This document shows positions 1 to 64,000 of a stretch of 64,000 nt of DNA, one piece after another. A model generated the notes under the pieces. It was given only the letters and a program-made list of their open reading frames with translations, was not told where the DNA came from and did not search any database. Source of the stretch: Thermoanaerobacter pseudethanolicus ATCC 33223. GTDB lineage: Bacteria > Bacillota > Thermoanaerobacteria > Thermoanaerobacterales > Thermoanaerobacteraceae. Position numbers and translations under genes: made by a program. How positions within the stretch are numbered: the first letter of the stretch is position 1; each line of letters opens with the position of its first letter. The DNA lies in assembly GCF_000019085.1 (NCBI RefSeq), contig NC_010321.1:186001-250000 (forward strand). The letters run 5' to 3'.

Positions 1-5
1 AGAGT

Positions 6-1163
6 TTGGGGAAGATGGTAAAAAGATTCAGAAAGAGAATGTTAGCTTCTTTTATCGCAGTAGCGTTGGTGGCAGCTTTAATCGGCGGAGGAATTACAGG
101 AACTGTAATGAAATACTATGGAACCCAAAATGATGCGTCAGCACAAGTTGTTACAAGATATTTACCTCTAGATGCTACTTCGTCAGACGAAAGCGGTATT
201 TTAAATTTGATACCCAACATTTACAAAATAGTGAGCCCAGCAGTTGTAGAAATTAGTACAAGTGTTGCTTACAACTACGGTTATAGAACTAGAGGTAGCG
301 GTTCTGGATTTATCATAAGCTCTGATGGATACATTGTCACAAATAACCATGTAATTGACGGAGCATCAAAAATCACAGTAAAACTTTCAGATGGAAGAAG
401 TGCTGATGCAAAACTTGTAGGAAAAGATGATAGAACAGACCTCGCAGTACTTAAAATAAACCTTCCTAATTTACCCATTGTAAAACTAGGAGATTCTTCC
501 AAACTCCAACCTGGGGAATTGGCAATTGCTATAGGCAATCCTCTTGGAGAATCCTTTGCAGGTACAGTCACAGCAGGTATAATAAGCGGACTCAACAGGA
601 ATCTCCAAAGTGATTATGGGCCTGTCAAACTCATACAAACAGATGCAGCTATAAATCCTGGTAACAGCGGCGGACCTCTTGTGAACAGTAAAGCAGAAGT
701 TATAGGTATAACAAGTGTTAAGCTCACTTCAATAGGACCAAGTATACAAGACCCTTTTGGAATGTTCCAGAGCCAAGGAACCCCTGTTGAAGGTATGGGT
801 TTTGCAATTCCAATAAACGAAGCAAAACCTATAATTGACCAGATAATAAAACACGGCTATGTAGAAAGGCCTATGATGGGAATAGGTGCTCAAACTATTA
901 CACAACAAGATGCTGCCCAATATAATTTGCCTGTAGGAGTGTATGTAGTACAAGTTCAGCCAAATAGTGGAGCAGAAAAAGCTGGTATCCAACCAGGAGA
1001 TGTGATAATAAAGGCTGATGGCAAAACCATTACTTCCTTTGAGGATTTGCAAAGCATAATAAATAACCACAAAGTTGGAGATGTAATAAGTGTAACAGTT
1101 TGGAGAAATGGCAAAACATTTACAGTTCCTGTAAAATTGCAAAGCAGTGCAAACTTTCAATAA
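6..1163 (+). CDS. htrA: HtrA/DegP-family trypsin-like serine protease with one PDZ domain (5' end probably outside window)
   Basis: Envelope quality-control protease that degrades or refolds misfolded exported proteins. One N-terminal membrane anchor (about residues 13-35) precedes a trypsin-like domain with the triad visible as His115 (TNNHVIDG), Asp145 (DRTDLAVL) and Ser221 (NPGNSGGPL). A single PDZ domain fills about residues 285-380. The first in-window start is a TTG five bases from the edge. Homologues often carry a longer, hydrophilic cytoplasmic N-terminus, so the real start probably lies upstream and this entry is best read as 5'-partial. A strong hairpin terminator follows the stop. 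Family assignment is secure; the physiological substrate is not shown. Confidence 0.93.
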   Translation: MGKMVKRFRKRMLASFIAVALVAALIGGGITGTVMKYYGTQNDASAQVVTRYLPLDATSSDESGILNLIPNIYKIVSPAVVEISTSVAYNYGYRTRGSGSGFIISSDGYIVTNNHVIDGASKITVKLSDGRSADAKLVGKDDRTDLAVLKINLPNLPIVKLGDSSKLQPGELAIAIGNPLGESFAGTVTAGIISGLNRNLQSDYGPVKLIQTDAAINPGNSGGPLVNSKAEVIGITSVKLTSIGPSIQDPFGMFQSQGTPVEGMGFAIPINEAKPIIDQIIKHGYVERPMMGIGAQTITQQDAAQYNLPVGVYVVQVQPNSGAEKAGIQPGDVIIKADGKTITSFEDLQSIINNHKVGDVISVTVWRNGKTFTVPVKLQSSANFQ

Positions 1164-1186
1164 ATGAAATAAAGGCCTCCCACGCA

Positions 1187-1228
1187 CAAAAGACTACCGG
1201 CAAGTGGCAACTTGCCGGTAGTCTTTTG
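1187..1228 (+). terminator. Strong hairpin terminator after htrA
   Basis: A perfect 18-bp inverted repeat (arms 1187-1204 and 1211-1228, 6-nt loop) is followed by a short T-rich stretch. It separates htrA from the pth-mfd group. Confidence 0.85.
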
Positions 1229-1291
1229 TAAATGCTATAGCTTTTTTTTGCTTAATTGTGTATAATTAATTTGATAAGGAAGGGTGGTCGT

Positions 1292-1846
1292 ATGTACGTA
1301 ATTGCAGGTTTAGGAAATCCTGGTAGAGAATATGAAGGAACGAGACATAATGTAGGATTTATGGTAATAGATGAATTGGCAAAAAAATTAGGTATGAATG
1401 TCACAAAATTAAAATTTAAATCCCTTGTGGGTGAAGGGAATTTTAAAGGAGAGAAAATAATTCTTTTAAAGCCTCAGACATTTGTGAATTCAAGTGGTGA
1501 AGCTTTATACGATGCTGTAAATTTTTATAAAATTCCACTTGAAAATGTAATTGTGATTTATGACGATAAAGACTTGGATGTGGGCAAAATAAGGATAAGA
1601 AAAAAAGGAAGTTCAGGCGGTCACAATGGAATGAATTCTATCATATATCTTTTAAATAGCGAAGAATTTCCACGAGTTAGAATAGGAATTGGAAAACCGC
1701 AAAAGGATTTAGTAAGTCATGTATTAGGAAAGTTTGAAGAGTCAGAGAAAAAACTAATTGATGAAGCTGTTATAAAAGCAGCAGATGCGGTGATAGATAT
1801 TATAGAAAATGGGATAGAACATGCTATGAGCAAATTTAACGGTTGA
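1292..1846 (+). CDS. pth: Peptidyl-tRNA hydrolase
   Basis: Releases peptides from prematurely dropped peptidyl-tRNA so the tRNA can be reused; cytoplasmic. The 184-residue length is typical. The N-terminal signature GLGNPGREYEGTRHNVGF carries the conserved Asn9 and catalytic His19; the catalytic aspartate lies in YDDKDLDVG (about residue 92), and GSSGGHNG is the conserved glycine loop. ATG 1292 was chosen over an upstream in-frame TTG because it has the ribosome binding site AAGGAAGGGTGG and starts exactly where the family starts (MYVIAGLGN). It is followed within about 30 bases by a small membrane protein gene and then mfd; the pth-mfd neighbourhood is common in Firmicutes. Confidence 0.97.
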   Translation: MYVIAGLGNPGREYEGTRHNVGFMVIDELAKKLGMNVTKLKFKSLVGEGNFKGEKIILLKPQTFVNSSGEALYDAVNFYKIPLENVIVIYDDKDLDVGKIRIRKKGSSGGHNGMNSIIYLLNSEEFPRVRIGIGKPQKDLVSHVLGKFEESEKKLIDEAVIKAADAVIDIIENGIEHAMSKFNG

Positions 1847-1877
1847 TAAAAAGGCAATAAAGGAGAAAAATGAATAC

Positions 1878-2246
1878 ATGTGGCTATTATCTGGAATTGG
1901 TGGTGTAATTTTAGCATATTTTCTAAATAGGATGGCAGTAACTAAATACAAGAGAAGAGCTATAATTTATCTTGTACCAGCCATTGAAGAAACTTGTAAG
2001 ACAGTGGTAGGGTATTTGACTTCCTCTATTCTTTTGTCTCATTTGATATTTGGAATTGCAGAGGCAGTAAATGATTACATAAAAGCTTCATATAAAATCA
2101 ATTTAAGGGCTTCTATTTTAAGTATCTTAAGCCACAGCTTTTTTGGTATAACCTCTTACATATTAGTGATGCAAACAAATATTTTTTTGGCTATTATTGT
2201 AACTTCTTTAATACATGGCTTATGGAATAGTCTTATGTTGAGGTGA
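1878..2246 (+). CDS. Small membrane protein with PrsW/CAAX-protease-like motifs
   Basis: A 122-residue, strongly hydrophobic protein with several predicted membrane helices. The motif order fits the PrsW/Rce1 (CPBP) intramembrane metalloprotease superfamily: Glu37-Glu38-x-x-Lys41 (IEETCK), Glu62 in FGIAEAVND, His86 in LSHSFFG and His113 in LIHGLWN. PrsW cleaves the anti-sigma factor RsiW in Bacillus subtilis, but this protein is about half the usual length, so it is a minimal version or only a fold relative. It is translated from ATG 1878 behind AGGAGA and its stop overlaps possible mfd starts, so it is co-transcribed with pth and mfd. The motifs are seen; protease function is inferred. Confidence 0.75.
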   Translation: MWLLSGIGGVILAYFLNRMAVTKYKRRAIIYLVPAIEETCKTVVGYLTSSILLSHLIFGIAEAVNDYIKASYKINLRASILSILSHSFFGITSYILVMQTNIFLAIIVTSLIHGLWNSLMLR

Positions 2247-2251
2247 TGAAC

Positions 2252-5200
2252 ATGTTTACTCGCCAAATAGAAGAATTAAAAGAGATTAAAACAATAGAAG
2301 AATTTCTTCAACAGAGGAAGGGACCTGTTTTGGCTTATGGGCTTACAGATTCTCAAAAAGCCCATATTGCCCATTATATAATGACTAAGTTTAACAAAAA
2401 GGTGTTAGTTATTGCTCCTGATGAGGTGGAAGCAAGAAAAATATACGAAGATTTGTATTCTTTTAATTTTGGCAATGCTTCTTTATTTCCTAAAAGAGAA
2501 GCCTTGTTTTATAAAATAGATGCTGCGAGTCAAGAAGTGGTGTCTCAGAGATTGCAGGTAATTAAAAAATTGTCAGAAGAAAGTCCCCATGCTGTAGTTA
2601 CTTCTATAGATGCAGCAGTAGGCAAGCTCATACCTATGGATTTGTTTAAAAAGTATCAGTTTGTTTTTAAATTAGGTGATACTGTAAATTTAGAAGAAGT
2701 TATAAAAAGTTTGGTGACCATGGGGTATGAAAGGGTTCAAATAGTGGAAGGAAAAGGGCAATTTAGTGTGAGGGGAGGAATAATCGATGTTTTTTCTCCT
2801 ACGGAAGAATATCCTTATAGGATTGAACTTTTTGACGATGAAATAGATTCCATAAGGACTTTTGATGTGATTACCCAAAGGTCTTTAGAAAATATTGATA
2901 AAATAAATATTTTTCCAGCTACAGAGTTTATCGCAGAGGCAGAGCACATCAAAAAGGGGATTTCGGCAGTTTCGAACTATTTAAATTCCTATTTGTCAAA
3001 AATAAAAAAACCGAAAAGTGGTATTGCAGAAAAATTACAGCAAAAATTTGAAGAAATTATGGAGGAGATTACGGAATCTAAAAGGGTAGAAAATATTTAT
3101 GAGCTTATAGATTATTTTTATGATGACGTTTATTCTATTGTTGACTATATGGGAGAAGATGCAGTTATTATTTTAGATGAAAGCAGTCGCATTAAACAAA
3201 GGGTAAATAACCTTCAAATGGAATTTAATGAAAATTTCAAGGCTTTGTTAGAAAAAGGAGAGGTTTTGCCAGAGCAAAGTAAGCTTTTTTTTGATTATGA
3301 GGAAATATTAAAAAGAGTGAAAAATAATTTTTTACTCATAATGAATACTTTAGCAAAGCCAGGCAATGAGTTACAACCTCAAACGATTGTTAATTTTGTA
3401 TCAAGGTCTATGCATCATTTTCACGGCAATATGGATATTTTAGTAGATGATTTGAAGTATTACAAAAACGCAGGATATAAAGTGTTGCTTTTAAGTGGGA
3501 ATCAAGAAAGAGCAAGAATTTTAAAAGATACTCTTGACAGTTTTAATATTGATACTGTAGTGATTAAAGACAGTGAATACGATATACAAAAAGGGCAAGT
3601 GGTCATATATGCTGCCTCTGTTAGCAAGGGATTTGAGTATGTGGATGCAAAATTTGCTGTTATAAGCGATGGAGAAATTTTTGGTCAGACTAAAAGGAGA
3701 AAAAGAACTGTAAAAATTAAAAATGCTGACAAGATAAAGAGCTTTACTGAATTAGAAATAGGGTCATATGTTGTGCATGTAAATTATGGCATAGGAAAGT
3801 ATGAAGGCATAGAAAAGATAAAAGTAGATGGAATTGTAAGGGATTATTTAAAAATAATTTATGCAGGGGGAGATACCCTTTTTGTACCAGTAGAACAATT
3901 AGACCTTGTGCAAAAATATGTGGGTCCTACAGACAATCCTCCTAAATTAAATAAATTAGGGGGTAGTGAATGGCTTAGAGCAAAAAGAAAAGCAAAAAAA
4001 GCAGTGGAAGACCTTGCTAAGGATTTGATACAACTTTACGCCAAAAGGCAGATGGTGAAAGGACATGCTTTTTCTCCTGATACTCCATGGCAAAAGGAGT
4101 TTGAAGAGCAATTTCCCTATGAAGAGACAGAAGACCAGTTAAGGTGTATAAAAGAAATTAAAGAGGATATGGAAAAAGACAGGCCAATGGATAGACTTCT
4201 TTGTGGAGATGTGGGATATGGTAAAACAGAAGTGGCTTTAAGGGCTGCCTTTAAAGCGGTGGCTGATGGGAAACAGGTGGCTTTTTTGTGTCCTACTACT
4301 ATACTTGCTTATCAACATTATGCTAATTTTATTGAAAGGTTTAAAGAATTTCCTGTAAAGATAGAGATGCTCAGCCGTTTTAGAACTCCTAAAGAACAGA
4401 GTAAGATAATTAAAGAGTTAGCGGAAGGAAATATAGATATTATAGTAGGTACTCATAGGCTTTTACAAAATGATATAAAGTTCAAAGATTTAGGACTTTT
4501 AATTATAGACGAAGAACAGAGGTTTGGAGTTGTTCATAAAGAAAAAATAAAAAAACTTAAGGAAAATATAGACGTTTTGACATTATCAGCAACTCCTATT
4601 CCCAGGACTTTACACATGTCCTTGATTGGTATAAGGGATATGAGTGTATTGGAGAATCCTCCTGAAGACAGATTTCCAGTAGAAACCTATGTAGTGGAAT
4701 TTAATGAAGAATTAATAAAAGATGCTATTTTAAGGGAAATTGCAAGAGGGGGACAAGTCTATTTTGTTTACAATAGGGTAAATGGCATAGAAAAGATGGC
4801 TTCTTTTGTAAAAGATTTAGTTCCTGGTTGTAGAGTAGCTGTGGCTCATGGGCAAATGGAAGAAAGTCAATTAGAAAAAGTGATGATTGACTTTCTAAAT
4901 GGGGAATACGATGTTTTAGTAAGTACTACAATAATTGAGACAGGGCTTGATATACCAAATGTAAATACTATTATAGTTTATGATGCCGATAAGTTAGGGC
5001 TTTCCCAATTGTATCAATTAAGAGGAAGAGTAGGTAGGTCAAATAGACTTGCTTATGCCTATTTTACCTATAGAAAGGATAAAGTTTTAAGTGAAGTGGC
5101 GGAAAAAAGGTTGGAGGCGATAAAAGAATTTACTGAATTTGGTTCTGGATTTAAAATTGCCATGAGGGATTTGGAGATAAGAGGTGCAGGCAATCTCCTA

Positions 5201-5749
5201 GGAGCAGAACAACATGGCCATATTGATGCTATTGGTTATGACTTGTATTTAAAACTTTTAGAGGAGGCTATACGGAATTTAAAGGGAGAAGCTCCCAAAG
5301 AGGAGATTACTACCACAATAGACATAAAGGTCAATGCTTATATTGATTCTTCCTATATTGAAGACGAAAATTTAAGATTGGAGATGTACAAGAAAATAGC
5401 CTCTATAAAATCTAGAGAAGATATGATAGAGATTTCAGAAGAGCTTGTAGATAGGTTTGGCGATTATCCAAAGCCTGTAGAGGCACTATTGGAAATTGCC
5501 TATTTAAAGGCTATTGCCTCTCAAGTCAATATTACCGAAATAACTGAAAAAGGGAATTCTGTTATTTTAAAGTTTAATGATATGAATTTGGTAAATATGG
5601 AGGTTATAGAGAAAGTAATAAAGGAGTATGGAGGGAATTTAGTATTTTCAAGTCAAGTACAGCCATACCTCACTTATAAATTCAATAAAAAAGAGACTCT
5701 GCAAAAAGAACTTATTGAATTGGTAGAAAAAATAAAAAGTTTGCAGTGA
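2252..5749 (+). CDS. mfd: Transcription-repair coupling factor Mfd
   Basis: ATP-driven DNA translocase that removes RNA polymerase stalled at DNA lesions and recruits UvrA for nucleotide excision repair. At 1165 residues it has the full family length. In order: UvrB-like N-terminal modules, a CarD-like RNA-polymerase interaction domain near residues 490-560, then a RecG-like motor with Walker A GDVGYGKTE near residue 650, the DEEQ box (IDEEQRFGV) near 752, SATPIPRT, and QLRGRVGRS. The C-terminal TRCF domain follows. GTG 2243 and ATG 2246 are also in frame, but the ribosome binding site GAGGTGA is correctly spaced only for ATG 2252. It is coupled to the preceding small membrane gene. Confidence 0.97.
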   Translation: MFTRQIEELKEIKTIEEFLQQRKGPVLAYGLTDSQKAHIAHYIMTKFNKKVLVIAPDEVEARKIYEDLYSFNFGNASLFPKREALFYKIDAASQEVVSQRLQVIKKLSEESPHAVVTSIDAAVGKLIPMDLFKKYQFVFKLGDTVNLEEVIKSLVTMGYERVQIVEGKGQFSVRGGIIDVFSPTEEYPYRIELFDDEIDSIRTFDVITQRSLENIDKINIFPATEFIAEAEHIKKGISAVSNYLNSYLSKIKKPKSGIAEKLQQKFEEIMEEITESKRVENIYELIDYFYDDVYSIVDYMGEDAVIILDESSRIKQRVNNLQMEFNENFKALLEKGEVLPEQSKLFFDYEEILKRVKNNFLLIMNTLAKPGNELQPQTIVNFVSRSMHHFHGNMDILVDDLKYYKNAGYKVLLLSGNQERARILKDTLDSFNIDTVVIKDSEYDIQKGQVVIYAASVSKGFEYVDAKFAVISDGEIFGQTKRRKRTVKIKNADKIKSFTELEIGSYVVHVNYGIGKYEGIEKIKVDGIVRDYLKIIYAGGDTLFVPVEQLDLVQKYVGPTDNPPKLNKLGGSEWLRAKRKAKKAVEDLAKDLIQLYAKRQMVKGHAFSPDTPWQKEFEEQFPYEETEDQLRCIKEIKEDMEKDRPMDRLLCGDVGYGKTEVALRAAFKAVADGKQVAFLCPTTILAYQHYANFIERFKEFPVKIEMLSRFRTPKEQSKIIKELAEGNIDIIVGTHRLLQNDIKFKDLGLLIIDEEQRFGVVHKEKIKKLKENIDVLTLSATPIPRTLHMSLIGIRDMSVLENPPEDRFPVETYVVEFNEELIKDAILREIARGGQVYFVYNRVNGIEKMASFVKDLVPGCRVAVAHGQMEESQLEKVMIDFLNGEYDVLVSTTIIETGLDIPNVNTIIVYDADKLGLSQLYQLRGRVGRSNRLAYAYFTYRKDKVLSEVAEKRLEAIKEFTEFGSGFKIAMRDLEIRGAGNLLGAEQHGHIDAIGYDLYLKLLEEAIRNLKGEAPKEEITTTIDIKVNAYIDSSYIEDENLRLEMYKKIASIKSREDMIEISEELVDRFGDYPKPVEALLEIAYLKAIASQVNITEITEKGNSVILKFNDMNLVNMEVIEKVIKEYGGNLVFSSQVQPYLTYKFNKKETLQKELIELVEKIKSLQ

Positions 5750-5814
5750 GGATAAAAATGATATATAATTAAATTATGCCCATGTAAACTTTTTAAAGTC
5801 AGGAGGATGTCATT

Positions 5815-6720
5815 TTGAAGAGGAAAATTGCATTACTTTTATCTTTCGTTTTTATAGTATTTTTAACAGTATCGTGTTCTGCCGAAAAAGACGTGGTAGC
5901 AGTTGTCAACGGTGAAAATATAACTAATGCGGAATATAAAAAAGTTTTTGACCAAGTAAAGGCACAAATTGAAAGTAGTCCCCAATATACAAAAGATATA
6001 TGGGATGAGGATTATCAAGGGAAAAAGTTTTTAGATGTAGTAAAAGAAAATGTGCTTGATAGTTTAATTGCTGAAAAATTGCTTGTGCAAGAAGCTCTAA
6101 AAAATAATATTACAGTTACAGATAAAGAAATAGAGGATGAATATCAAAAACAAAAAGAAGTTAATAAAGATATTACAAAGGAAGATGTGAAAAATTATCT
6201 TTTAATAAATAAGCTCTTTGACGAATATACAAAAGATGTAAAAGTTACAGAAGAAGAGTTAAAAAAGTATTATGAGGATAATGAAGAGCAATTCGAAACA
6301 GTGAAGGCTAGTCATATATTAGTGGTTGATGAAAAAACAGCAGAAGATATATACAATCGACTTATGAAAGGCGAAGATTTTGCTACATTAGCAAAAGAGT
6401 ATTCTGTTGATACGGCTACAAAAGACCAAGGAGGAGATCTGGGAGAATTTCCTCATGGCGTTATGGTTCCAGAGTTTGACCAAGTAGTTTTTTCACTTAA
6501 GAAAGGTGAAATATCAAAACCTGTTAAAACTGATTATGGATACCATATAATAAAGTCAGATGGTGTTATAATAAAACCTTTTGATGAAGTAAAAGATACT
6601 ATAGAAAGTTATTTGTTAGATGATAAGAAAAATCAAGTTATTATAGAAAAATATGATGCCCTTGAGAAAGCAGCAAAAATACAAAAGTTTCCTCAAAACA
6701 TAAAAGTAACAGTAGGATAA
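5815..6720 (+). CDS. prsA: PrsA-type foldase lipoprotein (parvulin peptidyl-prolyl isomerase)
   Basis: Extracytoplasmic lipoprotein that helps secreted proteins fold by proline cis/trans isomerisation. The N-terminus is a lipoprotein signal (basic start, hydrophobic core, lipobox TVSC, predicted mature Cys21). A SurA/PrsA-like helical region covers about residues 25-150 and a parvulin domain about 160-255 (ASHILV, DQGGDLGEF, YGYHIIKSD). TTG 5815 is used, 6 bases after AGGAGG. It sits alone between mfd and spoVT and ends in a clear terminator. The family is secure; the symbol prsA is by similarity. Confidence 0.9.
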   Translation: MKRKIALLLSFVFIVFLTVSCSAEKDVVAVVNGENITNAEYKKVFDQVKAQIESSPQYTKDIWDEDYQGKKFLDVVKENVLDSLIAEKLLVQEALKNNITVTDKEIEDEYQKQKEVNKDITKEDVKNYLLINKLFDEYTKDVKVTEEELKKYYEDNEEQFETVKASHILVVDEKTAEDIYNRLMKGEDFATLAKEYSVDTATKDQGGDLGEFPHGVMVPEFDQVVFSLKKGEISKPVKTDYGYHIIKSDGVIIKPFDEVKDTIESYLLDDKKNQVIIEKYDALEKAAKIQKFPQNIKVTVG

Positions 6721-6754
6721 AAAAGCCGGCAATTTAGTTGCCGGTCTTTTTTTT
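6721..6754 (+). terminator. Intrinsic terminator after prsA
   Basis: CCGGCAA (6726-6732) pairs with TTGCCGG (6738-6744), followed by C and eight T residues. Confidence 0.9.
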
Positions 6755-6755
6755 G

Positions 6756-6786
6756 CGAATAAATTTATGGAAAAATATAAATACTA
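6756..6786 (+). promoter_or_regulatory. Putative sigma-G type promoter of spoVT
   Basis: CGAATA (6756-6761), an 18-nt spacer, then AATACTA (6780-6786). This is close to the forespore sigma-G pattern (TGAATA / CATACTA) and sits directly upstream of spoVT, a sigma-G gene in Bacillus subtilis. By-eye match only. Confidence 0.5.
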
Positions 6787-6825
6787 ATCTTGAGCTAAAA
6801 ATTTTAGGAAATGGAGGTATTTACT

Positions 6826-7377
6826 TTGAAGGCTACAGGAATTGTACGCAGAATAGATGATTTAGGGAGAGTTGTTATTCCTAAAGAAATCCGAAGAACA
6901 TTAAGAATCAAGGAAGGAGACCCTTTGGAAATTTTTACAGATAGAGAAGGAGAGATAATTTTAAAGAAATATTCTCCAATAAGTGAATTAAGCGATTTTG
7001 CGCAAGAATACGCTGATAGCATATATCAATCTACCAAACACCCTGTATGTATTACAGATACAGATAATGTAATAGCTGTTTCCGGAGTTGCAAAAAAAGA
7101 ATTAATTGATAAACCAATAAGTCAAGAATTAGAAAAATATTTGGAAGCAAAAAAGACGATAATGCTTGGAACAGGGAAAGATAAAGGACCGATTAAAATA
7201 GCAGATGGACAGGAATTTAACATTACATCTCAAGTTATAGTTCCTATTATTTCAAGAGGAGATACAATAGGAAGTGTGGTGATTTTTACTAAAGAAGCCG
7301 GTGAAGCAGTTACAGAAGTTGAAGCAAAAATCGCTGAAACGGCTGCTGCTTTTTTGGGTAAACAGATGGAAGAATAA
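6826..7377 (+). CDS. spoVT: Stage V sporulation regulator SpoVT
   Basis: Late forespore transcription regulator that tunes sigma-G dependent genes. The N-terminus is an AbrB-like swapped-hairpin DNA-binding domain (KATGIVRRIDDLGRVVIPKE) and the rest is a GAF-like domain (about residues 55-180), as in the Bacillus protein. An in-frame ATG lies at 6811, but GGAGGT lies inside that extension, and TTG 6826 starts at the family's usual MKATGIVRRID. The length of 183 residues fits. It lies next to yabG, another sporulation gene, with its own promoter-like region. Confidence 0.95.
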   Translation: MKATGIVRRIDDLGRVVIPKEIRRTLRIKEGDPLEIFTDREGEIILKKYSPISELSDFAQEYADSIYQSTKHPVCITDTDNVIAVSGVAKKELIDKPISQELEKYLEAKKTIMLGTGKDKGPIKIADGQEFNITSQVIVPIISRGDTIGSVVIFTKEAGEAVTEVEAKIAETAAAFLGKQMEE

Positions 7378-7387
7378 ATTTATATAC

Positions 7388-7415
7388 ACCTATATATACC
7401 CCTCTGCATATTATA
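7388..7415 (+). promoter_or_regulatory. Putative sigma-K type promoter of yabG
   Basis: AC (7388-7389), a 17-nt gap, then CATATTATA (7407-7415), which fits the mother-cell sigma-K pattern AC-N16/17-CATAnnnTA. yabG is a known sigma-K gene in Bacillus subtilis. The motif is short and chance matches are possible in AT-rich DNA. Confidence 0.45.
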
Positions 7416-7449
7416 AACTATAAATTAAGCTGCGCAGGGGGGTTAATTT

Positions 7450-8304
7450 ATGGCTTTTCGCATTAATGACATTGTAATGAGAAAGTCTTATGGCTCTGAC
7501 ATTTTGTTTAGAGTCATTAATGTTATAGATAATAAAGGAGTAAGACATTATCTTTTACACGGTTTAAACATGAGAATAATTGCAGATGCACCAGAAGATG
7601 ACCTTATAGAGGTTTCTCGCGCCAAAATTGCGGAATATGATAGGCCTTATAAAGAAAAGGCAGAATACCTTTTAAAAAAAATTGCTTCTTCAAAAAGCCT
7701 TCAGCGAAAAAAAGGGATGGTACGTGCAAGTCGGCAAGAGCCTTACGGAAGGCCAGGAAAAGTCCTTCACATAGACGGAGATGAAGAATATTTAAATATA
7801 TGTCTTGATGCCTATAAAAAGGTGGGTATGGAAGTCGTAGGAGTAGTAGTAAAGGAAGAAGAACAACCAGATAAGGTGTATGACCTTTTAGAAAAATATA
7901 GGCCGGATATATTGGTTCTTACAGGTCATGATAGTATAAGAAGCAATAGTAGGGATTATGGCGATATAAATAACTACAGAAATTCTAAATATTTTGTGGA
8001 AGCGGTTAAAAATGCAAGGAAATACGAACCTGCACTTGACAATTTAGTGATTTTTGCAGGAGCTTGTCAATCAAATTACGAAGCTCTTATAAAGGCGGGA
8101 GCTAATTATGCCAGCTCTCCAGAAAGGGTTTTAATACACTGCCTTGATCCAGTCTTGGTAAGTGAAAAAGTAGCTTTTTTCCATATAAATGAGCTTGTAA
8201 AAATTGAAGAATTAATAGAAAACACTATAACGGGAGCACCAGGAATTGGAGGATTGCAGACAATAGGAAAATTTAGATATGGCATTCCAAAAGGCAAATA
8301 TTAA
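7450..8304 (+). CDS. yabG: Sporulation-specific cysteine protease YabG
   Basis: Mother-cell protease that processes spore coat and cortex proteins late in sporulation. The 284-residue length and the family blocks are present: an N-terminal region starting with FRINDIVMRKSYG, a central HIDGDEEYLN, LVLTGHDS (His of the proposed catalytic pair) and IFAGACQSNYEALIKAGANYASSPERV containing the conserved cysteine. ATG 7450 follows the G-rich ribosome binding site CAGGGGGG. A terminator follows the gene. Family identification is secure; which coat proteins it cuts here is not shown. Confidence 0.95.
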   Translation: MAFRINDIVMRKSYGSDILFRVINVIDNKGVRHYLLHGLNMRIIADAPEDDLIEVSRAKIAEYDRPYKEKAEYLLKKIASSKSLQRKKGMVRASRQEPYGRPGKVLHIDGDEEYLNICLDAYKKVGMEVVGVVVKEEEQPDKVYDLLEKYRPDILVLTGHDSIRSNSRDYGDINNYRNSKYFVEAVKNARKYEPALDNLVIFAGACQSNYEALIKAGANYASSPERVLIHCLDPVLVSEKVAFFHINELVKIEELIENTITGAPGIGGLQTIGKFRYGIPKGKY

Positions 8305-8340
8305 ATTAATTTACTCCTTAAGCTAAAAATTATTGATTAA

Positions 8341-8375
8341 ATGCAAATATCTCTGAGATTTGCATATTTTTTTTT
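8341..8375 (+). terminator. Intrinsic terminator after yabG
   Basis: ATGCAAAT (8341-8348) pairs with ATTTGCAT (8358-8365), followed by ten T residues. Confidence 0.85.
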
Positions 8376-8417
8376 GGTTAGTTGTATAATTAAATGCAAC
8401 AGATAAAAGAATAGAAA

Positions 8418-9522
<1,105 letters not shown>

Positions 9523-9524
<2 letters not shown>

Positions 9525-9640
9525 GCCCATCCATTATAAAGTTTAGAGCTCGTTCGTGATTTGTCAAGGGGCAGGCTTCGCCTGACTTTAACCCTTGACA
9601 AATCACGACCTTCGCTCAACTTGTTAACTAAGATGGGCTT
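9523..9640. repeat. Nested inverted repeats downstream of the transposase
   Basis: AAGCCCATC (9523-9531) is inverted at 9632-9640, GTGATTTGTCAAGGG (9556-9570) is inverted at 9592-9606, and CAGGC-TTC-GCCTG lies at the tip (9572-9584). Together they form a long cruciform-like structure starting at the stop codon. It may act as a terminator or as part of the element's right end; no gene is present in it. Confidence 0.7.
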
Positions 9641-9753
9641 AAGGTTATATATGATTTGTTCCAAATCCTATATCTACATGATTTTCATTAGGTGTTGCAT
9701 TTAATATTGCAATTTATACATATTTTTTTTTGTTTTTTGTATAAAAATCATTA

Positions 9754-9821
9754 TTGACAAGTAGGCAGGTGCACTGATATAATATTATACCCTTGACATT
9801 GTCTGAAAATTGTGGTACAAT
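9754..9821 (+). promoter_or_regulatory. Tandem sigma-A promoters of veg
   Basis: P1 has TTGACA (9754-9759), an 18-nt spacer and TATAAT (9778-9783). P2 has TTGACA (9793-9798), a 17-nt spacer and TACAAT (9816-9821). Both are near-perfect consensus. Bacillus subtilis veg is likewise known for very strong promoters. Confidence 0.8.
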
Positions 9822-9849
9822 ATTCACAGCATGTGCTAAGGAGTTGATA

Positions 9850-10119
9850 GTGGTGGCAGATAGATCAACCCTTGATGAAATAAAAAAACAATTGGATAAA
9901 CATATAGGTGCTCGAGTTCGCCTTAAAACAAATGGTGGCAGAAAAAAGACCATAATAAAAGAGGGATTATTAGAAAAGACATATCCGAGCATTTTTATTG
10001 TGGTATTAGATGGACAAGGAGCGACCCGGAGGGTTTCTTACAGTTATTCAGATATTTTGACAGATACAGTAGAGTTGACAGTGATGGAAGGAAATAAAAA
10101 AATCCAGTGTCTCCAATGA
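9850..10119 (+). CDS. veg: Veg-family protein (DUF1021)
   Basis: Small highly expressed protein; in Bacillus subtilis Veg promotes biofilm formation and is linked to spore outgrowth. About 89 residues with an SH3-like small barrel: LDEIKKQLDKHIGARVRLKTNGGRKKTI, GLLEKTYPSIFIV, RRVSYSYSDILTDTVEL. GTG 9850 or GTG 9853 fits the ribosome binding site AAGGAG (9838-9843); the longer in-frame extension begins inside the P2 promoter and is not real. A terminator follows directly. Confidence 0.9.
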   Translation: MVADRSTLDEIKKQLDKHIGARVRLKTNGGRKKTIIKEGLLEKTYPSIFIVVLDGQGATRRVSYSYSDILTDTVELTVMEGNKKIQCLQ

Positions 10120-10145
10120 CCGAAGATATTCGGTCTTATTTTTTT
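10118..10145 (+). terminator. Intrinsic terminator after veg
   Basis: GACCGAA (10118-10124) pairs with TTCGGTC (10129-10135) over a 4-nt loop, followed by a T-rich run. It overlaps the stop codon. Confidence 0.9.
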
Positions 10146-10162
10146 GGCATAATTTTACCTCA

Positions 10163-10190
10163 ATAACTATATATTATATTAGCATATCTT
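10163..10190 (+). promoter_or_regulatory. Putative sigma-E type promoter
   Basis: ATA (10163-10165, in CAATA), a 17-nt spacer, then CATATCTT (10183-10190), resembling the mother-cell sigma-E pattern. It precedes the SPOCS-LysM gene, whose family acts in spore coat assembly. Short motif, moderate support. Confidence 0.4.
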
Positions 10191-10225
10191 ATTGTGAAGG
10201 ACTATTATTTTAAGGAGGTAAAAGC

Positions 10226-11752
10226 ATGCCACAGGTGTATAAAGATATTTTAGAGTTTGATTCTGTATCGGGTACATATGATACTCAACTTCTGGTAGAG
10301 AGTGATATAATTGTTCCTGAGAATGAACCGGACGTGCTGGTACTTTTGGCATTAAATCCTCGGACATATATTAATGAAGTTTTTGTGACAGAAGGAAAAG
10401 TTCAGTTTGAAGGTAAATTAGCATTAGATATTTTGTATTTGGGCGAAAAAAATGGAGAGCTTGAAAGGATTGAAAAAGAAATTGACTATTCACATGTAAT
10501 TGAGGATGAAGGTATTGATAAGAGGAGCAGATGTATGTTAGTTGCAAATGTTGAAAATGTTGACTACAAGTTGGTAAACAGTAGAAAAATAAGTATGAGA
10601 GCTGTAATAAAGATACAATGTAGGTTAGTAGTATCTGATAAAAAAGAAGTAGTAATAGGAGCTGAAGATTCGATAAAAGTGGAATCCCTAAAGAAAAAAG
10701 TGAAGTTAATGCATACAGTGGGGCAAAATAGTGTAGAAGTCTTTGTAAAAGATAAAATAAAAGTTCCTGAGGGGGAAGCCCCTATTCAAAAAGTCGTAAA
10801 AACAGATGTGGCAGTAAAACCGGAGGAAATTAAAGTCACTGATAACAAAGTAATAGTTCAAGGAAGTGTACAATGTAATATTTTATATATTTCACAGGAA
10901 GGAGAATTTGGAAATTTAGAAGCAGATTTAAATTATGCAAATTTTGTAGATATTCCTGGGGCTTTAAGTTATATGTCGGCTAAAACTCAAGAGGAACTCA
11001 TGGAGGTAATTACAACCGCAGTGGAGGATGAAAAGGGAGAAAATACTATTTTAGATATAGAAGTCACAATAAGGGTAAAAGTTCAAGTGTTTGAGACGGA
11101 GGATAGAGAGCTTCCTGTTGATGCCTATGGTACAAAAGCTTATATTCAACCCATGAAAGAAAATTTAACTGTGATAGAGGAATTACAATCTTATAAATCT
11201 CAATTTGTAGTCAAAACTAATGTAGAATTACCTTCTCTCTTAAAAAGATTTATAGATGTTGTGGTTATTCCTATTATATCTGACTACAGTGTAGATGTAG
11301 ATAAATTGGTTTTAGAAGGAATATTAGATTATACTATTTTATATTTGTCTGAAGAAGGTAGTGTAAAGTCTTATAGAGATGAATATCCTTTTAAGACTTT
11401 TGTTGAGATAAGTCAAGTTAAAGGACCCATGTTGGTTGATATAAAAATTTCTCATGTTTCCTATGAAATAATAGCCATGAAAGAAATTGAATTAAAGTTT
11501 GCAATTGATAATACAGTTGATTTACTTGCAGAGAAAGAAATAGAGGTTATTGTAGACCTTAAAGAAATCGAAGCCCCAAGAGAAATCGATAATAAACACA
11601 GCATTGTTGTTTACATGATTCAAAAAGGTGAAACCTTGTGGGATATCGCTAAAAGGTATAGAGTAGGCCTTGAAGAATTAATTTCTGCCAATGGTTTAGA
11701 AGAAGAAAAAGTTTCAGAGGGAATGAAATTAATAATACCTATGGAAGAATGA
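10226..11752 (+). CDS. SPOCS (DUF3794) repeat protein with C-terminal LysM domain, spore morphogenesis
   Basis: A 508-residue protein built from DUF3794/SPOCS domains (repeated VQFEGKLALDILYLGEKNGE-like, VQGSVQCNILYISQEGEFG and LEGILDYTILYLSEEGSVK segments) and a C-terminal LysM peptidoglycan-binding domain (YMIQKGETLWDIAKRYRVG, residues about 460-505). SPOCS plus LysM is the architecture of clostridial SpoVID-like coat proteins, which link coat and cortex. ATG 10226 follows AAGGAGG. No signal peptide is visible, consistent with assembly in the mother cell. It is a single-gene unit with its own terminator. Confidence 0.85.
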   Translation: MPQVYKDILEFDSVSGTYDTQLLVESDIIVPENEPDVLVLLALNPRTYINEVFVTEGKVQFEGKLALDILYLGEKNGELERIEKEIDYSHVIEDEGIDKRSRCMLVANVENVDYKLVNSRKISMRAVIKIQCRLVVSDKKEVVIGAEDSIKVESLKKKVKLMHTVGQNSVEVFVKDKIKVPEGEAPIQKVVKTDVAVKPEEIKVTDNKVIVQGSVQCNILYISQEGEFGNLEADLNYANFVDIPGALSYMSAKTQEELMEVITTAVEDEKGENTILDIEVTIRVKVQVFETEDRELPVDAYGTKAYIQPMKENLTVIEELQSYKSQFVVKTNVELPSLLKRFIDVVVIPIISDYSVDVDKLVLEGILDYTILYLSEEGSVKSYRDEYPFKTFVEISQVKGPMLVDIKISHVSYEIIAMKEIELKFAIDNTVDLLAEKEIEVIVDLKEIEAPREIDNKHSIVVYMIQKGETLWDIAKRYRVGLEELISANGLEEEKVSEGMKLIIPMEE

Positions 11753-11778
11753 TACGCAGGAGACTGCGTATTTTTTTT
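11752..11778 (+). terminator. Intrinsic terminator after the SPOCS-LysM gene
   Basis: ATACGCAG (11752-11759) pairs with CTGCGTAT (11764-11771), followed by T residues. Confidence 0.9.
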
Positions 11779-11850
11779 ACAGAAAATTTATTGTATAATG
11801 TATAATATATAACTATAATATTATTGAAAGAGCGTGGATGGGATGGAGAA

Positions 11851-12720
11851 ATGAAAAAAATCAAAGTAAAGGCCTATGCTAAAATTAATTTATCTTTAGA
11901 TGTATTAGGAAAGAGAGAAGATGGGTATCATGAAATTTCTACAATAATGCAATCAATTGATTTGGCTGATATTTTAGAGTTTGAAAAAAGCGAAATAGTC
12001 AAGGTTTTTTGCAATGACCATAGAGTACCTTTAGGAGAAGATAATTTAATAGTGAAGGTCATTAACCTTCTAAAAGAAAAATACCAAATGGAAGAAGGGG
12101 TGTTAGTCAAGCTTGACAAGAGAATCCCTTTAGCTGCCGGCCTTGCTGGGGGAAGTGCTGATGCTGCTGCTACAATTGTTGCATTAGACAAATTATGGAA
12201 TTTAAATATGTCAAAAGAAGAAAAAAAAGAAATTGCTCTGAAAGTCGGAGCAGATGTTCCTTTCTGTCTGGAAGGTGGGACAAAGCTTGCGAAAGGCATA
12301 GGGGAAATTTTTGAGGATTTAAAAATTACATCTATGAATTTACTTCTTGTAAAACCTGATATTGAAATTTCCACAAAAGAAATTTATGATAAATGGGATA
12401 GGCTTAATTTTAAAAGTCATCATGCTACTGTTCCAGTAGTCCAAGCTATACAAGAAGGAAACATATACAAAATTGCAGAAAATATAAAAAATGATTTAGA
12501 ATTAGTGACTTCTCAGAAATATGGAATTATTAATAAAATAAAAGAGGAATTGCTTAAAAAAGGCGCATTAGGATGTGCTATGTCAGGTAGTGGTCCCACT
12601 GTTTATGGAATTTTTGACGATTTAGAAAAGCTTAGAAAAGCTTATGAGGATTTAAAAGAAGTTTACAGTTTTGTGTTTTTTTCAAAAACTATAGATAAGG
12701 GGTTAGAATTGTATGAATGA
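11851..12720 (+). CDS. ispE: 4-diphosphocytidyl-2-C-methyl-D-erythritol kinase
   Basis: GHMP kinase that phosphorylates CDP-methylerythritol in the MEP route to isoprenoid precursors. Key features are the N-terminal KAYAKINLSLDVLGKREDGYHE (substrate Lys and Asp), the ATP-binding glycine loop PLAAGLAGGSADAAAT near residue 95, and the C-terminal GCAMSGSGPTVYGIF. The length of 289 residues is typical. ATG 11851 is preferred to TTG 11824 because GGAG lies just upstream and the family starts at MKKIKVKAYAKINL. Its last 8 bases overlap the start of the GntR gene, showing translational coupling. Confidence 0.95.
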   Translation: MKKIKVKAYAKINLSLDVLGKREDGYHEISTIMQSIDLADILEFEKSEIVKVFCNDHRVPLGEDNLIVKVINLLKEKYQMEEGVLVKLDKRIPLAAGLAGGSADAAATIVALDKLWNLNMSKEEKKEIALKVGADVPFCLEGGTKLAKGIGEIFEDLKITSMNLLLVKPDIEISTKEIYDKWDRLNFKSHHATVPVVQAIQEGNIYKIAENIKNDLELVTSQKYGIINKIKEELLKKGALGCAMSGSGPTVYGIFDDLEKLRKAYEDLKEVYSFVFFSKTIDKGLELYE

Positions 12721-13390
12721 TTTTCTTCCATTGGAAAATTATAAACCGTTAAGAGATGTAGTTTTTGATTACATGAAGGATGCCATAATTACAGGTAAGT
12801 TAAAACCTGGAGAGAGACTTATGGAAGTTCAACTGGCAGAAAAGCTGGGCGCAAGCAGAACTCCAGTAAGAGAAGCGATTAGGAAATTGGAGCTTGAGGG
12901 GCTAGTTGTTATGGTTCCTCGAAAGGGAGCTTATGTGGCAGATTTGGATGCAAAGGACCTTTTGAATGTTTTAGAAGTAAGAAGTTCGTTAGAAGGATTA
13001 GCTGCTTCCCTAGCTGCTGAAAGAATAACGGAGGAGGAAATTGATAAATTAAAAAAAATTATAGAAGAATTTCAAAAAAAAATAGAAGAAGGTGATAATG
13101 AAGGGCTAGTAAAATTGGACAAGGAGTTTCATGATTTAATTTTTACTGCTTCACGAAATGACAAATTAATTCAAATAATGAATAATTTACAAGAACATGT
13201 ACACAGATTTAGAGTCAGATATATAAATGAAGAGAAAAAAGCGAAAAAAATACATCAAGAACATAAAAAAATTACAGAGGCTATCGAAGCAAGAGATACG
13301 GATGCTGCACGAAAATGGGCAGAGAAACACATACGCAATTTCCAGACAGAGGTTGTAAAAGACATAAAGTATTTTAGTTACAAGGAGTGA
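12713..13390 (+). CDS. GntR-family transcriptional regulator, FCD (FadR) subfamily
   Basis: DNA-binding regulator responding to an unidentified small carboxylic acid. The N-terminal winged helix reads LRDVVFDYMKDAIITGKLKPGERL and LGASRTPVREAIRKLELEGL. The C-terminal all-helical FCD domain (about residues 85-215) includes DKEFHDLIFTASRN and the histidines expected to bind metal (HEHKKITEAI, EKHIRNF). It overlaps ispE by 8 bases and is followed 5 bases later by a nucleotidyltransferase-like gene. The ligand cannot be told from the sequence. Confidence 0.92.
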   Translation: MNDFLPLENYKPLRDVVFDYMKDAIITGKLKPGERLMEVQLAEKLGASRTPVREAIRKLELEGLVVMVPRKGAYVADLDAKDLLNVLEVRSSLEGLAASLAAERITEEEIDKLKKIIEEFQKKIEEGDNEGLVKLDKEFHDLIFTASRNDKLIQIMNNLQEHVHRFRVRYINEEKKAKKIHQEHKKITEAIEARDTDAARKWAEKHIRNFQTEVVKDIKYFSYKE

Positions 13391-13395
13391 GTTAG

Positions 13396-14124
13396 GTGAA
13401 TGCCATAATTTTGGCCGGCAGTACTAAAGAGGATAAGTTGCCTGATAAAGCCTTTATAGAAATAAAAGGGAAATATATGATCTCTTATGTAATTGAGGCT
13501 TTAAGAGGTTGTGATAAAATAGATAAAATTGCAGTAGTTGGAGATCCTGAAAAACTTAAAAAAGTAGTAGGTATAGATGTTATCATTGAGCAAGCTGATA
13601 ATATAATGGATAATGTTTTAAAAGGAGTAGAACTTTTTAAAAATGACAAAAGAGTTTTGATTCTTACTTGTGATATTCCTATGTTGACTAAAGAAGCTGT
13701 TTGTGATTTTATTGAAAAGTCAGAAGCTACAGGAGCGGACTTGTGTTATCCTATTGTTAGAAAAGAAGATAACTTAAAAAAGTTTCCTGAGGCTAAAAGG
13801 ACTTATGCACGGGTAAAGGAAGGAGTTTTTACAGGTGGTAATATTTTTTATGTTAATCCTGGAATCATAGATAGATTAATTAAAGATGCGAAACAATTTA
13901 TAACTTATAGAAAAAGACCATGGAAATTAGGGAAATTATTAGGAGGAAAGATATTATTTTTATTTTTAATAGGAAGACTTTCAATTTCTCATATTGAGAA
14001 AAAAGCAGAAGAGTTATTTAACATAAATGGAAAGGCTATCATATCCGAATATCCAGAGATAGGTAACGATGTTGATAAAGAAGAAGATGTAGTAATGGCA
14101 ACTAAATATCTCAGTCGAAAATAG
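13396..14124 (+). CDS. MobA-like nucleotidyltransferase domain protein
   Basis: A 242-residue protein with a GT-A nucleotidyltransferase fold. The N-terminal nucleotide loop NAIILAGSTKEDKLPDKAF is a variant of the LAGGxxxRxGxxK signature with Ser for the second Gly and no Arg, so activity is uncertain. VLILTCDIPMLTKEAV matches the metal-binding Asp region. A hydrophobic stretch near residues 185-200 is unusual. GTG 13396 is used, after AAGGAG. It ends the ispE-gntR operon with a terminator. The real substrate is unknown. Confidence 0.8.
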   Translation: MNAIILAGSTKEDKLPDKAFIEIKGKYMISYVIEALRGCDKIDKIAVVGDPEKLKKVVGIDVIIEQADNIMDNVLKGVELFKNDKRVLILTCDIPMLTKEAVCDFIEKSEATGADLCYPIVRKEDNLKKFPEAKRTYARVKEGVFTGGNIFYVNPGIIDRLIKDAKQFITYRKRPWKLGKLLGGKILFLFLIGRLSISHIEKKAEELFNINGKAIISEYPEIGNDVDKEEDVVMATKYLSRK

Positions 14125-14145
14125 GCATAGGCCTATTTTTTTTTT
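14117..14145 (+). terminator. Intrinsic terminator after the ispE operon
   Basis: AATAGGC (14120-14126) pairs with GCCTATT (14131-14137), with flanking A's and ten T residues. Confidence 0.88.
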
Positions 14146-14192
14146 GTATATTTTTTTTCTGAGTGCAAAATATATATTCAGAAGGTGATGGT

Positions 14193-14405
14193 ATGTATAG
14201 TTTACTGCATTTTGTAAGACAATACTTTACAGTTTATATGTTTGCTAATGTATTCATTGTAGGGATTTATGAAGCTTTTATTGAGCCTAAATTTTTAGAG
14301 AGAAAAGGACTGGATAGGGATGCTAAGCTGTGTAGGTGGATTGGATTGTTTTATGTTTTTATTGGGATAGTTGCTATTATTTTACGAACCTTTTTTCCTA
14401 TGTAA
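14193..14405 (+). CDS. Small two-helix membrane protein at head of germination operon (CLC_0170-like)
   Basis: A 70-residue protein with two predicted membrane helices (about 5-25 and 48-68) separated by a charged segment EPKFLERKGLDRDAKLCRW. It resembles short clostridial proteins encoded beside ger operons. ATG 14193 has the ribosome binding site GAAGGTG; the upstream in-frame extension lacks one. The gene ends 10 bases before the gerA-type gene and is probably co-transcribed. Function is not known; a role in assembling the germinant receptor is only suggested by position. Confidence 0.75.
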   Translation: MYSLLHFVRQYFTVYMFANVFIVGIYEAFIEPKFLERKGLDRDAKLCRWIGLFYVFIGIVAIILRTFFPM

Positions 14406-14415
14406 GGAGGAGAAT

Positions 14416-16020
14416 ATGAGATTTTTTGATAAGATATTTGGCAAAAAAAACGATAAAAAGGAAGCGAAAAATGGTACACTAGCTTCAAATAGTCTTAAGG
14501 TAAATTTAGATTATATAAAAAATAAATTAAAAGATTGTGATGATGTAATATATAGAGATATTTGGGTGGGGGAAAACCAGCAATATAATCTTGCAATTGT
14601 ATTTATAGATGGGCTTGTAGACAAAGACCTCATAAATGACCATGTACTCCACTCTTTGCTTTTGGATTCAAGACAAGCAGCCCCTTCTATTGAGAAGATA
14701 AAAGGTAATTTATATGAGGTTATAAAAAAAGGGACTATAACTGGAGGGGACATAAAACAGATTACAGACTTGGATAAATGTATTTTATCAATATTGAGTG
14801 GAGACACTGCATTATTGTTTGAAGGCTCACCTGAAATAGTCATTATTTCTAGTAAAGGTTGGCAAATGAGGTCAATTTCTTCTCCTGAAGCAGAGACAGT
14901 TATAAGAGGTCCCCGGGAAGGTTTTACTGAGACAATAAGGGTAAATACTGCCCTTGTAAGAAGACGGATAAGGGACCCTAATTTGAAAATAAAACAAATA
15001 CAGATTGGGGAAAGAACTCATACAGACGTAGCAGTGCTTTATATCGAGGATATTGTTGATAGAAATGTGTTGGATAAAGTGATGAAAAGACTTAAAAATA
15101 TAAAAATAGATGGAGTGTTTGAAAGTGGATACATAGAACAATTGATTGAAGAGGATTGGCATTCACCATTTCCTCAAGTTTTGAGCACAGAAAGGCCTGA
15201 CAAGGTTGCGGCTTCCCTTTTGGAGGGAAGAGTGGCAATTTTGACAGATAATACTCCTTTTGCTCTCATAATACCTACTACTCTCGCCACTCTTTTTCAA
15301 TCGCCTGAAGATTATTATGAAAGGTGGATGATATCTTCCCTTTTAAGAATTTTAAGGTTTCTTGCAGCAATTGTAGCATTGGTTTCACCAGCAGTTTACA
15401 TAGCTTTTACGGCTTATCATCCTGGCCTTATACCGACTAAATTAACTTTATATGTTGCAGCAACACGACAAGGTATTCCCTTTCCTGCTTTTTTTGAAGC
15501 TTTAATTATGGAAGCGACTTTTGAGCTTTTAAGAGAGGCGGGAGTTAGGCTTCCTGTACCTATAGGGCAAACTATTGGCATTGTGGGTGGTCTCATTATA
15601 GGGCAAGCTGCTGTCGAAGCGGGTATTGTAAGTCCTCTCATGGTAATAGTAGTAGCTGTTACAGCTGTAGCTTCTTTTGCAATACCCAGTTACAGCGCTG
15701 CCATTGCTTTTAGAATGCTTAGGTTTATATTTATGCTTCTTGCTGCTGTCTTTGGCTTATATGGCATAATGCTTGGGTTTATGGTGGTTCTCACTCACTT
15801 GGTTGTTTTAAAAAGTTTTGGAGTTCCTTATCTTTCTCCATTTGTGGAAATAGACATAAGCGACCTTGCGGATACTTTGATAAAGGCTCCTTTGATGTAT
15901 TTTAAAAACAGGCCGGAGATTTTAGATACCCCTGATAGAAAAAAGATGAAGGATTTAAGAGAAGAAAAAATAGAAAGCATAGAAGATGATAGGAGAGACA
16001 ACAATGATAAAAAACAATGA
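14416..16020 (+). CDS. gerKA: Spore germinant receptor subunit A (GerA/GerKA family)
   Basis: Inner spore membrane subunit of a germinant receptor. The 534-residue protein has a hydrophilic N-terminal half (about 1-300, with VYRDIWVGENQQYNL-like family blocks, VIRGPREGFTETIRVNTALVRRRI and ERPDKVAASLLEGRVAI) and a C-terminal half with several membrane helices containing the conserved RQGIPFP and PIGQTIGIVGGLIIGQAAVEAG. ATG 14416 follows AAGGAGGAG. The gene overlaps the gerB-type gene by 17 bases. Which germinant it senses cannot be read from sequence, so the gerK name is nominal. Confidence 0.93.
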   Translation: MRFFDKIFGKKNDKKEAKNGTLASNSLKVNLDYIKNKLKDCDDVIYRDIWVGENQQYNLAIVFIDGLVDKDLINDHVLHSLLLDSRQAAPSIEKIKGNLYEVIKKGTITGGDIKQITDLDKCILSILSGDTALLFEGSPEIVIISSKGWQMRSISSPEAETVIRGPREGFTETIRVNTALVRRRIRDPNLKIKQIQIGERTHTDVAVLYIEDIVDRNVLDKVMKRLKNIKIDGVFESGYIEQLIEEDWHSPFPQVLSTERPDKVAASLLEGRVAILTDNTPFALIIPTTLATLFQSPEDYYERWMISSLLRILRFLAAIVALVSPAVYIAFTAYHPGLIPTKLTLYVAATRQGIPFPAFFEALIMEATFELLREAGVRLPVPIGQTIGIVGGLIIGQAAVEAGIVSPLMVIVVAVTAVASFAIPSYSAAIAFRMLRFIFMLLAAVFGLYGIMLGFMVVLTHLVVLKSFGVPYLSPFVEIDISDLADTLIKAPLMYFKNRPEILDTPDRKKMKDLREEKIESIEDDRRDNNDKKQ

Positions 16021-17113
16021 CAAAATCTCTGCGAATCAAGTTGCTATAATACTTTTTACTACCATGGTAGGAGCTGGAATATTAAGTCTTCCTGCAGATG
16101 TTTCAAAAGAGGTAGGGCCTAATGGGCTTATAGCTATTTTAGGAGGAGGAATTGCTTCTCTTTTTTTTGCAAGGCTGATACTTTATTTATCTTCTAAATT
16201 TCCTACAGAAACTTTTGTTGAATATGCCGGTAAACTTATAACAAGACCTATTTCTATTGTTATAAGTGCTGTGCTGGTGTTTTACTTTGTAATGTTTGTA
16301 AGCCTTGATGCAAGAATTTTTGGGGAAGTTTTAAAAATATATCTGTTACCTAGTACTCCTATTGAAATTATAATTCTTACTATGCTTTTTAGTTCTGCTT
16401 ATTTGGTAAGATATGGACTTGAACCAATTGCACGAATGTCAGAAATTTTGTTTCCTATAATGGTGATACCCCTTGTATTACTTTTTTTGCCGGCTTTAAC
16501 TGATGTAGACTTAAGCAATTTTCTTCCGTTTATGAGAGTTTCATTAATTAAGTTTTTTAAAGGAATGCTTATGACTACATATAGTTTTGTTGGTTTTGAG
16601 ATATTGTACTTGCTTTTTCCATATGTAATTGATAGGGACAAATTAAAAAGAAGTGTCAATTCAGCAATGTTCTCTACGATGTTGTTTTACATGTATATAA
16701 CTTTTTTTGTAATCGGCATATTTGGATACAAGGAAACAAGGGAACAGTTGTGGCCTTTTTTGACCCTCATTAAATCGATTAATTTCCCTGTATTTTTCAT
16801 TGAAAATGTAGAGGGAATTATAATGGGAATATGGACATTCACCATTTTTACTACCATTTATTCTTTTCACTATTTTGCCACTTTGATTCTTTCAAAACTT
16901 TTAAAGGCAAGAGAACATTCTTATTTTGTATTGCCGGCAGTTCCAATAATATATTTGATATCCTTAATCCCTGATTCTATTGTGACAGTTTATAAATATG
17001 CGGGTTATGTTTCTCAGTACATGTCAGTGTTTTTTATTGCTATATTGCCAATACTGCTGTATATCATTTTAAAAGTTAAAAGATTAGGTGGTAAAGATGA
17101 AGAGAAAACTTAA
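16004..17113 (+). CDS. gerKB: Spore germinant receptor subunit B (GerB-family permease)
   Basis: A 369-residue APC-superfamily membrane protein with about ten helices, the B subunit of a germinant receptor and the likely germinant-binding part. The N-terminal TTMVGAGILSLPADV is the typical first-helix motif, and VSLDARIFGEVLKIYLLPSTP-type blocks follow. ATG 16004 is preferred over 15986 because AGGAG lies between them. The gene overlaps gerA by 17 bases and gerC by 17 bases, so the three subunits are tightly coupled. The ligand is unknown. Confidence 0.92.
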   Translation: MIKNNDKISANQVAIILFTTMVGAGILSLPADVSKEVGPNGLIAILGGGIASLFFARLILYLSSKFPTETFVEYAGKLITRPISIVISAVLVFYFVMFVSLDARIFGEVLKIYLLPSTPIEIIILTMLFSSAYLVRYGLEPIARMSEILFPIMVIPLVLLFLPALTDVDLSNFLPFMRVSLIKFFKGMLMTTYSFVGFEILYLLFPYVIDRDKLKRSVNSAMFSTMLFYMYITFFVIGIFGYKETREQLWPFLTLIKSINFPVFFIENVEGIIMGIWTFTIFTTIYSFHYFATLILSKLLKAREHSYFVLPAVPIIYLISLIPDSIVTVYKYAGYVSQYMSVFFIAILPILLYIILKVKRLGGKDEEKT

Positions 17114-18248
17114 AATAGTGATATTATGGGTTTTAATTCTTCTCATGTTGACAGGCTGTTGGGATAAAATTGAAATAGAAGATAGAGCTTTTGTGATGGC
17201 AATTGGCATAGATTTATCTTCTTCGAATAAAAGATATGTTGTGACTTTTCAATTTCCTAATGCTGCCCAAATAACAAAAGGTACCAGCGGTGGTGGAGGA
17301 GGAAGTGAAAAGCCAAGTTTTGCTGTTTCTGAAGTAGCTGATACAATTTTTTCTGCATCAAGGCATATAAGTACAAGAATTGATAAAGCGTTGTATTTAG
17401 GTCATACACAAGCTATTATTTTTGGCAAAGACGTAGTGGAAAACAAGGATAAATTTCAACAAGTTTTAGATTCTCTTGACAGGAGTTATGAATTGAGCCG
17501 TAAAGTTTATCTTCTTGTAACTCCGCAAAAAGCTCAGGATATTCTTCTAAAAAAATATGAGATGGAACCAAATACAGGAGCTTATATTCGAGATATATTC
17601 AAACATTACAACAGGACATCAAGATTTCCAACAATTGACTATAATAAAATCACTAAGTCTCTTCATGAGACAAATGGTAATGCGATAATTCCAAAAATAA
17701 TTGCAGGAAAAGATGAAATTAAAATAGCAGGTTCTGCTATTATCAAAAATTATAAATTAGCAGGTTGGATGGAAGATGATGAAAACATGGGATATATGTT
17801 GCTAACTGGACTTGTAAAAGGTGGAGATGTTGCTGTTAGCACGCCTGGCGATGAAGAAAGAATAGAAATTCCTTTTAATATTTCAAATGTTATTAGAAGG
17901 CGAGCTGTTAAAGAAGAAAATGGAAAAATTATTTATAGAGTTATACTGGAGGTGGAAGGAGATATAACAGAATATACTTTTGAAAAGCATGGAGAAATGA
18001 TGAAAGGTGATTTGTTAAACGTCATAGAAAGAAAAACTAGTGACGAAATAAAGAAGATGACACAAAAAGCTATAAATAGATTTCAAAAAGAATTGAAAGT
18101 AGACATGCTAGGTATAGGAGATTATATTGAAAAATATCATCCGAGTTTATGGGAAAAGGTGGGGAAAGACTGGGATAAAATTTTCCCGGAAGTAGAGATA
18201 AAAGTAGATGTTACTTCTCATGTCCGAAGGATAGGGCTTTTCAGGTAG
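17097..18248 (+). CDS. gerKC: Spore germinant receptor lipoprotein subunit C (GerC family)
   Basis: Lipoprotein C subunit of the germinant receptor. The signal peptide ends in the lipobox LTGC with mature Cys21, followed by the family hallmark WDKIEIEDRAFVMAIGID. A glycine/serine-rich loop (TSGGGGGSEK) lies near residue 65. The C-terminal domain contains KGDLLNVIERKTSDEIKKM-type helices and ends in VDVTSHVRRIGL. ATG 17097 follows AGGTGG; a GTG at 17088 is also in frame. It completes the gerABC-type operon. Confidence 0.92.
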   Translation: MKRKLKIVILWVLILLMLTGCWDKIEIEDRAFVMAIGIDLSSSNKRYVVTFQFPNAAQITKGTSGGGGGSEKPSFAVSEVADTIFSASRHISTRIDKALYLGHTQAIIFGKDVVENKDKFQQVLDSLDRSYELSRKVYLLVTPQKAQDILLKKYEMEPNTGAYIRDIFKHYNRTSRFPTIDYNKITKSLHETNGNAIIPKIIAGKDEIKIAGSAIIKNYKLAGWMEDDENMGYMLLTGLVKGGDVAVSTPGDEERIEIPFNISNVIRRRAVKEENGKIIYRVILEVEGDITEYTFEKHGEMMKGDLLNVIERKTSDEIKKMTQKAINRFQKELKVDMLGIGDYIEKYHPSLWEKVGKDWDKIFPEVEIKVDVTSHVRRIGLFR

Positions 18249-18252
18249 AAGG

Positions 18253-18282
18253 GTATATTTTTTAATATATTTGGCAATACTT
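18253..18282 (+). promoter_or_regulatory. Sigma-F type promoter of spoIIR
   Basis: GTATA (18253-18257), a 15-nt spacer, then GGCAATACTT (18273-18282), a full match to the forespore sigma-F -10 pattern GGnnAnAnTn. spoIIR is a known sigma-F target. Confidence 0.7.
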
Positions 18283-18317
18283 TAGTTAGACTAAAGATTT
18301 GTAATGGAGGATAAGAC

Positions 18318-18953
18318 ATGAAACGGTTAATTGCGTTGTTGGTATTAGCAATTATTATAGCAGTAAATTTTTATGGGGCTAAATCTTCCAATTTGCAAAA
18401 AGAAGACTTATCCCGTAAATTAATAAGGTTTCATGTGATTGCTAACAGCGATTCCGAAGAAGACCAGGAATTAAAACTTAAGGTGAGAGATGCTATACTT
18501 GTTGATTTAACGCCTAAATTTGAAAAAGTAAAAGATTTAAAAGATTCGGAAAGGATTATAAAACAAAGTATTGAGGAGATTAAAAAGGTTGCTGAGGAAG
18601 TAATTCGTAAAGAGGGTAAGAATTATGATGTGAAAGTTGCCTATGGCACCTTTGATTTTCCTACACGGTATTATGGAACTATTACTCTTCCTGCGGGGAA
18701 TTATAATGCGATTAAAGTAGTTATCGGAAACGGCGAAGGTAAAAATTGGTGGTGTGTGATATTTCCTCCCCTTTGCTTTATTGACGTTACTCACGGATTT
18801 ACAGATACACAAACTGCAGAAGAAGTGGCTAAATATCTTTCTCAAGATGAAATAGAACTTATTGAGGAAGAAAAACCAAAAGTTAAATTTAAAATACTTG
18901 AAATTATAGAAGAGTATTATAATAAATTTAAAATGGCATGGATGGCGCCTTAA
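18318..18953 (+). CDS. spoIIR: Stage II sporulation protein R (signal for pro-sigma-E processing)
   Basis: Forespore-secreted signalling protein that activates the SpoIIGA protease in the mother cell, leading to active sigma-E. The 211-residue protein has an N-terminal export signal (LIALLVLAIIIAVNFYG) and the family blocks LIRFHVIANSDSEEDQELKLKVRDAIL, VAYGTFDFPTRYYG and NWWCVIFPPLCFID. ATG 18318 follows GGAGGA. A sigma-F type promoter sits just upstream and a terminator overlaps the stop. It is placed between the germination operon and sleB. Confidence 0.95.
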   Translation: MKRLIALLVLAIIIAVNFYGAKSSNLQKEDLSRKLIRFHVIANSDSEEDQELKLKVRDAILVDLTPKFEKVKDLKDSERIIKQSIEEIKKVAEEVIRKEGKNYDVKVAYGTFDFPTRYYGTITLPAGNYNAIKVVIGNGEGKNWWCVIFPPLCFIDVTHGFTDTQTAEEVAKYLSQDEIELIEEEKPKVKFKILEIIEEYYNKFKMAWMAP

Positions 18954-18972
18954 AGGGCGCTTTAATTTTTTT
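18945..18972 (+). terminator. Intrinsic terminator after spoIIR
   Basis: GCGCC (18945-18949) pairs with GGCGC (18956-18960), extended by TT/AA, followed by a T-rich run. It overlaps the stop codon. Confidence 0.75.
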
Positions 18973-19046
18973 AGGTTAAAATCGGCGTATAATACTTTTA
19001 CTACTACAAAAAATATTTACGAATACTAAAGAAAAGGAGGTTCAAA

Positions 19047-19757
19047 ATGAGAAAAGATTTTATTCTCCGCATAAAGATTATAATAACAGTTTTGGTCATT
19101 TTTATAACAGCAGTTTTTGAGTATGCAGCTTATGATTTGACTAAAACAGCTATGTCTAACCTTTATTGGGGGAATACAGGTAGTGATGTTGCCAAAGTGC
19201 AAGCACGGCTTAAAGACTGGGGATATTATACGGGAGCTGTAGATGGATTTTTTGGGGTTAGAACGTGGCTGGCAGTTCGAAAATTTCAAGCATATAATGG
19301 CCTTAGAGTTACTGGCATTGTAGATGATGATACAAAAGTAGCTCTAGGTTTTACGACTACTGCACAGGATTTAGCGGCTTATTACGCTTCTTCTTCTGTT
19401 ACTACAAATGACGATGTCTATCTTTTGGCAATGCTTATAAATGGAGAAGCCAGAGGGGAACCTTACATTGGAAAAGTTGCAGTTGGAGCTGTGGTGATGA
19501 ATAGAGTAAGAGACCCGAGGTTTCCAAAAACTATAGCAGGTGTTATATTTCAACCTGGGGCTTTTTCAGCAGTAGATGATGGTCAAATGTGGCTACCTCC
19601 TACAAATGACAGCATAAGGGCGGCAAGAGATGCGATTGCTGGATGGGACCCTACTGGTGGTGCATTGTATTATTACAACGCTGCGAGAGTGACAAGTTAT
19701 TGGATATTTAACAGGCCAATTATAACCCAAATAGGCAGCCATATCTTTGCAAGGTGA
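19047..19757 (+). CDS. sleB: Spore cortex-lytic enzyme SleB
   Basis: Lytic transglycosylase that breaks down cortex peptidoglycan during germination. The N-terminus has a signal or anchor helix (about 9-28), then a PG_binding_1 domain (GNTGSDVAKVQARLKDWGYY, TGIVDDDTKVALG), a short linker, and the Hydrolase_2 catalytic domain from about residue 125 with the catalytic Glu in LINGEARGEPY and the block VMNRVRDPRFPKTIAGVIF. The length of 236 residues is usual. ATG 19047 follows AAAGGAGG. It is in an operon with ypeB, whose product stabilises SleB. Confidence 0.96.
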   Translation: MRKDFILRIKIIITVLVIFITAVFEYAAYDLTKTAMSNLYWGNTGSDVAKVQARLKDWGYYTGAVDGFFGVRTWLAVRKFQAYNGLRVTGIVDDDTKVALGFTTTAQDLAAYYASSSVTTNDDVYLLAMLINGEARGEPYIGKVAVGAVVMNRVRDPRFPKTIAGVIFQPGAFSAVDDGQMWLPPTNDSIRAARDAIAGWDPTGGALYYYNAARVTSYWIFNRPIITQIGSHIFAR

Positions 19758-19766
19758 GGTGAAAAA

Positions 19767-21101
19767 ATGTTAAAACGGGGCTTGACGGCTTTTGCTTTAA
19801 TTTTAATATTAATCCTCGGAGCATGGGGATATAGACAATATATTGAAAAAATTTCTTATCACAGGTATTTACAAGCACAATATGATAGGTCTTTTTATCA
19901 ATTGGTGTCTAACGTAGAGAACATCGAAACTTCTATGGGAAAACTAATGGTAGCTTCTTCAGATAAAACTACTATTCCAATTTTAGATGAAATATGGAGA
20001 GAAGCTTTTTCAGGGCAAGAGCACTTAAATCAACTTCCTATAGGGCAGCCTGAAATAGATAATACTTCAAAGTTTTTGACACAAATTGGCGATTACGCTT
20101 ACAGTCTTACAAAAAAAGTTGCTTCAGGGCAAAAATTATCACAACAAGATTTAGAAACCCTTACGAAATTACAGAATTATGCGGTATTTTTAGGTAAAAA
20201 CTTACAAGACTTAAGAAAAAAAATTCAAGGTGGATATGAACTTGGAAACTTACGTCAAAAAGGTACACAAAAAATGGGAGAGATTGATAGAAAGATTTTA
20301 AATGTAAAAATGAGTAATGTCAATCAGACTATGACAAATTACCCTACTTTGATATATGACGGCCCTTTTTCTGAAAGTTTAGCAAAGACTACACCTAAAG
20401 GTTTAGTTGGGAAAGAAGTTTCTTACGATAGAGCTTTACAAATAGCAAAAGATTTTTATGGAAAGCCTGTAGAATCACAAAACAAGTATAGTCCTAACAA
20501 TGGAAAAATAAAAGCCTATGGCGTAGAATTAAAATCTCCAGGTAAATTACCTGTTTATATAAATGTCAGTCAAAAAGGTGGATATGTTGTATGGATGATG
20601 GATCAGAGAAGTGTGAATAAAATAAATATTTCTCAATCACAAGCTTTGCAGTATGCTAAAAAATTTTTAGAAAAACACGGTTTCAAAAACGTGGAAAGTA
20701 CTTATTCTATGAAGGCAGATGGTAGTGTACAGTTTAATTTTGTTCCTGTACAAGATGAGGTATATTTGTATCCAGACATTGTCAAAGTGAAAGTGGCACT
20801 TGACAATGGTGACATAATCGGATTTGACGCTACAGCTTACTACATGAATCATACGGAAAGAAAATTAGAAAAACCAAAACTTACGGAAAAAGAAGCGGAA
20901 CAAAAAGTAAATAAAAATTTAAAAATAGAAGGAAGGAAATTAACACTTATTCCTTTAGAAAGCGGGAAAGAAGTATTAGCTTATGAATTTAAGGGGACCT
21001 ACAAAGGAGATACTTTTTACGTCTATATAAATGCATTAAATGGAAATGAAGAAAAAATTTTAAAGGTTATAAAAACAGAACATGGAGATTTGACCATGTA
21101 G
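19767..21101 (+). CDS. ypeB: Germination protein YpeB
   Basis: Required for SleB to be incorporated and kept in the spore. The 444-residue protein has one N-terminal membrane helix (about 7-23), a helical N-terminal region, and C-terminal PepSY repeats ([46 protein letters not shown]). PepSY domains are thought to act as protease or hydrolase inhibitors. It starts 9 bases after sleB behind GAGGTG. The pairing and order sleB-ypeB match other spore formers. Confidence 0.94.
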
Positions 21102-21166
21102 TCCATAACATAAAAGTGCTTTTAAAGTGCAAAATAATTGTAGGGCAAAAGAAGGAGGGGATAAAA

Positions 21167-21364
21167 ATGGGTAGACGCAGAGGCTTAATGTCTGACCAAC
21201 TTAAATATGAGTTGGCTAAAGAACTCGGCGTTTACGACACAGTAATGAAGGAAGGTTGGGGAAGTGTTTCTTCTAGAAATTGCGGTAATCTTGTAAAACT
21301 TGCAATCGAAAAAGCAGAAAAAATGCTTGTGGGAAATTATAACAACGGAAATACCACCTTCTAA
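21167..21364 (+). CDS. Alpha/beta-type small acid-soluble spore protein
   Basis: Small DNA-coating protein that protects spore DNA from UV and heat and is degraded by the GPR protease at germination. The 65-residue protein shows the two family signatures: [14 protein letters not shown] (the GPR-cleavage-like region is EL(A/G)-rich and partly changed) and [25 protein letters not shown] 21167 follows GGAGGGG; the in-frame extension to 21116 is unlikely. It lies about 65 bases after ypeB, possibly with its own forespore promoter. Confident on family; the exact paralogue cannot be named. Confidence 0.92.
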
Positions 21365-21496
21365 ATGCCCACCAAGCTGGGGAAGAAACATCTTCTTTCC
21401 CGGCTTTAAATTTATAAAATAAAATTTTTCTTGAATACATATTCTTAAAAGAGTAGAATAAAGATAATGTAAGAAAAATTAGTGGAGTGTGAGAGA

Positions 21497-22576
21497 ATGG
21501 AAAAGAAGAAAATAGCTGTTTTATTTGGCGGACAATCAGGAGAACATGAAGTTTCTTTAATGTCTGCAAAGTCTATAATAAACAACCTTGATAAAGATAA
21601 ATACGAGATTTACATGGTAGGTATTACAAAAAAAGGAGAATGGTATCTGTATAGAGGAGATGTGGGGAAAATAGAAACTGGAGAATGGGAAAAAGAAGGA
21701 ATTCCTGCAATTATGGGAGCTTCTACAAAGTATAGAGGAATAATAACTTTCGAAGATGGAGAAAACGGTTTTTATCCTATAGACGTGGTATTTCCTGTTT
21801 TACATGGTCCTAATGGAGAAGATGGGACTATACAAGGGCTTTTAGAACTATTAGACATGCCTTATGTAGGTGCTAATGTGCTTTCTTCTGCTTTATGCAT
21901 GGATAAAGTTTTTACAAAAAGAATTTTTAAGGAAGCGGGGTTACCTACACCTGATTTTGTAGTAGTGTATGGAAAAGAGATTGAAGACTTAGAAGCTATA
22001 AAGAAAAAAATTGAACACTTAGGATATCCTTGTTTTGTAAAACCTGCTAATTTGGGGTCGAGTGTTGGCATTACTAAAGTCCACAACGAGGAAGAACTTC
22101 CTGGGGCCTTGAAATTAGCTGCGAAATATGATAGAAAATTATTAATAGAAAGAGGAATAGATGCCAGAGAGATTGAATGCTCTGTTTTGGGTAATGAAAA
22201 TCCCGAGGCCTCTATTGCAGGAGAAATTGTTCCTTCTAATGAATTCTATGATTATAATGCTAAATATTTTGATGGGGGTAAATCTCTTCTCTTAATACCT
22301 GCACCACTTCCAGATGAAAAAATGGAAGAGGTAAGAAAGCTTGCTATAAAGGCCTACAAAGCTTTGGATTTGAGAGGTATGGCGAGAGTAGACTTTTTAA
22401 TGGATAGAAATACAGGTACTCTTTATTTAAATGAAGTTAATACCATTCCGGGGTTTACAAAAATAAGCATGTATCCCAAATTATGGGAATCAAGTGGAAA
22501 GTCTTATTCAACATTATTGGATGAGCTTATAAACTTAGCAGTAGAGAGCCATAATGAAAAATGTAGGGAATGGTGA
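21497..22576 (+). CDS. ddl: D-alanine--D-alanine ligase
   Basis: ATP-grasp ligase that joins two D-alanines for peptidoglycan precursors. Domains in order: N-terminal KIAVLFGGQSGEHEVSLMSA, the central VVFPVLHGPNGEDGTIQGLLE, the ATP-binding CFVKPANLGSSVGITKV, and the C-terminal metal-binding EVNTIPGFTKISMYP. The length of about 359 residues is normal. ATG 21497 is chosen because the family starts at KKKIAVLFGG; a GTG at 21482 in frame is less likely. It stands upstream of the DUF1934-argS pair. Confidence 0.95.
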   Translation: MEKKKIAVLFGGQSGEHEVSLMSAKSIINNLDKDKYEIYMVGITKKGEWYLYRGDVGKIETGEWEKEGIPAIMGASTKYRGIITFEDGENGFYPIDVVFPVLHGPNGEDGTIQGLLELLDMPYVGANVLSSALCMDKVFTKRIFKEAGLPTPDFVVVYGKEIEDLEAIKKKIEHLGYPCFVKPANLGSSVGITKVHNEEELPGALKLAAKYDRKLLIERGIDAREIECSVLGNENPEASIAGEIVPSNEFYDYNAKYFDGGKSLLLIPAPLPDEKMEEVRKLAIKAYKALDLRGMARVDFLMDRNTGTLYLNEVNTIPGFTKISMYPKLWESSGKSYSTLLDELINLAVESHNEKCREW

Positions 22577-22603
22577 GAAATAAGGGAAGAAGGGGAGAGG
22601 TAA

Positions 22604-23026
22604 TTGAAAAAAGCGATTATATCCGTAAAAGGTACTCAAAAAAACGATCAAAATGAATCTGATACAATAGAACTTATTACAGAAGGCAATTTTTACATTA
22701 AAGGTAATACTTTTTATGTAGTATATGAAGAAAGTGAACTATCGGGAATGGATGGAACTACTACTACTTTAAAAATTACAGAAGACAAAGTTACATTATT
22801 GCGGTTTGGCACTAACAAATCGAAAATGGTTTTTGAGAAAAACAAAAGATACGAATCGGACTATGATACCCCTTATGGAAAAATTCTTTTGGGAATACTG
22901 CCAACAGATGTAAAAGTGGCTATGTCCGAAGCTGGTGGTGAGATTACTATAAAATATGCTCTTGACCTTAATAACAAGACTGTGAGCAATAATGAACTAT
23001 ACTTAAAAGTGTGGGAGGTAAACTGA
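22604..23026 (+). CDS. DUF1934 beta-barrel protein (YwiB-like)
   Basis: A 140-residue, beta-rich protein of the DUF1934 family, with blocks FYIKGNTFYVVYEESELSGM, TTLKITEDKVTLLRFG and YDTPYGKILLGI. The TTG start follows GAGAGG with a short spacer. Its stop is one base before the argS start, so the two are translationally coupled; the same gene pair (ywiB-argS) is found in Bacillus subtilis. Function is not known. No membrane segment or signal peptide is seen. Confidence 0.85.
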   Translation: MKKAIISVKGTQKNDQNESDTIELITEGNFYIKGNTFYVVYEESELSGMDGTTTTLKITEDKVTLLRFGTNKSKMVFEKNKRYESDYDTPYGKILLGILPTDVKVAMSEAGGEITIKYALDLNNKTVSNNELYLKVWEVN

Positions 23027-23027
23027 T

Positions 23028-24716
23028 TTGGAAAACATTATACAAAAAGTAAAAGATGAAATAAAAGACATGGTGACTACCGCTATTAAGAATTCTGTAA
23101 AAGAAGGTTTGATGAATATAGAGGTTATTCCAGAGATAGAAATAGAGGAGCCAAAAGAAAAACAACATGGTGACCTTGCAATAAACACAGCGATGGTAAT
23201 AGCAAAGCAGGCTAAAATGCCCCCTAAGAAAATTGCGGAAATCATTGTTTCAAAAATGGACCCTTCAAATACTTTTATAGAAAAGATTGAAATTGCAGGA
23301 CCTGGCTTTATCAATTTCTTTTTGAAGGATAAATTTTTGGAAGAAACTTTAAAGCTCGTTTATGAACGAGGAAAAGATTATGGACGTGTAAATATAGGAA
23401 ATGGCAAGAAAGTGCAAGTGGAATTTGTATCGGCAAATCCGACGGGTCCTATGCATATGGGAAACGCAAGAGGTGGTGCTTTGGGAGATGCCTTGGCGGC
23501 AGTACTTGACTATGCAGGATACGATGTTACAAGAGAATTTTATATAAACGACGCAGGAAATCAAATAGAAAAATTTGGATATTCCCTTGAGGCAAGATAC
23601 CTGCAATTATTGGGTATACCAGCTGAAGTGCCCGAAGGTGGCTACCAAGGAGAGGACATAATAGATAGAGCGAGAGAATTTTTAGAAATATACGGAGATA
23701 AATATAAAGATGTGCCATCAGAAGTGAGAAGAAAGGCACTCATAGATTATGGACTTAAGAAAAATTTAGAAAAAATAAAAGAGGATTTAGCTCTTTACGG
23801 GATAGAATATGACGTGTGGTTTTCTGAGCAATCTCTTTATGACAGCGGAGAAGTGTATAAAGTAATTGAAGAGCTTAAGCAAAAAGGATACACTTATGAA
23901 AAAGACGGGGCTTTGTGGTTTAAAATGACATTATTTGGCGCAGAAAAAGACGATGTATTAGTTAGGACCAATGGATTTCCTACATATCTCGCTTCTGACA
24001 TAGCCTATCACAAAAATAAATTTATAACTCGCGGATTTGACTGGGTTATAAATGTGTGGGGGGCAGATCACCACGGCCATGTTGCTCCTATGAAAGGAGC
24101 GATGCAGGCACTTGGTATAGACCCTGATAGGCTTGATGTTGTTTTAATGCAGCTTGTGAAACTCATAGAGGGCGGTCAAGTTGTTAAAATGTCCAAAAGG
24201 ACAGGCAGAATGGTGACACTACGAGATCTGATAGATGAAGTAGGGAAAGATGCAGCGCGGTTTTTCTTCAACATGAGGTCTGCAGACAGTTCCATTGATT
24301 TTGACCTTGACCTAGCTAAAGAACAGTCAAATGAAAACCCTGTCTTTTATGTCCAGTATGCCCATGCGAGGATTTGCTCCATAATAAGGCAGTTAGAAGA
24401 AGAGGGTGTAAAGATAGATAATATAGATGAAGTAGATTTAAGCCTTTTAAAAGAAGAAGAGGAAAAAGAATTAATTAAAAAATTGGCATATTTCCCTGAA
24501 GAAATTACTATTGCTGCAAAGACATTGGCACCCCACAGAATTACGAGGTACATACTTGATGTAGCATCGCTTTTCCATTCTTTTTATAACAGCCATAGAG
24601 TAAAAGGCGTAGAAGAAGATTTGATGAAAGCAAGGTTTGTGCTCATATTAGCAGTAAAGACTGTTATAAAGAACGCTTTAGATATATTGAAAATAACAGC
24701 ACCAGAGAGAATGTAA
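23028..24716 (+). CDS. argS: Arginyl-tRNA synthetase
   Basis: Class I synthetase that charges tRNA-Arg. Present are the N-terminal Arg-tRNA-synthetase additional domain (about 1-110), the HIGH-type motif as FVSANPTGPMHMGNARG, AGNQIEKFGYS, WGADHHGHVAPMKGA, and the KMSKR motif as VVKMSKRTGRMVTL, then a DALR anticodon-binding C-terminus with YVQYAHARICSI. The length of 562 residues is typical. TTG 23028 is used behind GGGAGG. A terminator follows. Confidence 0.97.
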   Translation: MENIIQKVKDEIKDMVTTAIKNSVKEGLMNIEVIPEIEIEEPKEKQHGDLAINTAMVIAKQAKMPPKKIAEIIVSKMDPSNTFIEKIEIAGPGFINFFLKDKFLEETLKLVYERGKDYGRVNIGNGKKVQVEFVSANPTGPMHMGNARGGALGDALAAVLDYAGYDVTREFYINDAGNQIEKFGYSLEARYLQLLGIPAEVPEGGYQGEDIIDRAREFLEIYGDKYKDVPSEVRRKALIDYGLKKNLEKIKEDLALYGIEYDVWFSEQSLYDSGEVYKVIEELKQKGYTYEKDGALWFKMTLFGAEKDDVLVRTNGFPTYLASDIAYHKNKFITRGFDWVINVWGADHHGHVAPMKGAMQALGIDPDRLDVVLMQLVKLIEGGQVVKMSKRTGRMVTLRDLIDEVGKDAARFFFNMRSADSSIDFDLDLAKEQSNENPVFYVQYAHARICSIIRQLEEEGVKIDNIDEVDLSLLKEEEEKELIKKLAYFPEEITIAAKTLAPHRITRYILDVASLFHSFYNSHRVKGVEEDLMKARFVLILAVKTVIKNALDILKITAPERM

Positions 24717-24740
24717 AAGGCGGTTTTTCCGCCTTTATTT
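24716..24740 (+). terminator. Intrinsic terminator after argS
   Basis: AAAGGCGG (24716-24723) pairs with CCGCCTTT (24729-24736), followed by T-rich sequence. Confidence 0.82.
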
Positions 24741-24762
24741 TGTGGTATAGAGGAGGATTACA

Positions 24763-26502
24763 GTGTTTAACAATGAGATGGTATTAGAGATTCTATATGT
24801 AATTTTAATAGGTGGAGGATTAATATTAGGCTTTGAGGTGAACACTTTATTTTTTCTATTACTTTTTGTAGCAATAATCCTTATTTTCATCATAAATAAC
24901 TACAAAAAAACGGCAAAAATAAAAGAAATAAAAGAAAAGATTGAAGAACAATGGGGAAAAGAACATGTGGAAAAGCGAAACTTTGAGTTTATTAAAAAGC
25001 TATATGATATTCTTTTATTAGATAGTAGAAATTCTTCAAATATAGATGACATAACATGGAGAGATTTGGATATGGACTTTGTTTTTGGAAAACTTGATCA
25101 TACCATGTCAAATCCAGGTCAGCAGTATCTATATAACCTTTTAAGAAACCCGGTTTATGACAAGAAAGAATTAGAGGGTAGAAGCAAAATTATAAATAAT
25201 TTTATGAAAAATAATGATTTTGCAAAGAGAATTCAATTGTATCTTCATTTTCTTGGGAAAGATCCAAAAGAGGATGTTACAGAATTTTTGTGGAATGGCA
25301 TAAAAATTACCAGCAATCCGGTACTTTTATATAAGCTTTTAGTATTTTTACTTATAATATCTCCTCTGATAATTATTTTTGTTAATCCCGGTGCAGGTAT
25401 ATTTATGTTAATGTTGCTGCTTATTTCTAATAGCATGATATATTCTAGTACAAAATACAAGATATATTCGGAAATGATGACATTTAAATATGTATTAAAA
25501 CTTATATCCTGTGCAAAGAATATAATTAAAGAAAGCGACGGTAATCCAGAATTTGATATTGAAAGATTAAAAGATCTATACAACAATACGAAAATTATTA
25601 GACGAAACCTCAACTATCTAGATTATTTAAGCAACAGTACAGGGGTAGCTGACAATTTGGGTATAACAGGATTTTTTAGTATAATTTTTTTGATGGAGCC
25701 TATAGGCTTTTATGAAGCTGCTAATTTGATAAATAAGCATTTAAAAGATTTACAGGAGCTATATATTGAAATAGGCAAAATTGATACCTATATTGCTCTT
25801 GCTTCATATAGGGCAAGCTTAAAATATTGTACTGAGCCTCAACTTACAAAAAGTGATGTACGTTTCATAAAAGCGGAAGATATTTATCATCCTTTGCTTA
25901 AAGATCCTGTTCCAAATTCTATAGAAGTTAGGGATAGGGGTATATTAATTACAGGTTCAAATGCGTCCGGCAAGTCAACTTTTTTGAAAACAATAGGAAT
26001 TAATGCGATTTTTGCACATACTTTTTATACAGTACTTGCAAAAAGCTATTCCTCTAATTACTTTAAAATATTAACTTCGATTGGAACGCTTGACAATATT
26101 ATTGGTGGAGATAGTTATTTTATGGTTGAGGCTAAATCGCTAAAGAGGATAATTGATGTGATAGATGACAATGTCACAGTTTTATGTATTCTTGATGAAA
26201 TTTTCAGGGGTACCAATACAATAGAGAGGATTAGTGCTGCCAATGAAGTGCTTAAATATATGATAAGAAGAAATTGCCTGGTTGTTGCTGCTACACATGA
26301 TATAGAGCTTACAAGATTGGCAGCAGATTATTACGATAATTATCATTTTGAAGAAGAAGTCAATGACAAGGATATTAAATTCAATTATATATTGAAAGAA
26401 GGACCGTCAAAAAGCAGAAATGCAATAAAGATTTTAAAATTATTGGGATATCCAGAAGAAATATATAAAAACGCTTTAGACAATACTCAAAAGATTTTAT
26501 GA
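24763..26502 (+). CDS. Membrane-anchored MutS-like ATPase
   Basis: A 579-residue protein with a MutS-type ATPase at its C-terminus: Walker A GSNASGKSTF near residue 397, Walker B CILDEIFRGTNTIERISAA near 475, and AATHDIELT. The mismatch-recognition and connector domains of MutS are missing. Two hydrophobic helices lie at the N-terminus (about 5-47) and another pair near 187-225, so it is membrane-bound. A MutS core/clamp-like helical region lies between. GTG 24763 follows GAGGAGG. The family is sometimes annotated simply as a DNA mismatch repair protein, but the membrane segments argue against a standard role. Function unknown. Confidence 0.85.
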   Translation: MFNNEMVLEILYVILIGGGLILGFEVNTLFFLLLFVAIILIFIINNYKKTAKIKEIKEKIEEQWGKEHVEKRNFEFIKKLYDILLLDSRNSSNIDDITWRDLDMDFVFGKLDHTMSNPGQQYLYNLLRNPVYDKKELEGRSKIINNFMKNNDFAKRIQLYLHFLGKDPKEDVTEFLWNGIKITSNPVLLYKLLVFLLIISPLIIIFVNPGAGIFMLMLLLISNSMIYSSTKYKIYSEMMTFKYVLKLISCAKNIIKESDGNPEFDIERLKDLYNNTKIIRRNLNYLDYLSNSTGVADNLGITGFFSIIFLMEPIGFYEAANLINKHLKDLQELYIEIGKIDTYIALASYRASLKYCTEPQLTKSDVRFIKAEDIYHPLLKDPVPNSIEVRDRGILITGSNASGKSTFLKTIGINAIFAHTFYTVLAKSYSSNYFKILTSIGTLDNIIGGDSYFMVEAKSLKRIIDVIDDNVTVLCILDEIFRGTNTIERISAANEVLKYMIRRNCLVVAATHDIELTRLAADYYDNYHFEEEVNDKDIKFNYILKEGPSKSRNAIKILKLLGYPEEIYKNALDNTQKIL

Positions 26503-26534
26503 CTGTGGTATAATATGGTTAGGAGGTGTTTTTT

Positions 26535-27179
26535 ATGAATATAAAATGGTTGGGACATGCCTGTTTTAAGTTGACATCCGAGAAGGGTACGGTCATTGTC
26601 ACAGACCCTTTTGATGAATCAGTTGGGTACCCTATGCCAAATGTGAAGGCAGACATTGTGACATCTTCTCATTCCCATTTTGACCACAATTATTTTAAGG
26701 CGGTAAAGGGAAACTTTGATATTGTTGACACAGTAGGAGAACATAATATAAAAGGTATCAACATAAAAGGTGTAAATACATTTCACGATGACGAGCATGG
26801 TGCAAAAAGAGGTAAAAATATAGTTTTTGTCTTTGATATTGATGGAATCAGAGTCTGTCACATGGGAGATTTGGGACATGTTTTAACAGAAAAGCAAGTT
26901 GAAGAAATAGGACCAGTTGATGTTCTACTCATTCCTGTTGGAGGCTATTATACAATTGATGCAAAACAAGCGGTAGAAGTGATGAACCAGTTAAAGCCTA
27001 AAATAACCATACCAATGCACTATAAAACGGAGTTTATTAATTTCCCTATTGATACTGTGGATAACTTTTTGGATATGACAGGTGGCAAAAAGATTTTATC
27101 CACAGAAATGGATGTAAAGAAAGAAGATTTAGAAGGGGAACCAAGAGTAGTTGCTTTAAATTATCAGTATTCTGTATAA
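26535..27179 (+). CDS. Metal-dependent hydrolase of the metallo-beta-lactamase fold (UPF0173-like)
   Basis: A 214-residue metallo-hydrolase. The HxHxDH motif appears as SSHSHFDHNYF, and further metal ligands are suggested by NTFHDDEHG, CHMGDLGHVL and IPMHYKTEF. No signal peptide, so cytoplasmic. ATG 26535 lies 8 bases after AGGAGG; GTG 26526 overlaps the ribosome binding site and was rejected. It is about 30 bases after the MutS-like gene. The substrate is unknown; the family is broadly conserved in Firmicutes and archaea. Confidence 0.9.
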   Translation: MNIKWLGHACFKLTSEKGTVIVTDPFDESVGYPMPNVKADIVTSSHSHFDHNYFKAVKGNFDIVDTVGEHNIKGINIKGVNTFHDDEHGAKRGKNIVFVFDIDGIRVCHMGDLGHVLTEKQVEEIGPVDVLLIPVGGYYTIDAKQAVEVMNQLKPKITIPMHYKTEFINFPIDTVDNFLDMTGGKKILSTEMDVKKEDLEGEPRVVALNYQYSV

Positions 27180-27303
27180 TTTAAAATGAAGTACAGTTCC
27201 TTTGTTCTCACTAAGAGCTTTAGCTTAAACCAAAAAAGTGGGTATCTCATTCCTTTTTAAATTTTTTTAAAAACAAATGAATATAAAAAGACAAAAAGGG
27301 CAA

Positions 27304-27309
27304 TATAAT
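27304..27309 (+). promoter_or_regulatory. -10 box of the structured RNA gene
   Basis: TATAAT (27304-27309) lies 3 bases before the first base of the RNA's closing helix, so the true start may be a few bases into or before it. No good -35 box is visible at standard spacing, which lowers confidence. Confidence 0.45.
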
Positions 27310-27312
27310 AGT

Positions 27313-27681
27313 GTAAGGTTCGTAATGGTCGAGCCAAGATCATCACAGGACGCAAGTTCTGTGATGGTCGGCCAAAGATTGGTATTCGATCAAAAGGTCG
27401 GATGCTAGTCGGCGGGCAGATTATAATATGTCCATGTAGAGCCTTAATTTTAAGGCTAAAAAGGATGTATTATAGTCGAGCTAAGACTATTATAGGTGCC
27501 GCAGGTCGAAGTACGTCATGTACTTAGACTGGAGGTCTTATGCAAAGTGCATAAGGTTTCTAAGGTATCTATAATAGTCGAGCATAGGTCAGTATGGGTT
27601 TTGCAATACCTTGCCTTTTAAGTGAGGTATGAAGAGATTTGTACTGGCTGAAGCGAAGACCATTACGAGCCTTACTTTTTT
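27313..27681 (+). ncRNA. Unassigned large structured RNA, about 370 nt
   Basis: Non-coding but highly structured. The first 18 bases (27313-27330) and last 18 bases (27658-27675) are inverse complements with one G-U pair, closing the whole molecule, and six T's follow as in an intrinsic terminator. Inside are several clear hairpins: near 27338-27370 with CGCAAG at the tip, AGCCTTAA/TTAAGGCT, a GACTATTATAG helix closed at its far side by CTATAATAGTC, and CTTATGC/GCATAAG. The motif GTCGAGC recurs at three junctions. It does not look like RNase P RNA, tmRNA, SRP RNA, 6S RNA or a group II intron. Identity unknown. Confidence 0.75.
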
Positions 27682-27693
27682 ATTGGCATAACA

Positions 27694-27774
27694 CAGACAA
27701 AGGGGACGGTTCCTTTTGTCTGAAAATCAAAATAAACGGACAAGAGGAACCGTCCCCTTTGTCTGCTTTGTCTG
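27694..27774. repeat. REP palindrome pair (BIME-like) next to the structured RNA
   Basis: CAGACAAAGGGGACGGTTCC... at 27694-27722 is followed by an inverted copy at 27737-27774 that includes the extension GTCTGCTTTGTCTG. The same core occurs at 29411-29448, 32697-32724 and 33583-33620. This fits REP elements moved by the RAYT encoded at 32751-33554. Confidence 0.85.
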
Positions 27775-27869
27775 AATTTTTAAAAATAGATGATGTGGAA
27801 ATTTTTGTTTTATTATGATATAATCGTTTTAAAAAGGAGGGAAAAATTATAAGATTAGAGGGATAGTAA

Positions 27870-29324
27870 ATGAGAAAATTATTTTTATTTCTTACGGTGA
27901 TGTTCTTTTTAACTTCCTGTGATGTAGTAAAGCTTAAAGAATCATCCACAACTAGGAAAGAACCACCTATAAGGCTGGTATTTTCACTTCCTAATTCAAG
28001 CGAAGATTTTGATAATACCCTTTATACCGTCCTTTTGTATGATGGCAATTCTAACAAAATAGCAAGTGAATTTTTAAAAAATAAACGCATTGGATATTAT
28101 AAATTATTACCAAGACAAGACAAAAATGTTGTGGGAATCCATTACGATGCTGCTTCATTTGAATACTATGTGATAAACATTGATGGCAGCGCTCCAGAAA
28201 GACTTACTCTTCCTGTAAGAGATGGAATATATCCAGTGTGGAGTGATGATGGGGAGTATATCTATGGTATTTCACCGGATTCTTTAAATGCTAAAAGTGG
28301 GTATATATTTTCTTATGATGTAAATAAAGGAACATTTGAGAAGTATCCTTTAGAAAGTGAAATAAATTCTTGTGGCAAAATCAAACCATATTTTGACAAT
28401 AAAGGGGTGCTGTTTATTTGTGATAACAAAATAAACTATCTAAATTTTGAAAACAAGGTCGTAAAGCCGGTTTACAGTTTTAACGGAAGTGTAACGTATG
28501 GGAGTTTAGATAAAAGTAGAACTATATTTGTGCTAAACGATGAGAAAAACTGCTTAGATGTTTTGGATGGAAATAACTTCAAAATAATAAAAACGTACAA
28601 AAACATTTTAAAATACAAATTTTATTCGCTTGACAGTATGGCATTTCCGGATGGTGAACATGTTATATTCAAGATTTATAAATATGACGATAAAGGTAAT
28701 TTTATAGGCGCACCTATAGTAAGTGTTGATTTAAATGGAAATGTGAGGGAATTAAAGGAAAGCGATAATTTGGAATGGAATTCAGTGAAATTTATTTCTG
28801 AAAGGAAGCTGGCTGGCGTTAGTCGAGCTGAGAAAGTACTCTTTTATGATTTAAATAGCTTTCAAGATATGCCCTATATGGAGATGGTGCTTTGTCGTAA
28901 TAACGAAATTGGTTATTTGAAAAAACTCAAAATTGCTCTGCCAAATGGGTGGAAGGAGAAATTTACAGGCGGAAATGAAGTTTATATCTTAAATTCAAAG
29001 GATGAAATTAACGGTGGTATATATGTTATAAGTTATTACAAAGACCAATATTTTGGAGGTTTTCTTCCAAATCACAGCGAACTTTTAAAAGAAGAAGATA
29101 TAAAAACTCCTATCGGAGAAGGAAAAATTGCCGTTTTGAGGAGAAGCCCTCCTGCTGCTTCCAATGATCCTGCAACATATATTGAGATTTTTGGAATTAT
29201 TCCAATTGCAGACAATGATTTAGCTTACTGCATATGGCTTGGACCATTAAAGGATGATGTAAAAACTATAAATGAGGCTGTAAGAATAATGGAATACATG
29301 ATGAAAAATTTAAATACAATGTGA
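27870..29324 (+). CDS. Lipoprotein with probable beta-propeller fold, function unknown
   Basis: A 484-residue exported lipoprotein: signal peptide with lipobox LTSC (mature Cys17). The rest looks like a beta-propeller of WD40/TolB-like blades, with repeated short motifs such as LPVRDGIYPVWSDDGEYIYG and LDSMAFPDGEHVIFK. No catalytic motif is recognised. It stands 150 bases upstream of an ABC-2 exporter cluster, separated by a REP palindrome, so a shared role is possible but not shown. ATG 27870 has only a weak upstream ribosome binding site; the GGAGGG at 27836-27841 is too far. Confidence 0.8.
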   Translation: MRKLFLFLTVMFFLTSCDVVKLKESSTTRKEPPIRLVFSLPNSSEDFDNTLYTVLLYDGNSNKIASEFLKNKRIGYYKLLPRQDKNVVGIHYDAASFEYYVINIDGSAPERLTLPVRDGIYPVWSDDGEYIYGISPDSLNAKSGYIFSYDVNKGTFEKYPLESEINSCGKIKPYFDNKGVLFICDNKINYLNFENKVVKPVYSFNGSVTYGSLDKSRTIFVLNDEKNCLDVLDGNNFKIIKTYKNILKYKFYSLDSMAFPDGEHVIFKIYKYDDKGNFIGAPIVSVDLNGNVRELKESDNLEWNSVKFISERKLAGVSRAEKVLFYDLNSFQDMPYMEMVLCRNNEIGYLKKLKIALPNGWKEKFTGGNEVYILNSKDEINGGIYVISYYKDQYFGGFLPNHSELLKEEDIKTPIGEGKIAVLRRSPPAASNDPATYIEIFGIIPIADNDLAYCIWLGPLKDDVKTINEAVRIMEYMMKNLNTM

Positions 29325-29410
29325 CTTTAGTCATGAGGAAATGGTGACTTTGTATACTACAAAACTTTCACCATTTCCTTTATTATATTCCTAGAAAACC
29401 AAATCAATTT

Positions 29411-29448
29411 CAGACAAAGCAGACAAAGGGGACGGTTCCTTTCGTCTG
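29411..29448. repeat. REP palindrome copy
   Basis: Single copy of the REP core GGGGACGGTTCC with the CAGACAAAG repeat at its left and GTCTG at its right, between the lipoprotein and the ABC-2 genes. Confidence 0.85.
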
Positions 29449-29478
29449 AAAATTTATTTTGAAAGGAGAGGGTGTTGC

Positions 29479-30414
29479 ATGAAGATAGTTAAAATGAAGG
29501 AGGTAATAAAAAGGTTTGGTGATGTTATAGCTTTAGACAATGTAAATTTAGAAATAGAAGAAGGAGAAATTTACGGTCTATTAGGTCCTAATGGGGCAGG
29601 GAAGACGACAGCTATAAGCATAATCTGCGGACTGATAAGTTTTGACAGGGGTGAAGTCTATGTTTTTGACAAAGACATACGTAAAGATGCTGAATTTATA
29701 AAGAAAAATATAGGTATTGTTCCTCAGGATGTTGCTATTTATGGAGATTTAACGGCCTATGAAAATGTAAAGTTTTTTGCAAGTCTTTATGGACTTAGGG
29801 GAAAAGAGCTAAAAGAAAGTGTAGAGATGGCATTAGAGTTTGTAGGTCTTTCAGATAAAGCGAAAGAAGTACCAAATAAATTTTCAGGTGGTATGAAAAG
29901 AAGGCTAAATATTGCCTGTGCCATTGCCCATAGACCTAAATTGATAATAATGGATGAACCTACAGTAGGTATAGACCCTCAATCGAGGAATCACATTTTG
30001 GAATCTGTTAAAAAGTTAAATGAAATGGGTAGTACAATTATTTACACAAGTCACTATATGGAGGAAGTAGAGGCTATCTGCACGCGGATTTCTATAATGG
30101 ACCATGGCAAGGTTATAGCTGAAGGAACAAAGGAAGAACTCACTTCAATGGTTACAGATGTGAATACAGTTTATATTGAAATTGGCTCAATTGATGGAAT
30201 AAAAGAGGAGGAATTGAAAGGAATAAAGGGTGTAAAAGCTGTTGAGATAAGAGATAGCACGATAAAGATAACAAGCTTAAAAGATGTGAGCAATTTTGAT
30301 GATATAATCCACTATTTTATTTCAAAAAACATACCAATACGTAACCTAAGAAACGAAATTCCCGATTTGGAGACAGTTTTTCTTACCCTGACAGGAAGAA
30401 AATTGAGAGATTAG
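29479..30414 (+). CDS. ABC-2 type transporter ATP-binding protein
   Basis: A 311-residue ABC ATPase that powers the two adjacent ABC-2 permeases. It shows Walker A LLGPNGAGKTTAIS, Q-loop VPQDVAIYG, signature FSGGMKRRLNIA, Walker B LIIMDEPTVGID and H-loop IYTSHYMEEVEA. The C-terminal 90 residues form the extra domain typical of DrrA/CcmA-like exporters. ATG 29479 follows GGAGAGGG. It is the first gene of a three-gene operon. The exported substrate (antibiotic, lipid or Na+) is not evident. Confidence 0.93.
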   Translation: MKIVKMKEVIKRFGDVIALDNVNLEIEEGEIYGLLGPNGAGKTTAISIICGLISFDRGEVYVFDKDIRKDAEFIKKNIGIVPQDVAIYGDLTAYENVKFFASLYGLRGKELKESVEMALEFVGLSDKAKEVPNKFSGGMKRRLNIACAIAHRPKLIIMDEPTVGIDPQSRNHILESVKKLNEMGSTIIYTSHYMEEVEAICTRISIMDHGKVIAEGTKEELTSMVTDVNTVYIEIGSIDGIKEEELKGIKGVKAVEIRDSTIKITSLKDVSNFDDIIHYFISKNIPIRNLRNEIPDLETVFLTLTGRKLRD

Positions 30415-30424
30415 AGGTGAGAAT

Positions 30425-31540
30425 ATGAGAATCTTTACCATAATGCTCAAAGAAATAAAAGAAATCCTTTATGACAAGCAAGTAATGGCACTCATGATAC
30501 TATTGCCAATAGTTCTTATTGGAATTTTAGGTTTTGCGTTTTCGTCAACATCAGATATAAAATTAAGGGATATAAAAGTTATATATACAGATGAAGGAGA
30601 TACAATACTTTCACAGGGTTTTGATATTTTCATTAAAGAAACTGATAAAATGGGAGTAAAATTTGTAGAAATAAAAGATGTCAACAAAGGAATAAGTGAT
30701 ATAGAAAAACGCAAATACGATGGTTATGTTTTTTTAAAAGGTAAAGATATAACTTTTTATAAGAATGCACATGGAGATATAAAAACGGAGATTGCAGCAA
30801 GTATGATTGACTCTTTTGCTGATACTTTTAAAGGAATGACAGCTATAGCTTCACAAAATCCTGCCTTTCTTAAAAATAGCGGCGATATAAATTTAAATAG
30901 AGAATTTATAAAAATAACCTCTATTGACAGAAAAGTTAAACAAACATCATTCGATTATTATTCTGTTACAATGCTTACTTTAATAATTTTATACGGTGCT
31001 ATGAGTGGTGTATTTTCAATAGATATGGAAAGGACAAAAAAGACAGGGCGCAGAATATTAGCTTCTCCTATTAAGAAATATGAAATATTTATGGGGAAGG
31101 TGTTAGGGGTAACTTTTTCTGTTTTTATACAGGCCTTGATTATTGTTCTTTTTAGCAAATACATCTTCGGAGCTAATTGGGGAAAGGATATTGTAACAGT
31201 TTTTGTGATTATAATTAGTGAGATAATTTTTGTGGTGGGCTTGGGAGTGAGTTTGGGGTTTATTATAAAAAATGGAGCAATGGCACAAGGTTTACTAAAC
31301 GGTATAATTCCTTTTATAGCCTTCTTAGGTGGTTCTTATATTCCTGTAAAAGAAATGGGAAGTCAATTTATTGAGAAACTTTCAAATTTTTCTCCAATTA
31401 CATGGACAAATACAGCCATATTTAATGTGATATTGGGAGGCAATTATCAATATGTACCTACAGCCCTCATGGTAAATTTAATTCCTGCAGCTTTTTTCAT
31501 AGTGTTGTCAGCTTACTTATTCAGAAGGGAGGCTTTTTAA
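30425..31540 (+). CDS. ABC-2 type transporter permease, subunit 1
   Basis: A 371-residue permease with one N-terminal helix (about 19-40), a large extracytoplasmic loop (about 45-175), and five or six C-terminal helices. The block RTKKTGRRILASPIKKYEIFMGK is typical of ABC-2 permeases. It starts 10 bases after the ATPase gene and abuts the second permease. The two permeases have the same layout and probably form a heterodimer. Confidence 0.9.
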   Translation: MRIFTIMLKEIKEILYDKQVMALMILLPIVLIGILGFAFSSTSDIKLRDIKVIYTDEGDTILSQGFDIFIKETDKMGVKFVEIKDVNKGISDIEKRKYDGYVFLKGKDITFYKNAHGDIKTEIAASMIDSFADTFKGMTAIASQNPAFLKNSGDINLNREFIKITSIDRKVKQTSFDYYSVTMLTLIILYGAMSGVFSIDMERTKKTGRRILASPIKKYEIFMGKVLGVTFSVFIQALIIVLFSKYIFGANWGKDIVTVFVIIISEIIFVVGLGVSLGFIIKNGAMAQGLLNGIIPFIAFLGGSYIPVKEMGSQFIEKLSNFSPITWTNTAIFNVILGGNYQYVPTALMVNLIPAAFFIVLSAYLFRREAF

Positions 31541-32680
31541 GTGAGAGAGCTATTTTTGGTTATGAAGAATACAGTAAAGTTGTTTTTTAGAAGGAAAGGG
31601 AATATTATTTTATTGATTTCTGGTATTATAATTCCACTTTTCTTTTTGCTTTTTACCTATGGTGGCAGCGGGCAACTTAGAATAGGTGTTGTAAATAGAG
31701 ATAAAAGTCAGATTTCAACAGATTTAATTAATTCATTGGAAAAAACGGATAAATTCAAGGTTGTTTTTCTGAAAGAAAATGAGATAAATGATAAAGTATC
31801 GAAAGGAGAAGTTGACAGCGCTATAGTGATTCCTCAAAGATTTGAAGAAGAAATTTTGAAGGGAAATCCAAAGGATGTAGAGATTGTATCAATAAAAGGG
31901 GAAGAAACCACCTTATTTTTGAAAAGTTATCTTGACCGCAAGATAAATGTTCTTTACAATTTAAGCAAGGCATCTGAAGGAAATAAAGAAAATTTTTATA
32001 AGATGTACGACCTTTATAAGAACAGTCCTTTTAGCTTGAAAACATATATTGTTGAAGATATAGGGAAGACGGCAGTGGCAACAACAAGAAGTTTAGGATT
32101 TTTTATAATGTTTTTGATGTTTAGCACTTTTAATATTTCTAATTTTATACTTGTGGAGAAAAGAGATAAAACTTTTTACAGAATTTTTGCTTCTCCTTTA
32201 AAGCCAAGAACTTATTTAGTGAGCAATTTTTTTGTAAATTTAATTTTGACAGTTTTTCAGATAGCTTTTATACTTGCGTTGATTACCTTTATATTAAACT
32301 TAGGCTTCACAAAAGCGACATTTGATGTTTTTTTAGTACTGGTTTCTTTTGGAATAACATCTATTGGTTTAAGTTCAATGATAGTTGCTTTTTCACCCTC
32401 TACAAGTTATTCTAATACCTTGTCTACTTTAATTATTACACCTACTTGTATGTTAGGGGGAGCTTTCTGGCCATTATATTTAATGCCTGAAGCACTTCAA
32501 AAGCTTTCTGATTTTATACCACAGAAATGGGCAATAGACGCTATAGAAAAAATTCAAATGGGTGGTAGTTTAAGCGATGTTTATATGAATATAATCATAC
32601 TGTTGGCTTTTGCGTTAACCTTTATCCTGTTAGGAATATATAAAATTAAAACTTCTGAAAAAATGGGAGATTTTATCTAA
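31541..32680 (+). CDS. ABC-2 type transporter permease, subunit 2
   Basis: A 379-residue permease with the same layout as its upstream neighbour: N-terminal helix (about 20-40), external loop, then helices from about 185, with the block KRDKTFYRIFASPLKPRTYLVSN matching the conserved ABC-2 segment. GTG 31541 follows the previous stop with no gap, and the ribosome binding site GGGAGG lies inside the preceding gene. The sequence resemblance to the first permease suggests an old duplication. Confidence 0.9.
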   Translation: MRELFLVMKNTVKLFFRRKGNIILLISGIIIPLFFLLFTYGGSGQLRIGVVNRDKSQISTDLINSLEKTDKFKVVFLKENEINDKVSKGEVDSAIVIPQRFEEEILKGNPKDVEIVSIKGEETTLFLKSYLDRKINVLYNLSKASEGNKENFYKMYDLYKNSPFSLKTYIVEDIGKTAVATTRSLGFFIMFLMFSTFNISNFILVEKRDKTFYRIFASPLKPRTYLVSNFFVNLILTVFQIAFILALITFILNLGFTKATFDVFLVLVSFGITSIGLSSMIVAFSPSTSYSNTLSTLIITPTCMLGGAFWPLYLMPEALQKLSDFIPQKWAIDAIEKIQMGGSLSDVYMNIIILLAFALTFILLGIYKIKTSEKMGDFI

Positions 32681-32696
32681 TTTATATGTTATAATC

Positions 32697-32724
32697 AGGC
32701 AAGAGGGATGGGTCCTTTTGTCTG
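32697..32724. repeat. Degenerate REP copy left of the RAYT gene
   Basis: CAGGCAAGAGGGATGGGTCC followed by TTTTGTCTG; a diverged version of the REP core, 26 bases before the RAYT start. Confidence 0.65.
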
Positions 32725-32750
32725 AATTATTGTTTTTGGAGTGGATGTAA

Positions 32751-33554
32751 ATGCCTAGAAAGTCAAGAGTTAAAAGCAAGAGCGGGTATTATCATGTGAT
32801 GTTGCGGGGAAATGAAAAGAAAAATATATTCAGAAGTGATGAGGATAAAAAGCGCTTTATAGAAATATTGGCAGAGAAAAAGCTAGGCGGGAAGTTTTAT
32901 TTAACTGCTTTTTGTCTTATGAGCAACCACGTTCATTTGATGATCAAGGAAGGCAATGAGGATTTGTCAAGTTCTATCAAGAGGATTGCAGGAATTTATG
33001 CTTCTTATTTTAATAAAAAATACGATAGGACAGGTCATTTATTTCAGGATAGGTTTAGAAGTGAGCCAGTTGAAGATGAGAGTTACGTTATAGCATTAGT
33101 AAGATACATTCATCAGAATCCGGTAAAAGCGGGGCTAGTGAAAAAAGTTTCTGATTATAAGTGGAGCAGTTATAGCTGTTATCTTAGCGATAATGATGAA
33201 ATGTGTCAAATTGTAGATACAGACTTGATTTTAGGTATTTTCTCTGATGATAAAAAGAAAGCTATAGAACAGTTTAAGAAATATATGGAGCAGACAGAAG
33301 GCACTGAAGTTTTTATCGACATTGAAGAAGAAAAAATGAGTACGGAAGAAGCCAAAGAGTTATTTAAAGAAATGGCGATGGAATTTGGGATTAAAGATAT
33401 AGAAAATCTGGAAATTAAAAAACGTAAAGAATGGCATGACTTAATAAAAAAATACAGAGAAAAAACCGGACTTTCAATTAAAGATATTGCTTCTATTGCT
33501 GGGGTGACTAGGTATAGTATACATAAGATTTTGAAAGAAAAAGGCAAAGCCTGA
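32751..33554 (+). CDS. REP-associated tyrosine transposase (RAYT, Y1/HUH family)
   Basis: Single-strand DNA transposase of the TnpA-REP group. The HUH metal motif is seen as MSNHVHLMIK (about residue 62) and the catalytic-tyrosine region as FNKKYDRTGHLFQDRFRSEP. YIHQNPVKAGLV is another family hallmark. The 267-residue protein has an extra C-terminal helix-turn-helix (KTGLSIKDIASIAGVTRYSIH), common in Firmicute members. It is flanked by REP palindromes in opposite orientations (32697-32724 and 33583-33620), the typical arrangement for these enzymes, which are usually single-copy and host-tamed. The start ATG 32751 has the weak site GGAG. Confidence 0.93.
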   Translation: MPRKSRVKSKSGYYHVMLRGNEKKNIFRSDEDKKRFIEILAEKKLGGKFYLTAFCLMSNHVHLMIKEGNEDLSSSIKRIAGIYASYFNKKYDRTGHLFQDRFRSEPVEDESYVIALVRYIHQNPVKAGLVKKVSDYKWSSYSCYLSDNDEMCQIVDTDLILGIFSDDKKKAIEQFKKYMEQTEGTEVFIDIEEEKMSTEEAKELFKEMAMEFGIKDIENLEIKKRKEWHDLIKKYREKTGLSIKDIASIAGVTRYSIHKILKEKGKA

Positions 33555-33582
33555 CTATATAGGCTGATTAAATTTAAAAGAT

Positions 33583-33620
33583 CAGACAAGAGGAACCGTC
33601 CCCTTTGTCTGCTTTGTCTG
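33583..33620. repeat. REP palindrome right of the RAYT gene (inverted)
   Basis: CAGACAAGAGGAACCGTCCC followed by CTTTGTCTGCTTTGTCTG; the inverse complement of the copy at 29411-29448 with minor changes. Confidence 0.85.
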
Positions 33621-33736
33621 CAGACTTAATTTTGGGGATTTTCTCAAAAGACAAGGAAAAGGCACTCAAATTGCTCTTTACTTTTCCTGCAATAGAGAAT
33701 TTGACTGATTGCAATTTGCAGTTATTAGGAGTATAA
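33620..33736 (+). pseudogene. Remnant of a second RAYT gene
   Basis: Translating 33620-33736 gives ADLILGIFSKDKEKALKLL..., which matches TDLILGIFSDDKKKAIEQF in the intact RAYT. There is no start codon or N-terminal domain; the fragment begins directly at the end of a REP palindrome and stops after 38 codons. It looks like what is left of a second RAYT copy after a REP-mediated deletion. Confidence 0.6.
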
Positions 33737-34024
33737 TGAAAATGAAAGAAAAAGTAAAAAGGTGATATTTTATGGAAGACAAAAGTGTTGAAGTAAAAAA
33801 GTGCTTTACATAAAATGAGTGTTGATGAAGTAATTCGCAATTTAAAAGTTGAAGTTAACAACGGTGATGGTAGTAATTGGTTTGTCTGTTTTGCTTTCCT
33901 TTGGAATCAATGACTTTGTGAAATACCTTTTTTAAGAAGACATGGATAACTTTTGAGTATTTCTAAAGCCGCCTTTTAAAGCGGCTTTTTTGGAGGATAT
34001 ATACGGGAGGAAAGGAGAACATAT
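33737..34024. other. Intergenic stretch with debris and a terminator
   Basis: No convincing gene. Short ORF fragments (for example 14 codons from 33772 behind AAGGTG) are interrupted by stops and look like decayed coding sequence. A clear hairpin, AAAGCCGC (33965-33972) with GCGGCTTT (33981-33988) and a T run, acts as a terminator just before the MFS gene. Confidence 0.6.
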
Positions 34025-35296
34025 ATGTCGTTCATCGCCCAGGTTAAATTTTTGCCCAAAGAAGTAAAACGTTTTATAGCAACTGAAGCCTTATTGGGTA
34101 TAGGAATGGGGATTTTTGGTTTAGTATTAAATTTGCATTTGCTTGCTTTAAACGTTTCTCCTGAACAAATAGGAGCTCTTAATTCTGTAGGAACTTTAGT
34201 GATGGGGGCAGCTGCTATTCCAGCAGGTTTTTTTGCTAATTATATTGGGAGAAAACGAATTTTTATATCAGGAATAACTCTTACAGGGATAGGATATGGG
34301 CTTTTTGGATTAGGGGAATCTATAGGAGTTTTTTATTTGGCACAGATTATACAATTTATAGGAATTTCCTTTTTGATTACAACAGAAATACAGCTTTTAT
34401 TTTCATATGCTGAGACAAATGAATTGGAAACTGTAAGTTATAGCCTTTTATTTGCTGTTTTTACTCTATTTAGTGGAGTAGGTACGCTTTTGGGAGGCTT
34501 TATACCCAATTGGTTTCCATATGGTAATACAAAATATCAAAGTTCTGTGTATATATCAGCCGTGTTAATTTTAGTGGCGGCTTTATTAAGAGGGATTTTG
34601 TTGCCATGCGTAAACAATAGTTTTGATAAAGGTAAGAGTAAGTTGTTATTGTCAAATATTAGAATTTACCAAGTTTTTGATAAAAAAATTCTTTTAATTA
34701 TTTTTTATCTTTTTTTGGCGGGTATGGCTTTTTCTACGATAATTCCTTTCCAAAACGTGATTGTGAAATTTCGGATGGGTTGGAGCGATGAATATGTCTC
34801 CTATTTGCTTACAATAAATGGGCTAATTTTGTTTTTTGCTTCTATGATAATGCCATGGATAATAAATAAATTTGGAACCATTAAAGCTTATTACTATGTA
34901 TATGGGATGAATTTATTGTTTGCACTTATATTAGCCTTTAATAATATTTCTGTAATGATGTTTTCAACAATATTTTTACTAAGAAGTGGTAGTTTTACGC
35001 TTTTGAATAATATGATAGAAAGTCAAACAATGTCTGTTGTAGAGGAAGAAAAAAGGGATTTTTTTGCTGGAGTAAAATCACTTTTAAGGAGTATAGGATC
35101 AGCAATAGCCAGCTATTTAGCTGGCTATATCCTAGAAAATCAAAATTATACTTATCCCTTTCTAATTACGTTTGTAATACTATTAGTAAGTCTTTTGTAT
35201 TTTGCTATATTTATTAAACCGATTTTTATTGAGAAGCTAAACAATAGTAACTTTTCTTTTGAAGAAGAAATTCAAAAAGATGTGGAAGGCATCTAG
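34025..35296 (+). CDS. MFS-family transporter
   Basis: A 423-residue, 12-helix major facilitator. The loop between helices 2 and 3 shows FFANYIGRKRIFISG, the MFS signature (GxxxDRxGRK type) with Asn-Tyr-Ile in place of Asp-Arg-x, so proton coupling may differ. A second half-repeat begins near residue 215. ATG 34025 follows GGAAAGGAG. Its stop directly abuts the stop of the convergent oppF gene with no spacer and no visible terminator. Substrate unknown. Confidence 0.88.
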   Translation: MSFIAQVKFLPKEVKRFIATEALLGIGMGIFGLVLNLHLLALNVSPEQIGALNSVGTLVMGAAAIPAGFFANYIGRKRIFISGITLTGIGYGLFGLGESIGVFYLAQIIQFIGISFLITTEIQLLFSYAETNELETVSYSLLFAVFTLFSGVGTLLGGFIPNWFPYGNTKYQSSVYISAVLILVAALLRGILLPCVNNSFDKGKSKLLLSNIRIYQVFDKKILLIIFYLFLAGMAFSTIIPFQNVIVKFRMGWSDEYVSYLLTINGLILFFASMIMPWIINKFGTIKAYYYVYGMNLLFALILAFNNISVMMFSTIFLLRSGSFTLLNNMIESQTMSVVEEEKRDFFAGVKSLLRSIGSAIASYLAGYILENQNYTYPFLITFVILLVSLLYFAIFIKPIFIEKLNNSNFSFEEEIQKDVEGI

Positions 35297-36262
35297 CTAT
35301 ACCAAATGGCAAGCTACGAAATGCCCTCCTCCTACATCTTTGTATTCTGGTACTTGTTCTCTACAAATGTCTTTAGCAAGTGGGCATCTTGTGTGGAATT
35401 TGCATCCTTTTGGTGGATTCGCAGGGCTTGGGATATCTCCTTCTAAGATTATTCTTTCTCTTTTTAAGTCTGGGTCTGGAATTGGAACGGCAGACAAAAG
35501 GGCTTGTGTATAGGGGTGAAGTGGATGTGCAAAAAGTTCGTCTCGTGCTGCCATTTCAACTATAGACCCAAGATACATTACTGCAACTCTTGTGCTTATA
35601 TGCTCTACTACACTCAAATCGTGAGAAATAAACAAATAAGTTAACCCTTTTTGCTCTTGCAAATCCATAAGCAGGTTGATTATTTGGGCTTGTATTGATA
35701 CGTCAAGAGAAGATACAGGTTCGTCTAACACAATAAATTCAGGATCTAAAATGAGTGCACGAGCTATTCCTATTCTCTGACGCTGACCACCAGAAAATTC
35801 GTGAGGATAGCGGTCTATATGGTACGGAGCTAATCCGCATATCTCCATTGTTTCTATGACTTTATCCCGCAATTCATTTTTAGAAATAAGGCCATGGTCT
35901 AAAAGAGCTTCTCCTATGGCATCTCCTACTCTAAGGCGTGGGTTTAAAGAGCTAAAGGGGTCTTGGAAAACCAATTGCATTTTAGGTCTTAGTTTTCTAA
36001 GCTCGCTTTTTTTGAGACTGTGAATAGGAATAGATTTGTAAAAAACTTCTCCGTCAGTTTTATCATACAACCTTATTATAGTACGCCCGACTGTGCTTTT
36101 ACCACAACCAGATTCGCCAACAAGACTTAAAGTTTCACCTTTATTTATAGTGAATGTCACTCCATCTACTGCTTTTACATATCCTATCGTCCTTTGTAAA
36201 ATACCGCCTCGTATTGGGAAGTATTTTTTAAGGTTTTTTACTTCTATTAAAGGTTCACTCAT
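35297..36262 (-). CDS. oppF: Oligopeptide/dipeptide ABC transporter ATP-binding protein (OppF type)
   Basis: Second ATPase of the peptide importer. It shows Walker [15 protein letters not shown], signature [16 protein letters not shown], Walker [15 protein letters not shown] and H-loop [12 protein letters not shown], plus the C-terminal oligopeptide domain with the cysteine cluster [14 protein letters not shown]...CH, which in this family binds an Fe-S cluster. The stop of oppD overlaps its ATG as ATGA (36259-36262), which decides this start. Last gene of a minus-strand operon. Confidence 0.95.
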
Positions 36263-37242
36263 TTTTTCCACTCTCCTTCATAGAGCCAGCAGGCGACTTT
36301 GTGCCCATTTTCGTCAGCTGCAAGTTGAGGTATCTTTTGGCGGCAAATGTCCATTGCATATTCGCACCTATCGCTAAAATAACAATAGTCTCCCAAACCA
36401 ATAGGGTTAGGCACTTGCCCTGGGATTGTGTATAGTCTTTCTTGCCTTTGACCAATTATTGGTTTTGCCTTTAAAAGACCTCTTGTATATGGGTGTTTAG
36501 GGTTTTTGAAAAGTTCTCTTACAGGAGCTTCTTCAATAACTTTTCCAGCATACATAACTACTACGTAGTCAGCTATTTCAGCAACAATTCCAAGGTCATG
36601 GGTTATAAGCATTAAAGCCATATTTCTTTCCTGCTTTATTTTTCTCAAAAGGTCAAGGATTTGGGCTTGAATTGTTACATCAAGAGCAGTGGTTGGTTCA
36701 TCAGCTATTAAAAGTTTTGGATCGCAACTTAGAGCTATTGCAATCATTATACGCTGTCTCATACCACCGCTTAGTTCATGAGGATAACTTGTCATTATCT
36801 GTTCAGCTCTTGGTATGCCAACTTGTTTAATAAGTTCAATAGCCTTATTCCAAGCCTCTTTTTTAGTCATGAGTTTATGCACAATTAAAGGCTCCATTAT
36901 TTGTTCTCCAATTGTTAAAACAGGGTTTAAAGAAGTCATTGGCTCCTGGAATATCATGCCTATTTCATTACCGCGTATTCTTCTCATTTCTGCCTCACTT
37001 AATTTAAGAATATCTCGCCCATCAAAGATTATTTCGCCACCTTCAATTTTCCCAGGAGGAGACTGAATTAATCTCATTAGGGATAAAGCAGTTACACTTT
37101 TGCCGCAGCCAGATTCACCGACAATGCACACCGTTTCCCCTTCTCGTATAGAGAAACTTACATCATTTACTGCTTTTACAACACCTTCTTCAGTGTAGAA
37201 AAAAGTTTTGAGATTGCGAAATTCTACTAGATTTTTTGCCAT
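36259..37242 (-). CDS. oppD: Oligopeptide/dipeptide ABC transporter ATP-binding protein (OppD type)
   Basis: First ATPase of the importer, 327 residues. It shows Walker [16 protein letters not shown], signature [16 protein letters not shown], Walker [15 protein letters not shown] and H-loop [12 protein letters not shown]. The C-terminal domain has [14 protein letters not shown] with later cysteines, as in OppF. It starts 11 bases after the oppC stop, and its ribosome binding site AGGAGG overlaps that stop. Translationally coupled to oppF. Confidence 0.95.
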
Positions 37243-37253
37243 TTTGATTCCTC

Positions 37254-38182
37254 CTAAATTTTTTGTCTAGGATCGAAAGCGTCTCTTAAAGCATCACCAA
37301 TGAAGTTGATAGCTACGACAGTTAGCATTATAGCAACACCTGGCGGAATCCAAAGCCATGGACGCTTTGCAAAATCGATCATATTATTTGCAGCAGACAG
37401 CATATATCCCCAAGAAGGTGTTGGAGGGATGACACCTAGTCCTAAGAAACTTAAAGCAGATTCTGATAATATGCGCCAGCTACTCCCAATGTTGCAGAAA
37501 CTATAACAGTAGGTAATACATTGGGGAAAAGGTGTTTTATTATTTTTTTACTATCTCTTAAACCTAAAACTTCTGTTGCCAGCATAAATTCTTGTTCTTT
37601 TAAACTTAGTATCTGACTTCGTACAAGCCTTGCAAGGCCTACCCATGATATAAATCCTAAGATAAACATGACGTAATATATTCTTTGAGATGGTGGAATC
37701 TTTAAGTCAGACATTATTGCACCTAACATGACTAGGATAGGAAGACCTGGCATGGCATATATAATATCTGCTAATCTCATTATTATGACATCTAACCAGC
37801 CTCCGTAATATCCTGCGATAGAGCCTAACATTCCACCGATTAAAACGATTATCAAAGTAGCTGCAATCCCTATTGTAAGGGAAATTCTACCTGCAAGCAT
37901 AAGCCTTAAAAGCACATCTCTTCCTAGATTATCTGTACCAAGCCAATGTTCTGTACTTGGTGGTTGATTCCCTTTTGATACATCTATTTTTGCATCCAGA
38001 TAAGGCGAAAAATAAGGCCCTACAAAAGAGAAAAGGAACATAAAAGTCAAAATTACCAGTCCCAATATGGCGTATTTATTTTTTAAAAATCTATGGAAAG
38101 CGTCTCTCCAAATCGAAGGTGCTTTTTTCAGATTATTTTTCTTTTTATAATCAAGAGGTTGATTTACATTGACTTGATCCAA
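37254..38182 (-). pseudogene. oppC: Oligopeptide ABC transporter permease OppC, single frameshift near 37477
   Basis: Inner-membrane permease of the importer. The N-terminal 240 codons read normally (HWLGTDNLGRDVLLRLMLAGR, the EAA-like loop LATEVLGLRDSKKIIKHLFP) and then run out of frame at VAGAYYQNLL. One added base near 37477 restores the standard ending (AGA-ILSESALSFLGLG, WGYMLSAANN, NFIGDALRDAFDPRQK) up to the stop at 37254. So the gene has a one-base deletion: either a real mutation that would break the transporter or a sequencing error. The rest of the operon is intact, which favours an error or a very recent event. TTG 38182 is the start. Confidence 0.85.
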
Positions 38183-38195
38183 AGCTTTATCCCCC

Positions 38196-39161
38196 CTATT
38201 TAAGTCTTACACGTGGATCAGCAACGCCATACAAAACGTCAGCTAAAATATTTGCTAAAATTGTAAGAACGGTTATGAGCATTGTGTATCCCAAAAACAA
38301 TGGATAATCCCTTATATAAATTCCTTCTAGAACGACTTTACCAATGCCGGGCCAGTTGAATATCCTCTCAGTTATCATTGCACCTGCAAATAAGCTAGGT
38401 AATTCTAAAGTAAACAAAGTGATCAAAGGTAGAAGAGCATTTCTTAAAGCATGTTTAAAAATAACAGTTCTTTCCTTTAAGCCTTTAGCTCTGGCAGTCC
38501 TTATATAATCTTGCTTTATGACTTCTAGCATATTTGCCCTAAAATAGCGGCTTAAGCCCCCTACACTTATTAAAGTTAGAGTAGCAACAGGAAGCACCAT
38601 GTGCTTTGCAACATCAACTATATGGGCCCAACCAGTATAATTGGATCCTGTTGTTATCATTCCACCTAAGGGGAACCATTTGAGGTCTACTGCAAAAACT
38701 TTAAGCATAACAAGACCTAAGAAGAAAGAGGGTAAAGAGTAAAGGATAAATACAAGCAAGGTAGCTATAGTGTCAAATACAGAATACTGCCGTATAGCAG
38801 AATAGATACCTATTATAGAGGCAATTAACCATTCAAAGAACATTATAGCTACTCCCAATATAAAGGAATTCCATATAAAATCATTTATTACCTGTATAAC
38901 AGGTTTTTTAAACATTAAAGAGTCGCCCAAATCACCTTTTAAGACACCGCTTGCCCAAGAAATATACCTTTCGGGTAGTGGTTTGTCCAATCCATAAAGG
39001 GCCCTTAATTGTGCAGCCCTTTCCTCAGTCATCTTAGGATTTTGAAGTTGAGAGGTGACGTAGTCACCAGGTGCCATTGCAAAAATTAAAAATATTATTA
39101 TAGAAGCTCCAATTAATGTAGGAATACTCTGTAGTAGTCTGCGTATAATAAACTGTGTCAT
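38196..39161 (-). CDS. oppB: Oligopeptide ABC transporter permease OppB
   Basis: First permease subunit, 321 residues with six predicted helices. The N-terminal MTQFIIRRLLQSIPTLIG is typical, the EAA loop reads DYIRTARAKGLKERTVIFKHALRN, and the C-terminus ends VLYGVADPRVRL. ATG 39161 follows GGAGGG. It is separated from the binding-protein gene by a hairpin that probably lowers its expression relative to oppA. Confidence 0.95.
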   Translation of the reverse strand: MTQFIIRRLLQSIPTLIGASIIIFLIFAMAPGDYVTSQLQNPKMTEERAAQLRALYGLDKPLPERYISWASGVLKGDLGDSLMFKKPVIQVINDFIWNSFILGVAIMFFEWLIASIIGIYSAIRQYSVFDTIATLLVFILYSLPSFFLGLVMLKVFAVDLKWFPLGGMITTGSNYTGWAHIVDVAKHMVLPVATLTLISVGGLSRYFRANMLEVIKQDYIRTARAKGLKERTVIFKHALRNALLPLITLFTLELPSLFAGAMITERIFNWPGIGKVVLEGIYIRDYPLFLGYTMLITVLTILANILADVLYGVADPRVRLK

Positions 39162-39183
39162 TCTATCCCTCCTAATAGATGAA

Positions 39184-39213
39184 AAGCCCGGCCCTTAACA
39201 GCCCGGGCTTTTT
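39184..39213 (-). terminator. Intra-operon attenuating hairpin between oppA and oppB
   Basis: AGCCCGG (39185-39191) pairs with CCGGGCT (39203-39209); the flanking A and T runs make it symmetric. On the minus strand it follows the oppA stop and is followed by T residues, so part of the transcripts probably end here. Confidence 0.75.
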
Positions 39214-39222
39214 AAATTTAAA

Positions 39223-40965
39223 TTAGTACTGAAGAATTTCTGCTTGATACAGTGAATAAGTAAAATCTCTGAAAGATGAGATCTGGAATCCTACTACTCT
39301 GCTGTTCTTTGCATTGAGGTCATTTCTCTGATACAGGAAGATGTATGGCAAGTCATCGTTTAATACTTTGTAAAGTTCATGGTAAATTTCCTTGCGTTTA
39401 TTAATATCTGTTTCTTCACGGCCCTTTAGTATGAGTTCATCAACTTTTGGATTTGCATACCCTATTTTATTCTGAGACCCTTTTGAGAAGAATATAGTAT
39501 AAGGATCTGGTTCAGGAGTTAAGCCCCAAGCCATGAAGTACATTTCAAAATCGCCTTTATTGACCTTGTCAATTATGGCGTTGAATTCAAGAGGTTCTGC
39601 CACAAATTCTATACCCAATTCTTTATAATTTTCTACTGCCATTGGCACTAAAGCATCATTTACTGGATTAGGTGATGAAGCTAAGAAGTGTATTGTAAAT
39701 TTCTGACCATCTTTATAACGATAACCATCTGGTCCTAATTTCCAACCAGCTTCATCTAAAAGCTGCTTTGCTTTTTCTGGGTTATAGTCATAATGTATTA
39801 TGTCTTTTTCATCAGGATATGCCCATGATACTTTAGACTGTGGCACATCTCTTACTTCTGCTAAGCCCTGATATACAGCATCAACTATAGCTTTGCGGTT
39901 AAGACCATAAGCTAATGCTTTACGCACTCTTACATCCTGGAATTTTGGCAATTTGTGATTGAAAGCTATATAACCATAACCATTAGTTGGAAGTAAGCTA
40001 TAATCAACAAATCCAAGGCTTTCTAGCAACTCTACGTTATCTTTCTTTGCTGTGATGTTTGAGGTCTCATAGTCTGTTTCACCGGTTTGTAACATTTGAA
40101 CAGCTGTTTCCTCTGTTGTAGTTTTGTAAATTAAGTGTTTAATTTTTGGAGCACCTTTCCAGTAATTCTCATTTGCTACTAAGCGAACTTCTTGACCAGG
40201 AACAAATTTTTCAAATACATAGGGACCTGAGCCGAGTGGCTGCTGTTCTAAAGCCTTTACTCCGTCTAATTTGCCTTTAGCAAAGTCTTTTCCATAATAA
40301 TGTTGTGGGATAACTGGGATATTAAGGTCTGACAAAGATGTTCCGAGAACTTTTTCTAATTGAATCTGTATTGTATGGTCATCTATTACTTTTATTCCTT
40401 CAATTTTGTCTGCATTTCCTTCATTATATTCTTTAAACCCTTTGATTCCTGCTGCAGATAAAGCAATTGGCCCATCATAAGTAGGATCAGCTAGTACATA
40501 ATAAGAAAATTCTACGTCCTTAGCTGTCAAAGGTGTTCCATCACTAAATTTTACGTCATCTCGTAAATGGAAGGTGATAGTATTGTTATCTTTGTCTATA
40601 TCCCAACTCTTTGCAAGAGATGGAATGTATGTTCCATCGAAGTCTACCTCTAGTAAACTATCAAAAATAGCGCTGTTTACATAATTGTCATATGATGTTT
40701 CAGAATAGAGAGGATTGAAAACTCCTTTTGGCTCATGAAGACCTATTATAAGTGTGTCGGTACGAGCCTTTGATGCTTCTGGTATTTTTGAAGTGTCTTT
40801 TGCTTTAGTCCAGTTGTCGCTATCTTGAACTGAAGCTGTAGGTGTTGTTTTTTGTTCTTGAGATTGTTGTGGCGTTTGAGTTTCTGTCTTACCACAGGAG
40901 GTCAAAAAAACAGATAGGATAAAAATTAGGGTCACAACTAGAGGAAGCCACTTTTTTCTTAGCAT
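39223..40965 (-). CDS. oppA: Oligopeptide ABC transporter substrate-binding lipoprotein (SBP_bac_5 family)
   Basis: Peptide-capturing lipoprotein, 580 residues. The signal peptide ends with lipobox LTSC (mature Cys24), followed by a Gln/Thr-rich linker. The family-5 solute-binding signature is visible as YVNSAIFDSLLEVDFDGTYI..LAKSW and FHLRDDVKFSDGTPLTAKDV. ATG 40965 lies behind GGGGAT. A near-consensus promoter lies upstream. It heads the operon, the usual place for the most abundant component. Confidence 0.93.
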   Translation of the reverse strand: MLRKKWLPLVVTLIFILSVFLTSCGKTETQTPQQSQEQKTTPTASVQDSDNWTKAKDTSKIPEASKARTDTLIIGLHEPKGVFNPLYSETSYDNYVNSAIFDSLLEVDFDGTYIPSLAKSWDIDKDNNTITFHLRDDVKFSDGTPLTAKDVEFSYYVLADPTYDGPIALSAAGIKGFKEYNEGNADKIEGIKVIDDHTIQIQLEKVLGTSLSDLNIPVIPQHYYGKDFAKGKLDGVKALEQQPLGSGPYVFEKFVPGQEVRLVANENYWKGAPKIKHLIYKTTTEETAVQMLQTGETDYETSNITAKKDNVELLESLGFVDYSLLPTNGYGYIAFNHKLPKFQDVRVRKALAYGLNRKAIVDAVYQGLAEVRDVPQSKVSWAYPDEKDIIHYDYNPEKAKQLLDEAGWKLGPDGYRYKDGQKFTIHFLASSPNPVNDALVPMAVENYKELGIEFVAEPLEFNAIIDKVNKGDFEMYFMAWGLTPEPDPYTIFFSKGSQNKIGYANPKVDELILKGREETDINKRKEIYHELYKVLNDDLPYIFLYQRNDLNAKNSRVVGFQISSFRDFTYSLYQAEILQY

Positions 40966-41022
40966 TTTTTAAATCCCCGTTACATTTTATTTTAAATTAT
41001 ATTTATTTTGTACACAATTACT

Positions 41023-41051
41023 ATTATAGCATATTTAATACATATTGACAA
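41023..41051 (-). promoter_or_regulatory. Sigma-A promoter of the opp operon
   Basis: On the minus strand: TTGTCA (plus 41046-41051), a 17-nt spacer, TATAAT (plus 41023-41028). About 58 bases from the -10 box to the oppA start. Confidence 0.8.
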
Positions 41052-41483
41052 CATACCCATTAAAAGTGTAAATCTTTTGCAGGCTTTTTTTAATTTTGTA
41101 TATATATTTTTAAAATCTATTAGAATGTGAAGATAAAAATTATTAACTTTTAAATCCCTATTTAAATTTTATGCAAACAAAGATGATTTTTGTACATATT
41201 TTGTGAAATTTTTTCACAAAAATTTAATAAGCCTTCAAAAAAAGTGGCAAAAACACAATACAATTTAAAATTTAATATTATTTTTAAACTAAAATTGTTT
41301 TCAAACACTAAAAAGTAAAGAAATAATAAGATAATTTTAATAGTGTCTTCTTGCTTTGTATGGACTTTATACGGTAAGAAATGGATCTTTGAAAAATATG
41401 GAATTAATTCTTAAAAGGCATTGATTTATAAACAATTATTGATATAATATTTTTATAAAATAAGAGCAAAAGATGGTGATAAA
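41052..41483. other. AT-rich intergenic region between divergent oppA and the TIM-barrel gene
   Basis: No gene seen. It holds a palindrome TGTGAAATTTTTTCACA (41202-41218), operator-like, and a promoter-like TTGATT / 16 nt / TATAAT just upstream of the gene at 41484. The rest is poly-A/T sequence. Confidence 0.5.
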
Positions 41484-42158
41484 ATGTCTGATAATTTTGT
41501 TCCCGAGATAACTTCACCTTTAAGGCAAAAGATGGTTTTAGTTCCTGAAGTTATTCATCAAAAAGCTTCGGGAATAAAGGTCTATGGTAAATTAATAAAA
41601 TCCCTTGTTTTTACAACAGATATTGCTTTGATTAGAAATACTAATGCTCATGCTGTTTTAGCAGTATATCCGTTTACTCCTCAGCCAGTTATTACTCACG
41701 CTCTTATGATGGCAGCGGATATACCGGTATTTTGCGGGGTGGGTGGAGGACTTACACAAGGAAAGAGAGTTGTTAACTTGGCTCTTGACGCGGAATTTTC
41801 TGGAGCAATGGGAGTTGTTGTAAATGCTCCTACTGCCAATGATATAATCAAAAAAATTAGAGCGACAATAGATATACCTATTGTTGTAACTATAGTGTCG
41901 GAGAAAGAGGACATAAAAGGGAGAGTAGAAGCTGGCGCTACAATACTTAACATATCTGGTGCACAAAAGACACCTGATTTAGTAAAACGTGTAAAAGATA
42001 TTTGTCCCGACATACCCATTATTGCAACAGGAGGTCCTACTGAGGAAACCATTTTAAAGACGATAGAAGCAGGCGCTAATGCTATATCCTATACTCCTCC
42101 TACAAATGCAGAGATTTTCTCAGAGATAATGGACAAATACAGAAAAGAAAGGGAATAA
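41484..42158 (+). CDS. TIM-barrel protein of uncertain function (hydrolase/aldolase-like)
   Basis: A 224-residue protein that looks like a small phosphate-binding TIM barrel. It has FCGVGGGLTQGKRVVNLA early, IDIPIVVTIVSEKEDIKGRVEAGATILNISGA in the middle, and PIIATGGPTEETILKTIEAGANAISYTPP near the end, a typical 'IATGG...AGA' barrel strand as in KDPG aldolase and ThiG-like enzymes. No catalytic lysine assignment is possible. It has a weak ribosome binding site, GGTGAT, before ATG 41484. The product is often labelled 'hydrolase' without proof. Confidence 0.75.
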   Translation: MSDNFVPEITSPLRQKMVLVPEVIHQKASGIKVYGKLIKSLVFTTDIALIRNTNAHAVLAVYPFTPQPVITHALMMAADIPVFCGVGGGLTQGKRVVNLALDAEFSGAMGVVVNAPTANDIIKKIRATIDIPIVVTIVSEKEDIKGRVEAGATILNISGAQKTPDLVKRVKDICPDIPIIATGGPTEETILKTIEAGANAISYTPPTNAEIFSEIMDKYRKERE

Positions 42159-42208
42159 ATATATGATATAATATAAATTAAAATATTTTACAAAGGGGAG
42201 AGGATGAT

Positions 42209-43342
42209 ATGCAATACAGACAATTTGGCAAACTAAATATAGCAATATCTGCATTAGGATTTGGTTTAATGAGACTTCCTGCAATTGATAATGATAACAG
42301 CAAAATAGATGAAGCGGAAGCGATAAGGATGATAAGATACGCCATTGACAATGGCGTGAATTATATTGATACAGCATGGCCGTATCATGGAGGTAACAGC
42401 GAAATAGTTGCAGGTAAAGCTTTAAAAGATGGTTACCGAGAAAAAACTTTTCTTGCTACGAAACTTCCCACCTGGCTAATTAACGAGAAAGAAGATATGG
42501 ACAAATATTTAAATGAACAGCTCAAGAAACTTCAGACAGACCACATAGATTTTTATCTTTTGCATGCTTTAGATAAAAATAAATGGGAGAACATGAAAAA
42601 AGTTGATGCTTTAAGCTGGGCTGAAAAGAAGAAGCAAGAAGGGAAGATAAGATACATAGGGTTTTCCTTCCATGATGAGTATCCTGTATTCCAAGAGATT
42701 GTAGATTATTATGACAAATGGGATTTCTGTCAAATACAGTACAACTATATGGACATAGATGTGCAGGCTGGAGAGAAGGGATTAAAATATGCTGCTTCAA
42801 AAGGCTTAGGTGTTGTAATAATGGAGCCTATAAGAGGAGGAAGGCTTGCCAACCCTCCAAAAGCAGTGCAAGACATTTGGGATACTGCAAAGGTTAAGCG
42901 TACCCCTGCAGAGTGGGCACTTCAATGGTTATGGAATCAGCCGGAGGTTTCGGTTGTGTTAAGTGGCATGAGCACGTTTGAGCAACTAAAAGAAAATATT
43001 GAAAGCGCAAAAAGGTCAGGAATAAATACCTTAACAAAAGAAGAACTTGAGATTGTGAGTAAAGTTAGAAACAAATACAAAGAGCTTTCACCAATTGCCT
43101 GTACAGGGTGTAACTACTGCATGCCTTGTCCAAATGGTGTAAATATACCAAGGAACTTTGAACTTTACAACGAAGCTCATATGTATAACACCTATGAAGC
43201 TAACCGCAGGGATTACGAAAACTTGGGAGATGCAAAAGCGAGTTCCTGCATTGAATGTGGTACCTGTGAGAGCGTATGTCCACAACATCTTACAATAATT
43301 GATTATCTTAAAGAGGTTGCAGATTATTTTGAAAGAGCATAA
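42209..43342 (+). CDS. Aldo/keto reductase with C-terminal 4Fe-4S ferredoxin domain
   Basis: A 377-residue oxidoreductase. The N-terminal aldo/keto reductase barrel has the catalytic Asp/Tyr in VNYIDTAWPYHGGNSE, Lys in FLATKLP and His in DFYLLHALD. The C-terminal extension holds cysteine motifs CTGCNYCMPCPNGVNIPR and CIECGTCESVCPQHL, the second forming a 4Fe-4S site. This fused type is common in anaerobes and probably couples an electron carrier to carbonyl reduction. ATG 42209 follows GGGGAGAGG. A terminator follows. The natural substrate is unknown. Confidence 0.92.
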   Translation: MQYRQFGKLNIAISALGFGLMRLPAIDNDNSKIDEAEAIRMIRYAIDNGVNYIDTAWPYHGGNSEIVAGKALKDGYREKTFLATKLPTWLINEKEDMDKYLNEQLKKLQTDHIDFYLLHALDKNKWENMKKVDALSWAEKKKQEGKIRYIGFSFHDEYPVFQEIVDYYDKWDFCQIQYNYMDIDVQAGEKGLKYAASKGLGVVIMEPIRGGRLANPPKAVQDIWDTAKVKRTPAEWALQWLWNQPEVSVVLSGMSTFEQLKENIESAKRSGINTLTKEELEIVSKVRNKYKELSPIACTGCNYCMPCPNGVNIPRNFELYNEAHMYNTYEANRRDYENLGDAKASSCIECGTCESVCPQHLTIIDYLKEVADYFERA

Positions 43343-43344
43343 CG

Positions 43345-43386
43345 AAAAAGGAGAAGGAGTTTTACATTTCGTTCCTTCTCCTTTTT
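43345..43386. terminator. Terminator after the aldo/keto reductase (probably bidirectional)
   Basis: AAAAAGGAGAAGGA (43345-43358) pairs with TCCTTCTCCTTTTT (43373-43386). Confidence 0.88.
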
Positions 43387-43488
43387 ATGTAATACCATGA
43401 TGAAAAGCAGTTAAAAATATTGTTATCCCAAGAAGAAGACATATCAGACTTAGTATTAAAATGATGACTAAATAAAATTTTTTTCCAT
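43385..43488 (-). pseudogene. Possible 34-residue single-helix membrane peptide, frameshifted at an A7 run
   Basis: On the minus strand, ATG at 43488 follows GGGGCGG with good spacing but stops after six codons. If the run of seven A's (plus 43478-43484) had eight, the frame would read MEKKFYLVIILILSLICLLL followed by GITIFLTAFHHGIT and a stop, a typical single-helix membrane peptide. The corrected length is exactly in frame. It may be a sequencing slip, a real mutation or a chance hydrophobic frame. Confidence 0.4.
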
Positions 43489-43618
43489 TTAGTATACCGC
43501 CCCTTTTAAAAACATATCTCTATAGTATAGACGAAAAACTTCGCTTTTAGTTTCATTTTTTTAAAATTTTTTCTATAAATTTTTGCCTGCTTTTATTGTT
43601 TATGAGGGGAGAGTTTGT

Positions 43619-44902
43619 ATGTTTGAGGTTTTTGAAGATATGTTAAGTCCAGAATATTGGATTAGGAAAATAGACAATACCGACAAAGTTATTATGACAC
43701 AACAAGAGATTGAAAACTTTAACAGAAAGATAATAAATAAGGTAGTTACAGTATATGACCTTGAGACATACAAAAAAAGTTTAAAAAAAGATGAGCTTAT
43801 TAAGTTAATTAAAAGTTATGAGATGCCTAAAAAGCCTATGTACGATAAGTATGGCAACCTCATAGAAGAAGACTTTTATGACGATGTAATAAAAAATACG
43901 AATTTGGAGGGAATTAAGGATGTAAATCCAGTAAGGTATGGTATAGCGATTAGAAATACTTCTATAAGAAGTTTTCCTACGAAAGAAGCTGTTTTTGACA
44001 AACAAGGAGATATAGAATTTGATAGGTTTCAAGAGACGGGATGTCAAGCTTTAGAGCCTGTAGTTATTTTACACGAGAGTAAAGACAGAAAATGGTTATT
44101 TATACAGATGTATAATTACAGAGGATGGATTAAAGCAGAAGATATTGCAATTGCGAAAGACAAAAAAGAGTTATTTGACTATATAAATTCACTAAGTTTT
44201 TTAGTAGTCACAGGAAACTATATAAAGACTCAAAGCAATCCCTTTGATAAAAATGTTTCTAAATTGGAATTTACAATGGGGACGAAAATATATCTAGAAG
44301 AAGGAAATGTTTTACATCAAGTTGGCAATCAATCAGTTATTGGACATTATCTTATAAAACTGCCTATTAGAAATGAAGAAAGGAATCTTGAGTTTAGATA
44401 TGCTCTAATTTCAAAGAAAGAAGATGTAAATGTTGGATATCTTCCCTATACAAGAGAAAACATTTTGAAGCAGGCTTTCAAACTTATAGGTGATAGATAC
44501 GGTTGGGGGGATAGTTTAGGAGGTAGAGATTGTTCTAGTTATATAATGTATATTTTTAAGACTTTTGGTATAAGGCTTCCTAGAAATGCAGATGAGCAAG
44601 AGGTTAGTGAGGGGAAATCTTATAAATTTACTGAGGAAATGCCAATTGAAGAAAGAATAAAAGTATTTGACAGTGTAAAGCCAGGAGCATTAGTCTATAT
44701 GCCAGGGCATGCCATGATTTACATTGGGAAAGAAAAAGGTGTTCCTTATATGATACATGATTTTCATGGGTATGGAGAGAAAAAAGAAGATAAATATGAG
44801 TTTGTTCCTGTAAATGAAGTTATGGTAACCTCAAGCCTTTTGCTGACAGCTTCGGGAGTGTCTTTTATAGAAAAATTTACGTCTGTTTTGGAAATTGAAT
44901 AA
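43619..44902 (+). CDS. SH3-domain NlpC/P60 (C40) peptidoglycan hydrolase
   Basis: A 427-residue cell-wall hydrolase that probably cuts stem peptides. Two SH3-like segments lie in the middle (RNTSIRSFPTKEAVF, RGWIKAEDIAIAK and SNPFDKNVSKLEFTMGTKIY). The C-terminal NlpC/P60 domain has catalytic Cys in GGRDCSSYIMYIF and His in MPGHAMIYIG, with IHDFHGYG as third residue region. No clear signal peptide is visible at ATG 43619, which follows GAGGGGAGAG; cell location is therefore uncertain. Similar proteins are seen in spore formers. It converges on adhE. Confidence 0.88.
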   Translation: MFEVFEDMLSPEYWIRKIDNTDKVIMTQQEIENFNRKIINKVVTVYDLETYKKSLKKDELIKLIKSYEMPKKPMYDKYGNLIEEDFYDDVIKNTNLEGIKDVNPVRYGIAIRNTSIRSFPTKEAVFDKQGDIEFDRFQETGCQALEPVVILHESKDRKWLFIQMYNYRGWIKAEDIAIAKDKKELFDYINSLSFLVVTGNYIKTQSNPFDKNVSKLEFTMGTKIYLEEGNVLHQVGNQSVIGHYLIKLPIRNEERNLEFRYALISKKEDVNVGYLPYTRENILKQAFKLIGDRYGWGDSLGGRDCSSYIMYIFKTFGIRLPRNADEQEVSEGKSYKFTEEMPIEERIKVFDSVKPGALVYMPGHAMIYIGKEKGVPYMIHDFHGYGEKKEDKYEFVPVNEVMVTSSLLLTASGVSFIEKFTSVLEIE

Positions 44903-44930
44903 GGGTAAAACCTTTCGGTTTTACCCTTAT
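44901..44930. terminator. Bidirectional terminator between the NlpC/P60 gene and adhE
   Basis: AAGGGTAAAACC (44901-44912) pairs with GGTTTTACCCTT (44917-44928). It overlaps both stop codons. Confidence 0.9.
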
Positions 44931-47545
44931 TCTCCATAGGCTTTTCTGTAAATTTCTGCAATTTCGGATACCAATGGCATTCTTGGATTTGAGCCAGTGC
45001 ACTGGTCATTAAAGGCTATATCCGACATTTCCATTATTTGTTTTTCGAATTCTTCTTTATTTATGCCTGCTTCTTTAAGTGTCAAAGGAAGATTAAGTTC
45101 TTTCATGAGATTTTTTATCGCTTCAATGAGGCTTTGTACTCCTTCTTCAACGGTTGATGCAGGAAGTCCTAACATTTTTGCAATTTCTGCATATTTTTCG
45201 GCTGCTTTTGGATATTCATATTGCGGGAATGCTGCAAATTTCTTGGGGAGTTCTGCATTGTATTCTATGACATAGGGCAGAAGTATTGCATTTGCTCTTC
45301 CGTGTGGAAGATGGAATTTAGCACCAAGTATATGAGCCATACTATGGTTTATTCCTAAAAATGCATTTGTGAAGGCCATTCCAGCTATGCATGAAGCATT
45401 GTGCATCTTTTCGCGGGCGACTTTATCTTGCCCGTTTTTGTATGCTTTAGGTAGATATTCAAATATCAATTTTATAGCTTTTTCTGCGAGAGCGTCTGTA
45501 TAGTCTGATGCCATTACAGATACATAGGCTTCAATAGCATGGGTTAAAGCGTCCATACCAGTGTCTGCTGTGACAGAGGGTGGTATTGTCATTGTGAGGT
45601 CAGGGTCTATTATAGCGATATCTGGTGTTAATTCGTAATCTGTGAGAGGGTACTTTATATTTTTCTTTTTGTCTGTTATAACTGCAAAGGCAGTAACTTC
45701 AGAACCTGTACCGCTGGTGGTTGGTATTGCGATAAATAAAGCTTTTTTCCCCAGTTCAGGAAATCTATAAGTTCTTTTTCTTATGTCCATAAATTTTAAC
45801 CTTAAGTCTTCGAATTTTGTATCAGGGTATTCGTAGAAAAGCCACATTCCCTTCGCTGCATCTATTGCAGAACCACCACCTACAGCTATTAGTAAGTCAG
45901 GCTCAAACCCTCTCATTATTTTTACCCCTTTTTCTACAGTGTCAACTGAAGGATCTGGTTCAACTTCAGAGAATATTTCATATTTAATATTTGCCTTATC
46001 TAATTGATACGTTACTTTATCTACAAAACCTAATTTAACCATCACAGGGTCTGTTACAATAAAGGCTTTTTTGCCTTTTACTTGTGACAGATATTGTAAT
46101 GACCCTCTTTCAAAATAAATTTGTGGTGGAACTCTGAACCATTTCATTCTCTCTTTTCTTATAAAAACTCGTTTTATGTTTATAAGGTTATAAACACTTA
46201 CATTATCTGTTGTTGAATTTCTACCCATTGTACCGCAACCCAAAGTCAAAGATGGGATAGCCGTGTTATAAATATCTCCAATAGCTCCTTGAGAAGCAGG
46301 GGCGTTTACAAGAATTCTTCCTGCTCGTACTCTTTTTGCAAATTCATTAATAATTTGTTGGTTTTCAGAATGTATTACTGCAGAGTGACCAAGTCCGCCG
46401 AATTCTGTCATATCTTCACATCTTTTTATGCCTTCGTTGTAATCTTTGACTGTGTATAAAGCAAGTATTGGACTTAGCTTTTCTCTGGAGAGAGGATATT
46501 CTGGTCCTACAGCAGGATATTCAGCTACAAGTATTTTTGTGTTTTCAGGTACTTTAAATCCAGCCATTTCAGCAATTTTTGTTGCCGGTTGACCTACAAC
46601 TGCTGGATTCATTAAACCGGTGTTTTTGTCTATAGCGAATTCTTCTAGCATTTTAGTCTCTTCTTTATTGAGAAAATAGCAACCATATTCTTTCATTAAT
46701 TTTTTCACTTCATCTGCTATTTCTTCGTCTATTATCACAGCTTGTTCTGATGCGCATACTGTGCCATTGTCAAAAGTTTTGCTAAGTATTAGGTCTGAGA
46801 CTGCTCTTTTAATATTTGCAGTTTTTTCAATGTAGCAGGGGACATTGCCAGGACCTACGCCAAGGGCGGGTTTTCCTGAGCTGTAAGCAGCTTTTACCAT
46901 TCCGGCGCCGCCTGTTGCTAGGATAAGAGATATATCGGGATGTGTCATGAGAAGTTGTGTTGCTTCAATTGAGGGTGTCTCAATCCATCCTATACATCCT
47001 TCTGGTGCACCAGCCTTTAATGCTGCCTCGTACATCGTCTTTGCTGCTTCTATACTACATTTTAATGCTTTTGGGTGGAAGCTGAAAATTATTGGATTTC
47101 TTGTTTTGATAGCAATGAGGCATTTGAACATTGTTGTAGAAGTCGGGTTTGTGACAGGTGTTACGCCGGCTATAACTCCTACAGGTTCTGCCACTTCCAT
47201 ATAATTTTCTTCTAAGTTTTCTTTGAGGATGCCGACAGTTTTTTTGTCTTTTATATAATTGTACACATATTCTACTGCAAAAAGGTTTTTGGTTATTTTG
47301 TCTTCATAAACCCCCATTTTCGTCTCTTCATGAGCTAATTTTGCCAGTTCTACATGCTTTTCTATGCCTGCTAGTGCCATGGCTTTGACTATTTCATTAA
47401 TTTGCTCTTGGGTGTATGACATGAATTTTTCTTGTGCTCTTTTCGCTCTTTCTACTAATAGGTCTATCTGCTTTTTAACATCTGTTGTTTCTTTTACTTC
47501 TGTTTTTTCTTTTGTTTCCTTTTTTTCTTGTAATAAGGTAGGCAT
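44927..47545 (-). CDS. adhE: Bifunctional acetaldehyde-CoA/alcohol dehydrogenase
   Basis: Reduces acetyl-CoA to acetaldehyde and then ethanol, the main ethanol route in Thermoanaerobacter. The 872-residue fusion has an N-terminal aldehyde dehydrogenase (about 25-445, catalytic Cys in NGTVCASEQAV), a linker with a second glycine-rich NAD site, and a C-terminal iron-dependent alcohol dehydrogenase (about 465-870) with GGGSAIDAAKGMW, DALTHAIEAYVS and the metal ligands in FLGINHSMAHILGAKFHLPHG. A charged Glu/Lys/Thr-rich stretch precedes the first domain. ATG 47545 follows GGAGGT. Its leader has two Rex-type operators. Confidence 0.97.
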   Translation of the reverse strand: MPTLLQEKKETKEKTEVKETTDVKKQIDLLVERAKRAQEKFMSYTQEQINEIVKAMALAGIEKHVELAKLAHEETKMGVYEDKITKNLFAVEYVYNYIKDKKTVGILKENLEENYMEVAEPVGVIAGVTPVTNPTSTTMFKCLIAIKTRNPIIFSFHPKALKCSIEAAKTMYEAALKAGAPEGCIGWIETPSIEATQLLMTHPDISLILATGGAGMVKAAYSSGKPALGVGPGNVPCYIEKTANIKRAVSDLILSKTFDNGTVCASEQAVIIDEEIADEVKKLMKEYGCYFLNKEETKMLEEFAIDKNTGLMNPAVVGQPATKIAEMAGFKVPENTKILVAEYPAVGPEYPLSREKLSPILALYTVKDYNEGIKRCEDMTEFGGLGHSAVIHSENQQIINEFAKRVRAGRILVNAPASQGAIGDIYNTAIPSLTLGCGTMGRNSTTDNVSVYNLINIKRVFIRKERMKWFRVPPQIYFERGSLQYLSQVKGKKAFIVTDPVMVKLGFVDKVTYQLDKANIKYEIFSEVEPDPSVDTVEKGVKIMRGFEPDLLIAVGGGSAIDAAKGMWLFYEYPDTKFEDLRLKFMDIRKRTYRFPELGKKALFIAIPTTSGTGSEVTAFAVITDKKKNIKYPLTDYELTPDIAIIDPDLTMTIPPSVTADTGMDALTHAIEAYVSVMASDYTDALAEKAIKLIFEYLPKAYKNGQDKVAREKMHNASCIAGMAFTNAFLGINHSMAHILGAKFHLPHGRANAILLPYVIEYNAELPKKFAAFPQYEYPKAAEKYAEIAKMLGLPASTVEEGVQSLIEAIKNLMKELNLPLTLKEAGINKEEFEKQIMEMSDIAFNDQCTGSNPRMPLVSEIAEIYRKAYGE

Positions 47546-47559
47546 AAGAACACCTCCAT

Positions 47560-47577
47560 GTGTTAATAATTTAACAA
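47560..47577. promoter_or_regulatory. Rex-type operator 2 (adhE leader)
   Basis: GTGTTAATAATTTAACAA matches the Rex consensus TTGTTAA-N4-TTAACAA at all but the first base. It lies just ahead of the adhE ribosome binding site. Confidence 0.7.
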
Positions 47578-47678
47578 AATATTTTATTTAAATAAAGAGA
47601 TTGTCAGATGATTCTAAAAAATTTCAGGGTATATTACACAAATTTTAGGCATCAACGATATTTTGTGCAATATTTCAA

Positions 47679-47696
47679 TTGTTATTCATTTAACAA
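47679..47696. promoter_or_regulatory. Rex-type operator 1 (adhE promoter)
   Basis: TTGTTATTCATTTAACAA, a palindrome TTGTTA-N6-TAACAA fitting the redox (NADH/NAD+) repressor Rex. It is 15 bases downstream of the -10 box, near the predicted transcript start. Confidence 0.8.
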
Positions 47697-47711
47697 TCTC
47701 TTTACACTTTG

Positions 47712-47740
47712 ATAGTACAACAACGATTGAATCTTGTCAA
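47712..47740 (-). promoter_or_regulatory. Sigma-A promoter of adhE
   Basis: On the minus strand: TTGACA (plus 47735-47740), a 17-nt spacer, TACTAT (plus 47712-47717). It implies a leader of about 160 nt. AAAGAGATTGT (47594-47604) and ACAATCTCTTT (47693-47703) could pair within that leader. Confidence 0.75.
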
Positions 47741-47851
47741 TAGAGTTAAAATAGCCTGAAACGATTACTCAAAAAATTTTACAATATTTTTTCTTTTCAT
47801 ATTGTGTTATAATTAATTTACCAGTTTTTATAGATTCAAGGAGATGAGACT

Positions 47852-48322
47852 GTGCTATATAAAAAATTTATCTCTCCTGTTGGTGTTCTCACTATTTTTT
47901 CATCAGGAAAAGGTATATGCCGCATTGACTTTGAAAATGAGAAATCTTCATTAGAAGGTTTTAAAGAAGGCAGCGATTTTTATATTGAAGAGTGTATTAG
48001 GCAGCTTGACCTATATTTTCAAAAGAAATTAAAAAATTTTGACGTGCGGTTGGATTTGCAAGGTACAGAGTTTCAGAAGGCCGTGTGGAAGGAGATTTTA
48101 AAAATTCCTTATGGTGAAGTTAAGACATATGGAGAGATTGCGAGATTAATTGGAAAGCCAAAGGCGGCAAGAGCAGTAGGGCAGGCTCTTAATAAGAATC
48201 CTATTCCCATTATTATCCCTTGCCACAGAGTCATTGGAAGCAGTGAAGATTTGACAGGCTTTGGCGGGGGAATTGAAATAAAAAAATTTTTATTAAGACA
48301 TGAAGGAGTAGAGGTTCATTAA
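47852..48322 (+). CDS. ogt: Methylated-DNA--protein-cysteine methyltransferase
   Basis: Suicide repair protein that takes the methyl group from O6-methylguanine. The 156-residue protein has the active-site PCHRVIGSS with the acceptor Cys, the helix-turn-helix region FQKAVWKEILKIPYGEVKTYGEIA and AARAVGQALNKNP. GTG 47852 follows AAGGAGATGAGA. It is divergent from adhE. Family assignment is certain. Confidence 0.96.
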   Translation: MLYKKFISPVGVLTIFSSGKGICRIDFENEKSSLEGFKEGSDFYIEECIRQLDLYFQKKLKNFDVRLDLQGTEFQKAVWKEILKIPYGEVKTYGEIARLIGKPKAARAVGQALNKNPIPIIIPCHRVIGSSEDLTGFGGGIEIKKFLLRHEGVEVH

Positions 48323-48356
48323 AAATTTATGTTTCATGGAAAGTAAGGTGATGAGG

Positions 48357-48509
48357 ATGGATTATTTAAAAATTTTAAAGGAGTTTTTTAAAAATAAGGA
48401 CAATATAGTTATGGCTTTTTTATTTGGTTCTGTTGCTGTATTTAATATATATAGACTTAGACAAGAAAGAAGGGAGATTAATTTATATAAAATAGTAGCT
48501 GTATCCTAA
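48357..48509 (+). CDS. Small 50-residue protein, unknown function
   Basis: Reads MDYLKILKEFFKNKDNIVMA then FLFGSVAVFNIYRLRQERRE and ends LYKIVAVS. ATG 48357 follows AAGGTGATGAGG with suitable spacing and a terminator follows the stop, so it looks like a real transcription end unit with ogt. The central part is hydrophobic (possible single membrane helix). The segment NIVMAFLFGSVA also resembles the start of MNT-type nucleotidyltransferases, but the catalytic Asp residues are missing, so this could be a truncated relic. Confidence 0.55.
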   Translation: MDYLKILKEFFKNKDNIVMAFLFGSVAVFNIYRLRQERREINLYKIVAVS

Positions 48510-48539
48510 AACCGCCGTAAAAATTTGAGCGGTTTTTTT
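48509..48539 (+). terminator. Intrinsic terminator after the ogt unit
   Basis: AAACCGC (48509-48515) pairs with GCGGTTT (48529-48535), followed by T residues. Confidence 0.85.
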
Positions 48540-48570
48540 ATTTTATTTTTTTGAAAAGCTTTAAGAAATC

Positions 48571-48640
48571 TTGACATGATATTATGAGAAGAGTAAAATA
48601 TATTTTGCGTCCAAAATATTTGCATACAAAATATTTTAAT
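48571..48640 (+). promoter_or_regulatory. Promoter and repeated operator of the MarR-ABC operon
   Basis: TTGACA (48571-48576), a 17-nt spacer, TAAAAT (48594-48599). Starting in the -10 box are the palindrome AAAATATATTTT (48595-48606) and two direct copies of CAAAATATT (48612-48620 and 48627-48635, 15 bases apart). This is a likely MarR binding region for autoregulation. Confidence 0.65.
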
Positions 48641-48664
48641 ACGAAATAATTTGCGGTGGTGAAG

Positions 48665-49108
48665 ATGGAAGAGATAAACAATGGATTAAAGATACTTAAG
48701 CTTTTAAAACAAATAATGGATATTATAAAGCATTCTATGAAATATGAGTGTAAAGATTTTGATATTACGGGTCCTCAAGGAATGCTTATGGGCATTTTAG
48801 CTCATTACGGTGAAATGAAGGTGAGTGACCTAAGTCAAAAATTAGGGCTTTCCAATAGTACAGTTTCTGGCATTATTGACAGATTAGAAAAGCAAGGCTT
48901 GGTAGAGAGGACGAGAAGCACTGAAGATAGAAGAGTTGTTTATGTCAGTGTGACTCCTAAGTTTAAAGATACTTTTCAAAAACATTTCAAAGAAGCTGAA
49001 GAGAAGTTTGAAAAATTAATAAGTAGAGCAAGCCCACAAGACCTTAATAAAATAATTGAAGGATTAGAAGCACTGAAAAAAATATTGGAAAAACAACATG
49101 ATTTATAG
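48665..49108 (+). CDS. MarR-family transcriptional regulator
   Basis: Dimeric winged-helix repressor, 147 residues. The DNA-binding part reads VSDLSQKLGLSNSTVSGIIDRLEKQGLVERTRS followed by the wing EDRRVVYVSVT. The N- and C-terminal helices form the dimer. ATG 48665 follows GGTGG; a GTG at 48656 is in frame but inside the ribosome binding site. It lies 110 bases upstream of a two-gene ABC exporter, an arrangement in which MarR proteins usually control the exporter. The inducer is unknown. Confidence 0.93.
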   Translation: MEEINNGLKILKLLKQIMDIIKHSMKYECKDFDITGPQGMLMGILAHYGEMKVSDLSQKLGLSNSTVSGIIDRLEKQGLVERTRSTEDRRVVYVSVTPKFKDTFQKHFKEAEEKFEKLISRASPQDLNKIIEGLEALKKILEKQHDL

Positions 49109-49218
49109 TGAGGAAGTATAACAAAATTAAGTAAATAAGTTGAGGAAGTAGAAATTTAAAAAGAAGTAGTTCTCACAAAAGAAATCGAGGCAAATTTTTA
49201 GGAGGAGAAGGTGTTGGT

Positions 49219-51444
49219 ATGGTAAAACTGGCGAAATATTTAAAACCCTATATTCTGTTGATTTTTTTAGCAGTGTTCTTTATATTTGTTCAAGCAATGA
49301 GTGATTTGTCATTGCCTGACTATATGTCCAAGATAGTTAACAATGGAATACAGCAAGGTGGCATAGTAAATGCAGTTCCTGAGGCTATAAGGAAAAGCGA
49401 AATGGATAAACTTTTGCTATTTGTTACACCTGAAGAAAAGGAAGAGATTTTAAAAGATTATACATTAGTAGACAAATCCAGTCCTGATTATGATAAATAT
49501 GTAAAAAAATATCCTATTCTTTCAAAAGAGCCTGTATATGTCCTTAAAAGCGTAGATAAATCAGAAATTGACAAAATAAATTTACCTATGGGGAAAGCCT
49601 TTTTAGCTGTTACAGGTGTGGAAAAAGCTAAAGCCAGTGCAAAAAACGGAAGTATAGAATTTAATGGAAAGAAAATACCGGCAAATGTAGACCTCTTTGC
49701 TATGATGTCTCAACTGCCAGAAGAGCAACTTATTCAAATAAGAGATGAAATGAACAAAAAGTTTGCTTCTTTAGGTGACAATATGGTTATACAAGCTGCA
49801 ACAATGGCTGTAAAAGAAGAATACAAGGCAATTGGCATAAATACAGACAAAATTCAAACTGATTACATTCTTCATACTGGCCTTATAATGCTATTGATAA
49901 CTGGACTGAGTGCATTAAGCACTATTATGGTAGCATTTTTTGCATCAAAAGTGGCAGCTGGAGTAGCGAGAGATTTGAGAAGAGATTTATTTGCAAGAGT
50001 AGAGAGCTTCTCTAATGCTGAATTTGACAAATTTTCTACGGCTTCTTTGATAACAAGAACTACAAATGATATTACACAAATACAAATGCTTCTTGTAATT
50101 ATGATAAGAATGGTGTTTTATGCGCCTATAATGGGTATAGGTGGTGTATTTAGAGCACTTAGCAAAAGTGTTTCAATGTCTTGGATTATAGCTTTAGCAG
50201 TAATAGTACTTTTAGGTATAATATCAGCATTGTACTCCATTGCGATGCCCAAGTTTATGCTAATGCAAAAATTGATTGATAGATTAAACTTAGTTACTCG
50301 TGAAAATTTGTCAGGAATAATGGTGGTAAGAGCTTTTAATAATCAAAAATTTGAAGAAGAGCGCTTTGACAAAGCTAATCAAGATATTACAAAAGTAGGG
50401 CTTTTTGTAAATCGTGCTATGGCATTTATATTTCCATCTATGATGCTTGTGATGAATGGAATTACTCTTTTGATAGTATGGGTAGGAGCTCACCAAATCC
50501 AAAATTCCAGCATGCAAGTTGGAGACATGATGGCATTTATGCAATACGCTATACAGATTATCTTTGCATTTTTGATGTTCTCAATGCTGTTTATAATGAT
50601 ACCAAGAGCATCAGTATCGGCAGAGCGTATTGCTGAGGTTTTGGCTACAGAGCCTTCTATAAAAGACCCAGAAAATCCAAAACAATTTAATGAAAATATG
50701 GCTGGAACTGTAGAATTTAGGAATGTATCTTTTAAATATCCAGGTGCTGAAGAGTACGCTTTAAAGGACATAAACTTCAAGGTTTTGCCAGGGCAGACAG
50801 TAGGCATAATAGGAAGAACAGGTTCTGGAAAGAGTACCTTAGTGAATTTGATCTTGAGATTTTACGATGTGACAGAAGGACAGGTTTTGGTTGATGGTGT
50901 AGATGTAAGAGAGGTAAGGCAGGAAGATTTACGCAGCAGAATAGGATATGTACCCCAAAAAAGTTGGCTTTTCAGTGGTACAATTAAATCAAATTTGAAA
51001 TACGGAAATGACCAGGCTACGGACGAGGAAGTAAAAGAAGCAGCAGAAATTGCACAAGCAATGGAATTTATAAATGAAAAGACCAAGAAATTTGATTCAG
51101 AGATTGCACAAGGAGGAACAAACGTTTCAGGAGGGCAAAAGCAGAGGCTTTCCATTGCTCGTGCTCTTGTTAAAAAGCCTGAAATATACATTTTTGATGA
51201 AAGTTTTTCAGCTCTTGACTTCAAAACAGAGTCAGCTTTAAGGAAAGCCTTAAGAGAAAGGCTAAAATCAAGCACTGTTATAATGGTGTCGCAAAGGGTG
51301 TCAACTCTTTTACATGCAGATCAAATAATAGTACTTGAAGAAGGGAAAATTGTGGGCATAGGGAAACACAAAGAATTACTTAAAAACTGTCAAACTTACA
51401 GAGAAATAGCTTTATCACAGCTATCGGAGGAGGAATTGGCATGA
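49219..51444 (+). CDS. Heterodimeric ABC exporter, subunit 1 (large external insert)
   Basis: A 741-residue fused membrane/ATPase half-transporter. Helix 1 (about 12-30) is followed by an unusual insert of about 160 residues before helix 2 (about 215), predicted outside the cell. The ATPase has Walker A IIGRTGSGKSTLVN, signature NVSGGQKQRLSIARAL and Walker B IYIFDESFSALD, but the H-loop reads MVSQRVSTL, with Gln in place of His. This marks the degenerate ATP site of a heterodimer. ATG 49219 follows AGGAGGAG, and the end overlaps subunit 2 by 4 bases (ATGA). Probably drug or lipid export. Confidence 0.92.
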   Translation: MVKLAKYLKPYILLIFLAVFFIFVQAMSDLSLPDYMSKIVNNGIQQGGIVNAVPEAIRKSEMDKLLLFVTPEEKEEILKDYTLVDKSSPDYDKYVKKYPILSKEPVYVLKSVDKSEIDKINLPMGKAFLAVTGVEKAKASAKNGSIEFNGKKIPANVDLFAMMSQLPEEQLIQIRDEMNKKFASLGDNMVIQAATMAVKEEYKAIGINTDKIQTDYILHTGLIMLLITGLSALSTIMVAFFASKVAAGVARDLRRDLFARVESFSNAEFDKFSTASLITRTTNDITQIQMLLVIMIRMVFYAPIMGIGGVFRALSKSVSMSWIIALAVIVLLGIISALYSIAMPKFMLMQKLIDRLNLVTRENLSGIMVVRAFNNQKFEEERFDKANQDITKVGLFVNRAMAFIFPSMMLVMNGITLLIVWVGAHQIQNSSMQVGDMMAFMQYAIQIIFAFLMFSMLFIMIPRASVSAERIAEVLATEPSIKDPENPKQFNENMAGTVEFRNVSFKYPGAEEYALKDINFKVLPGQTVGIIGRTGSGKSTLVNLILRFYDVTEGQVLVDGVDVREVRQEDLRSRIGYVPQKSWLFSGTIKSNLKYGNDQATDEEVKEAAEIAQAMEFINEKTKKFDSEIAQGGTNVSGGQKQRLSIARALVKKPEIYIFDESFSALDFKTESALRKALRERLKSSTVIMVSQRVSTLLHADQIIVLEEGKIVGIGKHKELLKNCQTYREIALSQLSEEELA

Positions 51445-53324
51445 GTGAAAATAGAAGAATAGACCCCAAACAGATGCCCAGACTTCGCGGGCCAGGAATG
51501 GGAGGCGGCCCCCATGGCATGGTTCGCGGTGGAGAAAAAGCGCGAGATTTTAAGGGTACAATGAAAAAATTGATAAAATATTTATCTGTTTATAAAGCTT
51601 CTATTATAAGTGTATTTGTATTAGCAGCACTTAGTGCTTCCTTCTCCATTGCGGGTCCTAAAATACTCAGTAAAGCGATAACGAAAATTTTTGAAGGCGT
51701 AATGGATAAGATAACTGGAAAAGGCAGTGGAATAGATTTTGAATATGTAGAGAAGATAATTCTAATTCTCATAGGCTTATATGGTTTAAGTGCTTTATTT
51801 GGATACCTGCAAGGATGGATAATGTCAGGTGTTTCAATGAAAGTTACCTATAGGTTTAGAAAAGAAATCTCACAAAAAATCAATCGCTTGCCTTTGAAGT
51901 ATTTTGAAAGCACGAATCAAGGGGAAATATTGTCTCGTATTACAAATGACGTGGATACAATTACTCAGACTCTTAATCAAAGTTTAACTCAGATAATTAC
52001 TTCTGTGACGACAGTAGTAGGCGTTTTGATTATGATGTTTACCATAAACTGGCTTATGACTTTAGTAGCACTTTTGATAATTCCTTTGTCTTCTTTGGTA
52101 ATTGCCTTTATTGTCAAACATTCACAAAGGTATTTTAGAGAGCAGCAGGATTATTTAGGGCATGTAAATGGTCATGTAGAGGAAATGTATGGAGGCCATA
52201 ATATAGTAAAGGCTTTTAATGGAGAGAAAAAAAGTATTGAAAAGTTTAATGTATTAAATAACTCTTTGTACGGAGCAGCTTGGAAGTCACAGTTTTTGAC
52301 AGGTATTATGATGCCTCTTATGAATGTAACAGGAAACTTGGGTTATGTGGCGGTTACAGTTTTGGGTAGTTGGTTGGTAATAAAAAATGCAATAGAAGTA
52401 GGGGATATTCAGGCGTTTATACAGTATATCCGCTCTTTTACACAGCCTATTGCTCAGATCGCAAATATTTCCAATATACTACAACAAACTGCTGCTTGCG
52501 CAGAAAGAGTATTTGAATTTTTGGAGGAGGAAGAAGAAGTTCCAGATAATTCACAGCCTGTAAAAATTGAAGATATAAAAGGAAATGTGGAGTTTAGAAA
52601 TGTTCGTTTTGGATATAGATCTGATAAAATGGTAATAAATAACTTTTCTGCTTCTATTAAGGCAGGACAAAAAGTTGCAATTGTTGGTCCTACTGGGGCA
52701 GGAAAGACTACTATAGTGAAACTTTTAATGCGCTTTTACGATGTGAATGAAGGAGCTATTTTAATTGACGGGCATGATATAAGAGATTTTACGAGGGAAG
52801 ATTTGCGTTCACTTTTTGGCATGGTACTTCAAGATACATGGCTTTACAATGGTACTATTATGGACAATATAAGATATGGCCGTCTTGACGCTACTGAGGA
52901 GGAAGTTATAAAAGCTGCTAAGGCAGCTTATGTGGATCATTTTGTAAGGACATTGCCAGGGGGCTATAACATGGTATTAAATGAAGAGACCACAAATATT
53001 TCTCAAGGGCAAAAGCAGTTACTAACTATAGCAAGAGCTATTTTGAAAGATCCAAAAATTCTCATACTCGATGAGGCTACAAGCTCTGTAGATACCCTTA
53101 CAGAAATACAAATACAAAAAGCGATGGATTACCTTATGAAAGGACGCACAAGCTTTATAATCGTTCATAGGCTTTCTACAATACGGGATGCTGACTTGAT
53201 ACTTGTCATGAACCATGGAGATATTGTAGAGCAGGGTACCCACGAAGAGCTTCTTAAAAAAGGCGGTTTTTATGCAAGCCTCTATAACAGCCAGTTTGAA
53301 AAAGAGGAAGAGATGGCAAGTTGA
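51441..53324 (+). CDS. Heterodimeric ABC exporter, subunit 2
   Basis: A 627-residue half-transporter partner. A basic, Gly/Pro-rich N-terminal tail (MPRLRGPGMGGGPHGMVRG) precedes six helices. The ATPase has Walker A IVGPTGAGKTTIVK, Walker B ILILDEATSSVDT and H-loop IIVHRLSTI (His present), but its signature is NISQGQKQLLTIARAI rather than SGGQ. With subunit 1 this gives one consensus and one degenerate ATP site, as in TM287/288-like exporters. It is translated by overlap with subunit 1. Confidence 0.93.
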   Translation: MSENRRIDPKQMPRLRGPGMGGGPHGMVRGGEKARDFKGTMKKLIKYLSVYKASIISVFVLAALSASFSIAGPKILSKAITKIFEGVMDKITGKGSGIDFEYVEKIILILIGLYGLSALFGYLQGWIMSGVSMKVTYRFRKEISQKINRLPLKYFESTNQGEILSRITNDVDTITQTLNQSLTQIITSVTTVVGVLIMMFTINWLMTLVALLIIPLSSLVIAFIVKHSQRYFREQQDYLGHVNGHVEEMYGGHNIVKAFNGEKKSIEKFNVLNNSLYGAAWKSQFLTGIMMPLMNVTGNLGYVAVTVLGSWLVIKNAIEVGDIQAFIQYIRSFTQPIAQIANISNILQQTAACAERVFEFLEEEEEVPDNSQPVKIEDIKGNVEFRNVRFGYRSDKMVINNFSASIKAGQKVAIVGPTGAGKTTIVKLLMRFYDVNEGAILIDGHDIRDFTREDLRSLFGMVLQDTWLYNGTIMDNIRYGRLDATEEEVIKAAKAAYVDHFVRTLPGGYNMVLNEETTNISQGQKQLLTIARAILKDPKILILDEATSSVDTLTEIQIQKAMDYLMKGRTSFIIVHRLSTIRDADLILVMNHGDIVEQGTHEELLKKGGFYASLYNSQFEKEEEMAS

Positions 53325-53343
53325 TAGCATTTAATAATTATTA

Positions 53344-53372
53344 TTGACATATGAAACAAAAAGTGATAAAGT
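53344..53372 (+). promoter_or_regulatory. Sigma-A promoter of the thiT leader
   Basis: TTGACA (53344-53349), a 17-nt spacer, TAAAGT (53367-53372). Confidence 0.7.
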
Positions 53373-53390
53373 AAAAGAGAAAATAAAATA

Positions 53391-53550
53391 GAGGTTATGT
53401 CCGCTGGGGGAGCCTTAACGGCTGAGATGGCATTGATGCCAAACCCTTGGAACCTGATGAGGGTAATGCCTCCGTAGGGAATGCGGCTCAAAAATACCGC
53501 ATTTCGCGGTATTTTTTTCAGCGAACATAGCCTCCTTGAAAAATGGAGGT
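53391..53550 (+). promoter_or_regulatory. TPP (THI-element) riboswitch with terminator and Shine-Dalgarno switch
   Basis: The thiamine pyrophosphate aptamer core is clear: CTGGGGGAGCC, GGCTGAGATGG, CCCTTGGAACCTGATG and GGGTAATGCC..GTAGGGA (53401-53485, closed by CCGC/GCGG). An ATACCGC/GCGGTAT terminator with a T run lies at 53490-53518. In addition, 53391-53406 can pair with 53519-53534, and CCTCC (53531-53535) can pair with the thiT ribosome binding site GGAGG (53545-53549). It should turn thiT off when TPP is plentiful. Confidence 0.95.
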
Positions 53551-53560
53551 GTTTTTGTTT

Positions 53561-54199
53561 ATGTCCTACCTTTTAAGTATTTTTTCTGATTTTGCTCAAA
53601 TAAAACCAGTGACTTTATCGGTTATATTAGCAATTTTATTGGCAGCTTTTCTTTTATATCTGATGCGAAAAAGTGTCAAATTTGACACAAAAATGCTTGT
53701 CTACGGAGCACTTTCAATCGCTATTTCTTTCGTGCTGTCTTATATAAGATTTTATCACTGGCCTCAAGGTGGTTCTATTACACCTGCCAGCATGTTGCCG
53801 CTTTTTATCTTTGCCTATTATTATGGACCAGGTCCTGGTGTGATTGTAGGAATGGCGTATGGATTTTTACAACTTATTCAAGACCCATTTATTGTCCAAT
53901 GGGTGCAAGTACTTCTCGACTATCCTTTGGCCTTCGGTGCTTTAGGACTTGCTGGCTTTTTTAGAAAAAACCTAAGTTTGGGAATTTTAGTCGGTGGATT
54001 TGGACGATTTTTCTCTCACTTTTTATCGGGAGTGTTCTTTTTTGCAAGCTATGCACCAGAAGGAATGAGCCCTATAGTTTATTCACTTTTAGTCAATGGA
54101 AGCATAATAGGTGTAGAAGTGGCAATATGTTTTGCGGTTTCACTAATTCCTCAAGTTAGAAATGCTATTGAAGAAATTAAAAAGAAAGCAATTGCTTAA
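53561..54199 (+). CDS. thiT: Thiamine transporter ThiT (ECF S-component)
   Basis: Membrane S-component that binds thiamine and works with a shared ECF energising module encoded elsewhere. The 212-residue protein has six predicted helices. The family's thiamine-site features include IRFYHWPQGGSITPASMLPLF, GPGPGVIVGMAYGFLQLIQDP and GRFFSHFLSGVFFFASYAPEGM. ATG 53561 follows GGAGGT by 10 bases. The TPP riboswitch directly upstream confirms the thiamine role. A terminator follows. Confidence 0.95.
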   Translation: MSYLLSIFSDFAQIKPVTLSVILAILLAAFLLYLMRKSVKFDTKMLVYGALSIAISFVLSYIRFYHWPQGGSITPASMLPLFIFAYYYGPGPGVIVGMAYGFLQLIQDPFIVQWVQVLLDYPLAFGALGLAGFFRKNLSLGILVGGFGRFFSHFLSGVFFFASYAPEGMSPIVYSLLVNGSIIGVEVAICFAVSLIPQVRNAIEEIKKKAIA

Positions 54200-54225
54200 A
54201 GGGGTATTTCCCCTTTTTATTTTTT
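54198..54225 (+). terminator. Intrinsic terminator after thiT
   Basis: AAAGGGG (54198-54204) pairs with CCCCTTT (54210-54216), followed by T-rich sequence. Confidence 0.85.
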
Positions 54226-54345
54226 GCAGTGGATAGCTGAAATAATGGTATAATATATGGTATAATATTATGTAAGAAAAAATTTAACGCAGAATTAACA
54301 TTGATACCTGACAAACCTGAGGATATGAAAGAAAGAAGGGAATAA

Positions 54346-54429
54346 TTGATTTATAAAAATTCTGCTGATAGAGTGTGTGAAATTGTGCTGAAAAATTTCG
54401 ATAAAAGCATTAGTGAAATGAGATTGTAG
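54346..54429 (+). CDS. Doubtful 27-codon ORF before the PAP2 gene
   Basis: TTG 54346 lies 7 bases after AGAAGGGA and opens IYKNSADRVCEIVLKNFDKS then ISEMRL and a stop, ending next to the PAP2 ribosome binding site. A repeated ATGGTATAATAT (two copies near 54246-54269) upstream supplies -10-like boxes. It may be a leader peptide or chance; no homologue is recognised. Confidence 0.25.
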   Translation: MIYKNSADRVCEIVLKNFDKSISEMRL

Positions 54430-54445
54430 GGAGGGGATTTTGCTG

Positions 54446-54982
54446 ATGCAAATAAAAAGAGTGCTTCTTGACAAAGACAAAAACATTTTTTTCTATATAA
54501 ACGAAAGAATAAAATGTAATATATTGGACAAAATAATGCCTAAAATAACTCATATAGGCGGTCCTTTTTTTACAATATTTTCTTGCTTGTTTTTAATTTT
54601 TTTTGGAAAAAACGATGTAAAAGCCTCTGCTGTAGAAGCTTTAACTGCACTTGTAAGCAGCCATTTGTTTGTTCAACTTTTAAAAAGAAAATATACAAGA
54701 CCAAGGCCTTATATGGTATTAGCTAATACAAACACTTTTAAACATCTTTTAAAGGATTATTCTTTTCCTTCTGGTCATGCTACTGCCAGTTTTTCACTTG
54801 CTATGACTTTTTCAATATTTTTTCCAAGCCTTGCAGTATTCTTTATTTCACTGGCGGTACTTGTGGGACTTTCGAGGATATATATGGGACTGCATTATCC
54901 TTCAGATGTATTAATGGGCTCAACGATAGGTATTACTTTTTCTTATCTAACCCATTTTATAGGTACAAAGTTGTTTTTGTAA
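54446..54982 (+). CDS. PAP2-family membrane phosphatase (undecaprenyl-PP phosphatase-like)
   Basis: A 178-residue membrane phosphatase. The three PAP2 motifs are intact: KRKYTRPRP (motif 1), FPSGHATAS (motif 2, catalytic His) and SRIYMGLHYPSD (motif 3). About five helices are predicted. It probably recycles undecaprenyl pyrophosphate or removes phosphate from phosphatidate; the exact lipid cannot be told. ATG 54446 follows AGGGAGGGG; the upstream TTG 54440 is too close to that site. Confidence 0.9.
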   Translation: MQIKRVLLDKDKNIFFYINERIKCNILDKIMPKITHIGGPFFTIFSCLFLIFFGKNDVKASAVEALTALVSSHLFVQLLKRKYTRPRPYMVLANTNTFKHLLKDYSFPSGHATASFSLAMTFSIFFPSLAVFFISLAVLVGLSRIYMGLHYPSDVLMGSTIGITFSYLTHFIGTKLFL

Positions 54983-55000
54983 AAAATTTTTCAAAATAGA

Positions 55001-55029
55001 TTGACAAATTGTAAATAGAAGAATATAAT
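55001..55029 (+). promoter_or_regulatory. Sigma-A promoter of the M-box/mgtA transcript
   Basis: TTGACA (55001-55006), a 17-nt spacer, TATAAT (55024-55029). Full consensus at both boxes. The M-box aptamer starts about 20 bases downstream. Confidence 0.88.
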
Positions 55030-55050
55030 GTAGAAGGACACAAGTTAATA

Positions 55051-55243
55051 CAATCGTTAGGTGAGGCTCCTATACAGATACACGCTGCTGCCCGGAAACA
55101 TCGAGAGATGCTAACGGGTCAACAAGTATTACCGAATTAAGGTTTTACTTAATGCAGCTGGAGGATGCTCCAAAGCTGTATAGTGCCAAAGCTCAACGAA
55201 TTGAAATGTCTAAAAACCTCTTTCATTCGTTGAGAGGTTTTTT
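55051..55243 (+). promoter_or_regulatory. M-box (ykoK) Mg2+ riboswitch with transcription terminator
   Basis: The conserved aptamer segments are visible: CGTTAGGTGAGGCTCCTATA, CGCTGCTGCCCGGAAA, AATGCAGCTGGAGGATGCTC and GTGCCAAAGCTC. P1 is formed by 55051-55058 with 55195-55203. The terminator is AAAACCTCT (55213-55221) with AGAGGTTTT (55233-55241). CTCAACGAAT (55192-55201) can instead pair with ATTCGTTGAG (55225-55234) as antiterminator, so high Mg2+ keeps P1 and stops transcription. Confidence 0.95.
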
Positions 55244-55263
55244 AATTTGCTAAAAAACGGAGG

Positions 55264-55446
55264 TGAGAAGAATGGACGGTGGAGGTAGTAGTAAAAGCTA
55301 CAAAGGTATATGTAATGTGACATTAAAGAAGGATGGGCAAAGTTTGAGGCCACGTCCATTCTTCTCACAGGTGGCTTTTCTATAAATTTTGCTCTTCGTA
55401 GGATTGCCCATTTATCCCTTCTTTTGATGTCCTATTACATATACCT
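55264..55446 (+). repeat. Two long interleaved inverted repeats in the mgtA leader, with anti-Shine-Dalgarno segment
   Basis: Repeat A: 55264-55278 with 55353-55367, 15 bp perfect. Repeat B: 55304-55340 with 55404-55446, about 37 nt with a few bulges (ends TATATGTAAT/ATTACATATA and TTGCCC/GGGCAA). Because B's left arm is inside A's loop, A and B are unlikely to form fully together. The end of B (ACCTCC...) continues into 55443-55454, which is the exact complement of 55569-55580 containing the mgtA ribosome binding site. Confidence 0.8.
55272..55385 (+). CDS. Candidate leader peptide ORF of mgtA (37 codons)
   Basis: ATG 55272 lies 6 bases after the strong site GGAGGTG. The peptide starts MDGGGSSKSYKGICNV, continues TLKKDGQSLRPRPFFSQ and ends VAFL. 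It spans both left arms and the right arm of repeat A. The Arg-Pro-Arg-Pro run is noteworthy because proline-rich leader peptides control mgtA in Salmonella (mgtL), although no sequence relation to mgtL is seen. Translation would disturb the RNA pairing described for this leader. Not known from any family I recognise. Confidence 0.6.
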   Translation: MDGGGSSKSYKGICNVTLKKDGQSLRPRPFFSQVAFL

Positions 55447-55588
55447 CCAAAACAATTCTCAGACTAACTCCATTTAATTCCATCGTCTAAATGCGAAAGT
55501 TTTTTACAAAAAAACAAATACTGTAACTGGAAGGTTGCAGTAGACACGGCAGCCTTAGTCTATTATTGTGTTTTGGAGGTGTATGGGA

Positions 55589-58276
55589 ATGATCAAAATC
55601 GCAAAGAAAAATGGCTTCACAGATTCGATACTCACACAATTAATTGAGTTTGCTAGAAAAGATGTTGATGAAATTTTAGCACAATTAGGTACAGATAGAG
55701 AAGGACTGACTTCTGAGGAAGCGCAAGACAGGCTTGAAATGTATGGGTTAAATGAGATAGCCCATGAAAAACCGGCTCCATGGTATATTCAATTGATTAA
55801 AGCTTTTGTAAATCCCTTTATAGGTATATTGGTATTTTTAGCAATTGTATCATATATAACGGATGTACTTTTTACTGCACCTCAAGACAGAGATTGGAGC
55901 ACGATAATTATTATTTCTATAATGGTAACGGTTAGTGGACTACTTCGTTTTGTTCAAGAGTACCGTTCTAATGTGGAAGCTGAAAAACTAAAAGCTCTTG
56001 TCTATACAACAGCTGCAGTTATTCGCAAAGATACAGGTGAAAAAGAGATAAAAATAGAGGAAATAGTGCCGGGTGACATAATACATTTGGCAGCAGGTGA
56101 CATGGTACCTGCGGATGTTAGGGTTATTACTTCTAAAGACTTGTTTATAAACCAAGCAACTTTGACGGGAGAATCCGAACCTGTGGAGAAATATCCAGAT
56201 TTAAAAGAAGAAAAAAGAAAAGCTAAGGATTTAAACCTTTCAGATTTAGAAAATATATGTTTTATGGGTACTAATGTAGTAAGTGGTTCTGCAATTGCTG
56301 TAGTTCTTTCAACAGGTGACCGTACTTATTTTGGTTCAATGGCAAAATCCCTTGTAGGGCATAGAGTGATGACAAGTTTTGAAAGAGGAATTAACAATGT
56401 AAGTAAAGTGCTCATCAAGTTTATGACAGTGATGTTTCCAATTGTTTTTGTTATAAATGGTCTTACAAAGGGTAATTGGTTGGATGCATTGCTTTTTGCC
56501 TTAGCTGTAGCTGTTGGACTTACTCCCGAAATGCTTCCAATGATAGTCACTACCAACCTTGCTAAAGGTGCTGTGACAATGGCAAAGCGCAAAACAATTG
56601 TCAAAAGATTAGATGCTATACAAAATTTTGGAGCAATGGATGTACTTTGTACTGATAAAACTGGTACTTTGACGTTAAATAAAATAGTTGTAGAAAAACA
56701 TCTTGACATACATGGGAATGAAGATGACAGAGTTTTAAGGCATGCGTATCTGAACAGTTTTTATCAAACGGGCTTAAGAAACTTAATGGATGTAGCCATT
56801 TTAGAGTATGGAGCTGAAAAGGGTTTTAATGGATTGGAGAAAATATATAAAAAAGTTGATGAGATACCCTTTGATTTTGTAAGGCGCAGAATGTCCGTAG
56901 TTTTAGAGAGCGAGGGTGGAAAAAGGCAGCTGGTGACTAAAGGTGCCGTTGAAGAGGTTCTTTCTATCTGTGAATATGCTGAGTACAAAGGCGAAGTAGT
57001 TCCTTTGACAGATGAAATACGCCAAGAAGTAAGAGAAATGGTAAAAAGACTAAATGAAGATGGAATGAGGGTGCTTGCCGTAGCTCAAAAAAATGATGTT
57101 CCACCAGAGGGAGTTTTCAGTGTAGCAGATGAAAGTAAGATGGTTCTCATGGGTTATATAGGTTTTCTCGATCCGCCAAAAGAATCTGCACCTTATGCGA
57201 TAAAAGCATTGAAAGAGCATGGCGTAGATGTAAAAATTCTCACTGGTGACAATGAAATAGTGACAAAGAAGATCTGTAAAGAAGTGGGGATTAATGTAGA
57301 GAATGTTTTGTTGGGAAATGAAATAGAGAATATGACAGATGAAGAATTAGCAGAAGTAGCGGAAAAAACGACAATTTTTGCAAAACTTTCTCCTATGCAA
57401 AAATCGAAAATAATAAAGACTTTACAAAATAAAGGCCACATTGTTGGATATATGGGAGATGGAATTAATGATGCTCCTGCCTTAAGAGAAGCAGACGTTG
57501 GAATTTCAGTTGACTCTGCAGTAGATATCGCTAAAGAATCTGCGGATATAATACTTTTGGAAAAAAGTCTTACAGTATTAGAAGAAGGAGTTGTGGAAGG
57601 GCGCAGAATTTTTGGTAATATCATGAAATACATTGCAATTACATCGAGCTCTAATTTTGGTAATGTATTTTCAGTTTTAGTAGCAAGTGCATTTTTACCT
57701 TTTTTGCCAATGCATCCATTGCAACTACTCTTCCTTAACTTGATTTATGATTTATCAATGACATCAGTGCCTTGGGATACAGTGGATAAAGAATATATAC
57801 AAAAGCCAAGAAAATGGGATGCCGCAAATATAGGCAATTTCATGGTATGGTTTGGACCTACAAGTTCAATTTTTGATATTACAACTTATGCTTTGATGTT
57901 TTTCTTGATTGGTCCAATAGTTATAGGTGGCTCTTACTTCCTGTTGCCTGAAGTGCTTAAACAGAATTTTGTTTCGCTCTTCCAAACAGGCTGGTTTGTG
58001 GAAAGCTTATGGACACAAACAATGGTAGTTCACATGCTTAGGACCGAAAAGATTCCGTTTATACAAAGCATTGCTTCATGGCCGCTATTACTTTTTACCT
58101 CGGCAGCTGTTACAGTAGGAACAATTGTGCCATTTACTTCTTTTGGTGCGAAACTTGGAATGATGCCTCTACCGGGAATATACTTCTTGTTCTTGGCAGC
58201 TACGCTTCTTGCATACTTGACTTTGGCACAATCCGTTAAAATGAGATTTATAAAAAGATTTGGAAGCTTGCTGTAA
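55589..58276 (+). CDS. mgtA: Magnesium-importing P-type ATPase (P3B)
   Basis: ATP-driven Mg2+ importer, 895 residues. P-type marks are complete: actuator motif TLTGESEPV, phosphorylation site CTDKTGTLT, hinge MGDGINDAPALREADVGISV. The membrane helix 4 motif is VGLTPEMLPMIVTTNLAKGA, typical of MgtA/MgtB, and the C-terminus has about six helices. GTG 55568 and ATG 55583 are in frame, but GGAGGT (55575-55580) is spaced for ATG 55589. The M-box riboswitch upstream confirms Mg2+ as the regulating ion. A terminator follows. Confidence 0.96.
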   Translation: MIKIAKKNGFTDSILTQLIEFARKDVDEILAQLGTDREGLTSEEAQDRLEMYGLNEIAHEKPAPWYIQLIKAFVNPFIGILVFLAIVSYITDVLFTAPQDRDWSTIIIISIMVTVSGLLRFVQEYRSNVEAEKLKALVYTTAAVIRKDTGEKEIKIEEIVPGDIIHLAAGDMVPADVRVITSKDLFINQATLTGESEPVEKYPDLKEEKRKAKDLNLSDLENICFMGTNVVSGSAIAVVLSTGDRTYFGSMAKSLVGHRVMTSFERGINNVSKVLIKFMTVMFPIVFVINGLTKGNWLDALLFALAVAVGLTPEMLPMIVTTNLAKGAVTMAKRKTIVKRLDAIQNFGAMDVLCTDKTGTLTLNKIVVEKHLDIHGNEDDRVLRHAYLNSFYQTGLRNLMDVAILEYGAEKGFNGLEKIYKKVDEIPFDFVRRRMSVVLESEGGKRQLVTKGAVEEVLSICEYAEYKGEVVPLTDEIRQEVREMVKRLNEDGMRVLAVAQKNDVPPEGVFSVADESKMVLMGYIGFLDPPKESAPYAIKALKEHGVDVKILTGDNEIVTKKICKEVGINVENVLLGNEIENMTDEELAEVAEKTTIFAKLSPMQKSKIIKTLQNKGHIVGYMGDGINDAPALREADVGISVDSAVDIAKESADIILLEKSLTVLEEGVVEGRRIFGNIMKYIAITSSSNFGNVFSVLVASAFLPFLPMHPLQLLFLNLIYDLSMTSVPWDTVDKEYIQKPRKWDAANIGNFMVWFGPTSSIFDITTYALMFFLIGPIVIGGSYFLLPEVLKQNFVSLFQTGWFVESLWTQTMVVHMLRTEKIPFIQSIASWPLLLFTSAAVTVGTIVPFTSFGAKLGMMPLPGIYFLFLAATLLAYLTLAQSVKMRFIKRFGSLL

Positions 58277-58279
58277 TTA

Positions 58280-58313
58280 GAGAGGAAAGAGAGGTTTTAT
58301 CTCCTCTCTTTTT
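58280..58313 (+). terminator. Terminator after mgtA
   Basis: AAAGAGAG (58286-58293) pairs with CTCTCTTT (58304-58311), followed by T residues. Confidence 0.8.
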
Positions 58314-58370
58314 CATTTTTTCTGTGGTATAATGTACTAAGGATTTTGTGTGTTAAAGGGGAAATGTAAA

Positions 58371-60101
58371 ATGGATAAAAAGGAAATTGCCAATATTTTA
58401 AACGATATAGGTTTATTGCTAGAGCTTAAAGGGGAAAATCCTTTTAAATCGAGAGCTTATTATAATGCTGCAAGGACAATAGAGCTATTGGAGGAAGATA
58501 TAGAAACTCTTGTCAAAGAAGACAGGTTAAAAGAGATAAAGGGAATAGGGGAAGCAATTAATAAAAAGATTACAGAGCTGGTTTTAACGGGTAAAATGGA
58601 ATATTATGAGAATTTAAAAGCATCTATTCCTGAAGGGCTTGTTGAAATGCTTAAAATTCCCGGACTTGGTCCGAAAAAGATAAAGATTATATACGAAAAA
58701 TTGAATATCACCACAATTAGAGAATTGGAGTACGCTTGTATAGAGAATAGATTGGTAGACCTTCCGGGGTTTGGGGTAAAGACTCAAAAGAAAATTTTTG
58801 AAGGGATACAGTTTGTGAAACAATTTAGCGGTCAGCATTTATTTGCAGAAGTTTACACAGAAGCGCTTAAATTAAAGGAATATTTAGATATGACTAAAAC
58901 TGCATTAGTGACGGAAATTGCAGGAAGTTTGCGAAGGAAAAAAGAGATAGTAAAAGATATTGATATTTTGGCTTCAGCATCAGATTCCTCAAAGGTTATG
59001 GAAGCCTTTGTAAATTACCAAGATGTAAGGGAAGTTATAGCAAAAGGAGATACAAAAACCAGTGTCACTTTAAAGTCGGGTATAAATACAGATTTAAGAG
59101 TTGTAACGGAAAAAGAATTTCCTTATGCACTTCATCATTTCACAGGCAGCAAAGAGCACAATACTGCAATGAGGCATAGGGCGAAGCAAATGGGTATCAA
59201 AATGAACGAGTACGGCCTTTTTAAAGGAGACAAACTTATAGAATGTAAAAGCGAAGAGGAGATATTTAATAAATTAGGACTTTTATATATTCCTCCGGAA
59301 TTAAGAGAAAACATGGGAGAGATAGAAGCGGCAGAAAAAGGTGAGCTTCCGAAATTAATAGAAGAAAAAGATATAAAGGGAGTTTTCCACGTTCATACGA
59401 CTTACAGCGATGGGGCTAATACCCTGGTAGAAATGGTAGAGGCGGCGAGAAAATTGGGGTATAAGTATATAGGCATCACAGACCACAGCAAATCTGCTTT
59501 TTATGCAGGAGGTCTTAAAGAAGAAGACTTAGTAAGGCAATGGGAGGAAATAGAGGAGTTAAATAAAAAATATAACGATATAGTCATTTTCAAAGGGATA
59601 GAGTCTGATATACTGCCTGACGGTTCTTTAGATTATGGAGAGGAGATATTAAAGCAATTTGAATTTGTGATTGCATCCATCCATTCTCATTTCAGGATGA
59701 GTAAAGAAGATATGACAAAAAGAATGATAAAGGCCATAGAAAATAAATATACAACTATAATAGGGCATGTTACAGGGAGGCTTCTTTTAGCGAGAGACAG
59801 TTATGAAATAGATATATATGAAGTTATAGAAGCAGCAGCCCATTATGGCAAGATAATTGAGATAAACGCAAACCCTTATAGGCTTGATTTAGACTGGCGA
59901 TATGTAAAACATGCAAAAGAAAAAGGGGTAAAACTTGCGATATGCCCTGATGCCCACAGCATAGAAGGCTTAAATGATGTAAAGTATGGGGTAGGAATTG
60001 CCAGAAAAGGCTGGTTGGAGGCAAAAGACGTAATAAACACTTATGAAGTTCATGAAATCTGTGGCTCTTTGTTTTTTCAAAAGATGCAAAATAGGAGGTA
60101 G
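58371..60101 (+). CDS. polX: Family X DNA polymerase with PHP exonuclease domain (PolX)
   Basis: Gap-filling polymerase with 3'-5' exonuclease and AP-endonuclease activity, used in base excision repair. The 576-residue protein has N-terminal helix-hairpin-helix regions (IKGIGEAINKKI, KIPGLGPKKIKII, LPGFGVKTQKKI), the polymerase X palm with AGSLRRKKEIVKDIDILAS and DLRVV carrying the metal Asp residues, and a C-terminal PHP domain (about 330-570: FHVHTTYSDG, GITDHS, ASIHSH, CPDAHS). ATG 58371 was chosen, with AAAGGGG upstream. It stands alone between mgtA and the nfn genes. Confidence 0.96.
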   Translation: MDKKEIANILNDIGLLLELKGENPFKSRAYYNAARTIELLEEDIETLVKEDRLKEIKGIGEAINKKITELVLTGKMEYYENLKASIPEGLVEMLKIPGLGPKKIKIIYEKLNITTIRELEYACIENRLVDLPGFGVKTQKKIFEGIQFVKQFSGQHLFAEVYTEALKLKEYLDMTKTALVTEIAGSLRRKKEIVKDIDILASASDSSKVMEAFVNYQDVREVIAKGDTKTSVTLKSGINTDLRVVTEKEFPYALHHFTGSKEHNTAMRHRAKQMGIKMNEYGLFKGDKLIECKSEEEIFNKLGLLYIPPELRENMGEIEAAEKGELPKLIEEKDIKGVFHVHTTYSDGANTLVEMVEAARKLGYKYIGITDHSKSAFYAGGLKEEDLVRQWEEIEELNKKYNDIVIFKGIESDILPDGSLDYGEEILKQFEFVIASIHSHFRMSKEDMTKRMIKAIENKYTTIIGHVTGRLLLARDSYEIDIYEVIEAAAHYGKIIEINANPYRLDLDWRYVKHAKEKGVKLAICPDAHSIEGLNDVKYGVGIARKGWLEAKDVINTYEVHEICGSLFFQKMQNRR

Positions 60102-60263
60102 CTTTTATTAATAGATGCAAGCAACAAAATTTTAAAAACGATTGCTGAACAGGAAATAAATGAGCAGGCAAAAGATAAATTCATAAATAAAAGAGACGAT
60201 AGCTGGATGTATATCCTTCCACAGCACCGACTGCTATCGCCTCTTTAGTTTACCGAAAAATGT
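60102..60263. other. Intergenic region between polX and nfnB with shared terminator
   Basis: Right after the polX stop, the same frame stays open for about 46 codons (DASNKILKTIAEQEINEQA, later RDDSWMYILPQHRLLSPL) but has no start codon. It looks like a decayed gene or chance. The end of this stretch forms AAAGAG-A-CGATAGC (60190-60203) with GCTATCG-CC-TCTTT (60233-60246), a hairpin that probably terminates both convergent transcripts. Confidence 0.55.
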
Positions 60264-62529
<2,266 letters not shown>

Positions 62530-62694
62530 GATAATCCTCCTTCTTCTTTTATTTAATAGTTGTTTATTTACTTCGATGATGTTATCAAGTGTTAATGGTG
62601 TAAAAATGTTAAGAAAATAACTATTTTTTGTTATTTTTTTACCAAGAGTTTACTGGCCGATGTGTCATATAAAAAAACCAGTGTATTTAGCCTT

Positions 62695-62738
62695 ATTAGC
62701 ATAAAAATGGGGGACTAAGTCCCCATTTTTATGCTAAT
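62695..62738. terminator. Terminator of the secondary alcohol dehydrogenase gene
   Basis: A perfect 18-bp inverted repeat, ATTAGCATAAAAATGGGG (62695-62712) with its complement (62721-62738). The stop codon and the last two codons of the gene lie inside the stem. Confidence 0.88.
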
Positions 62739-63787
62739 ATTACAACAGGTTTGATTAGGTCTTTTGGTTTGTCTTTCATCAACATAAAGGCTTTTTCAAT
62801 ATTGTCAAATCCCCGGAAAACGTGAGTGACGAGCTTAGAAGGATCGACACGCTTATAAAAAACAAGGTCAATCAGTCTTTCCATTCTTAGACGTCCACCG
62901 GGGCATAGCCCGCCTTTTATAGTTTTATGAGCCATGCCGCAACCCCATTCAAGACGAGGAACAGGCAAAACCTCTCCTTCGCCAAAATAATTTACATTAG
63001 CGATGGTGCCACCAGGTTTAACAATCTTAACTGCTGTAGCCATAATGTCAGCATTTCCTCCAGCGATGATGGCAGCATCGACACCTTTGCCTTCAGTTAG
63101 ATTCATAATCTGACTTTCGATAGGACCATCTTTATAGTTTACAATATCAGTAGCTCCATAGTATTTTGCAGCATCTACACAAACTGGTCTACTGCCTACG
63201 GCAATAATTCTTCCGGCTCCACGCAATTTGGCACCAGCGACTGCCATAAGACCTACTGGGCCAATACCCAAAACTGCTACCGTCGCACCTAATTCTATAT
63301 CTGCCAGTTCAGCTCCGTGAAAACCAGTGGTCATCATATCGGGAATCATAACTGCAGCTTCCAATGGAATTTCTTTAGGCAGATGTGCTAAATTCATATC
63401 AGCATCATTCACATGAAAAAATTCACCAAAAACACCATCTTTTACATTCGAAAATTTCCAGCCTGCCAGCATTCCACCGGAGTGCTGGTGATATCCTCTT
63501 TGTACTTCAGAGGTCCGCCAATCAGGGGTAATAGCTGGCACAACAACGCGATCACCAGGTTTAAAATCTTTTACCTCACTACCTACTTCAACTACTTCAC
63601 CTACAGCTTCGTGACCGAGTATCATGTTATGTCTTTCGCCAATGGCGCCTTCAAAAACGGTATGAATGTCCGAAGTGCAAGGGGCCACAGCTAGAGGTCT
63701 TACAATAGCATCAAATGGGCCAGGAGCAGGCTTTTCCTTCTCAATCCAGCCAACTTTACCGATACTGAGCATTGCAAAACCTTTCAT
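62729..63787 (-). CDS. adhB: NADP-dependent secondary alcohol dehydrogenase (zinc type, TbSADH/TeSADH)
   Basis: Medium-chain zinc enzyme that interconverts secondary alcohols and ketones and also reduces acetaldehyde. The 352-residue sequence looks essentially identical, from memory, to the Thermoanaerobacter brockii enzyme. Zinc ligands Cys37 (VAPCTSD) and His59 (LGHEAVGE) are present with Asp150 (IPDMMTT). The NADP site GIGPVGLMAV and GSRPVC (Gly198-Ser199-Arg200 and Tyr218) give NADPH preference. ATG 63790 gives MMKGF; ATG 63787 matches the mature protein start. AGGAGGT lies upstream. Confidence 0.97.
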   Translation of the reverse strand: MKGFAMLSIGKVGWIEKEKPAPGPFDAIVRPLAVAPCTSDIHTVFEGAIGERHNMILGHEAVGEVVEVGSEVKDFKPGDRVVVPAITPDWRTSEVQRGYHQHSGGMLAGWKFSNVKDGVFGEFFHVNDADMNLAHLPKEIPLEAAVMIPDMMTTGFHGAELADIELGATVAVLGIGPVGLMAVAGAKLRGAGRIIAVGSRPVCVDAAKYYGATDIVNYKDGPIESQIMNLTEGKGVDAAIIAGGNADIMATAVKIVKPGGTIANVNYFGEGEVLPVPRLEWGCGMAHKTIKGGLCPGGRLRMERLIDLVFYKRVDPSKLVTHVFRGFDNIEKAFMLMKDKPKDLIKPVVILA

Positions 63788-63849
63788 CATTAAAACACCT
63801 CCTAAAATACTGGGTAAGTCATTAATGTGAAAACTAGCTTACGCGATGA

Positions 63850-63867
63850 TTGTTAAATTTTTTGCAA
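63850..63867. promoter_or_regulatory. Weak Rex-like site at the secondary alcohol dehydrogenase promoter
   Basis: TTGTTAAATTTTTTGCAA has one perfect half (TTGTTAA) and a 5-of-7 second half compared with TTAACAA. It lies just downstream of the -10 box, as Rex operator 1 does at adhE. Confidence 0.4.
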
Positions 63868-63871
63868 TAAT

Positions 63872-63900
63872 ATAATAGCACATAGTTAAAAATTTATCAA
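63872..63900 (-). promoter_or_regulatory. Sigma-A promoter of the secondary alcohol dehydrogenase
   Basis: On the minus strand: TTGATA (plus 63895-63900), a 17-nt spacer, TATTAT (plus 63872-63877). No gene is seen from 63901 to the window end. Confidence 0.65.
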
Positions 63901-64000
63901 TAATTTATTCGGACATAGTTTAAAATTTCGTAGGGTTTTTTTAAGTAAAAAAGAACTAGAGAAATCTCTTGTGATAAAATAGCATTTGCAAAAAACAAGA

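Follow-up and report, generated by a model that had tools for sequence, protein, structure and literature searches.

The locus lies in a 64,000-nucleotide stretch of Thermoanaerobacter pseudethanolicus DNA, here called the window, and consists of adhE, its promoter, and the leader between them, all on the minus strand. This gene is of practical interest as a main ethanol gene of thermophiles under biofuel study. The features used in the analysis are listed below in the order in which they would be transcribed, with P1 denoting a stem predicted to form within the leader RNA.

47735..47740, minus strand: -35 hexamer, TTGACA, read from the sequence
47712..47717, minus strand: -10 hexamer, TACTAT, read from the sequence
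47705..47707, minus strand: predicted transcription start, G47705 or G47707, placed by its distance from the -10 box
47686..47704, minus strand: 5' arm of P1, overlapping operator 1 (from the repeat, the predicted folds and covariation)
47696-47679, minus strand: Rex operator 1, TTGTTAAATGAATAACAA, a perfect TTGTTAN6TAACAA
47612..47685, minus strand: sequence-variable domain that P1 would enclose, with inter-genus similarity at the shuffled level
47593..47611, minus strand: 3' arm of P1 (from the repeat, the predicted folds and covariation), with ACAATC invariant in 14 of 14 leaders
47577-47560, minus strand: Rex operator 2, TTGTTAAATTATTAACAC, with one mismatch, at a conserved position
47551..47557, minus strand: ribosome binding site, GGAGGTG, outside P1 in the predicted folds
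44927..47545, minus strand: adhE, an open reading frame for a bifunctional aldehyde/alcohol dehydrogenase of 872 aa with Pfam Aldedh and Fe-ADH domains

The minus strand thus reads TTGACA, 17 bp, TACTAT (47740-47735 and 47717-47712, respectively), 15 bp, operator 1, operator 2, GGAGGTG and ATG. The promoter matches at 10 of 12 positions, in keeping with its description as near-consensus in the first-pass annotation, and the arrangement TTGACA-17-TA...T is present in all 14 of the distinct adhE leaders described below. The same annotation had put the first Rex site 15 bases beyond the -10 box, which agrees with our count, and also at the start point itself, which needs amendment: operator 1 falls just downstream of the predicted start, at approximately +10 to +27. 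The promoter assignment can be compared with published work on T. saccharolyticum, in which an insertion of AT, located 184 bp before adhE, was reported in 38% and 20% of reads from two adapted delta-rex strains, the two insertion-bearing strains being those with the largest drop in adhE expression (available portion of PMC5886521). In four leaders of the T. saccharolyticum genus, the spacer between the -35 and -10 hexamers occupies -188 to -172 (L010: -187 to -171), meaning that an insertion at -184 falls inside the spacer and would lengthen it from 17 to 19 bp. Hence the published insertion supports the promoter identified here. The gene divergent from adhE at 47852-48322 in the window, its neighbour, encodes 6-O-methylguanine DNA methyltransferase.

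The two operators differ in how far their sequences alone distinguish them from background. The first-pass annotation had proposed a genome-wide motif scan as a check on its sites; over the 2,362,816 bases of the single contig, this singled out operator 1 as the sole perfect TTGTTAN6TAACAA, but did not set apart the near-matches, as the 25 places with at most one mismatch were fewer than the 38 found with a reversed control pattern. A lone one-mismatch site therefore means little, and a loose scan of the window allowing three mismatches stood at chance level, with 18 matches against 19.1 expected. Operator 2 is instead made credible by its distance of 119 bp from operator 1, combined with its conservation. 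At the genome density of such sites, the probability of a second site with at most one mismatch within 200 bp either side is approximately 0.004. Earlier statements that both sites match the Rex consensus, that they are about 120 bp apart, and that the second adjoins the ribosome binding site (47577-47560 versus 47551-47557) all stand, with operator 1 matching perfectly and operator 2 at all positions but one.

The regulator is also encoded in this genome, which has one Rex_N match, in a protein of 227 aa. This aligns with PDB 3WG9 over residues 5-227 (E 2.1e-144) and differs very little from the T. ethanolicus Rex whose crystal structure is available (3WG9/3WGI), with no difference of kind seen between the two proteins. 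The excerpted text of PMC8836258 gives 3WGI, which has the same listed sequence as 3WG9, as the ternary complex of T. ethanolicus Rex, and describes Rex as a homodimer with one operator DNA per dimer. In T. saccharolyticum, deletion of rex raises adhE expression, and Rex sites are predicted at -150 and -31 of adhE (Table 5 and accessible text of PMC5886521, which also cites in vitro Rex work in T. ethanolicus). These are the same two predicted sites as in the window, and the T. saccharolyticum operator 1 is letter-identical to that found here. Hence the twin-operator reading is not new, as the pair has already been printed as a prediction for that gene. In the present genome, an operator motif lies at the promoter, a rex gene is present, and the sites are conserved in relatives. 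Twin predicted Rex operators before adhE are consequently well supported, by the motif together with its conservation, the one rex gene in the genome, and the published data from the sister genus.

Conservation was assessed in an order-level sample of 24 genomes, 18 of which contained an adhE match. The operator pair was found at a separation of 118-121 bp in 15 of those 18 loci, corresponding to 14 distinct leaders, as L020 is identical to L003; six belong to the window's genus, and eight to that of T. saccharolyticum. Both the pair and the promoter were present at 15 of the 16 adhE loci of these two genera. Neither Rex sites nor P1 were found upstream of the adhE of G019 (L019), a genome of one of the two genera in which AdhE is 55% identical. 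The remaining two loci are from the next family: L016 carries a pair of 2-mismatch sites separated by 99 bp, and in L017 one site with a single mismatch is near the start and another, with two mismatches, overlies the -35 box. In two genomes, the leader is retained although adhE is apparently broken, being represented by two partial matches in G005 (L018/L020), and containing seven in-frame stops within the match in G011 (L007). A cut-off second adhE promoter, with operator 1 and the first leader bases, occurs on another contig of T. saccharolyticum NTOU1 (L133:278-397); this copy diverges shortly after operator 1.

The leader contains a further symmetry beyond that of the operators. The 11-bp inverted repeat that the first-pass annotation located at 47594-47604/47693-47703 is exact, and is the core of a longer repeat of 19 nt (47593-47611/47686-47704). 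Of its 19 positions, 18 can pair in RNA when G-U is included. The 5' arm, which includes half of operator 1, starts within approximately 1-5 nt of the predicted mRNA start; one nucleotide would be left unpaired before P1 if transcription starts at G47705, and three if it starts at G47707. The predicted fold of the leader has an energy of -38.2 kcal/mol (z -4.87), with none of 200 shuffles folding as low. All 14 distinct leaders are predicted to form P1 at 65 °C, and 13 of them also at 37 °C, the exception being L007. Applied to the alignment of whole leaders, RNAalifold returned P1, one 3-bp hairpin and nothing else; the hairpin, which involves the Shine-Dalgarno sequence, was rejected as too weak.

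The pairing of the arms was compared with that in shifted registers. Among the 13 distinct rows of the arm alignment, 98.5% of 130 cells are paired, compared with 38-53% when the arms are slid by 1-3 columns. Two of the ten pairs have changed on both sides, one from G-C to A-U, and the other from A-U to U-A or U-G. Two of five covariation measures nevertheless failed against shuffles (both-side changes, 466/500; further pair types, 498/500), and as only two genera were sampled, these compensatory changes may represent just two events. The invariant portion of the 5' arm, moreover, is equally explained by operator 1. At 37 °C, shuffled leaders reached the observed pairing in 0-2 of 1000 cases for the six from the window's genus, and in 6-47 of 1000 for the eight from the other genus; at 65 °C the range was 0-15 per 1000 for all 14. 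Taken as structure predictions, these results make it fairly likely that a conserved P1 stem exists at the 5' end of the adhE mRNA. The first-pass annotation recorded the inverted repeat but no RNA stem. The repeat may encode a conserved stem that starts close to the predicted 5' end of the mRNA and takes half of operator 1 into one of its arms, and this is possibly new: no description of an adhE leader stem was found among the matches listed in the open-licence literature. The available portion of the T. saccharolyticum Rex account (PMC5886521) contains no leader RNA structure, whereas here the operator pair and the stem are found together across two genera.

The distribution of P1 appears narrow. 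A covariance model of the leader (R1) recovered the 15 adhE leaders from 37 genomes of the class, with three further matches: the cut-off copy L133, and two weak ones, L132 (E 0.005) and L134 (E 0.044). L135 and L136 were also weak matches in R1 searches. Across 398 genomes of the phylum, searched under tighter filtering at the cost of weak matches, seven matches came from two of 266 genera, both of them the genera already known. In the window's own genome, the next matches after the adhE leader had E values of 0.61 and 8.5. Outside the two genera, L016 lacked P1, and the long-range 5' pairing predicted for L017 at 37 °C was weaker and disappeared at 65 °C.

One explanation is that the locus contains nothing more than an ordinary pair of Rex repressor sites, and that the RNA pairing is incidental and without function. 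We consider this somewhat unlikely, though it has clear points in its favour. Twin Rex-like sites before adhE are indeed ordinary: in up to 400 bases upstream of 80 further adhE loci, at least one was found at 56, compared with 2.6 in shuffles, and at least two at 32, compared with none in 50 shuffle rounds. The pairing in leaders of the T. saccharolyticum genus is also only moderately unlikely at 37 °C, judging from the 6-47 per 1000 shuffles that reach it. Yet the 3' arm of P1 overlaps no operator, is conserved although the remainder of the loop varies, and has changed in step with the 5' arm. Furthermore, P1-like pairing was scored at 38 Rex-type sites in the adhE loci L022-L101, among them the T. 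saccharolyticum locus L022. None of the 37 other sites passed 2/200 shuffles (L066 reached 5/200, and L034 7/200), and the idea that Rex operators generally give rise to P1 was rejected, although this test says little, because the known positive L022 itself scored 10/200. The pairing energy of L022 was the strongest of the 38 sites, at -14.5, with the next at -11.6. Four leaders at other Rex-like sites of the window's own genome were folded and had no long-range 5' stem at 65 °C; the L103 leader keeps a local hairpin at that temperature.

The stem might alternatively close a regulatory RNA switch, in the form of a riboswitch-like or attenuator leader. A 158-163 nt leader whose closing stem is conserved and whose loop keeps its length would suit such an element, but the two genera share no core in the domain that P1 would enclose, no terminator is predicted, and the ribosome binding site lies outside P1, making a switch of this kind very unlikely. 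Membership of a known structured RNA family was also rejected: the leader itself matched nothing in Rfam 15 up to an E value of 5, and the sole match in 47300-48000 lay outside the leader, at a chance-level score of 12.7 of 37 bits. The same applied to a terminator or attenuator in the adhE leader, as none was predicted, and leaders of the T. saccharolyticum genus have no U tract after the P1 3' arm.

The lengths within the leader are more constant than its sequence. In all 14 leaders, the P1 loop measures 88-90 nt, counted from the 10-bp P1 core, and 16-17 nt separate this core from operator 2. Neither the loop nor the stretch between P1 and operator 2 is more alike between genera than shuffles are. 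For comparison, gaps between adjacent orthologous genes of G000 and G013 were taken from two 60-kb pieces, giving 22 gaps of 60-300 nt, with the ATP synthase anchor excluded because it had no match in the window's own genome. The median difference in these control gaps was 14 nt, and only two of the 22 differed by 2 nt or less. The comparison suggests, modestly, that the leader lengths are under constraint; the suggestion can only be modest, because control gaps also vary with gene ends.

Looping of the DNA between the two operators by Rex is favoured by the constant spacing of 118-121 bp in 14 of 14 distinct leaders, set against the more variable control gaps. We nonetheless regard looping as highly doubtful. 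Rex is described as a homodimer on one operator in the excerpted text of PMC8836258, 118-121 bp corresponds, at 10.5 bp per turn, to 11.2-11.5 helical turns, and other adhE loci have many spacings, from 24 to 329 bp. Since Rex is homodimeric, a block at the start site combined with a roadblock is the simpler arrangement. The single 118-bp spacing among the 80 further adhE loci is that of T. saccharolyticum itself (L022). In several of the further loci, two Rex-like sites are often 62 bp or 66-68 bp apart (L028, L033, L034, L057; L026, L029, L036, L042, L050, L066), and in L028 they apparently bracket the promoter.

The reading we prefer, with a probability of approximately 0.5, is that operator 1 doubles as an arm of a 5'-terminal stem that protects the mRNA, in addition to block and roadblock of transcription by Rex. 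Firstly, NAD+-bound Rex on operator 1 would block initiation or promoter escape. Secondly, NAD+-bound Rex on operator 2, at approximately +129 to +146, would act as a roadblock to any polymerase that had escaped, or alternatively by contact at a distance. The positions fit a roadblock; no paper on a Rex roadblock at an operator with NADH was found in the open-licence literature. Thirdly, a high NADH/NAD+ ratio would release Rex from both operators, such that adhE is made. Fourthly, in the resulting transcript, the first 20 or so nucleotides, including the left half of operator 1, would pair with approximately +95 to +113 to form P1, hiding the 5' end (with perhaps 1-5 nt unpaired) while leaving the ribosome binding site outside. 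The likeliest job of P1 in the cell would then be to shield the message from decay starting at its 5' end. The RppH of B. subtilis requires a minimum of two unpaired 5' nucleotides, with a preference for three or more, according to the available part of PMC3997798, which also cites the 5' stabilising stems of ompA in Escherichia coli and the aprE leader in B. subtilis. P1 as predicted would resemble these stems in beginning a few nucleotides from the 5' end and leaving the ribosome binding site free. It would be unlike them in being long-range, and in having one arm that is also a repressor operator, and its possible stabilising effect is suggested by analogy.

A more elaborate version, which we think quite unlikely, would have operator 2 and P1 act together as a coincidence device. 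The footprint of a polymerase halted by Rex on operator 2, at +129, would place its active site near +111. The halted polymerase would therefore still cover the 3' arm of P1 (+95 to +113), leaving the 5' end bare and prone to decay. Removal of Rex by NADH would let the arm emerge, whereupon P1 would close and the message become stable. Such a device predicts that the distance from the P1 core to operator 2 should be kept without its sequence being kept, as is seen in the 16-17 nt stretch.

If the preferred reading of a shared operator and protective stem is true, edits to the operator intended for derepression would also alter the 5' structure of the mRNA. Hence the resulting changes in expression might be wrongly attributed solely to lost Rex binding. 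The locus would likewise provide a clear case of one DNA stretch selected both as a repressor site and as an RNA structure.

Rex-like sites also occur in intergenic positions elsewhere in the genome, before genes for a class V aminotransferase, a DHODB-type protein and a NuoE-type [2Fe-2S] protein. The site in the window is at 62628-62645 (TTGTTATTTTTTTACCAA, one mismatch), before a gene with DHODB-type Fe-S and NAD-binding domains; by our reading this gene is NfnA-like, and it is a possible further Rex target. The others, before the class V aminotransferase and NuoE-type [2Fe-2S] genes, are at L103:1501-1518 and L140:1028-1045, respectively. A class V aminotransferase is named among new Rex targets in the abstract of PMC6391272.
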